From Pisciglobus halotolerans (GTDB lineage: Bacteria; Bacillota; Bacilli; Lactobacillales; Carnobacteriaceae), in assembly GCF_900113675.1 (NCBI RefSeq), contig NZ_FOQE01000011.1, positions 24,001-64,989 on the forward strand: a DNA stretch of 40,989 nucleotides. The letters run 5' to 3'. Shown here piece by piece: positions 1 through 40,989 of this stretch. Positions within the stretch are counted from its first letter, which is position 1. The number at the start of each line of letters is the position of its first letter. Both the position numbers and the translations under genes were made by a program. The notes under the pieces are model-generated. The model had not been told where the DNA came from and ran no database searches. It was given only the letters and a program-made list of their open reading frames with translations.

Positions 1-1
1 A

Positions 2-526
2 GCCATTGTATTATTGATCTGTACGGTTTTTTCAAAAAATCGTTTCTCTTTTGATCATGCCGGATTTTCAGTTTTAAGCGTTATTTATGTTGGTTTTGGC
101 TTCAGGTCTCTTTTACTGACAAGAGAAACAGGTCTACAGCTGTTGATCCTAGTTCTGATTACGATTTGGACAACTGATATCTGTGCGTATCTTTTTGGAA
201 GAAAAATCGGGAAACATAAGTTAGCACCAAATATCAGTCCTAATAAAACAATAGAAGGTTTTGTAAGTGGAACGATGATGGCAGTGATCATAGCATCGAT
301 TTACTTAATGTATTTTCCACTTGATCAATCTTTTCTTTTTTCTATTTTTATCATGGCTATAATTTCGGTTATTGGTCAACTTGGAGACTTAGTTGAATCT
401 GCTTTTAAACGTTACTATGGTGTAAAAGATTCGGGAAATATTTTCCCAGGCCATGGTGGCGTATTAGATCGTTTCGATAGTCTGCTTTTTGTTTCTCCTA
501 TTCTATATTTAGTAGGATTGATTTAA
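2..526 (+). CDS. cdsA: Phosphatidate cytidylyltransferase, C-terminal part (5' end outside window)
   Basis: Makes CDP-diacylglycerol from phosphatidic acid and CTP, the entry to phospholipid synthesis, in the cytoplasmic membrane. The frame is open from the first bases of the window, so the start lies upstream. About 174 residues are visible, roughly the last two thirds of a family protein of about 265. Several hydrophobic segments are seen, and near the C-terminus the CdsA signature is complete: SAFKR, then KDSGNIFPGHGG, then LDRFDS, with the conserved Lys, Asp, His and Asp residues. An intrinsic terminator follows. It lies upstream of rseP, as in other Firmicutes, but without dxr between them, as expected in lactic acid bacteria that use the mevalonate route (inference). 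Confidence 0.96.
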   Translation, partial: AIVLLICTVFSKNRFSFDHAGFSVLSVIYVGFGFRSLLLTRETGLQLLILVLITIWTTDICAYLFGRKIGKHKLAPNISPNKTIEGFVSGTMMAVIIASIYLMYFPLDQSFLFSIFIMAIISVIGQLGDLVESAFKRYYGVKDSGNIFPGHGGVLDRFDSLLFVSPILYLVGLI

Positions 527-559
527 CAAAAAACAATACGTATATTTTTTATAATGAAC

Positions 560-599
560 AAGACAGGTTTTTGTTTTAGGTACCAGCCTGTCTTTTTTT
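560..599 (+). terminator. Intrinsic terminator after cdsA
   Basis: An 8-bp stem, AAGACAGG (560-567) with CCTGTCTT (587-594), is followed by a T-run. It separates cdsA from rseP, which has its own promoter downstream. Confidence 0.85.
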
Positions 600-623
600 C
601 ATGCCTTATGAGGCCAAGCTATC

Positions 624-652
624 TAGTCATAGAAGTCTGGGTATGTTAGAAT
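624..652 (+). promoter_or_regulatory. Probable sigma-A promoter of rseP
   Basis: -35 TAGTCA (624-629), 17-base spacer, -10 TAGAAT (647-652), with an extended TG at 644-645. It lies about 50 bases upstream of the rseP start and just after the cdsA terminator. Confidence 0.6.
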
Positions 653-702
653 AGTTTGTATTGAAAAAGACAAAGAGCGGGAAATAAGTAAGGGGTAAAG
701 AA

Positions 703-1974
703 ATGATTAAAACAATTCTGACGTTTTTGATTGTCTTTAGTATTTTAGTGATTTTTCATGAATTTGGACACTATTACTTTGCAAAAAAATCAGGGATACT
801 GGTCAGAGAATTTGCGTTAGGGATGGGTCCTAAACTTTTTTCTTACCGAAAAAATCAAACGACTTTTACCGTTAGGATGTTACCACTAGGCGGTTATGTC
901 CGAATGGCAGGTTATGAAGAAGAAAGCGAATTACGTCCAGGAACACCGGTTGGTTTAGTGTTAAATGATCAAAATGAAGTGATCAAAATCAACTTAAACC
1001 AGAAAAAGCCGCTACTGAATGCAGCTCCATTAGAAGTTACTTCAGCTGATTTAGAAAAAACATTGGTAATAGAAGGATATTTAGCAGGAAACAATGATGA
1101 TTTTGTTCGTTACAACGTTAAGAAAGATGCTTTGATCATTGAAGAAGATGGTACAGAAGTCCAAATTGCTCCAATAGACGTGCAATTCCAATCAGCCAGC
1201 TTACCACAAAGGATGATGACAAACTTTGCAGGTCCGATGAACAATCTGATTTTAGCAATCGTGGTTTTTATCATCTTTGCTTTTGTACAAGGCGGTGTTT
1301 ATTCTTCAGATAGTCAGATAGGAGAAGTGATGCCAAATAGTCCTGCAGAAGAAGTCGGATTAACAAAAGGCGATCTCGTTACGGCAATTAATGGAACCGA
1401 AGTGGGAGATTGGCAAAAAATGGTTTCTATAATCCAAAAAAATCCTGATAAGGAAATCACATTATCTGTCGAGCACGAATCAGGAGAGATGGAAGAAGTG
1501 CAGATCACACCTGAAGCCGGACAAACAACGGACGGTGAAAAAACAGGTATGATTGGTGTCCAAGCAATGATGAAAACGGGATTTTTCGATAAAATCGTTT
1601 TTGGTTTTTCTCAAACTTGGATGGTCATTACGTCGATTCTATCTGTTTTAGGATCAATGTTTACAAAAGGATTTTCAGTTGATATGTTTGGCGGACCAGT
1701 GGCGATTTACGCTACCACAGAAACAGTTGTCTCAGCTGGATTGTTAGGGATCTTAAACTGGATGGCCTTTTTGAGTATCAACTTGGGAATCGTCAACCTT
1801 TTGCCTATACCGGCATTAGATGGCGGAAAACTAGTGTTAAATGTCATTGAAGGCGTAAGAGGTAAACCATTAAGTGAAGAAAAAGAAGGATTGGTGACCT
1901 TAATCGGAGCTGGCTTGTTAGTCGTTCTAATGGTTTTGGTTACTTGGAATGACATCCAAAGATACTTCTTTTAA
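703..1974 (+). CDS. rseP: RseP/Eep-type site-2 zinc metalloprotease
   Basis: Intramembrane metalloprotease that cleaves transmembrane substrates such as anti-sigma factors or, for the enterococcal homologue Eep, peptide-pheromone precursors and signal peptides. 423 residues, the usual length. The catalytic HEFGH motif lies at residues 19-23 in the first membrane helix. A PDZ domain lies around residues 200-280, with SPAEEVGLTKGD near its start. The second active-site motif NLLPIPALDGG ends near residue 375, with Asp373 as the third metal ligand. An N-terminal insert of about 100 residues between helix 1 and helix 2 is typical of Gram-positive members. The start is supported by AAGGGGT upstream of the ATG. 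In related genomes proS follows; here polC follows directly. Confidence 0.95.
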   Translation: MIKTILTFLIVFSILVIFHEFGHYYFAKKSGILVREFALGMGPKLFSYRKNQTTFTVRMLPLGGYVRMAGYEEESELRPGTPVGLVLNDQNEVIKINLNQKKPLLNAAPLEVTSADLEKTLVIEGYLAGNNDDFVRYNVKKDALIIEEDGTEVQIAPIDVQFQSASLPQRMMTNFAGPMNNLILAIVVFIIFAFVQGGVYSSDSQIGEVMPNSPAEEVGLTKGDLVTAINGTEVGDWQKMVSIIQKNPDKEITLSVEHESGEMEEVQITPEAGQTTDGEKTGMIGVQAMMKTGFFDKIVFGFSQTWMVITSILSVLGSMFTKGFSVDMFGGPVAIYATTETVVSAGLLGILNWMAFLSINLGIVNLLPIPALDGGKLVLNVIEGVRGKPLSEEKEGLVTLIGAGLLVVLMVLVTWNDIQRYFF

Positions 1975-2015
1975 GAAAGCAGTAAGAGAGTCAAAGCATG
2001 GAAAGAAAGGAGTAG

Positions 2016-2066
2016 AAGGAGTTCAAACAAGTTGTCACTGCTTGTCTGTACTCCTTTTATTCTTTT
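2016..2066 (+). terminator. Probable terminator between rseP and polC
   Basis: AAGGAGT (2016-2022) pairs with ACTCCTT (2050-2056), and ACAAG (2027-2031) with CTTGT (2041-2045), with a 9-base loop. TTATTCTTTT follows. A second left arm, AAAGGAGTA just upstream, can also pair with TACTCCTTT. Confidence 0.6.
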
Positions 2067-2086
2067 GAAAAGGAAGGGAGCCGTTT

Positions 2087-5000
2087 ATGAGTTTAAATCA
2101 GGAAGAAATGTTTCAACGCTTGCTTGAGCAAATCGGCTTGAATCATCACGAAACACATGGGTCTTATTTAGAAAAGGGAAAAGTCCAAAAAGTAACGGTG
2201 CACAAACAATCTAAAGTTTGGCAATTTGCATTGGAGTTTCCCGATATATTGCCTTTTGAGGTCTACCAAAACTTATCACAGCATTTACAGATGGCATTTA
2301 AATCCATTGCTGCAGTAGATACAGTCATTCAAGCTGATCAACCAGAAATCACAGTTGAGAAAATTGAACAGTATTGGTCTTCGGCCGTTAAGAGGAGTGG
2401 TGTATCTTCGCCTATTTGCGATAAGCCATTTCGAGATCAATTTCCTATTGTTGATCAACATAAAATCAAGTTCTATGTAGAAAACGATGTCGTTCAGCAT
2501 CACCTAAAGAACCAATATCTTCCGCCAGTTGAAAAAGCTTATCAAGACTTTGGGTTTCCTCGTTTTACAATCGATCCAATCATAGATGAAGCAACTTATA
2601 CTCAAAAAATGACAGAGTTTCAGGCTAAGAAGGAAGAAGCCGAATTACTACTAGCCAAACAAGCTAGCGAAAACATTCAAAAAGCTGAACTAGAAAGAAA
2701 AGCAGCACCGGAAACAGAAGCTTTTTCTGGTCCAGTCGTCTTAGGAAGAAAAATAGCTGCAAATGAAGAAATCAAACAAATGGCCGATATTATAGAAGAA
2801 GAAAGAAGAGTCACGATCGAAGGATATGTTTTTGATGTAGAAGTAAGAGATTTACGTTCCGGCAGACAGATTCTAGTCATGAAAATCACTGATTATACAT
2901 CTTCTTTTTCGATCAAAAAGTTTTCTAATTCGCCAGAAGACGAAGCCGCATTTGCAGCGATCAAAAAAGGTATGTGGTTCAAAGTAAGAGGCAGTATTCA
3001 AGAAGATACGTATATGCGTGATCTCGTTATGAATGTTCAAGACATGACTGAAGTAAGCCATGAAGAACGCAAAGACAATATGCCTGGGGATAGTAAGAGA
3101 GTTGAGTTGCATACACATAGTAATATGAGTCAAATGGATGCTACAAATACGATTACCGACTTAGTTTCTCAAGCTGCTAGATGGGGCCATCCTGCTATTG
3201 CGATCACTGATCATGCTGGTGCACAAGCATTTCCTGAAGCCTACCAAGCTGGCCAATCAAATGGGATCAAAGTGCTTTATGGGATTGAAGCAAATGTGGT
3301 CGATGATGGTGTTCCAATCGCTTATCAACCAAAACATCTCTTATTAGATGAAGCAACTTATGTGGTTTTTGACGTTGAAACAACTGGTCTTTCAGCTGTT
3401 TATGATAAGATCATTGAATTGTCGGCTGTAAAGATGTATAAAGGGAACATCACAGAACAATTTGAAGAATTTATTGATCCTGGTCACCCATTGTCCCAAA
3501 CGACGATCAATTTGACTGGCATTACGGATGAAATGGTTAGAGGATCTAAAACAGAGCAAGAAGTCTTGCAAGCTTTTAAGAAATTCGCAGAAGGTTCTGT
3601 TTTGGTTGCTCATAACGCAAGTTTTGATATGGGATTTTTAAACACAGGAAACATCCGACATGGTATGCCGGAAGCTGAAAACCCAGTTATCGATACCTTA
3701 GAATTATCCCGATTTTTACATCCTCAGTTCAAGAGCCATCGTTTGAACACTTTGGCCAAACGATATAATATCACACTGGAGCAACATCACCGAGCCATTT
3801 TTGACTCCGAGACCACTGCACAGCTTTGCTGGGTATTTTTGAAGGAAGCAAATGAAGATCATGGCATCACTTATCATGATCAACTAAACGATTATATGGG
3901 CGAAGGGGATGCTTATAAAAAAGCGCGCCCTTTTCATGCTACGATCATGGCCACAACTCAAGCAGGTTTAAAAAACTTATTCAAGCTTATTTCTCTATCT
4001 AATGTTCAATATTTTTACAGAGCTCCTCGCATTCCGCGTTCAGAGTTAAATCATTACCGAGAAGGTTTGATCATTGGTTCTGCTTGCAGTAGTGGAGAAG
4101 TTTTTGAAGCAATGATGCAAAAAGGGTATGAAGAAGCTAAGAAAAAAGCAAAGTTCTATGACTATATCGAAATTATGCCTAAACCTGTTTATGCCCCTTT
4201 AATTGAACAAGAATTGGTGAAAAATGAAAAAGATTTGGAAGAAATCATTCAAAATCTGATTCAAATTGGAGAAGAATTAGATATCCCGGTAACTGCTACT
4301 GGTAACGTCCATTACTTAAATCCTGAAGATAGTATTTACCGCAAAGTTCTGGTCAATTCTTTAGGAGGAGCTTCCGAATTGAATCGGGCATCTTTGCCAA
4401 AAGTTCATTTCAGAACAACAGATGAAATGTTGGAAGAGTTTAGCTTTTTAGATGAAGAGAAAGCTTTTGAAGTGGTTGTAAAAAACACACAAAAAGTTGC
4501 TGAAATGATCAATGGTGAAATAACGCCTGTCAAAACAGACTTGTATACGCCAAAAATTGAAGGATCAGAAGAAGAAATCAAACAGTTAAGCTATGATGAA
4601 GCCCACCGTCTTTATGGAGATCCATTGCCGGAAATCATCGAAAAACGTCTGGAAAAAGAATTGAACAGTATTATTGGGAACGGGTTCTCAGTTATTTACT
4701 TGATTTCGCAAAAATTGGTGCACAAGAGCGTATCAGATGGGTACTTAGTTGGTTCTCGAGGATCTGTGGGTTCGAGCCTGGTCGCAACTATGACAGGGAT
4801 CACAGAAGTTAATCCTATGCCGCCTCATTATCGCTGTCCTGATTGCAAATATTCGGAGTTCTTTACAGACGGATCTGTGGGATCAGGCTTTGATCTTCCA
4901 GACAAGGAATGCCCAAAGTGCGGCGCACCGCTGTATAAAGATGGGCATGATATTCCGTTTGAAACCTTTTTAGGCTTTAATGGAGACAAGGTTCCCGATA

Positions 5001-6424
5001 TCGATCTAAACTTTTCGGGAGATTACCAGGCAAACGCACATAATTATACAAAAGTGCTATTTGGAGAAGAGTATGTTTATCGTGCGGGAACCATCAGTAC
5101 GGTAGCCGATCGAACAGCTTTTGGCTACGTCAAAGGTTATGAGCGTGACTACAATTTAAATCTACGCGCTGCAGAGATTGATCGTCTCGCCAAAGGTTCT
5201 TCTGGTGTTAAAAAGACAACTGGCCAACATCCGGGCGGAATCATCGTTATTCCTGATTATATGGATGTTTACGACTTTACACCGGTGCAGTTCCCAGCAG
5301 ATGATCAAGCAGCTGAATGGAAAACAACTCATTTTGATTTCCATTCTATTCACGATAATATCTTAAAACTTGATATTCTAGGCCATGATGACCCTACTGT
5401 GATTCGGATGCTGCAAGACTTATCAGGTATCGATCCAAAAACAATTCCTACTGATGATCCTGAAGTGATGAAAATTTTTCAAGGTACTGAAGTATTGGGG
5501 GTCACTGCTGATCAAATCCAATCTAACACCGGTACTTTAGGGATCCCTGAATTTGGAACACGTTTTGTCCGAGGTATGTTGGAACAAACACGACCAAATA
5601 CCTTTGCTGAGCTGCTGCAAATTTCGGGCTTATCCCATGGAACAGACGTCTGGTTAGGCAATGCTGAAGAGTTGATTCGAGAACGAGATATTCCTCTTTC
5701 TGAAGTAATCGGTTGTCGGGATGATATAATGGTCTATCTTATCCATAATGGTTTGGAGAGCAGCCTAGCATTTAAGATCATGGAACATGTTCGTAAAGGA
5801 AAAGGGATACCGGATGATTGGCAAGTTGAGATGCGGAATGAACAGATTCCTGAGTGGTATATTGAATCTTGTTTGAAAATTAAATATATGTTCCCTAAAG
5901 CCCACGCTGCAGCGTATGTTTTGATGGCCTTGCGGGTCGCTTATTTTAAAGTTCATTTTCCTATCCTATACTATTGTGCCTACTTCTCTGTTCGTGCTAA
6001 TGATTTTGACTTAGTAGCGATGGTAAAAGGAAAAGAAAGTATCAAAGCTAGAATGAAAGAAATAAATGATAAGGGCCTTGATGCTTCTACGAAAGAAAAA
6101 AATATGCTGACTGTTCTGGAATTGGCTAATGAGATGGTTGAACGCGGGTTTGAATTTAAAATGATCGACCTTGAAAAATCAGATGCAAGGAACTTTGTTA
6201 TTGAGGGACGTTCTTTGATTGCCCCATTTAGAGCTGTTCCGAGTCTTGGGCAAAACGTAGCAAATCAAATTGTAGCTGCACGTGAAGATCAATCTTTTCT
6301 TTCGAAAGAAGATTTAGCCAAAAGAGGGAAAGTATCAAAAACGGTGATTGAATACATGAGCGAGAATGGTGTACTGGATGGGATGCCAGATGAAAACCAA
6401 CTTTCTTTATTTGATATGCTTTAA
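2087..6424 (+). CDS. polC: DNA polymerase III alpha subunit, PolC type
   Basis: Main replicative DNA polymerase of low-GC Firmicutes, with proofreading in the same chain. 1445 residues, full length. Order: N-terminal domain, OB fold (about residues 235-330), first half of the PHP domain (HTHSNMSQ, H342 and H344), an inserted DnaQ-type 3'-5' exonuclease (DVETTGL from D429, HNASFDMGF further on), second half of PHP, polymerase core with a four-cysteine zinc site (CPDC then CPKC, from about residue 918), then the catalytic DIDLNFSGD segment near residue 970. All key catalytic residues seen are intact. The ribosome binding site is GGAAGGGAG. The proS gene that usually precedes polC is absent here. 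Confidence 0.98.
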
Positions 6425-6497
6425 CCTAAAAGCAAATTCATTCTTCATTTGACAATTTTCCAACAACGAAGTGACATGATTACCAACCTACGTTTAT

Positions 6498-6526
6498 TTG
6501 CGTATCCTTGCATTTTATGTTAAACT
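6498..6526 (+). promoter_or_regulatory. Promoter of the rimP-nusA operon
   Basis: -35 TTGCGT (6498-6503), 17-base spacer, -10 TAAACT (6521-6526), with an extended TG at 6518-6519. Predicted start near 6533, only about 22 bases before the terminator hairpin at 6555. Confidence 0.7.
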
Positions 6527-6554
6527 TTTTACTGTAATCAGATAATCGAAGGGG

Positions 6555-6581
6555 GAGTGAGCGGCAACGCTCACTCTTTTT
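6555..6581 (+). terminator. Intrinsic terminator in the leader of the rimP-nusA operon (candidate attenuator)
   Basis: A perfect 9-bp stem, GAGTGAGCG (6555-6563) with CGCTCACTC (6568-6576), is capped by a GCAA tetraloop and followed by five T. It ends polC read-through, but it also lies between the operon promoter and rimP, so it can attenuate the operon. NusA in B. subtilis has been reported to limit its own operon by leader termination; applying that here is inference. Confidence 0.85.
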
Positions 6582-6621
6582 AAGGCATAAAATTCGAGCA
6601 TCTATTAAGGAGGGGTTCAAC

Positions 6622-7095
6622 TTGAGCAGTATCGTTGAGAAAGTAAGTGAAGTTGTGGAGCCGATCACTACAGAAATGCATTACGAGTTAGTAGATATTG
6701 AATATGTAAAAGAAGGGAAAAACTGGTTTTTACGTGTATATATTGACAAACCGAGTGGCATTACTTTAGAAGATTGTGCTGAAGTGAGTGAAAAAGTGAG
6801 TGAAAAACTAGATCAAATCAAACCTGATCCTTTTCCGCATGCTTACTTTTTAGAGGTTTCTTCACCAGGAGCAGAAAGACCATTAAAGAAAGAAGAAGAT
6901 TATCAGAATGCTCTTGGAAAAACGATCAATATTTCTTTATATGAACCTGTAGAAGGTGAGAAAATCTACGAAGGGGTACTTGAAGAAATAACGGAAAGCT
7001 CGCTTACTTTAAGTATTCGTATAAAAACAAGAACAAAAGAAATGACGTTTGATCGTAAAAAAATCGCAAAAGCCCGATTGGCTATTGTATTTTAG
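6622..7095 (+). CDS. rimP: Ribosome maturation factor RimP
   Basis: Assists 30S subunit maturation. 157 residues, normal length. The N-terminal RimP domain contains VDIEYVKEGKNWFLRVYIDKP, shown here only in part as the typical EYVKEG...LRVYIDK segment, then LEDCAEVSEKVSEKLD and the family motif YFLEVSSPGAERPL. The start codon is TTG at 6622, chosen because AAGGAGGGG lies 7 bases upstream and the MSSIVEKV sequence matches the expected N-terminus. First gene of the nusA operon; nusA follows 30 bases later. Confidence 0.95.
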   Translation: MSSIVEKVSEVVEPITTEMHYELVDIEYVKEGKNWFLRVYIDKPSGITLEDCAEVSEKVSEKLDQIKPDPFPHAYFLEVSSPGAERPLKKEEDYQNALGKTINISLYEPVEGEKIYEGVLEEITESSLTLSIRIKTRTKEMTFDRKKIAKARLAIVF

Positions 7096-7125
7096 AAAAC
7101 TAAAATTGAATAGGGGAGAAAAAGA

Positions 7126-8412
7126 ATGAGCAAAGAAATGCTGCATGCTCTTGACGAATTAGAAAAAGAAAAAGGAATCTCTAAAGAAGTAGTCATCGAT
7201 GCATTGGAAGCTGCATTAGTATCTGCTTACAAACGGAACTATGGACAAGCTCAAAACGTGGAAGTTCAGTTCGATCCTAAAAAAGGAAATATCCATGTCT
7301 ATGCAGTAAAAGAAGTTGTTGATGTTGTCTATGATTCTCGTTTAGAAGTTGATATCAAAGATGCTTTAGAGTTAAACAAAGCATACGAAATTGGAGACAT
7401 GATCCGATTCGAAGTTACACCAAAAAACTTCGGACGTATTGCTGCTCAAACTGCAAAACAAGTCATTATGCAACGGGTACGTGAAGCTGAAAGAAACATT
7501 ATTTATAATGAGTACATCCAGTATGAAAATGATATTATGCAAGGAATCGTTGAACGACAAGATAACCGCTATATTTATGTCAACTTAGGCAAAATCGAAG
7601 CAGTGTTGTCCAAACAAGAACAGATTCCTAATGAAGTTTATCATCCACATGATAGAATAAAGGTGTATGTAACAAAGGTAGAAAACACGTCTAAAGGTCC
7701 TCAAGTGTTTGTTAGCCGTAGCCATCCGAACTTATTAAAACGATTGTTTGAACAAGAAGTTCCTGAAATTTATGATGGTATCGTTGAAATCATATCTGTT
7801 GCTCGTGAAGCAGGCGATCGGGCAAAAGTCGCAGTAACTTCGCGTGATCCAAATGTTGACCCTGTTGGAACTTGTGTTGGACCAAAAGGGCAACGTGTAC
7901 AGGCGATCGTTAACGAGTTGAAGGGCGAAAATATGGATATCGTTGAATGGAGCGAAGATCCGGCAGCTTATATCGCTAATGCCCTAAACCCTGCAAAAGT
8001 TGTAGATGTTACTTTTAATGAAGAAGCAGGAAGCTGCTTAGTTGTTGTGCCTGACTACCAATTATCTCTAGCCATTGGTAAAAGAGGACAAAATGCTCGT
8101 CTAGCTGCAAAATTGACTGGCTATAAAGTGGATATCAAATCTGAATCAGATATGGAAGATACTCAAGCTGTCGATTCAGAATTAGAAACGTTAGCAGCAC
8201 AACATACAGAAGACTATGTTGCAGATGTTGAAGAAATCAGAGATATGGAAAATACGATAGATATTGAACAAATTCCTCAAGAATTAGAAGACCAAATGCG
8301 CCAACCTGGTGATCCAGTGATGGATGCTGATTATGAAGAAGGAGAACTTTCTTCCGAAGATGTGGAAGAAGAAATTGAGTCAGCTGAAGAAAGAGACGCT
8401 AAAAACGAATAG
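7126..8412 (+). CDS. nusA: Transcription termination/antitermination factor NusA
   Basis: Binds RNA polymerase and nascent RNA and modulates pausing and intrinsic termination. 428 residues. N-terminal polymerase-binding domain (about 1-125), S1 domain (about 135-200, starting GIVERQDNRYIYVNLG), KH1 with DPVGTCVGPKGQRV, and KH2 with LAIGKRGQNARLA. After about residue 345 comes an 80-residue acidic, Glu/Asp-rich tail that B. subtilis NusA (about 371 aa) lacks but that lactic acid bacteria often have. The ribosome binding site is GGGGAG. Likely subject to feedback through the leader terminator at 6555-6581. Confidence 0.97.
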   Translation: MSKEMLHALDELEKEKGISKEVVIDALEAALVSAYKRNYGQAQNVEVQFDPKKGNIHVYAVKEVVDVVYDSRLEVDIKDALELNKAYEIGDMIRFEVTPKNFGRIAAQTAKQVIMQRVREAERNIIYNEYIQYENDIMQGIVERQDNRYIYVNLGKIEAVLSKQEQIPNEVYHPHDRIKVYVTKVENTSKGPQVFVSRSHPNLLKRLFEQEVPEIYDGIVEIISVAREAGDRAKVAVTSRDPNVDPVGTCVGPKGQRVQAIVNELKGENMDIVEWSEDPAAYIANALNPAKVVDVTFNEEAGSCLVVVPDYQLSLAIGKRGQNARLAAKLTGYKVDIKSESDMEDTQAVDSELETLAAQHTEDYVADVEEIRDMENTIDIEQIPQELEDQMRQPGDPVMDADYEEGELSSEDVEEEIESAEERDAKNE

Positions 8413-8425
8413 TGAGGTGACTTCA

Positions 8426-8710
8426 ATGGCAAAACGAAAAATTCCTATGCGTAAATGTGTTGTTTCAAATGAAATGAAACCAAAAAAAGAAATGCTTAGA
8501 ATCGTAAAAGATAAAGAAGGAAACGTTCAAATGGATCCTTCAGGAAAACTGCCGGGAAGAGGCGCTTATGTATCGATCGAACCGGAAGTTGTTCAGAAAG
8601 CATGGGATAACAAAACATTGGACAAAGTATTTGGAACAACACTGGATGATGAATTTTATCAACAGTTATTGGATTATGTCGCCCATCAAAAGGCGCGGAT
8701 GAGCTTATGA
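8426..8710 (+). CDS. ylxR: YlxR/RnpM family RNA-binding protein
   Basis: Small basic protein of 94 residues, DUF448 family; the B. subtilis homologue was recently described as an RNase P modulator (RnpM). Visible motifs are RKCVVSNEMKPK near the N-terminus and the hallmark PGRGAYVS. The ATG at 8426 is chosen over an upstream in-frame start inside nusA because GTGAGGTG lies just before it and MAKRKIPMRKC is the conserved N-terminus. It overlaps ylxQ by ATGA, so translation is probably coupled. Confidence 0.93.
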   Translation: MAKRKIPMRKCVVSNEMKPKKEMLRIVKDKEGNVQMDPSGKLPGRGAYVSIEPEVVQKAWDNKTLDKVFGTTLDDEFYQQLLDYVAHQKARMSL

Positions 8711-9012
8711 ACAATCAACAAAAAGTTTTGAATCTTCTAGGCCTAGCTACAAGAGCTGGCAAGTGTATAACAGGAGAAGAACTTACATTAAAAAAAGTTC
8801 GTTCTAAAGAAGCAAAAATTGTTTTTATTGCTTCAGATGCAAGCAGCAATACAAACAAAAAAATTTCGGATAAATGTCATTATTACGACATACCCTATTT
8901 TTCTGATTTCAGCCAAAGCGAACTGAGTCAGGCCATAGGTAAAAAACGAACGATTGTCAGTATCATAGATAATGGCTTTGCGAAAAAAATCCGAGAATTA
9001 TTATCAATTTAA
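8707..9012 (+). CDS. ylxQ: YlxQ, L7Ae-family K-turn RNA-binding protein
   Basis: 101 residues, L7Ae/L30e/Gadd45 fold. It shows [19 protein letters not shown], the typical N-terminal helix and RNA-contact segment, and [17 protein letters not shown]. Homologues bind kink-turn RNA; the biological target is not settled. The start codon overlaps the ylxR stop (ATGA). It sits between ylxR and infB exactly as in B. subtilis. Confidence 0.93.
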
Positions 9013-9026
9013 CGGAGGGTGATTGC

Positions 9027-11408
9027 ATGGCTAAAAAAAGAGTATATGAATATGCGAAAGAGAAAAATATCTCAAGTAAAGATGTCATCAATGAAGCAAA
9101 AAAAATGGATATCCATTTTAATACCCATATGTCTGCAATGGAAGACAATCAAATTTCAGCATTAAACAACGTTTTTTCTTCCAACAAACAAGCAGAAACG
9201 AAAAAAGTACCAGAAAAAAATACGTCTGTTTCTCATCAAAATGAAAAGCAGAAAAATAAAGGAGATCATCACATAGATAACGCAAAAAAACAATCCAGAA
9301 CAAACCAGTCTCATCAAAAAGGAAAAGCAGTCAATAACGAAAAAAAATCTACTTCCACAAACGGAAAAAATAGACAAGCTCAAAACCATAAGCAAAATCA
9401 ACCTAACAAACAGGCTGATAACAATGGAAGCCGTACGACAAAACAACAAACAAAATCGACTAAACCTGCAAGAGAAAAACGTTCAACTGATCCAACTGTA
9501 TCAGTAGGAACAGATAAGAAAAAAGCAGGGAACAAACCGTTCCGCAACCGTGGAAGCATGGGAACTCATGGTGGATATAACAAGCGAAAGAAAAAAGGAA
9601 AGAAAAATGAATCAAGACCAGTTACACCGCCAGTTCCAAGAAAACAAAGAGAATTACCAGAAACACTTGTTTATTCAGAAGGAATGACCGTTGCTGAAAT
9701 TGCGAAAAAATTACATCGTGAACCAGCTGAATTGATTAAAAAACTTTTCATGATAGGTGTCGTAGCTACTCAAAACCAAAGTTTAAGCAAAGATGCAATC
9801 GAACTATTAGCAGCTGAATATGGTATCGAATCCGAAGAAAAAGTGGAAGTAGATATTTCTGATTTAGATGTTTATTTCAATCAAGAAGTGGATGAATCCA
9901 AGCTGGTTGAAAGACCGGCTGTTGTGACGATCATGGGACACGTTGACCATGGGAAAACAACTTTACTTGATACTTTGAGAAATACTAAAGTCAGTGAAGG
10001 CGAAGCTGGCGGGATCACTCAACATATCGGTGCTTACCAAATCGAAAAAGATGGTAAAAAAATTACCTTCTTAGACACGCCCGGACATGCTGCTTTTACA
10101 ACTATGCGTGCTCGTGGTGCGAATGTCACAGATATTGCGATTATTGTCGTTGCTGCTGACGATGGTGTCATGCCGCAAACAGTCGAAGCTATCAATCATG
10201 CTAAAGCGGCTGATGTGCCGATTATCGTTGCTGTCAATAAAGTTGACAAACCTAGTGCCAACCCTGATCGTGTGATGCAAGAATTGACAGAATATGGTTT
10301 GATTCCTGAAGCTTGGGGCGGAGATACTATTTTTGTTAACATCTCAGCTAAGTTTGGACAAAACCTAGAAGAGTTATTAGAAATGATCTTGCTAGTTGCG
10401 GAAGTACAAGAGCTAAAAGCAGATCCTGATCGACTAGCGTTAGGTTCTGTTGTAGAAGCTCGCTTAGACAAGTCAAAAGGACCAATTGCGACTGTTTTGA
10501 TTCAAGAAGGAACTTTGCGTGTAGGTGACCCAGTCGTTGTGGGAACCACTCATGGTCGTATTCGTGTTATGGTCAATGAAAAAGGTCGTCGTTTGAAGAC
10601 AGCCGGCCCTTCAACACCTGTTGAAATCACAGGTTTAAATACAGCACCATTAGCTGGAGACCAGCTGGTTGCTTTTGAAGATGAAAAAACGGCTCGTTCT
10701 GTGGGAGAAGCCCGTGAAAAACAAGCCATGGCTGAACAACGGACTGCTACTCATCGCGTAACGTTAGATAACTTATTCTCCAGTTTGCAAGAGGGAGAAT
10801 TGAAAGAAGTTAACGTGATCATCAAAGCAGACGTTCAAGGATCTGTTGAAGCTTTAGCTTCTAGTTTGAATAAAATCGAAGTTGAAGGTGTGCGTATCAA
10901 GATCATTCACACAGGAGTAGGGGCCATCAACGAAAGTGATGTAACCTTAGCTGCAGCAAGTAATGCAATCATGATCGGCTTTAACGTACGTCCGACTCCG
11001 CAAGCTAAAGTTCAAGCTGATCAAAACGAAGTAGATATTCGTTTGCATCGTATTATCTATAATGTTATCGATGAAATTGAAACGGCTATGAAAGGCATGC
11101 TTGACCCTGAATATGAAGAAAAAGTCATCGGTCAAGTTGTTGTTCGTGAAACCTTCACTGTGTCTAAAGTTGGAACGATCGCAGGTGGCTTTGTCACAGA
11201 TGGTGTGATCAGACGAAATAGCGGCGTTCGATTGATTAGAGATAACATTGTGATCTATGAAGGCGAATTGGCTAGTTTGAAACGATTTAAAGATGATGTA
11301 AAAGAAGTTAAGAATGGTTTCGAATGTGGATTAATGATAAAAGACTACAATGATATTAAAGTTGATGATGTCATAGAAGCATACGAAATGGTTGAAATCA
11401 AGCGATAA
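9027..11408 (+). CDS. infB: Translation initiation factor IF-2
   Basis: GTPase that places initiator tRNA on the 30S subunit and promotes subunit joining. 793 residues. A first IF2_N-like segment (1-50) is followed by a Lys/Asn/Gln-rich disordered linker (about 50-205), a second IF2_N domain (about 210-275), and the G domain with GHVDHGKTT (304-312), DTPGHAAF (about 350) and NKVD (about 404). Domains II, III and the C-terminal fMet-tRNA-binding domain follow to the end. The long A-rich linker is normal for the family. The ribosome binding site CGGAGGGTG is 6-8 bases before the ATG. Confidence 0.98.
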
Positions 11409-11429
11409 TAATGAAAGCAGGGATGACAA

Positions 11430-11777
11430 ATGGCAAATTATAGAACAGGTAGAGTTGCCCATGAAATCCAAAAAGAAGTTAATGACATTATGCGTAAACG
11501 CGTACGGGATCCTCGAGTTCAAGATGTGAATATCACGGATGTACGTGTAACAGGCGACCTACAGCAGGCAACGATTTTTTACAGCTTACTTTCTGATAAG
11601 GAAGAAGATATTGAAAAAGCACAACTTGGTTTAGAAAAAGCTAAAGGGCTGATTCGTAGGGAGTTAGGACAACGCCTGTCTATTTATAAAACACCTGAGT
11701 TAATCTTTGAAAGAGATGCATCAGTTGCTTACGGAAATAGAATAGACGAATTGTTGAGAGACTTAAACAAAGAATAA
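11430..11777 (+). CDS. rbfA: Ribosome-binding factor A
   Basis: Late 30S maturation factor acting on helix 1 of 16S rRNA; one KH-like domain. 115 residues. It shows [21 protein letters not shown] near the start (only part quoted as conserved: EIQKEV, RVRDPR) and VTDLQ-like strand [11 protein letters not shown]. It follows infB directly, with no ylxP gene between them, unlike B. subtilis. Last gene of the operon; a terminator follows within 10 bases. Confidence 0.95.
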
Positions 11778-11784
11778 AAAGAAA

Positions 11785-11821
11785 AGCTGAGAAGAAAAAT
11801 TTTACTATCTCAGCTCTTTTT
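11785..11821 (+). terminator. Terminator of the nusA operon
   Basis: AGCTGAGA (11785-11792) pairs with TCTCAGCT (11808-11815); CTTTTT follows. Confidence 0.88.
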
Positions 11822-11936
11822 AAATTGTCTAAGAAAATCGTTGTAAATGAAGAGTGGCTAGCTTTCGTCGAAAAGACTTTTTCGATTCATTTTTCTTTTA
11901 TCTCTAAGTAGCTTAAATGGAAAAGAAGGATAAAGG

Positions 11937-12512
11937 ATGAAATATATGCTTGATTCAATAGCAGAATTTTTTCAAAACATAGAAAAAGATGTCCACTCAA
12001 AAGATCTTTTTTTTAGTGGATGGGAAAGCTTGTTACGTGTCATATTGACTACGGTCATGACTTATTTGCTGCTGCTGATTATTTTAAAGTCTTTTGGCAG
12101 CCGCAGTGTTTCAAGTTTCAGTGTCTATGATTTAATTACCACGATCACGATCGGTTCAACCATATCTTCAATTTTGGTTTTTGAAGAAGTGACTTTGATC
12201 AACGGGATAATAGCTATATTGCTTTTGTTGTTGATTCAATTGATCATCTCAAAACTGACTACTCACTGGCCTAATTTGGCCAATGTGATCAGTCCTTCTC
12301 CAAAAGTCGTTTTTCTCAGGGGAGATTTTCTAGAAGAAAACATGAAAAAAGCTCACATCAATAAAGAAGAAATCTTGGCTGCGATACGTTCAGAAGCACA
12401 AACGACTTCAGATAAAGTTTATGCCGTTGTTCTAGAAGTTGATGGGACCCTCTCTGTTGTGATGAGCGCAACACCTTCCTATGAAGATGAGATCACTAAG
12501 TATTTGAAATAA
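11937..12512 (+). CDS. DUF421 (YetF-like) membrane protein
   Basis: 191 residues. Two or three membrane helices fill about residues 30-100 (for example VILTTVMTYLLLLIILKSFG). The family motif is GSRSVSSFSVYDLITTITIG, followed by GSTISSI. A soluble C-terminal domain has VVFLRGDFLEENM and ILAAIRSEA, typical of DUF421 proteins such as YetF and YdfR. Function is not established in the family beyond a membrane role. AAGAAGGA lies 6 bases before the chosen ATG; a second in-frame ATG at 11946 is also possible. It stands alone between two terminators. Confidence 0.85.
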   Translation: MKYMLDSIAEFFQNIEKDVHSKDLFFSGWESLLRVILTTVMTYLLLLIILKSFGSRSVSSFSVYDLITTITIGSTISSILVFEEVTLINGIIAILLLLLIQLIISKLTTHWPNLANVISPSPKVVFLRGDFLEENMKKAHINKEEILAAIRSEAQTTSDKVYAVVLEVDGTLSVVMSATPSYEDEITKYLK

Positions 12513-12516
12513 AAAA

Positions 12517-12550
12517 AACAGAACTGGTTTTTTTCCAGTTCTGTTTTTTT
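12517..12550 (+). terminator. Bidirectional terminator after the DUF421 gene
   Basis: CAGAACTGG (12519-12527) pairs with CCAGTTCTG (12535-12543), flanked by an A-run on the left and seven T on the right. Confidence 0.88.
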
Positions 12551-12564
12551 GGTTCTATCATATT

Positions 12565-12670
12565 TAACATTGGTCAGTAAAAAACATTTTTTACTGCTAA
12601 ACTCGTTAGAATCTTATTTCTAGAAATTTCAGTAGCCCATCGACCGGAAGAACTTTATTTACCAATGTTA
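12565..12670 (+). repeat. MITE-like repeat, copy 1 (106 bp)
   Basis: Bounded by the inverted repeat TAACATTGGT (12565-12574) and ACCAATGTTA (12661-12670). It shares a core of over 50 bases with copy 2 at 39823-39931, with very few differences; conserved blocks include CTCGTTAGAATC, CTAGAAATTTCAGTAGCC and CATCGACCGGA. Just inside the left end is a perfect hairpin, CAGTAAAAAA with TTTTTTACTG. No coding frame. Outer TA bases are consistent with a TA target duplication (inference). Confidence 0.85.
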
Positions 12671-12798
12671 GAAGAGAAAGAACTGTTTTTTGTAAATCGT
12701 TTTGATAATAATTTCATTTACGATCAAAAATTTTCTTTTTTTTAGAAAGCAATAGAAAGAAAAAAACATTTAAATAAACTAAAGACTGACCTACCACG

Positions 12799-13639
12799 TC
12801 AAACAGCACAATAAGATATGGCAAAAGCTTCTTTACCGGCATGAGACATGAGAGTCGGGCTAGCATAGTCAATATAAGAATCAGCTTGCGGAAAGTTTTC
12901 TTTTAATTGGGCAATGATTTTTTCGATAAAGGGTGTTAATCCTACATGAGTCACACCAATTTCTTTAACGGAAGATGTTTTCATATGATCTATGAGTGCG
13001 TCTACTTTTTTTTGCAGTGTTTTGAGTCCTCTTCCTTTTGTTTCGAGTTCTAACCCAGTATTAGTAACTCTTAACATTAGTTTCATATTGAGCATGGTTG
13101 ACACTCTTCCCATTACTTTTCCAATTCTTCCACCTTTGATGAGATTTTCTAGGTGTACGATGCCAACATATAATTCACTATTGCTTTTGATGTTTTTGAT
13201 CGCATGTAGGATTTCTTCAGCAGATTGGCCTTTATTTGCAAGCTCAGCTGCTTTCAGTACTTGAAAGGACAGCGCGCGATCCACTGTACCGCTATCTATC
13301 ACTGTTACATCAGCTGAAGTCAGTTGGCTAGCTTGTTGAGCTGCCTGAAAAGTTCCGCTTAAATAGCTAGCTGCTAAGATCGCTATAAATAGGACTGCCA
13401 TCGAATCCGATCTCATTAAACGTTTCTACAAATCGTCCAATAGCAGGTTGCGAAGTTTTAGGCAAGCTTTCACTTTCGCTCATTTTTTGTAAGAATTCAG
13501 TTTTATTGATGGTTTCGCCATCATAAAAAATCGTGTTTTCTAACATCACTGATAATGGAACAACAGTGATCTGGTACTGTTCTTGTTCCTCTTTTGAAAG
13601 CTGTACAGTTGAATCTGTTAGGATTTTGATCATTGTCAT
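12799..13639 (-). pseudogene. Frameshifted DegV-family (FakB-like) fatty-acid-binding protein
   Basis: DegV proteins bind fatty acids; FakB members present them to the kinase FakA. The gene is split between two frames. The 5' part (from 13639, MTMIKILTDSTVQLS) carries TSQPAIGRFVETFNEIGFDG and then stops. The 3' part continues in the next frame as AVLFIAILAASYLSGTFQAA and LENLIKGGRIGKVMG through to the end. The reading would be restored by removing one G from GATGGCAG near 13398-13405. Together they give about 280 residues, the family length. GGAGG lies 5 bases before the chosen start. It may be a true inactivating mutation or a sequencing error. Confidence 0.85.
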
Positions 13640-13672
13640 GAATGCCTCCTTCAATTGCTTAAGTCTATCTTT

Positions 13673-13680
13673 ATTTTATC
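13673..13680 (-). promoter_or_regulatory. Probable extended -10 of the degV gene
   Basis: On the minus strand, -10 TAAAAT (13673-13678) is preceded by TGA, an extended -10. No good -35 is seen. It lies about 35 bases upstream of the degV start. Confidence 0.4.
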
Positions 13681-13773
13681 AGAATGATAGGAGAAAAAGT
13701 ATTTTAAAAAACAACATAACAAAAAATGTTGAAAAAGAAAGAGCAATTAGTTTCTTTTCGTTTAAAGGAATTA

Positions 13774-13782
13774 TGTTATACT
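13774..13782 (+). promoter_or_regulatory. Probable extended -10 promoter of truB-ribF
   Basis: TG (13774-13775), one base, then TATACT (13777-13782). The -35 region is poor. A 7-bp hairpin, GTCGTTT with AAACGAC (13820-13837), lies in the leader and is not followed by a T-run. Confidence 0.55.
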
Positions 13783-13896
13783 AAAAAAGAATGTATTGCC
13801 TAGAAATAGCGAAGAACACGTCGTTTTTTGAAACGACTATCCCTATGCAAAGCGATCGATAAAATAGAAGAACGATTAAAGAAGGTAGTGGAACAA

Positions 13897-14838
13897 ATGG
13901 AAGGTATTCTCCCGTTATGGAAAGAACGCGGCATGACGAGTCATGATTGTGTTTTTAAATTAAGAAAAATATTGAAGACAAAGAAAGTTGGACATACGGG
14001 TACTTTAGATCCAAATGTGGATGGGGTTTTGCCGATCTGTATCGGAAAAGCTACGAAAGTTGCTGAGTATTTAACGAACAGTGGTAAATCGTATATCGGC
14101 GAAATCACCATTGGATTTAGCACAACGACTGAAGACAACAGTGGAGATCAAGTAGAACGAAAAGAAGTGTTAGAGGCTCCATCAATTGAGACAGTAGATA
14201 AAATGATGATGGAGTTGACTGGCGAGATCGTTCAAGTTCCTCCTCTTTATTCCGCAGTAAAAGTCAACGGAAAAAGACTATATGAATACGCTCGAGCAGG
14301 AGAATCAGTTGAACGGCCAGAGCGACGCGCTCATATCTATCGTTTTAAACGTGTTTCTCCCATTCGGTATGATGAAAAAAATAGAACAGCTTCCTGGAGG
14401 TTTGAAGTCGATTGCGGCAAAGGAACTTATGTCCGGACATTGGCTGTTGATTTAGGCAGAAAACTCGGCTACCCAGCTCATATGTCTGACTTGACGCGAG
14501 TAAAAAGCGGAAGGTTTAATGCAGCTGACTGCTTAACGCTAGAACAAGTTTCTGAGAAAGCATCGGACGGAAATATGGAAGCAGCTTTATTTCCTTTGGA
14601 GTATGCTTTAGAAAACATGGAAAGAATCGATATCTCAGCTCAAATGTGGGAAAAAGTAAAAAATGGTGCAGTTTTCTCCATTAACGATTTCATGAGTGGA
14701 TCATCTTTTCCTTGTGTTTTGTTTTATCAAAATCAAGCCGTCAGCATATATGACAAACACCCTTCGAAAGAAGGTCTCATTAAACCAACAAAAGTTTTAC
14801 GGACTCAGGTAGAGGAGCAAGAAAATGAACATTATTAA
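13897..14838 (+). CDS. truB: tRNA pseudouridine(55) synthase TruB
   Basis: Converts U55 of tRNA to pseudouridine. 313 residues. The N-terminus MEGILPLWKERGMTSHDCV is the family signature. The catalytic Asp is in GHTGTLDPNVDGVLPI. Further conserved parts are PPLYSAVKVNGKRLYEYAR and CGKGTYVRTLAVDLG. The frame is open about 70 bases upstream from a TTG, but the ATG at 13897 is preferred: AAGAAGGT precedes it and the conserved N-terminus starts there. It overlaps ribF by 14 bases. Confidence 0.95.
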   Translation: MEGILPLWKERGMTSHDCVFKLRKILKTKKVGHTGTLDPNVDGVLPICIGKATKVAEYLTNSGKSYIGEITIGFSTTTEDNSGDQVERKEVLEAPSIETVDKMMMELTGEIVQVPPLYSAVKVNGKRLYEYARAGESVERPERRAHIYRFKRVSPIRYDEKNRTASWRFEVDCGKGTYVRTLAVDLGRKLGYPAHMSDLTRVKSGRFNAADCLTLEQVSEKASDGNMEAALFPLEYALENMERIDISAQMWEKVKNGAVFSINDFMSGSSFPCVLFYQNQAVSIYDKHPSKEGLIKPTKVLRTQVEEQENEHY

Positions 14839-15769
14839 AATGCATCACCCTTATAAAAAAGCAGATATACCAAAGGGAGATATTGTTTTGGCATTAGGTT
14901 TCTTTGATGGAGTGCACAAAGGGCATCAACAAGTCATCAAAACAGCTAAGAAGATCGCAAATGAAAAGCAGCTTAAATTGGCGGTCATGACCTTTAATCA
15001 ACATCCATCTATTGTTTTTAAAAAAGTTCATCCAGAAGAAATCAAATACTTGTCAACGATCGAACGGAAAGAAGAATTGATCGCTGAGTTAGGTGTTGAT
15101 ATTTTATATGAAGTTGATTTTACTTCTTCATTTGCAAGTCTTTCTCCGCAACAATTTGTTGACCAGTATATTGTTGGCCTCCGCGCAAAAGTTGCAGTTG
15201 CGGGATTTGATTATACTTTTGGCAAGAAAGAAGTTGCTTCTATGGAACACCTGCCAAGTTATGCACACAACCGCTTTGAAGTTGTAACGGTTGGAGAATT
15301 GACAGATCAAGATAAAAAAATCAGTTCAACACGGATTCGTGAAGCAATGGATCAAGGAAGAATGTCTCAGGTCAATGAATTATTGGGATATACGTATGCC
15401 GTCCCTGGAGTGGTTATTCATGGTGATGCTCGCGGAAGAACATTAGGTTATCCAACAGCTAATATTGATATTGATTCTAGTATTCGACTGCCAAAAACAG
15501 GGGTATACGCAGTAGAAATCAAGATCGGTCAACAATGGCATACAGGAATGGCTTCGATCGGCTACAACATTACATTTGAAACAAATCGCCAACTGACGGT
15601 TGAAATAAATATTTTTGATTTTAAAAAAGATATTTATGGTGAACAAGTCATGGTCAAGTGGTATAAGCGGTTAAGGGATGAAAAAAAATTTCCTTCTGTT
15701 TCAGCTTTGATCGAGCAGTTAAAGCAGGATGAAAAAGAAACACGACACTTTTTTGAACATTGTCATTAA
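14825..15769 (+). CDS. ribF: Bifunctional riboflavin kinase/FAD synthetase
   Basis: Makes FMN from riboflavin and then FAD from FMN. 314 residues. The N-terminal nucleotidyltransferase domain has LGFFDGVHKGHQQVI (about residues 24-38) and the SSTRIREAMDQG signature. The C-terminal flavokinase domain has HGDARGRTLGYPTANI and TGVYAVEIKI. Its start lies inside the 3' end of truB with AGAGGAG upstream, so the two are co-translated; truB-ribF adjacency is common in Firmicutes. Confidence 0.96.
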   Translation: MNIIKMHHPYKKADIPKGDIVLALGFFDGVHKGHQQVIKTAKKIANEKQLKLAVMTFNQHPSIVFKKVHPEEIKYLSTIERKEELIAELGVDILYEVDFTSSFASLSPQQFVDQYIVGLRAKVAVAGFDYTFGKKEVASMEHLPSYAHNRFEVVTVGELTDQDKKISSTRIREAMDQGRMSQVNELLGYTYAVPGVVIHGDARGRTLGYPTANIDIDSSIRLPKTGVYAVEIKIGQQWHTGMASIGYNITFETNRQLTVEINIFDFKKDIYGEQVMVKWYKRLRDEKKFPSVSALIEQLKQDEKETRHFFEHCH

Positions 15770-15948
15770 TAGATCAAGATCAAGCGGTAATCAAGAGAGC
15801 GTTATTTCTTTTTCTGGATACATTTTTCTTTCACCTAGAAAAATAGTACTCATTGCAGCTGAAGATGATCAGTCTGCTGTATTTGTTAAAACAAAGATGA
15901 GAGAACTAAACAAAACAGTTGAAAAATAAAAGTCAATATTAGTCAGAA

Positions 15949-15983
15949 ATATCCTCTTCCGTTATTGACAAGCTAGAGGATAT
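15949..15983. promoter_or_regulatory. Inverted repeat around the -35 of the hrcA promoter
   Basis: ATATCCTCT (15949-15957) and AGAGGATAT (15975-15983) form a perfect 9-bp dyad with a 17-base centre that contains the TTGACA -35 box. No T-run follows, so it is not a standard terminator. Possible second operator; no known binding-site family recognised. Confidence 0.45.
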
Positions 15984-15993
15984 CTGGTAGATT
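15965..15993 (+). promoter_or_regulatory. Promoter of the hrcA-grpE-dnaK operon
   Basis: Perfect -35 TTGACA (15965-15970), 17-base spacer, -10 TAGATT (15988-15993). The predicted start near 16000 is just before the CIRCE operator. Confidence 0.8.
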
Positions 15994-16003
15994 AATAATT
16001 GTG

Positions 16004-16030
16004 TTAGCACTCAATGGCAACAAGTGCTAA
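16004..16030 (+). promoter_or_regulatory. CIRCE operator (HrcA binding site)
   Basis: TTAGCACTC (16004-16012), a 9-base spacer, then AAGTGCTAA (16022-16030). The known consensus is TTAGCACTC-N9-GAGTGCTAA, so only one base of the right arm differs (A for G). Placed at the transcription start, directly before hrcA, as in other Firmicutes. Confidence 0.95.
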
Positions 16031-16046
16031 AAAGAGGTGATACAAT

Positions 16047-17090
16047 ATGTTGACTGAAAGACAGATTTCGATATTAAAATCGATCATCCATCTTTATACA
16101 AAGTATGGACAACCGGTTGGGTCGAAAACACTGATTCAGGAATCGAAAATCGCTGCCAGTTCAGCTACCATACGAAACGAAATGGTTCACTTAGAAGAAA
16201 TGGGCTTTTTAAAAAAGACACATTCTTCTTCTGGAAGAATTCCTTCTATTACTGGTTACCGTTACTACGTTGATTACCTGGTTCATCCGCATAAAGTTGA
16301 TCCAGAAGACTTAGCCAGCATAAAACAAGCCTTAGAAAACCCTTTTAAGCAAATCGATGAAATCGTGATGACATCTGCAGAAGTTCTTTCTCATTTGACG
16401 AGCTACACAGCGATTTCTTTAGGACCTGAGATAAAAGATAGTAAACTGACTGGCTTTCGTTTTGTTCCTTTGAATGAACGTCAATTGATGGTGATCTTGG
16501 TCACTGATAAAGGTCATGTAGAAAGTCAAAATTTTACGCTTCCTCAGCAAATGAATCCGTATGAGTTGGAAAAAGTGGTTCGCTTGTTTAATGAAGAGCT
16601 AGTAGGAAAGTCATTGATTGAGGTTTTCCGTAGTTTGAAAACGGATGTTCCTGAATTGATTCGTCAACACATCCGAACGGCTGAAAATATGATTGGGCTG
16701 TTTGATGATCTGTTTCTAAAAGCAGCAACAGACCGTATTCATATCGAAGGTCGAATGAATATGTTAGACTATTCAAATGACTTAAATATTGAGCAGTTTA
16801 AATCTATTTATAGCTTGATGGATGGCAAGCATGACTTGCCGATGCTGCTGGGCAGCAAGCAGGAAGGTATAACGGTTCAAATCGGAAAAGAATTGGACAA
16901 TGAATTGTTTGAACAGTTCAGTTTGATTTCAGCAGCTTATGAGGTGGAAAATCTCGGTACTGGCGTCATTGCTTTATTAGGGCCAACCAGTATGCCTTAT
17001 TCAAAAATGATCAGTTTGGTAGGAGTTTTTCAAAAAGAACTATCAAAAAAATTAGAAGCCTATTATCATGATATTGATGATAATAAGTAA
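16047..17090 (+). CDS. hrcA: Heat-inducible transcription repressor HrcA
   Basis: Represses the class I heat-shock operons by binding CIRCE; its activity depends on GroE in the family. 347 residues. Winged-helix domain at residues 1-75 with LTERQISILKSIIHLY, GSKTLI and ATIRNEM, and LEEMGFLKKTHSSSGRIPS. The GAF-like middle and dimerisation domains follow. AGAGGTG precedes the ATG. The CIRCE site lies in its own leader, so it autoregulates. Confidence 0.97.
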   Translation: MLTERQISILKSIIHLYTKYGQPVGSKTLIQESKIAASSATIRNEMVHLEEMGFLKKTHSSSGRIPSITGYRYYVDYLVHPHKVDPEDLASIKQALENPFKQIDEIVMTSAEVLSHLTSYTAISLGPEIKDSKLTGFRFVPLNERQLMVILVTDKGHVESQNFTLPQQMNPYELEKVVRLFNEELVGKSLIEVFRSLKTDVPELIRQHIRTAENMIGLFDDLFLKAATDRIHIEGRMNMLDYSNDLNIEQFKSIYSLMDGKHDLPMLLGSKQEGITVQIGKELDNELFEQFSLISAAYEVENLGTGVIALLGPTSMPYSKMISLVGVFQKELSKKLEAYYHDIDDNK

Positions 17091-17104
17091 AGGAGTTTTG
17101 TGCT

Positions 17105-17683
17105 GTGTCAGATAAAGAAAAAGATCTAGCGGAAGAGCAGATCGAAGAAAAAGATCTGGATCAGAATACTGAAACAGATGAACAAGCAACAGCTGCTTCT
17201 GAAGAAGATATTTCTTCAACGGAAACAAAAAACGCAGAAATAGAAGACTTGAAACACGCTTTAGAAGAAAAAGAAGATGCTTATTTGCGTTTGCAAGCTG
17301 AGTTGGCTAACATCCAAAAAAGAAATCGCAAAGAGAGAGAAGACGCTGCAAAGTATCGTTCTCAATCATTAGCAAAAGAACTCTTACCTGTTATTGATAA
17401 TTTGGAAAGAGCTTTGATGATCGAAGTGGATGATGAACAAGGAAAAAGCTTAAAAGCAGGACTGGAAATGGTCATGGAAAGTTTCAAAACTGCTTTGAAC
17501 AACGAAGGAATCGAAGTTATTGACCCCCTTCATGAGCCATTTGATCCAAACTTCCATCAAGCAGTACAAACGATTCCAACTGAAGAAGACCAGGAAGCTG
17601 ATACAGTTGTAATGGTCCATCAAAAGGGTTATGCTTTACACGGACGTGTGTTAAGACCTGCGATGGTGGCTGTCGCTCAGTAA
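17105..17683 (+). CDS. grpE: Nucleotide exchange factor GrpE
   Basis: Releases ADP from DnaK. 192 residues. An acidic, disordered N-terminus (1-45) leads into a long coiled coil (about 45-95, IEDLKHALEEKEDAYLRLQ in part) and the C-terminal beta domain with the family motif PFDPNFHQAVQ and GRVLRPAMVAVAQ. The start codon is GTG at 17105; AAAGGAGT directly overlaps and follows the hrcA stop, giving 9-10 bases of spacing. Second gene of the CIRCE operon. Confidence 0.96.
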   Translation: MSDKEKDLAEEQIEEKDLDQNTETDEQATAASEEDISSTETKNAEIEDLKHALEEKEDAYLRLQAELANIQKRNRKEREDAAKYRSQSLAKELLPVIDNLERALMIEVDDEQGKSLKAGLEMVMESFKTALNNEGIEVIDPLHEPFDPNFHQAVQTIPTEEDQEADTVVMVHQKGYALHGRVLRPAMVAVAQ

Positions 17684-17748
17684 CAGGATAGAAACAAGCA
17701 AGAAAGATTCAAACAAAACGAAAAAAATTAAAAAATGAGGGATTTTAG

Positions 17749-19584
<1,836 letters not shown>

Positions 19585-19624
19585 GAATCACTTGAAAGAC
19601 GATGAGTAAAGAAATAGAAGTAAG

Positions 19625-19661
19625 AAGAAAAAGGCGAGGCACTTGTCCCAGCCTTTTTCTT
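19625..19661 (+). terminator. Terminator/processing hairpin between dnaK and dnaJ
   Basis: AAGAAAAAGGC (19625-19635) pairs perfectly with GCCTTTTTCTT (19651-19661); the T-run lies in the right arm. It probably lowers dnaJ transcription relative to dnaK. No CIRCE is seen before dnaJ. Confidence 0.7.
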
Positions 19662-19743
19662 CACGATATGGCCTGTCTGAATAATAGAATAAGCGTTAGC
19701 AATAGTCATTTATGCAGACATTCAGCAGCTACGGAGGGAAATT

Positions 19744-20892
19744 ATGGCAAAAAGAGATTACTATGAAGTTCTTGGTGTTTCTAAGAGCGCTACGGATGAT
19801 GAGATAAAAAAAGCGTATCGTAAGCTATCTAAAAAATACCACCCTGATATCAATAAAGATCCTGATGCCGATGAAAAGTTTAAAGAGATTGCAGAAGCAT
19901 ATGAAGTGTTGAGCGATTCAAATAAACGTGCTGCTTATGACCAATATGGTCATGCCAGTACTGATCCTAACTTTGGCGCGGGTGGCGGATTTGGTGGTGG
20001 CTTCGGCGGAGGCGGCGGATTTGGTGGCTTCGATGATATCTTCGATTCTTTCTTTGGCGGAGGTGGACGCAGCAGTAATCCAAATGCTCCTCGCCAAGGG
20101 GACGATTTGCAATATTCATTAGATTTAGAGTTTGAAGAAGCTATTTTCGGGAAAGAAACCACTATTCGCTATAATCGCGAAGAAGAATGTGGCACCTGCC
20201 ACGGTTCTGGCGCAAAACCAGGAACTGAGCCTGTTACTTGTTCTAAATGTCATGGTGCAGGATCAATCAATGTTGAAGTCAATACACCTTTAGGTCGCGT
20301 GATGACCAGAAAAACTTGTGATGTTTGTCATGGTACTGGAAAAGAAATCAAAGAAAAATGTCCAACTTGTCATGGGTCTGGTCATGTCAAAGATCGTCAT
20401 TCAGTCAAAGTAACCGTTCCAGCCGGAGTAGAAGACGGCAATCAAATGCGCTTGAATGGTCAAGGTGAAGCTGGAATCAATGGCGGCCCTTATGGAGATC
20501 TTTATGTTGTATTCCGTGTGAAACCAAGTAAAACTTTTGAACGGAATGGCGCAGAAATTTATTATGAATTGCTTATCAATTTTGTTCAAGCAACATTGGG
20601 AGATGAAGTTCAAGTTCCGACCGTTCATGGAAATGTAAAACTTAAAATCCCTGCTGGAACTCAAACGGGTACTAACTTCCGCCTTAAAGGAAAGGGAGCA
20701 CCAAGACTGCGTGGTGCTGGCAACGGAGATCAACATGTGAAAGTGAAATTGGAAACGCCAAAACAATTAAATCACAAACAAGCAGAGTTATTGAGACAAT
20801 TTGCTAAAGAGAGCAACATATCTATCAAAGAACAAGGAGACGGTTCTTTCTTTAACAAAGTAAAAGATGTCTTTAAACAAGATAAAAAGTAA
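19744..20892 (+). CDS. dnaJ: Chaperone DnaJ (Hsp40)
   Basis: Stimulates DnaK ATPase and delivers substrates. 382 residues. J domain with the HPD motif in [17 protein letters not shown]; Gly/Phe-rich stretch at about residues 78-110; four zinc repeats [24 protein letters not shown] and CPTCHGSG; then the C-terminal substrate-binding domains. All eight cysteines are present. CGGAGGG precedes the ATG. Last gene of the heat-shock cluster; a terminator follows. Confidence 0.98.
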
Positions 20893-20903
20893 GAGAGAAT
20901 GGA

Positions 20904-20947
20904 AATAAGGAGCTGAGAATGTTAGGATCTCAACTCCTTATTTTATT
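20904..20947 (+). terminator. Terminator after dnaJ
   Basis: AATAAGGAG (20904-20912) pairs with CTCCTTATT (20934-20942), and TGAGA with TCTCA inside; TTATT follows. Confidence 0.88.
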
Positions 20948-21010
20948 CGTGTGTTCATAAAAATAGTGTTTTCCAGCTAGACGAGAGTGCGAGAATATAT
21001 AGGAGAATGA

Positions 21011-21039
21011 TTGTTTTTATCACTTCAGGCTGTTATAAT
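21011..21039 (+). promoter_or_regulatory. Promoter of lepA
   Basis: -35 TTGTTT (21011-21016), 17-base spacer, perfect -10 TATAAT (21034-21039) with an extended TG at 21031-21032. Confidence 0.75.
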
Positions 21040-21082
21040 TCACTAGAATACGCAAGGATCATGAATAAAGGTAGGAATTTAA

Positions 21083-22909
21083 ATGATAAATAAAGAAGAA
21101 TTAATGGAGAAGCAAGCTAAAACGCGGAATTTTTCAATTATTGCGCATATTGATCATGGGAAATCAACATTAGCAGACCGCATTCTTCAAATGACACATA
21201 CGATAGCAGACCGCGAAATGCAAGACCAATTATTAGATTCCATGGATTTAGAACGAGAACGCGGAATCACGATTAAACTGAACGCAGTAGAATTGCACTA
21301 TACAGCAAAAGATGGCGAAACGTACACCTTTCATCTCATTGATACCCCGGGACATGTTGACTTTACGTATGAAGTCTCTAGAAGCTTGGCAGCATGTGAA
21401 GGTGCAATCTTGGTCGTTGATGCTGCTCAGGGAATCGAAGCTCAGACGATGGCGAATGTTTATCTTGCATTAGACAACGACTTAGAGATCCTGCCCGTAA
21501 TCAATAAGATCGATTTGCCGGCTGCTGATCCCAAACGGGTCCAGAGTGAAATAGAAGATGTCATTGGTATCGATGCCAGTGAAGCTGTCTATGCCAGTGC
21601 TAAGTCAGGTATCGGTGTAGAAGAGATTTTAGAACAAATCGTTGAAAAAGTTCCTGCACCAACTGGTGACATTGAGCGTCCTTTGAAAGCGATGATTTTT
21701 GACTCCGCTTATGATGCTTATCGAGGTGTAGTACTAAATATTCGTGTCATGGACGGCATACTTAAACCGGGCGATACGATGCAACTAATGAGTAATGGCA
21801 AAACCTTTGAAGTATCTGAAGTGGGTGTCTTTTCACCTAAACCGATCAAGAAAGACTTTTTAATGGTTGGCGATGTTGGGTACGTTACGGCTAACATCAA
21901 GACAGTTCAAGACACACGTGTTGGAGACACGATCACTTTAGCGGATAATCCAGCCTCAGAGCCTTTAAAAGGTTACCGTAAGATGACGCCGATGGTTTTT
22001 TGTGGAATGTATCCAACTGATTCTTCACGTTTTGGAGACTTAAGAGAAGCACTAGAAAAACTTGAATTAAATGATGCAGCGTTACAATTTGAATCAGAAA
22101 CATCGCAAGCTTTAGGCTTTGGCTTCCGCTGCGGCTTTTTAGGTATGCTGCATATGGATGTCGTCCAAGAAAGATTGGAAAGAGAATTCAACTTAGACTT
22201 GATCACCACAGCGCCTTCTGTTATTTACCATGTTCATTTAACAGATGGTAATGAAATTGAAGTCTCAAATCCAGCTGAAATGCCAGAACCAGAACTCATT
22301 TCTTCTATTGAAGAACCTTATGTTAAAGCTTCGATTATGGTGCCGAATGACTACGTAGGAGCAGTAATGGAAATCTGCCAAAGAAAGCGCGGAAACTTTT
22401 TAACTATGGAGTACTTAGACGATAATCGGGTGAATGTCATTTATGAAATTCCTTTATCTGAAATCGTTTTTGATTTCTTTGATAAGTTGAAGTCTAGTAC
22501 AAAAGGTTATGCTTCATTGGATTATGAGATCATTGGCTATAGAGAAAGCAAATTGTCAAAAATGGATATTTTACTGAATGGCGAAAAAGTAGATGCATTG
22601 AGCTTTATTGTGCATAAAGATTTTGCTTATAACCGCGGGAAAGCTATCGTAGAACAATTAAAAACGACTATTCCTCGTCAAATGTTCGAAATTCCTGTTC
22701 AGGCAGCTATCGGACATAAAATCGTTGCTCGGTCTACAATCAAAGCTTTCAGAAAAGATGTCACTGCAAAACTGTACGGAGGAGATCCAACTAGACGTCA
22801 GAAACTGCTGAACAAACAAAAAGCAGGGAAGAAACGGATGAAGCAAGTTGGTTCTGTAGAAATCCCTCAAGAAGCCTTCATGTCCGTGCTTAACTTGGAC
22901 GAAGACTAA
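21083..22909 (+). CDS. lepA: Elongation factor 4 (LepA)
   Basis: Ribosome-associated GTPase, known as back-translocase or initiation-related factor; its exact role is debated. 608 residues. G domain with [15 protein letters not shown] near residue 21, DTPGHVDF and [13 protein letters not shown]-like domains II, III and V follow; the C-terminal LepA-specific domain contains [20 protein letters not shown] in the family position. GTAGGA precedes the ATG; a second Met at residue 8 is a possible start. Confidence 0.98.
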
Positions 22910-23010
22910 AAGAAGACGTCGAGTTTTACTTTCTAAGTCATAGAACAAATGATAAAATAAAACACAAACTAAATAACAAAGTAAAATTGGATAAGGGGGA
23001 ACACCAATAA

Positions 23011-24312
23011 ATGGACGGTGACAGTATTAGGTTACTCATTGGGATCATTTTAACCGTTGCTGCCGTGCTTTGGATCACTGTTACAGAAAAGCTTCTGAAA
23101 AATGGATGGTCATCTAAAAGCGAGCAAGAGGAGAAAAAAGCGCAGAAAAAGCTATTTGAGAAACCGGAAGACCGCTTAGCGAGCCTTTCGTTTATCAAGA
23201 TGTTAATGTTGATTGTTTTAGGGAGTCTTCAAACAATTTTTCTAGAACGTTTTGCAGAAGGTTTTTTGTTGTGGTTCTATTTAGTTATCTGCGCGATGGT
23301 TTATTGGCTGACAGCTGAAGGACTATTGAAAATGGTGGCTACAACAAATTATAATAAATGGTTTAGTCGATCAAGATGGTTGGTGAATTTACTTGTCATG
23401 ATCTGCAAACCAATCAACCGCTTAAAAGAAAAAAGTTTACAAATCATGAACTTATCTTCAAGTGATATCGATCAGGATAACGAAATCTTGTCTTTACTAG
23501 ACAGCATTAGAGTTGAAAGTGACTTATCAGATCAGGAATATCAGCTGATCCAGTCTGCAATCCACTTTAAAGATCTTGAAGCGAATGATATCTTGACCCC
23601 TCGTGTAGACGTGATTGCAGCAGAACTACAGGCTGATCATGATGAAATCGAAGACTTGTTTTATGAGCATGGCTATTCGCGTATATTGATCTATGATGAT
23701 ACGATCGATCATGTTGTTGGTGTTCTTCATCAAAAAGATTTTATTCAGTTTATGAAAAAGGCTTATCTTTACAATAAAAATATTTCACTGACTTCTATTT
23801 TAAAACCTACTGTAGTAGCCCCGCCAAATATGAAAATAGCGGTTCTGCTTAAAATGCTACAAGAAAAGAAAACACATATGGCTGTTATCACGGATGAATA
23901 TGGCATTACTTCTGGGATCGTTACCCTTGAAGACATCGTGGAAGAGCTGGTAGGTGAGATATGGGACGAGCATGATGAAATCGAAGAGGAAATGATTGCT
24001 CTAGATAATCAAACTTACCGTGTGCTTGCTCATGCCAATATTGATAAAGTATTGCGTTTATTTGATATAGAAGATGAGTTTACCTCAAATACAGTAAGTG
24101 GTTTTGTGATCGAAGCTATGGGAAAAATGCCTGCTGAAGGAGATTCTTTCTTTTACCATCAGCTCAAAATAACAGTCTTGAAACTAGGCTTTCACAGAAT
24201 CCATGAAGTTTTGATCGAGTGCACCGAAGAAGAACAAGAGGACGATCTTTTGATAGATGATTTTGTTCGTTCTTTTGAAATTGAAGCGAATGAAAAGGAA
24301 ATTCTTTTTTAA
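23011..24312 (+). CDS. CBS-domain CorC/HlyC-family membrane protein (CNNM-like)
   Basis: 433 residues. An N-terminal hydrophobic segment (about 7-27) is followed by a charged linker and two more membrane helices (about 65-110), representing a reduced CNNM-type domain. A CBS pair follows with DILTPRVDVIAAE, then GVLHQKDFI, TSILKPTVVAP, HMAVITDEYGITSGIVTLED and VEELVGEIWDEHDE. The C-terminal CorC_HlyC domain has VSGFVIEAMGKMP. Family members are linked to Mg2+/Co2+ transport or export; which metal is not visible here. The N-terminal membrane region is shorter and more divergent than in YhdP/MpfA. AAGGGGG lies about 11 bases upstream of the ATG. Confidence 0.82.
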   Translation: MDGDSIRLLIGIILTVAAVLWITVTEKLLKNGWSSKSEQEEKKAQKKLFEKPEDRLASLSFIKMLMLIVLGSLQTIFLERFAEGFLLWFYLVICAMVYWLTAEGLLKMVATTNYNKWFSRSRWLVNLLVMICKPINRLKEKSLQIMNLSSSDIDQDNEILSLLDSIRVESDLSDQEYQLIQSAIHFKDLEANDILTPRVDVIAAELQADHDEIEDLFYEHGYSRILIYDDTIDHVVGVLHQKDFIQFMKKAYLYNKNISLTSILKPTVVAPPNMKIAVLLKMLQEKKTHMAVITDEYGITSGIVTLEDIVEELVGEIWDEHDEIEEEMIALDNQTYRVLAHANIDKVLRLFDIEDEFTSNTVSGFVIEAMGKMPAEGDSFFYHQLKITVLKLGFHRIHEVLIECTEEEQEDDLLIDDFVRSFEIEANEKEILF

Positions 24313-24436
24313 CCGAGTGGCAAAAGAGGCTATTTCTGAAGAAGCGTTTTTGTCTTCGTTATTTCTTTAGACGGTTAAAGTTTGTTGCAGGTCATATTTT
24401 TGATCAAAATGCTTTTGAATAAGTTAGAAATGATTC

Positions 24437-24482
24437 AAACTTCTAGAAACAGGTCCCATTCCTTGTTTTTAGAAGTTTTTTT
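24437..24482 (+). terminator. Terminator after the CorC-family gene
   Basis: AAACTTCTA (24437-24445) pairs with TAGAAGTTT (24470-24478), with AAACA and TGTTT stacked inside; four T follow. The remaining intergenic bases 24313-24436 show nothing recognisable. Confidence 0.85.
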
Positions 24483-24548
24483 CTGTTTATTTTGATAAAA
24501 TATTGTATACTGGAAAAAGGAATACAGAATAGAATTGAGTGAATAAAG

Positions 24549-25160
24549 ATGAACTTTTGGTTTGATACCAGTTTAACTACACAAGATGTCGCACAACAAC
24601 TACTCGGTTGCTTACTGATCAAAGAAACGGAAGAAGGTTTGACTTCTGGCTTTATTGTTGAGACAGAAGCCTACTTAGGTGAAATAGATAAAGCAGCTCA
24701 TAGCTACGGGCTGCGTAGAACACCGCGTTTAGTGCCAATGTATCAATCAGCTGGAACGATATATATCTACACGATGCACACGCATCATATGTTGAATATT
24801 ATTACAAAAGAACCCGATAATCCTCAAGGAGTCTTAGTTCGTGCTATAGAACCTTTTCAAGGGATTTCATTAATGGAGGAAAGAAGAGGGCGTTTTGGAG
24901 TTGAACTGACAAACGGACCCGGCAAGTTGACTAAAGCAATGAATATCAACAAAGAAGACAACGGTACATCTATTGGCGCATCGCCTTTATATTTATCATC
25001 GAAAGAGCGAAAAATGCCTAAAAAAATCTTATCGACACCGAGGATCGGCATTCCTAATAAAGGAAAATGGACGGAGGAGCCGCTTCGCTATATTGTTGAA
25101 GGCAATCCCTATACTACGAAAGCAAAAAAGAAAGCAGTATCTAATTCTGGCTGGATATGA
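24549..25160 (+). CDS. DNA-3-methyladenine glycosylase (AAG/MPG family)
   Basis: Removes alkylated and deaminated purines in base-excision repair. 203 residues, normal for the bacterial family. Conserved parts: the catalytic segment VETEAYLGEIDKAAHS with the active-site Glu, then MYQSAGTIYIYTMH, NPQGVLVRAIEP and the NGPGKLTKAM motif. A -10 TATACT at 24506-24511 lies 37 bases upstream. The ribosome binding site is weak (AATAAAG before the ATG). Another repair enzyme, endonuclease IV, is encoded near 37372. Confidence 0.93.
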   Translation: MNFWFDTSLTTQDVAQQLLGCLLIKETEEGLTSGFIVETEAYLGEIDKAAHSYGLRRTPRLVPMYQSAGTIYIYTMHTHHMLNIITKEPDNPQGVLVRAIEPFQGISLMEERRGRFGVELTNGPGKLTKAMNINKEDNGTSIGASPLYLSSKERKMPKKILSTPRIGIPNKGKWTEEPLRYIVEGNPYTTKAKKKAVSNSGWI

Positions 25161-25194
25161 TCCTTTCCTATAAAAACTGAAATGAGGGAATAAC

Positions 25195-25686
25195 ATGACG
25201 AAAGAAACGATCATTACGTATCTTGAAAACATTTTAGAAGAACAATTATTTGGCTTTGAATGGCATGTGAACTGGCAGCAGCGGCAGCATTTGATTGAAG
25301 TAGCGGTTGTTTTATATGCAGAAGCACATGGAGAACTTGTGACAAGTGATGTAGATGGGACAGTGAATGAACCTCATCTGATTCAATTTGAAGATAGTAT
25401 TTGTTTTTATGATCCGCATAAATCAAAGATTTTACCAGATGATTACTTAAAGACGATTCCATTTGATTCAAAAGCAGGAATCGAAAAAGGATTATTAGAT
25501 GCTGTTATCAAAGTACTGCGTATTACCGCACAAGAAGGACAGAGCAATCTTATTGAATTTGTTAAAGACCCAGCCATAGAAACGTTTGAACTGGTATGGA
25601 ATGAAACAAATCTTGAAAACACGATCAATACATTGAAAAGTATCGATCGATATAATAAACAACGTGTACCTTATCCAAAATATTAG
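25195..25686 (+). CDS. DUF3013 family protein
   Basis: 163 residues, soluble, acidic, without signal peptide. The features FGFEWHVNWQQRQHLIEVA and FEDSICFYDPHKSKI resemble the DUF3013 family, which in lactic acid bacteria usually lies directly before prmA, as here. No catalytic motif recognised; function unknown. GAGGGA precedes the ATG, and prmA starts 21 bases after the stop, so they are probably co-transcribed. Confidence 0.8.
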   Translation: MTKETIITYLENILEEQLFGFEWHVNWQQRQHLIEVAVVLYAEAHGELVTSDVDGTVNEPHLIQFEDSICFYDPHKSKILPDDYLKTIPFDSKAGIEKGLLDAVIKVLRITAQEGQSNLIEFVKDPAIETFELVWNETNLENTINTLKSIDRYNKQRVPYPKY

Positions 25687-25707
25687 TACAACATAAGGAG
25701 TAAAAAA

Positions 25708-26652
25708 ATGAAGTGGAATGAAGTGAGCGTCCATACAACGAATGAAGCTGTTGAAGCTGTTTCGAATATTTTAATTGAAATGGGATCAGGAGGAGTGGCC
25801 ATTGAGAATATTCAAGACTTTCTCAACTTGCCAGATGATGGCTTTGGCGAAATCAAAGTCGTCAATGAAGCGGATGTAGAAAAAGGTGTGCGCGTAAAAG
25901 CCTATTATCCCGAAACACTCTTTTTAAATGAATTGCTGCCAGAGATCAAACATCGCATCAATGATCTGCAGTATGTCGGTTTGTCGATCGAGCCAAATGA
26001 AATCCAAGTGAACGAGGTTGAAGAAGAAAATTGGGCAACAGCTTGGAAAAAATATTATCATCCTCAACACATTACACGTTTCCTAACTGTAGCTCCTCAA
26101 TGGGAAACGTATGAACCAATGATAGAAGGCGAAAAAGTGATTCGTCTTGACCCAGGGTTAGCATTTGGAACTGGAACACATCCAACAACTCGTTTATCCA
26201 TGCAAGCATTAGAAACTTATATTCGAGAAAATGATACAATTTTAGATGTCGGTACAGGATCAGGAGTCCTTAGTATTGCCAGCAAAGCTTTGGGAGCTGG
26301 AGAAGTTTATGCTTTTGATTTAGACGAGGTGGCTGTTCGATCAGCAAAGGAAAACGTTAAGCTAAACGTTTACGCACAGGATGTCCATGTTGCTGCCAAT
26401 GACTTGTTAAAAGGGATCTCGACAGAAGCAGATCTTATCGTAGCCAATATCCTTGCCGAAATTATTCTTCCGTTGATCCCTGATGCTTGGCGTTTAGTGA
26501 AAACGAATGGTTACTTTATTACTTCAGGAATTATCGAATCTAAAAAAGATCGTGTTCAACAAGCTTTGAACCAACAAGGCTTTGAAATTCTTCAAATTTT
26601 ACAGATGAAAGATTGGTTTGCTATTGTGGCGCAAAAGCCGGAGGAGGACTAG
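25708..26652 (+). CDS. prmA: Ribosomal protein L11 methyltransferase
   Basis: Trimethylates ribosomal protein L11 using S-adenosylmethionine. 314 residues. N-terminal L11-binding domain (about 1-110), then RLDPGLAFGTGTHPTTRLSM and the SAM motif ILDVGTGSGVLSIASKALG, acidic loop VYAFDLDEVAV and the VANILAEIILPL motif. AAGGAG precedes the ATG. Followed by rsmE only 2 bases after the stop. Confidence 0.97.
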   Translation: MKWNEVSVHTTNEAVEAVSNILIEMGSGGVAIENIQDFLNLPDDGFGEIKVVNEADVEKGVRVKAYYPETLFLNELLPEIKHRINDLQYVGLSIEPNEIQVNEVEEENWATAWKKYYHPQHITRFLTVAPQWETYEPMIEGEKVIRLDPGLAFGTGTHPTTRLSMQALETYIRENDTILDVGTGSGVLSIASKALGAGEVYAFDLDEVAVRSAKENVKLNVYAQDVHVAANDLLKGISTEADLIVANILAEIILPLIPDAWRLVKTNGYFITSGIIESKKDRVQQALNQQGFEILQILQMKDWFAIVAQKPEED

Positions 26653-26654
26653 CC

Positions 26655-27413
26655 GTGCAGCGTTATTTTCTTGACGAAACAGTAGCGGATTATCGTGAAA
26701 GTCCAATTCTGATGGCAGGTGAACAATATCATCATATGATACGAGTCATGCGGATGAAAGTAGGAGAAAAAGTATATCTTGTTTTCCCTAACCAAACATC
26801 CTTTGTTGCAGAAATCACTGAAATCGGTGAAGAACAGCTTTCGCTGAAATGGATAGAGGATGAACAAAAAGAAAAAGAACTGCCGCTTTCTGTAACGATT
26901 GCCAGTGGTCTGCCTAAAGGGGACAAGCTTGAATGGATCGTGCAAAAAGGGACTGAGTTAGGGGCTGCACGTTTTATTCCATTTGAAGGAGAGTTTTCTA
27001 TTGCGAAATGGAATGGAAAAAAGTCTCTCAAAAAAATTGAACGATTAAATAAAATTGCACAAGAAGCTGCTGAACAATCTCATCGCGTATCTGTTCCGGA
27101 AGTCTGTTCGTTACACACATTTGACCAACTGCTTGAGGCTAGTAAGCACTATGATGCTTGCCTAGTCGCTTATGAAGAAAGTGCGAAGAACGGTGAAAAA
27201 GGAAACCTGCTGAGAACATTGAAAAAGTTGGAACCAGGAGATACTTTATTGGTTTTATTTGGCCCAGAAGGCGGTTTATCGAAGATTGAGATCGATCAAC
27301 TTACTGAAAACGGCTTTTTGCCATGCGCTTTAGGTCCAAGGATATTGAGAACAGAAACAGCACCACTTTATGTTTTGTCTGCTATTTCCTATGAATTTGA
27401 ATTAGATAGTTGA
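26655..27413 (+). CDS. rsmE: 16S rRNA (uracil(1498)-N(3))-methyltransferase RsmE
   Basis: SPOUT-fold methyltransferase for U1498 of 16S rRNA. 252 residues. An N-terminal PUA-like part (VQRYFLDE, EQYHHMIRVMRMKVGEKV) and the knot region with LFGPEGGLSKIEIDQL and LGPRILRTETAPLYVLSAI. The GTG start at 26655 is chosen because GGAGGAG lies 8 bases upstream, at the very end of prmA; upstream in-frame codons inside prmA are not conserved sequence. Confidence 0.95.
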   Translation: MQRYFLDETVADYRESPILMAGEQYHHMIRVMRMKVGEKVYLVFPNQTSFVAEITEIGEEQLSLKWIEDEQKEKELPLSVTIASGLPKGDKLEWIVQKGTELGAARFIPFEGEFSIAKWNGKKSLKKIERLNKIAQEAAEQSHRVSVPEVCSLHTFDQLLEASKHYDACLVAYEESAKNGEKGNLLRTLKKLEPGDTLLVLFGPEGGLSKIEIDQLTENGFLPCALGPRILRTETAPLYVLSAISYEFELDS

Positions 27414-27420
27414 ATACTGG

Positions 27421-27449
27421 TTTGTTTCCTAAAAAAGATACGTTATAAT
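27421..27449 (+). promoter_or_regulatory. Promoter of deoC
   Basis: Perfect -10 TATAAT (27444-27449) with a weak -35 TTTGTT (27421-27426) at 17 bases. Confidence 0.65.
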
Positions 27450-27487
27450 AAAAGCGAACAAAAAAAATGGGAAGAAGGTTAAAAAAA

Positions 27488-28135
27488 ATGGAACAATTAA
27501 ATAAAATGATCGATCACACTTTATTGAAAGCAGATGCAACGGAAGAACAAATAAAAGTTTTATGCGAACAAGCTGCAGCTCATCATTTTATGTCGGTTTG
27601 TATCAATCCAACATGGGTAAAAAAAGCAGCTGCTTATTTAAATCATTCAGATGTAAAAATTTGTACAGTAATTGGTTTTCCTTTAGGCGCATCTACTTCT
27701 GAAGTGAAAGCTTTTGAAGCTGCCGACGCTATCCGCGATGGAGCGGATGAGATAGATATGGTCATCAATATCGGTGCTGTGAAAGATCGTGATACAGAAT
27801 TGATCGAACGTGATATTCATAGTGTCGTAAATGCAGCAAAAGGTAAAGCATTAACAAAAGTCATCATTGAGACAAGTCTTTTAACCGATGAAGAAAAAGT
27901 GCTTGCTTGTGAAGTTGCAAAAAAAGCTGGAGCAGATTTTGTTAAAACATCTACCGGTTTTTCTACTGGCGGTGCTACCGTTGAAGATATCAAATTGATG
28001 CGCAGTGCTGTTGGACCAGAGATGGGTGTAAAGGCAAGCGGCGGTGTACGGACACGTCAAGATGCAATAGATATGATCCAAGCAGGAGCAACTCGGTTAG
28101 GTACCTCAAACGGCGTTGCCTTACTAGAAAAATAA
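27488..28135 (+). CDS. deoC: Deoxyribose-phosphate aldolase
   Basis: Splits 2-deoxyribose-5-phosphate into glyceraldehyde-3-phosphate and acetaldehyde in nucleoside catabolism. 215 residues, class I aldolase. The Schiff-base Lys is K153 in [16 protein letters not shown]; other conserved parts are [11 protein letters not shown] and [17 protein letters not shown]. The ATG at 27488 is preferred to one seven codons upstream because AAGAAGG lies 9 bases before it. It stands alone without other nucleoside genes. Confidence 0.96.
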
Positions 28136-28175
28136 TTGATTTTCGATTCACTATAACGTTTATAGCAGAACTTTT

Positions 28176-28271
28176 TTATGTTGGTGGGATAAGCTGGTGC
28201 AAAATGCTTGCCCTGCGACTATCTTCACTCATTTAAAAAAAGTAAAAAAATAGAAAACATTGCCAACATAA
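28176..28271. repeat. Inverted-repeat-bounded intergenic segment
   Basis: TTATGTTGG (28176-28184) and CCAACATAA (28263-28271) are a perfect 9-bp inverted repeat 78 bases apart. The interior does not match the 106-bp repeat family, although the end sequence is similar in style (TTGG/CCAA) and the size is close. No coding sequence is seen in 28136-28325. Confidence 0.4.
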
Positions 28272-28325
28272 GAGCAAAAAAAGTTTTTCAGCAATTAACG
28301 GACAAGATTTTCTTGCTTAAACAAG

Positions 28326-28354
28326 TTGAACAATCTGTTGCAAAAAGGTATAAT
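28326..28354 (+). promoter_or_regulatory. Strong promoter upstream of relA
   Basis: -35 TTGAAC (28326-28331), 17-base spacer, perfect -10 TATAAT (28349-28354). Predicted start near 28361. Confidence 0.8.
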
Positions 28355-28360
28355 AAACGT

Positions 28361-28471
28361 TAACCATTTTCCTTTAAAAGAGGATGAACAAACGAATACG
28401 ATACAGCCTAAATACTTTCAATTAAGCATGGCTAATGAGAAGGTCTGGAACAAGTTCCCCAGACCCTTTTT
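28361..28471 (+). ncRNA. Candidate small RNA or terminated relA leader
   Basis: A promoter at 28326-28354 and an intrinsic terminator at 28442-28471 delimit about 110 bases without a convincing gene. The short frame starting at 28428 runs through the terminator and has no ribosome binding site. Either a free small RNA or an attenuated leader of relA. The RNA itself is inferred; only the two signals are seen. Confidence 0.45.
28442..28471 (+). terminator. Intrinsic terminator upstream of relA
   Basis: GGTCTGG (28442-28448) pairs with CCAGACC (28459-28465); C and five T follow (28466-28471). Outer arms AATGAGAA (28434-28441) and TTCTCATT (28470-28477) can extend it. Confidence 0.82.
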
Positions 28472-28534
28472 CTCATTCTTGCCTTATATCACATTTAATG
28501 ATCAATGACTATTCTAAGAAAAGAAGGTGGCAAA

Positions 28535-30748
28535 ATGCCCAAAAATAAAAACTATACGGCGCAGGAGGTTATCGCTCTTTGTCTGACGTATATGAATAGT
28601 AATCATGTGGCTTTTGTCAAGAAAGCAAGTGACTTTGCTGCTAAAGCGCATGAAGGGCAATTCCGAAAATCAGGGGAGCCCTATATTATTCATCCCATTC
28701 AAGTTGCGGGCATTCTTGCTGAATTAAAAATGGATCCTGTGACTGTTGCAACGGGATTTTTGCATGATGTTGTTGAAGATACGCCTTATACATTTGAAGA
28801 TATTGCAGAAGAATTTACGCAAGAAGTTGCTGAACTTGTTGACGGGGTTACAAAATTAGGGAAGATCCAATTCAAGTCTCATGAAGAACAGCAAGCAGAG
28901 AATCACCGCAAAATGCTTTTGGCGATGGCTAATGACTTGCGTGTTATCATGGTCAAGTTGGCAGATCGATTGCACAACTTGCGGACCTTAAAGTTCCATA
29001 GACCAGATAAACAACGTAGGATCGCAAATGAAACACTAGAGATATATGCGCCTTTAGCCGATCGTTTAGGGATCAGCAGAATCAAATGGGAGCTTGAAGA
29101 TACTTCTTTGCGTTATTTAAACCCACAACAGTATTATCGTATTGTCCATTTGATGAATTCCAAGCGCGAACAACGAGAAGCGTATATTTTAAAAGCCATC
29201 GATGAAATCCAAGATTCTGTTGATGAATTGAACGTCAAAGCAGAAATTACAGGCAGACCTAAACATATCTATTCTGTTTATCGCAAAATGAAAGACCAAA
29301 AGAAACAGTTTAATGAGATTTACGATCTGCTTGCTATCAGAGTGATCGTGGATTCTATTAGAGATTGTTATGCTGTACTTGGAGCGATCCATACCAAATG
29401 GAAACCGATGCCTGGCCGTTTCAAAGACTATATTGCCATGCCAAAAGCTAACATGTATCAGTCCTTGCATACAACTGTTATAGGTCCTAAAGGAAGTCCG
29501 CTTGAAGTTCAAATCAGAACAAAAGAGATGCACCAAGTAGCAGAATATGGGGTAGCGGCACATTGGGCTTATAAAGAAGGCATTACGAAAAAAGTTGAAG
29601 ATGGCAATATGGGAAACAAGTTATCTTGGTTTAAAGACATTATTGAATTACAAGATGAATCCAGTAATGCTAGTGACTTTATGGAAAGCGTAAAAGAAGA
29701 TATCTTTAGAGATAAAGTATATGTTTTTACACCAAAAGGAGATGTAAGTGAACTGCCTTCTGGATCAGGACCTCTAGATTTTGCTTACCATATTCATACA
29801 GAAATCGGCAATAAGACCGTTGGTGCCAAAATAAATGGCAAAATCGTTCCTTTGAGTTATAAGCTAAAAACGGGCGACATTATTGAAATTTTAACCTCAA
29901 CAAATTCATATGGTCCAAGTAAAGATTGGTTGAATTTCGTTTCGACCAGTAAGGCACGCAATAAGATCAAACGTTTTTTTAAACTTCAAGATAGAGAAAA
30001 GAATATTGAAAAAGGACGTTCAATGGTCGAAAAGCAGCTCCAAGAAATGCAATTTTTACCAAAAGAATTTTTAACAAAAAGCAGTATCAAACAACTTTTG
30101 GAAAGATTTAATTTTAGTGATGAAGATGATCTCTTTGCAGCTGTCGGATATGGTGAACTAACTGCTTTAGTCGTGGCGAATCGTTTGACAGAGAAAGAAC
30201 GGCGTGAACGTAAAAACGAAGAAAAACAAAAAGAAATCGAACAAATTGAATTAAAAGCTAAAAAATCTGAACCTGAAAAAATGAAAATCAAACATGAAGG
30301 CGGAATCGTTATTCAGGGGATAGATAATTTATTGATTCGCTTAAGTCGTTGTTGTAATCCAGTCCCAGGAGATGAAATCGTGGGATATATTACGAAGGGG
30401 CGAGGTGTTTCCATTCATCGAAAAGATTGTCCCAACGTCACAGAAACAGCAGCTGACAATAATCGCTTGATCGAAGTGGAATGGGAAGATACGACGCTTG
30501 AAGGACAAGAATATGATGCTGAACTTCAAGTGGAAGGCTTTAACCGTTCTGGTTTGCTGAATGAGATCTTGCAAGTTGTTAATGCCCATTCTAAAAATTT
30601 GAATAATGTAAATGGAAAAGTCGACAACAACAAAATGGTTGTGATCACATTGACGATCGGCATTCAAAATCTTCATCAATTAGAAAAAATGGCAGATAAA
30701 ATAAAATCGATTCCTGACGTTTATTCCGTACGGCGCATCACTTCATAA
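28535..30748 (+). CDS. relA: Bifunctional (p)ppGpp synthetase/hydrolase (Rel/RelA)
   Basis: Makes and degrades the stringent-response alarmone (p)ppGpp on the ribosome. 737 residues. HD hydrolase domain with HPIQVAGILAE and the intact FLHDVVEDT; synthetase domain with PGRFKDYIAMPKANMYQSLH, where RFKD is the RxKD form found in bifunctional Rel enzymes; TGS domain from VYVFTPKGDVSELP; a Cys-containing linker domain with LSRCCNPVPGDEIVGYI; C-terminal ACT domain. The ATG at 28535 is preferred because AGAAGGTGG precedes it; an in-frame ATG at 28505 lacks such a site. The upstream promoter and terminator suggest leader control. Confidence 0.97.
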   Translation: MPKNKNYTAQEVIALCLTYMNSNHVAFVKKASDFAAKAHEGQFRKSGEPYIIHPIQVAGILAELKMDPVTVATGFLHDVVEDTPYTFEDIAEEFTQEVAELVDGVTKLGKIQFKSHEEQQAENHRKMLLAMANDLRVIMVKLADRLHNLRTLKFHRPDKQRRIANETLEIYAPLADRLGISRIKWELEDTSLRYLNPQQYYRIVHLMNSKREQREAYILKAIDEIQDSVDELNVKAEITGRPKHIYSVYRKMKDQKKQFNEIYDLLAIRVIVDSIRDCYAVLGAIHTKWKPMPGRFKDYIAMPKANMYQSLHTTVIGPKGSPLEVQIRTKEMHQVAEYGVAAHWAYKEGITKKVEDGNMGNKLSWFKDIIELQDESSNASDFMESVKEDIFRDKVYVFTPKGDVSELPSGSGPLDFAYHIHTEIGNKTVGAKINGKIVPLSYKLKTGDIIEILTSTNSYGPSKDWLNFVSTSKARNKIKRFFKLQDREKNIEKGRSMVEKQLQEMQFLPKEFLTKSSIKQLLERFNFSDEDDLFAAVGYGELTALVVANRLTEKERRERKNEEKQKEIEQIELKAKKSEPEKMKIKHEGGIVIQGIDNLLIRLSRCCNPVPGDEIVGYITKGRGVSIHRKDCPNVTETAADNNRLIEVEWEDTTLEGQEYDAELQVEGFNRSGLLNEILQVVNAHSKNLNNVNGKVDNNKMVVITLTIGIQNLHQLEKMADKIKSIPDVYSVRRITS

Positions 30749-30895
30749 CCGAAAAAGCAAGAAAGACAAAAAACAAATCAAATGGACAATCAACAGCTTT
30801 GCATTGTCATCAGATCCGATGTTGTTGCAAATCAAAAATGTGGATCAACAAAAGGATACTTTTAAAATCGGATGATTTATATTTTGCGCATGAAG

Positions 30896-30965
30896 AACAG
30901 CCTTTTTGTCGAAAACAGCCAACTCAGTGCTTTTTGGTCTGCTTTCTATAAAAAGGCTGTTTTTA
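30896..30965 (+). terminator. Long inverted repeat between relA and dtd, terminator-like
   Basis: AACAGCCTTTTT (30896-30907) pairs perfectly with AAAAAGGCTGTT (30950-30961), then TTT. The 42-base loop contains a second left arm, GAAAACAGCC (30911-30920), that can also pair with GGCTGTTTT. Upstream, 30749-30895 contains only short dyads and no gene. Confidence 0.6.
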
Positions 30966-30999
30966 AGTTAAAATATTTAGAAGAAAGGGAGATAAATGA

Positions 31000-31446
31000 G
31001 TGAAAATCGTCATACAAAGAACTAAAGATGCTAAGGTAACAGTAGAAGGGAAAACAGTAGGACACATCTCTCATGGTTTTGTTTTGCTCGTAGGGATCTC
31101 AACTGAAGATACTCAAGAAGATGTAGATTACTTAGTAAAAAAAATCAGCAAATTACGTATTTTTGAAGATCAAGCTGGAAAAATGAATCTATCCATTAAA
31201 GAAACAGAAGGAGAGATCCTATCTATTTCACAGTTCACCCTTTTAGCAGATACAAAGAAAGGAAATCGTCCAAGTTTCACCCAAGCTGCTAGACCGGAAC
31301 AATCTATTCCTCTTTACGAATCTTTCAACCAAGGATTACGTCAAGAAGGATTAAAAGTAGAAACAGGTATTTTCGGTGCAGATATGCAAGTAACCCTTAC
31401 CAACGACGGTCCAGTAACGATCGTTATAGACAGTAAAAACAAATAA
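31000..31446 (+). CDS. dtd: D-aminoacyl-tRNA deacylase
   Basis: Hydrolyses D-aminoacyl-tRNA, protecting translation. 148 residues. Conserved motifs: [15 protein letters not shown] at the start, [15 protein letters not shown] (the SQFTL motif) and [10 protein letters not shown] (the GPVT motif). The start is GTG at 31000, with AAAGGGAG 8 bases upstream. An ATG four bases earlier is out of frame. It follows relA as in B. subtilis, but behind a 250-base gap with a terminator-like dyad. Confidence 0.95.
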
Positions 31447-31596
31447 ATATCATTCCTAAGCTACTATATCAGAAGCAAAAATTAACCATTAGATGTGATG
31501 GGCGATGTCGGAAAAAAAATAATAGATACAAGAGCTCCATCCTCACATGTCTTTCAAATATTAGAAGAGGAAGAATCTATCTTTTTAAATCAAAAA

Positions 31597-31637
31597 CAGG
31601 AAAGAACTCAAGTTTCAAAGTTCTTTCCTGCTTTTTT
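31597..31637. terminator. Bidirectional terminator between dtd and the amidase gene
   Basis: CAGGAAAGAACT (31597-31608) pairs with AGTTCTTTCCTG (31619-31630), with a C and six T on the right and an A-run on the left. It serves both convergent genes. Confidence 0.92.
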
Positions 31638-31674
31638 GATGATTTTTATTTTTTGGTAAAATTGATTTTCAAGA

Positions 31675-33000
31675 TTAAGGTGTAAAGTACTGGTTCAAAG
31701 CCTGATAAACACTTTCAACTACATGAGAGCGATAATTCTTGCTGTTGACTACTTGGCTGTCCGTGTCATTATTCAAATAACCAAGTTCTAATAAGATCGC
31801 TGGTCGAGAATTTTCACGCAGTACGAAGTAATTGCCTTTTCGAACCCCATTATTAGACAATGGTACGTTTTGTTTTAAGTAGCGATTAACGGTTTTAGCC
31901 AATTCAGTGTCTTTTTCATGGTAGTAATAAGAAGTCGTTCCGCTGATTTCATTTCTTTTCTCTGTAGAATCGTAGTGAAGACTAATAAAGACATCAGCTT
32001 TTGCTTGATGGGCTTTATACACGCGGTCATTCAAAGAAATAAAGGTATCATCTGAACGGGTTAGAATGACATTTGAACCTGCCGATCTCAAACGATCAGC
32101 TAGCGCTCGCGCTGTTTTCAACGTAGCTTCTTTTTCGTAGAAATTAGGAGCTGAAGCACCAGGGTCTTTTCCACCATGACCAGCGTCAATCACGATCGTA
32201 GCTTCTGAGAGAGAATTGACCCTAGCAGTCGGTGCAGCTTTCTTGTTTGCTGAAAGGTCTACTACCCAGTTGGCAACATAACCTTTAGAACCATTGGATA
32301 ATTTGATTTTATACCAATCACCTTCTGTACCTAGATAGGAGAAGCTCTCGCCTTTATCAGCTTTTTGTATAACTTCACCTTCTAAAGAAGGTTTTTGACG
32401 AATATTCGTACCAGACGACCGGATCGTGATAGTCTGAATAGGTGCTGCTGCGTTTTTTTCAGTTGCTACAGTAGTTGCAGCTTTTTCTTTTTTCCCTTGC
32501 GCTGTTACTTTGATATAGTCTGAACTGACCCAAGCGACTTGATTTAGGTACTGTACTTGAGTCCAACCGCCTTGTTGAAATAGAACAGTTAGTTGGGTAC
32601 CTTTTTCAACAGAACCAATAATAGATGAGGATGTGCTGTTTTCGCTGCGCACGTTAACTTTCTTTCCTGTAATCGTTCCAATTTGATTAGTAGCTGCACT
32701 GATCTCAGTGTTATCTACTAGCCAACTCGCGATCCATCCAACATGGTCTCCGCTGATACGGACTTTATACCACTCATTTTCTTCTTCCAGTACATTCAAT
32801 TGTTCTCCTTCAACAACTTGAGACATGATTGAATAGGAGAGTCCAGGACCTGTTCGAACGTTTACAGCACGTGCATTCACTTTGACTGTATTGGAATTGG
32901 CCAACGCAACTGTGGCATACGCAGTCAATGCTATAAACAAGAAGAGAATGATAAATAATATTCTTTTTTTTGGCCGTTTAAAGCGCAAAGTTTTCTCCAT
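31675..33000 (-). CDS. N-acetylmuramoyl-L-alanine amidase with three SH3b domains
   Basis: Secreted or membrane-anchored cell-wall hydrolase that cuts the amide bond between MurNAc and the stem peptide. 441 residues. A basic N-terminus and a hydrophobic signal/anchor (about 14-34); three bacterial SH3 domains (about 37-95, 105-165, 190-250) with the repeated VNVRTGPG, VNVRSENS and TNIRQKPS motifs; Amidase_3 catalytic domain from about residue 265 with IDAGHGGKDPGA, EKEATLKTA, FISLHYDS and ILLELGYLNN, giving the zinc ligands His, Glu, His and the catalytic Glu. The layout resembles B. subtilis YrvJ, which also lies beside dtd. The ribosome binding site is weak. Confidence 0.94.
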   Translation of the reverse strand: MEKTLRFKRPKKRILFIILFLFIALTAYATVALANSNTVKVNARAVNVRTGPGLSYSIMSQVVEGEQLNVLEEENEWYKVRISGDHVGWIASWLVDNTEISAATNQIGTITGKKVNVRSENSTSSSIIGSVEKGTQLTVLFQQGGWTQVQYLNQVAWVSSDYIKVTAQGKKEKAATTVATEKNAAAPIQTITIRSSGTNIRQKPSLEGEVIQKADKGESFSYLGTEGDWYKIKLSNGSKGYVANWVVDLSANKKAAPTARVNSLSEATIVIDAGHGGKDPGASAPNFYEKEATLKTARALADRLRSAGSNVILTRSDDTFISLNDRVYKAHQAKADVFISLHYDSTEKRNEISGTTSYYYHEKDTELAKTVNRYLKQNVPLSNNGVRKGNYFVLRENSRPAILLELGYLNNDTDSQVVNSKNYRSHVVESVYQALNQYFTP

Positions 33001-33058
33001 TAACCGATCACTACTTTCTCATTACCCGATATATGTAATAAATAAAATACTATAAGAT

Positions 33059-33064
33059 ATTATA
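33059..33064 (-). promoter_or_regulatory. Extended -10 of the amidase gene
   Basis: On the minus strand, TATAAT is preceded by TGT, a perfect extended -10; the -35 is weak. It lies about 60 bases upstream of the start codon. Confidence 0.6.
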
Positions 33065-33133
33065 ACAATGGAATAGAACGTAAAGCAAACAAAATTAAGA
33101 AAAATTTGAAAAGGGTTTCCTTTTTTCCTTTGC

Positions 33134-33173
33134 TTGACAATTGTTTGACTTTCTTGTACCCTTGAACTAATTT
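33134..33173 (+). promoter_or_regulatory. Promoter region of the hisS-aspS T-box leader
   Basis: Perfect -35 TTGACA (33134-33139), and a second TTGACT (33145-33150) 11 bases on. The matching -10 boxes at 17 bases are weak (TACCCT at 33157 and TAATTT at 33168), so which one is used is unclear. Stem I of the T-box starts at 33183. Confidence 0.55.
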
Positions 33174-33182
33174 AAAAGAAGT

Positions 33183-33414
33183 ACCCTGTGAAAGAAAGAG
33201 TAGGTATGTTTCCGTATAGAAGAGAAAATTTCCTTGGCTGAAAGAAATTTTACGTTGATTCATATTGAATGACATTCTGGAGGGTCAGTAATGAAAAGTT
33301 ACTGCGTATCGAGCGTTAATCGTTAAGGAAAGTGAGAACTTTCAAAACAAGGTGGTACCACGTGTAGAAATCTACTCGTCCTTATTCTTTTGCAAGAATA
33401 AGGACGCTTTTTTT
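33183..33414 (+). promoter_or_regulatory. T-box riboswitch of hisS-aspS
   Basis: Senses uncharged tRNA and controls termination before hisS. Stem I is closed by ACCCT (33183-33187) and AGGGT (33281-33285). Its 3' side has the specifier region GAAT-GAC-ATTC, with GAC at 33271-33273. Stem III is AGTAA (33287-33291) with TTACT (33299-33303). The T-box sequence AAGGTGGTACCACG is at 33349-33362. The terminator is a perfect 13-bp stem (33377-33389 with 33394-33406) and seven T. GAC codes Asp; the overlapping CAU (33273-33275) codes His, matching both downstream synthetases. Confidence 0.93.
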
Positions 33415-33481
33415 ATTTCTGACGCATATCATCTTTCCTTATAGAAACAGCTATTAAAAGTAAAACAGAGGAGAGTTAAAA

Positions 33482-34810
33482 ATGGCATTTCAAAGACCAA
33501 AAGGCACTGCTGATATTTTACCGATTGACTCTGCTAAATGGCAATATGTAGAAGAAATTGCACGTGTTGTCTTTAGCGATTATCAATTCAAAGAAATTCG
33601 TACACCAATATTTGAAAATTATGATTTATTTTCACGCAGCGTAGGAGAAACAAGCGATATTGTTTCGAAAGAAATGTATGACTTTTATGATAAAGGCGAA
33701 CGTCATATGGCGCTGCGCCCTGAAGGCACAGCTCCTATCGTTCGTGCATATGTAGAAAATAAATTATATGGGCCAGAGCATACAAAACCGTTTAAAGTAT
33801 TTTATGCAGAGCCGATGTTTCGGTATGAGCGTCCGCAAGGCGGGAGAATGCGCGAATTTCATCAAATCGGTGTTGAAGTTTTTGGCAGCTCTAATCCTGC
33901 TACTGATGTAGAAACGATGGCATTAGCAATGGATTTCTTTAATGAATTAGGGTTGTCCAATTTGACACTTGTGATCAATTCTCTAGGGGATACTCAAAGT
34001 CGTAATGCTTACCGTGAAGCTTTGATTTCTTACCTAGAACCTCAAGTTGAGGCCTTAAGTGAAGATTCTCAAACACGTTTGTATAAAAATCCCTTGCGTG
34101 TATTGGACAGTAAAGATAAAAAAGACCAAGCGATCATCAAAGATGCGCCTTCTATTTTGGATTATTTATCTGAAAGTTCACGCAAACATTTTGAAACAGT
34201 AAAAGAGATGCTGGATGCTTTACACATTTCTTACACAATAGACAGCAATATGGTAAGAGGATTAGATTACTACAATGATACCATATTTGAAATCATGACA
34301 GAGGAAAAAGCTTTTGGTTCGATCACCACCATTTGTGCTGGAGGACGTTACAACGGTTTGGTCGAAGAAGTTGGAGGTCCTGAAACACCTGCATTTGGTT
34401 TTGGGTTAGGAGTAGAACGTTTATTATTGACCTTGGAAGCACAGCAAATTGAGTTTCCTGAAGAAGATACGTTGGATGTTTATGTAGTTGGGATCGGTGA
34501 AGAAACCAATCTTGAAACCTTAAAAATTGTTCAAGCGATCCGTTCATCTGGTCTTTCTGCTGAACGTGACTATTTGAACCGCAAGCCAAAAGCGCAATTT
34601 AAGACCGCTGCAAAATTAAAGGCAAAAGTTGTGCTAACGCTCGGTGAAGAAGAACTGAAAAATAAAGAGATCAATTTCAAAGTAATGAAAACAGGAAAAG
34701 AATCAAAAGTTTCTTTACAGGATCTTTATGAAGATGATTTTGAACGTATTTTTAATTTAAAAATCTCGGATATGACTGCATTCAATGAGTTCTTCAAAAA
34801 AGATGAATAA
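33482..34810 (+). CDS. hisS: Histidine-tRNA ligase
   Basis: Charges tRNA-His. 442 residues, class II synthetase. Motifs: [12 protein letters not shown] at the N-terminus, [16 protein letters not shown] (motif 2 entry), [16 protein letters not shown], the histidine-specific loop [13 protein letters not shown], and motif 3 [15 protein letters not shown]-terminal anticodon-binding domain ends the protein. GAGGAG precedes the ATG. Under T-box control; aspS follows 25 bases later. Confidence 0.98.
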
Positions 34811-34835
34811 AAAGAAAAAGGAAGGTTGAAGACAA

Positions 34836-36611
34836 ATGGCCAAAAGAACAAGTTATTGTGGACAAGTTTCTAAAGCTTTATTAGGGCAAGAAGTAGTATT
34901 AAAAGGATGGGTACAAAAAAGAAGAGATTTAGGAGACTTGATTTTTATCGATCTACGTGATCGTGAAGGAATCGTTCAAGTTGTTTTCAATCCAGTTTTC
35001 TCAAAAGAAGCACTTGAAACGGCAGAAAATATCCGCAATGAATATGTGATCGAAGTACGCGGAAAAGTTGTTGAACGTAGCGAAGGCATGGCCAATAAAA
35101 AAATTGCCACAGGTGAATTAGAAATTGAAGTATCTGAGGTGACCGTGCTGAATAAAGCCAAAACACCTCCTTTCTATATTGAAGATGACCTGAATGTTGC
35201 CGATGATCTTCGTTTGAAGTACCGTTATTTGGATTTAAGACGTCCAGAAATGACGAAAAACATTTTATTGCGTCATCAAATCACAAAATCAGTTCGCCAA
35301 TATTTAGACCAGCAAGATTTTATTGATATTGAAACACCTTATTTAACAAAATCAACTCCGGAAGGCGCTCGTGACTATTTGGTTCCTTCTCGTGTTCATC
35401 CAGGACATTTTTATGCTTTACCACAGTCACCTCAATTATTTAAACAGCTATTGATGGGAGCGGGATTTGATCGCTATTATCAAATCGTACGCTGCTTTAG
35501 AGATGAAGACTTACGTGGAGACCGGCAACCAGAATTTTCACAAATTGATATTGAAACGAGCTTCCTAGAACCAAAAGACATCCAAGACTTTACTGAAGAA
35601 ATGTTGGCTAACGTATTGAAAGATACAAAAGGCATTGAGTTAAAAAAACCATTTCCTCGTATGACTTATGCAGAAGCTATGAACCGCTATGGCAGCGATA
35701 AACCAGATATTCGTTTTGCTATGGAACTGGTCAATGTCAATGAATGCGTGAAAGAGGCAGGTTTTAAGGTTTTTACAAGTACAATTGAAAATGGTGGCAT
35801 GGTTAAAGCCATCAACGCAAAAGGAGCAGCTACACATTACAGCCGTAAAGACATCGATGCTTTAGGAGAGTTCGTGGGGATCTATGGTGCAAAAGGACTA
35901 GCTTGGATGAAAGTCGAAGAAGATGGATTGAAAGGTCCAATAGCTAAGTTCTTTAAAGAAGGTGCAGAAAATCTCATAAAGGCAATGAATGCTGAAGCTG
36001 GAGACTTATTGCTTTTTGTAGCTGATCAAGAAAAAGTTGTCCATGAATCTTTAGGTGCCTTACGTGTGAAATTAGGAAAGGAACTGGATTTGATCGATCC
36101 TTCTGTTTTCGCATTCTTATGGATTGTAGATTGGCCAATCGTTGAATATGATGAAGATGAAAAAAGATATACAGCTATGCATCATCCATTCACGATGCCA
36201 AGGGAAGAGGACCTTGCATTACTAGAGAACGCACCTGAAAAAGTGTTAGCTCAAGCTTATGATATTGTATTGAATGGTTATGAACTTGGCGGCGGCTCTA
36301 TGCGGATTCACCAGCGCGAGATTCAAGAAAAAATGTTTGAAGTGTTAGGATTCACAAAAGAATCTGCAGAAGAACAATTTGGTTTTCTGCTAAATGCTCT
36401 AGAATATGGCTTCCCACCTCATGGCGGCATCGCAATTGGCTTAGACCGTTTTGTTATGCTGTTGGCTGGCGAGGATAATATCCGTGAAGTTATTGCATTT
36501 CCTAAAAATGGAAGAGCAATCGACCCGATGGCTGAAGCGCCTAGTGTGGTTAGCCAAAAACAATTGGAAGAATTATCTATTCGTACAACTGAAATTGAAG
36601 AAGATGAATAA
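34836..36611 (+). CDS. aspS: Aspartate-tRNA ligase
   Basis: Charges tRNA-Asp. 591 residues, bacterial-type class II synthetase. N-terminal OB-fold anticodon-binding domain ([20 protein letters not shown] in part), motif 2 [21 protein letters not shown], the GAD insertion domain (about 290-410), and motif 3 [20 protein letters not shown]. Second gene of the T-box operon; a terminator follows 20 bases after the stop. Confidence 0.98.
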
Positions 36612-36631
36612 CCTTCTATTAGATTTATTTG

Positions 36632-36669
36632 CAGTCGACTATGGTTTCAATATAGTCGACTGTATTTTT
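36632..36669 (+). terminator. Terminator of hisS-aspS
   Basis: CAGTCGACTAT (36632-36642) pairs perfectly with ATAGTCGACTG (36652-36662), followed by TATTTTTATT. Confidence 0.87.
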
Positions 36670-36687
36670 ATTCAGTTCTTCCTCTTC

Positions 36688-37110
36688 TAACATTGGTAAA
36701 GAAATCTCCTCCGATCGATAGGACTACTGAAAGTTCGATAAATAATGCTTGTTGAACAAAGAAAAAATGTACTACTCTCAATGTTTTCAGCTACTTTATT
36801 TGGTAGTACCTTCAAGCTTTTAGAGCGATTTGTACAAAAACCTTGCAGTTTTGAAGTGATGCAGTCCTAACGTGATAGGAACCAAGCAAGACTGAGAATG
36901 AATTAGCCTTTGTTGCATTCGAAACGAATGCTTACAAAGGCTTTAAGGTCAAGCTTGAGGAGACTACAGGCTCCTCAAGTTTGTCTGGTTCCCTTCACGT
37001 CTCAGGACTGAAAAAGCGAAAATAACTGCAAGGTCTATTATTTAGCAGCTATTAAATAGGATTCTAACGGATTTAGCATTAAAAAAATGATCTTTTAATG
37101 ACCAACGTTA
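36688..37110 (-). repeat. MITE-like repeat, long copy 3 (423 bp, inverted)
   Basis: Ends are TAACATTGGT (36688-36697) and ACCAACGTTA (37101-37110). Read on the minus strand, the first 57 bases match the left half of copies 1 and 2 (CCGTTAGAATCCTATTT) and the last 53 match their right half (TTTCAGTAG, ATCGGAGGAGATTTCTTTACC). About 310 bases (roughly 36741-37052) sit between the halves, absent from the short copies, and contain the structured segment 36841-37033. Either the full-length form of the element or a short copy that received an insertion. Confidence 0.8.
36841..37033 (+). ncRNA. Structured RNA candidate, 6S-like layout
   Basis: Five nested or adjacent helices, all seen directly: CCTTGCAGTT (36841-36850) with AACTGCAAGG (37024-37033); CAGTCCT (36862-36868) with AGGACTG (37004-37010); ACGTGA (36870-36875) with TCACGT (36995-37000); GGAACCA (36878-36884) with TGGTTCC (36986-36992). 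Inside lie two hairpins: 36905-36942 (9 + 7 bp, AAA loop) and 36950-36983 (13 bp including one G-U). The pattern of closing stem, open region, apical hairpin and a hairpin on the 3' side resembles 6S RNA, whose B. subtilis gene (bsrA) also lies near aspS. Plus strand is favoured by the G-U pair and gene order, but the minus strand has TTTTT after the closing stem. Confidence 0.5.
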
Positions 37111-37187
37111 AATATTGTAGGACCTTTTATTCCAATACCAATCTTTTGGCTAATGGCTTAAAAATAAGTGCCTTGATGTGCAGAATG

Positions 37188-37204
37188 TTTCATTTGAAAT
37201 GAAA
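37188..37204. promoter_or_regulatory. 17-base palindrome, operator-like
   Basis: TTTCATTT G AAATGAAA, perfect on both sides of a central G. It lies about 115 bases upstream of the nfo promoter. The rest of 37111-37302 shows only a short hairpin, ACCGTT with AACGGT near 37257-37274, without a T-run. No regulator family recognised. Confidence 0.4.
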
Positions 37205-37302
37205 TTTAACAGAAACTTACAAAAAGGAGATGCTGATCAATAAAGGTAAGGGCTGCAACCGTTTTTTGAACGGTATTGAAGCCTGGAAGAAGATGAAAGT
37301 GA

Positions 37303-37331
37303 TTGTTCTTTGGAACAAATTTCGCTACAAT
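37303..37331 (+). promoter_or_regulatory. Promoter of nfo
   Basis: -35 TTGTTC (37303-37308), 17-base spacer, -10 TACAAT (37326-37331). Confidence 0.65.
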
Positions 37332-37371
37332 AAACACGAGAAGATAGTTTATACAAGATAGGAGATATCAT

Positions 37372-38286
37372 ATGGTTTTAATTGGCTCACATGTTTCTAT
37401 GAAAGGAAAAAAGATGTTGCTGGGGGCGGCTGAAGAAGCAGCAAGCTATGGTTCAACAACATTTATGATTTATACAGGTGCACCTCAAAATACGCGCCGA
37501 AAACCAGTAGAAGAAATGAATATTCCCGCTGGAGAAGCATTTATGAAAGAAAACGGCTTATCTAATATTGTCGTTCATGCACCCTATATCATCAATTTAG
37601 GAAATACGATCAAGACAGAAAATTTCGGCTTTGCCATTGAGTTTTTGAGAGAGGAGATTCTACGTGCAGAAGCATTAGGCGCCAGACAAATCACGCTCCA
37701 TCCAGGGGCACACGTTGGAGCTGGGGCAGATGCAGGGATTGCTCAAATCATTAAAGGGTTGAACGAAGTGCTGCATAAAGATCAAAAGGCACAACTTGCT
37801 TTAGAAACAATGGCAGGGAAAGGAACAGAAGTTGGACGTTCCTTTGATGAATTGGCAAAAATCATTGATGGTGTGACCCTAAATGAAAAATTGTCGATCA
37901 CACTTGATACTTGCCACACCAATGATGCTGGTTATGCTGTCAGAGAAGACTTTGATGGTGTACTAAACGAATTTGACCACATTATCGGGTTAGATCGCTT
38001 GAAAGTCGTTCATGTCAATGACTCGAAAAATCCAATGGGCAGCCACAAAGACCGACATGCCAACATTGGATTTGGAACAATCGGTTTTGAAACGTTAAAC
38101 CGAATCGTTCATCATCCTCAATTGGTTGATAAGCCAAAGATTTTAGAAACGCCTTATATCGGAACAGATAAGAAAAGCAAAAAAGCACCATATGGATATG
38201 AAATCAATATGTTTAAAGAACAATCTTTTGATGCTGAATTAATCAATAAAGTCGAAAGTCAATTGAATGCGAATGCTGCACACTAA
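37372..38286 (+). CDS. nfo: Deoxyribonuclease IV (AP endonuclease, endonuclease IV)
   Basis: Cuts DNA 5' of abasic sites in base-excision repair. 304 residues, TIM barrel with three zinc ions. Motifs: [83 protein letters not shown] and the last ligand in ILETPY. All expected His, Glu and Asp ligands are seen. TAGGAG precedes the ATG. The insertion-rich 760-base region lies just upstream. Confidence 0.97.
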
Positions 38287-38345
38287 TCACATAGGCAGAA
38301 ATGCATGATTGGAATGGCGGATAGACAAATAGAAAGGAAGAAAAG

Positions 38346-38930
38346 ATGATGAAAAAAGGTACAAAAATATTAATTGGCGTCGTTGCGGCCGTCTTGATTT
38401 TAGCTGCTCCATTAATCAGTTTTTATAACTCACTCGTAACAGAGCGCAGCAATGTAGAAACGCAATGGGCACAAGTCGAAAACCAGCTGCAACGTCGAAA
38501 TGATTTGATTCCTAACTTGGTGAATGCTGTAAAAGGAGCTATGAGTCAAGAACAGGAAGTTTTTGGAGATATTGCTGATGCACGTGCTAAGTTGAATCAA
38601 GCGAATGGGTTGGAAGAAGAAGTGGATGCAAACAATGATATGAGTTCAGCCCTTTCTCGTTTGTTAGTCGTTGTAGAGAATTATCCTGATCTTAAATCAA
38701 ATAGCAATGTAACCGCACTGATGGATGAATTGTCAGGCACCGAGAACCGTATTTCTCAAGAAAGAAGACGATTCAATGAAACAGTACAACAATACAACAA
38801 TAAAGTTAAACGTTTCCCAGGTTCACTGGTAGCAGGACTGTTCGGTTACGATCCAGTTCCTTATTTTGAAGCTGTAGAAGGTGCAGACCAAGCGCCTGTT
38901 GTTGACTTTGGCAATGATGAAACAGACTAA
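38346..38930 (+). CDS. lemA: LemA family membrane protein
   Basis: 194 residues. One N-terminal membrane helix (about 8-28), then a helical coiled domain with the conserved segment RSNVETQWAQVENQLQRRND and LIPNLVNAVKG, SRLLVVVENYPDLKSN, and FNETVQQYN. Topology: N-terminus outside or short, bulk soluble. Function unknown; it is regularly paired with a TPM-domain gene, as here. AAAGGAAG is 5 bases from the first ATG and 8 from a second at 38349, so either may start it. Confidence 0.95.
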   Translation: MMKKGTKILIGVVAAVLILAAPLISFYNSLVTERSNVETQWAQVENQLQRRNDLIPNLVNAVKGAMSQEQEVFGDIADARAKLNQANGLEEEVDANNDMSSALSRLLVVVENYPDLKSNSNVTALMDELSGTENRISQERRRFNETVQQYNNKVKRFPGSLVAGLFGYDPVPYFEAVEGADQAPVVDFGNDETD

Positions 38931-38955
38931 TAGATGCAAATGAGGAGGAAAAGAG

Positions 38956-39759
38956 ATGAAAAAGTTAAGTAAACATCAGCTTTCTTTCGCTTTTATCAGT
39001 TTTTTTCTGCTCTTTGTTTCTCCTTTTTTTGAGATAACTGCATCAGCAAATGACAAAAATTTACCCAGTCCCTCTACAGAATTTTATGTTTATGATGAAC
39101 CAAATATTCTTTCAAGCGAGACAAAGAAACTCATTAGGGATATCAACTTGAATTATGAAGAGACAGCAGAAAAACCGCAGATTGTTGTGGCTGTTGTACA
39201 GAGCTTAAACGGCTACACAGTTGAAGATTACACTGCTGACTTATTCAAAAAATGGCAGATTGGGAATCAGGAATATGATAACGGCGTACTCATTTTACTA
39301 GCAGTTGAAGAACGCCAGATTCGTTTCGAGGTCGGTTATGGACTTGAAGGAGCTTTAACAGATAGTGGAACAGGAGCTATATTGGATCATCAGATCGATT
39401 TGCTTAGAAATGATCAGTTTGACGAAGCGTTAGCGAATATTTTTAAAGAAACAGCTGTAAAGGTGAATCAAGAGTATCAGTATGACGACGATCAGATTTT
39501 TTCAGGCCACGAAATACCAGCTGTCAGTGAAGATAATGGCAACGATATTCCAGACATTTTTGTGATCATCATGGTGATTCTTATCTTTACCTTTTTTGGC
39601 GGCGGTGGTCGTGGTGGTCGCGGCGGAAGAAGATTCTATGGTGGACCTTTCTATGGCGGATTCCCTGGCGGCGGCTCGGGTGGATCAGGCGGCTTTGGCG
39701 GTGGAAGTTTCGGCGGCGGCGGAAGCTCTGGCGGCGGCGGTTCTAGTAGAGGATTTTAA
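38956..39759 (+). CDS. TPM-domain membrane protein with Gly-rich tail (YgcG-like)
   Basis: 267 residues. A signal peptide (about 1-32, ending near ITASAND); TPM domain (about 40-165) with VYDEPNILSSETKKLI, KPQIVVAVVQSLNGYTVEDY and IRFEVGYGLEGALTDSGTG; a membrane helix (about 198-214, IFVIIMVILIFTFF); then a Gly/Ser-rich tail of about 50 residues ending SSRGF. Members of this type are annotated as YgcG; TPM domains have been linked to membrane-protein repair and phosphatase activity, not proven for bacteria like this. GGAGGAAA precedes the ATG. Partner of lemA. Confidence 0.92.
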   Translation: MKKLSKHQLSFAFISFFLLFVSPFFEITASANDKNLPSPSTEFYVYDEPNILSSETKKLIRDINLNYEETAEKPQIVVAVVQSLNGYTVEDYTADLFKKWQIGNQEYDNGVLILLAVEERQIRFEVGYGLEGALTDSGTGAILDHQIDLLRNDQFDEALANIFKETAVKVNQEYQYDDDQIFSGHEIPAVSEDNGNDIPDIFVIIMVILIFTFFGGGGRGGRGGRRFYGGPFYGGFPGGGSGGSGGFGGGSFGGGGSSGGGGSSRGF

Positions 39760-39822
39760 AAATGAAACAACTGAGCTGAATCACTTTGATGAATGAGATG
39801 AAAAAACTAGTTCTACAACATT

Positions 39823-39931
39823 TAACGTTGGTCTGTAAAATATCAATTTTTTTAATACTAAACTCGTTAGAATCCTATTTCTAGAAATTTCAGTAGCCCA
39901 TCGACCGGAGGAAATTTCTTTACCAACGTTA
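39823..39931 (+). repeat. MITE-like repeat, copy 2 (109 bp)
   Basis: Ends TAACGTTGGT (39823-39832) and ACCAACGTTA (39922-39931), a perfect 10-bp inverted repeat; the outer bases TT/AA extend it by two. The core matches copy 1 closely. AGAAATTTC and GAAATTTCT inside the right half can pair as a 9-bp stem with a loop of about 19 bases. It lies between the TPM gene and a convergent terminator. Confidence 0.87.
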
Positions 39932-39945
39932 AAAGAAGAAGAACC

Positions 39946-39982
39946 AAAAAACTGAGATACCTAGAATATCTCAGTTTTTTTT
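39946..39982. terminator. Bidirectional terminator between the TPM gene and the PPDK regulator
   Basis: AAAAAACTGAGATA (39946-39959) pairs with TATCTCAGTTTTTT (39967-39980), giving A- and T-runs on both sides of the stem. Confidence 0.92.
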
Positions 39983-39996
39983 CATCTTTTTTGGTT

Positions 39997-40809
39997 TCAT
40001 TTTAAGTTTAATGTATTGACAATGATAGCTGCAGTTTCTTCAATTGATTTTTTAGAAACATTGATAACTAAGCAACCCAGCTTTTCATATAAATCATTTG
40101 AAAATGCTAATTCTTCTTCAATGCGTCCAATATTAGAATAAGGGGTTTCTGGGCTCATGCCATATTGAATCATTCTTTCACGACGAATTTCATTGATTAA
40201 TTGCACGTCATTTGTCAGACCAACGATTTTTTTAGGGTCGACTTGCCAAAGTTGTTCAGGAATGTGTGATTCAGGAATGATGGGCAAGTTGGCGACTTTA
40301 TAGTTTTGATTCGCTAGAAACATACTCAGCGGTGTTTTAGAAGTACGAGAAATCCCTAAAATAACGATGTCTGCCTCTAAAAAGCCTCGAGGATCAAGTC
40401 CATCGTCATACTTAACTGCAAACTCGATTGCTTCGATCCGGTCAAAATATTTTTGGTCAAGCTGGTGCTGAGCTCCAGGCTTTTGAAGATGCTCTGAAGA
40501 CGTTCTTTGCTCGACTTCACAGATAATAGGATGGAGAGGATCGAGACAAAAAATATTTTGCTCTTGGCAAAAAGCTTGAGCAACTTCTTGCAGTTCAGAT
40601 GTGACCAAAGTATGAACGACGATAGCATCATCATTTGCTGCGTGTTTTAAGATCTTTAAAAGCTTATTTTTGTCTCTTACAAAAGGATAAGCGGATAATT
40701 GAAATTCCACCTCTGGAAATTGAGCCATGGTTGCACGGCCAATCGTGCTAGCTGTTCCACCTACTGAATCAGAAATAATATACAAATGGACTTTTTGTTT
40801 TTCACTCAT
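39997..40809 (-). CDS. Pyruvate, phosphate dikinase / PEP synthase regulatory protein (DUF299)
   Basis: Bifunctional kinase/phosphorylase that controls PPDK or PEP synthase by (de)phosphorylation in characterised homologues (B. subtilis YqfL relative). 270 residues. N-terminal LYIISDSVGGTASTIGRATMAQF and the nucleotide-binding segment ILGISRTSKTPLSMFLA, followed by NYKVANLPIIPE. AAGAGGAG lies on the minus strand before the ATG. The target enzyme is not in the window. Confidence 0.94.
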   Translation of the reverse strand: MSEKQKVHLYIISDSVGGTASTIGRATMAQFPEVEFQLSAYPFVRDKNKLLKILKHAANDDAIVVHTLVTSELQEVAQAFCQEQNIFCLDPLHPIICEVEQRTSSEHLQKPGAQHQLDQKYFDRIEAIEFAVKYDDGLDPRGFLEADIVILGISRTSKTPLSMFLANQNYKVANLPIIPESHIPEQLWQVDPKKIVGLTNDVQLINEIRRERMIQYGMSPETPYSNIGRIEEELAFSNDLYEKLGCLVINVSKKSIEETAAIIVNTLNLK

Positions 40810-40845
40810 ATTTTAAACTCCTCTTAAAAAATGCTTTTCATCAAT

Positions 40846-40874
40846 AGTATACTGTTTTTTTCCTTGATCACCAA
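40846..40874 (-). promoter_or_regulatory. Promoter of the PPDK-regulator gene
   Basis: Minus strand: -35 TTGGTG (complement of 40869-40874), 17-base spacer, -10 TATACT (complement of 40846-40851). Confidence 0.7.
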
Positions 40875-40934
40875 CTTAAAATCTAAAAGAAAACCGTTAG
40901 TGTAAAATTATTGTTGGAAAACACAAAAAAAGGA

Positions 40935-40989
40935 ACAGCTCCTTATGTTATGATGATGTTAACCCAAACCCACCAAGAAGGAGCTGTCC
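40935..40989 (+). mobile_element. Probable left leader of an insertion sequence (cut by the window end)
   Basis: ACAGCTCCTT (40935-40944) and AAGGAGCTGT (40978-40987) are a perfect 10-bp inverted repeat. Between them is an extended -10, TG-T-TATGAT (40946-40954), with predicted start near 40961. AAGAAGGAG at 40975-40983 is a strong ribosome binding site, so a gene should start just beyond the window. The arrangement is like transposase leaders of insertion sequences; the transposase itself is not visible. Confidence 0.5.

Follow-up and report, generated by a model that had tools for sequence, protein, structure and literature searches.

The window, as we call the whole 40,989-nucleotide stretch of Pisciglobus halotolerans DNA analysed here (contig NZ_FOQE01000011.1, positions 24,001 to 64,989 of the forward strand), contains between two genes a strongly folding segment that lies within a set of nested repeats. 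The features of this locus, with positions counted from the first base of the window, are the following:

34836-36611, + strand: ORF of 591 aa, upstream neighbour, which we take to be aspS (aspartyl-tRNA synthetase)
36630-36664, + strand: intrinsic-terminator-like hairpin after aspS and before the repeats, with a 14-pair stem and a T run
36674-36743, + strand: left half of an outer repeat, starting GTTCT and including the left AAAT (36740-36743); outer boundary set by eye
36744-37053, + strand: putative miniature transposon (MITE) of 310 bp with ends AATGCTTGTTGAACAA / TTATTTAGCAGCTATT, delimited by genomic copies, by ends common to an IS5-family element and by the flanking AAAT
36744-36840, + strand: A-end of the MITE, with terminal repeat and small hairpin (blastn)
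36841-37033, + strand: folded rod with two inner hairpins (folding, pair counts, comparison of copies)
36905-36945, + strand: inner hairpin 1 (folding, blastn)
36950-36983, + strand: inner hairpin 2, with arms 36950-36965 and 36968-36983
36976-37053, - strand: B-end of the MITE, comprising an arm with GCAGTTATTTTCGC and the terminal repeat; this is where the MITE most resembles the left end of the insertion sequence described below
37054-37124, + strand: right-hand half of the outer repeat, with the second AAAT at 37054-37057 (blastn)
37372-38286, + strand: ORF of 304 aa, downstream neighbour, presumably an nfo-like gene for deoxyribonuclease IV

None of the ORFs of at least 50 aa touches 36744-37053, and no tRNA or tmRNA was found in 36000-37500. 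The scan for terminator-like hairpins returned one, against 0.2 expected in shuffled sequences. The 247 bp before nfo (37125-37371) are not accounted for by the two repeats. Upstream of aspS, a T-box leader (33179-33386, 97.6 bits) precedes a gene that we take to encode histidyl-tRNA synthetase, and is the sole Rfam match in the whole window at the gathering score.

The predicted fold of 36841-37033 comprises 68 pairs, arranged as a single rod with two inner hairpins, and on the + strand its folding energy is -90.5 kcal/mol, compared to -46.5 (sd 4.1) for shuffled sequences (z -10.7, 0/200 as good). These figures agree with the preliminary description of this DNA, in which helices totalling about 59 bp, slightly fewer than the pairs found here, formed one rod with two inner hairpins between the halves of a mobile-type repeat; the repeat halves are likewise recovered, as blastn matches at 36675-36730 and 37054-37124. 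The limits originally given, 36841-37033, are those of the fold, but the element holding it is wider, extending over 36744-37053 between the two AAAT. The - strand of the same interval reaches -82.3 kcal/mol (z -8.7, 0/200 shuffles as good), and the entire element (36741-37055) also folds on its two strands, with z of -8.1 and -7.3 and 0/100 shuffles as good on each. That both strands of 36841-37033 fold well suggests an imperfect inverted repeat in the DNA, and the strong fold can be attributed to the inverted-repeat build of the element itself.

With its length of about 190 nt, its closing stem and its hairpins, the segment had been read as a possible 6S-1 type gene near aspS that a mobile element had trapped, and a reference cited in PMC12005410 has, by its title, small RNAs of the B. 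subtilis aspS-yrvM interval as its subject. The resemblance to 6S RNA (RF00013) is nonetheless confined to length and rod-like outline. The covariance-model and all-family Rfam search that the preliminary description had proposed gave no match in 36841-37033 at the gathering score, and RF00013 was absent from 36600-37380 even in a permissive scan up to E 5, which listed six sub-threshold matches. One of these six, Enterococcus-1 RNA, was discarded, scoring 17.6 bits where the cut-off is 71.4, and at the gathering score Rfam likewise had no match in six further loci (L002, L003, L005, L207, L222 and L191). The single RF00013 match of the genome (E <= 0.001) lies on a different contig, at C68:1523-1711, and scores 81.2 bits (cut-off 46.4). 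B. subtilis itself has two 6S RNAs, and the absence of another 6S gene from a genome is context rather than a defining feature.

Gene order in relatives and the presence of further copies of the stretch in the same genome also argue against a 6S gene. Relatives of aspS at 73-79% identity were found in 17/17 other genomes of the family, and in two of these it is followed by nfo (82% identity) after a gap of 70 and 76 bp, compared to 760 bp here; in the other 15, no nfo lies within the retrieved stretch of about 1.5 kb past aspS. Gaps of 70-76 bp are too short to contain such an RNA. The 6S reading is therefore rejected, there being no covariance-model match here and the genome's 6S match being elsewhere, and we give it practically no chance.

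The outer repeat into which the element is set provides a view of the site before insertion. Besides the interrupted copy, the window holds two intact ones:

12551-12683, - strand: uninterrupted outer repeat, CTAGAAATAAG at the insertion point
39810-39945, - strand: uninterrupted outer repeat, CTAGAAATAGG at the insertion point

Two further loci (L012 and L028) likewise read CTAGAAATAGG at this point, and the empty site of the uninterrupted repeats can be written CTAGAAATARG, with one AAAT where the interrupted copy has one on either side of the MITE, consistent with a target-site duplication. The four shared bases have A first and T last, so that a 2-bp duplication and TAATG ends are equally possible. 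Without the MITE and one duplication, the outer repeat measures 137 bp, with the MITE placed mid-way in it. The outer repeat is abundant, with at least 35 further places matching its right half alone, and had no match in the plasmid collection. Some of its copies hold an additional insert of about 146 bp. Short intergenic repeats with inverted ends are known from Enterococcus faecalis as EFAR repeats, and the outer repeat, also short and intergenic with inverted ends, can be likened to them by their general description.

The search for further copies that had been suggested at the outset was productive. Queried with 36733-37050, the genome itself (2.44 Mb in 88 contigs) presented 18 places at E <= 0.001, the query included, and queries from other copies of the MITE added further matches. 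The copy on contig C43 is 93% identical over nearly the full length of the MITE and one on C51, inverted, is 80% identical; partial copies are found on C41, C75, C51 and in other places. A search word for the B-end yielded 35 distinct occurrences in loci L001-L104, which, judged from their flanking sequence, comprise 22 real ones, 1 doubtful and 12 due to chance, and 10 of 21 occurrences of the A-end were judged real. The MITE is present in several copies, and these are intergenic: with limits set by eye, 19 of 21 sites examined are without any ORF of at least 80 aa that shares more than 40 bases with the copy, and the remaining two have short ORFs (88 and 104 aa) that do. The copies have common ends and differing interiors. 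The window copy, at 310 bp and without a transposase gene, falls within the size range of MITEs (about 50-1000 bp). Its G+C content is 38.7%, compared to 38.0% in its surroundings, and its A+T content of 61% equals that of the window; A+T richness is called typical of MITEs in PMC4596501 and PMC3049150.

The ends of the element lead to a complete insertion sequence (IS) in the same genome. A terminal-repeat pattern, TAATGNNTRCTRAAYAAWR, allowing one mismatch, has 19 matches in the genome, compared to one for the backwards control, and two pairs of these matches delimit the IS:

C68:16895-18489 and C86:1-1595: complete IS of 1595 bp

As the two copies are identical and both stand at contig ends, they may represent one locus. 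The transposase scores 413 bits with NF033578 (IS5 family; cut-off 275) and lies above the cut-offs of PF13586 and PF05598, and its best plasmid matches are from Tetragenococcus halophilus (64%) and Enterococcus lactis (57%). In the C43 copy, B-end and left IS end can be aligned for about 44 nt, beginning at the first base, and the B-ends of both the C43 and the window copy outscore all 2000 sampled internal windows of the IS. Taken alone, the A-ends are weak, 26/2000 (C43) and 344/2000 (window copy) internal windows scoring as high; the case for them is made by their terminal register, in which 13/17 positions (window copy) and 15/17 (C43 copy) agree with the IS, together with the pattern control. 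The MITE has in this sense terminal inverted repeats in common with an autonomous element, its B-ends above the controls and its A-ends alone not. The same IS occurs twice in a genome of another genus of the family (G014), at 94% protein identity, with ends TAATG and flanking duplications AATT and AAAT, as read by eye; that genome carries the IS but no match to the MITE.

Taken together, these data suggest that a non-autonomous miniature transposon (MITE) has the folded stretch as its interior, and that an IS5-family insertion sequence of this genome would have supplied, in trans, the transposase that moved it. The target would have been an ANNT site (AAAT), centrally placed in an abundant repeat of greater age that lies between aspS and nfo, and the fold would have arisen because the element has the arm beside the B-end in two head-to-head copies, separated by hairpins. 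The genomic copies, the IS-like ends, the flanking AAAT, the empty sites and the short gaps in two relatives support this explanation, which as a whole we hold to be very probable; that the IS5-family element made the move is what we infer. The folding of both strands, the opposite orientations of the window and C51 copies and the lack of a match in the 17 other family genomes also count in its favour. The interval 36841-37033 is most likely ordinary mobile DNA and not a 6S regulator. Some observations stand against the explanation: the A-ends are weak, matching duplications are not visible by eye in several older copies, and there is no A+T excess. The comparison of the arms, described next, adds to these, as it revealed double changes in five of 62 pairs, which plain decay does not lead one to expect unless one arm corrects the other, and own-arm preferences over 13 copies and over 10 long-rod copies.

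The preliminary description had offered as its alternative an RNA carried by the element. The interior of a mobile element is what we find, as a MITE; for the RNA part, the pairing of the two arms was compared across copies. In the four best copies (window, C43, C51 and C75), 93.9% of the cells compared pair, compared to at most 43% when the arms are slid along each other. Eight cells were changed on both sides, compared to 2.9 in shuffles (0/500 as high), and double changes keeping the pairing affected 5/62 pairs, compared to 2.5 in shuffles (11/500 as high), a statistic in which related sequences may exceed shuffles even without structure. Three copies (window, C43 and C51) have a good rod, while that of the C75 copy is weaker; this copy has lost 11/66 countable pairs, and its own best fold differs. 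When arms were exchanged between copies, the own partner fitted best among the four (p 0.04, the minimum attainable being 1/24), among all 13 copies (p 0.02, or 0.008 with G-U pairs; 0.03 and 0.013 minus the C43 copy) and among the 10 long-rod copies (p 0.001, or 0.003 with G-U pairs).

These results, together with the very stable fold, speak for an expressed, structured RNA from which the host or the element would benefit, for instance through holding back read-through or as a small RNA. Against such an RNA, the nine copies beyond the best four show 61% Watson-Crick pairing and own partners no better than those of strangers (p 0.54, or 0.37 with G-U pairs), so that the four best copies are taken to drive the arm-exchange result. 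Summed over these nine, the mispairs comprise 33 G-U and 25 A-C, similar counts that leave neither strand clearly favoured, and the RNAalifold covariation term for the four copies is slightly unfavourable (+0.88). Relative to their neighbouring ORFs, the window and C51 copies have opposite orientations, a terminator-like hairpin separates aspS from the element, and a simple scan found promoter-like sites at chance level (2 against 3.1 expected), none of them inside 36744-37053; one, at 37141-37114 on the - strand, is directed into the element and scores 9/12. MITE-derived small RNAs do have a precedent in other systems (PMC5896051), QMITE1 and QMITE2 being of similar size; these differ in that transcripts were found, whereas no promoter stands out here. 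An action of this MITE as RNA appears unlikely, and we consider a useful expressed transcript very improbable.

Correction of one arm from the other by template switching could also give double changes. A narrower form of the MITE explanation, which does not exclude it, takes the fold as a mere by-product of an inverted duplication of the B-end and of template switching, with no role in transposition. The poor matching of the arms in the nine copies is in keeping with it, as is a solo hairpin on contig C75 (G000:C75:69027; L191, approximately 1498-1618), which reads as two head-to-head B-ends with a perfect 24-bp stem and may be the rod in its simplest form. The A-end and the B-end differ in sequence in the longer copies, however, and the element is for this reason not simply a doubled end. 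We see the chances of this by-product form as evenly balanced. Only marginally less improbable than a useful transcript would be that the four best copies form a subfamily in which the rod is selected, as RNA or as a DNA cruciform, for aiding the element, for example by the protection or silencing of incoming transcripts. Were this so, a family with exchangeable hairpins and 52-bp palindromic arrays would amount to a modular mobile structured-RNA system known to date from this species alone. Under the trans-mobilised MITE explanation, a very strong fold is accounted for without a dedicated RNA gene, and strong folds on two strands call for mobile palindromes to be checked first.

The MITE had no match in plasmids or phages, nor in the 17 other genomes of the family, and one exact B-end pattern had no match in genome_contigs or viral_contigs. 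Of 395 genomes of the order, 3 matched a long-copy query, one being the own genome and the other two matching over only 42 and 28 bp. The family is apparently restricted to this species as judged from these searches, in collections that may omit near relatives and represent its genus by one genome. No report of it was found in the literature covered, largely openly available papers.

Two described families offer the closest architectural parallels. BrickBuilt of Porphyromonas gingivalis (PMC4596501) is likewise an intergenic, narrow-host MITE with IS5-like ends, with end modules placed around a tandem minisatellite and nested with other MITEs; it differs in its 23-bp units, compared to 52 bp here, and in its ends, and the present family has a palindromic rod and, in the window copy, no array. 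BOX of Streptococcus pneumoniae (PMC3049150) has end modules with variable tandem middle modules, a strong predicted fold that pairs the terminal repeats, insertion into repeats and a narrow host range; compared with it by architecture alone, the window copy is without a middle array and the present family has a likely partner IS. On these features the family would resemble BrickBuilt more closely than BOX. With its partner IS, uninterrupted target repeat and variable modules, it makes a handy case for the gain and loss of MITE modules.

The modules vary considerably between loci. In the C46 copy, a B-end is followed by a different hairpin module, then by 12.2 tandem units of 52 bp (93%) and finally by an A-end. 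Its 52-bp palindromic tandem array (L207, 1038-1674; G000:C46) is found in 17 other retrieved loci; by blastn, a MITE end is present in 5 of the 18, only an inner MITE module in 6 and neither in 7, so that the array also exists independently of the MITE, as far as blastn can tell. A second 52-bp array, of other sequence (L222, 1508-2147; G000:C31), has 12.3 units at 83% and adjoins a B-end in all six retrieved loci that hold it (L222-L226 and L240). A hairpin like that of a second MITE subgroup (about GCAAAGTCTCGC..GCTCGCTTTGTA) occurs outside the MITE in L227-L229 and L231-L233 and may for that reason be a separate repeat. At one further locus (L037, from approximately 1565; G000:C73:51438 onward), a B-end leads into what by eye appears to be a broken tnpB of the IS200/IS605 type.
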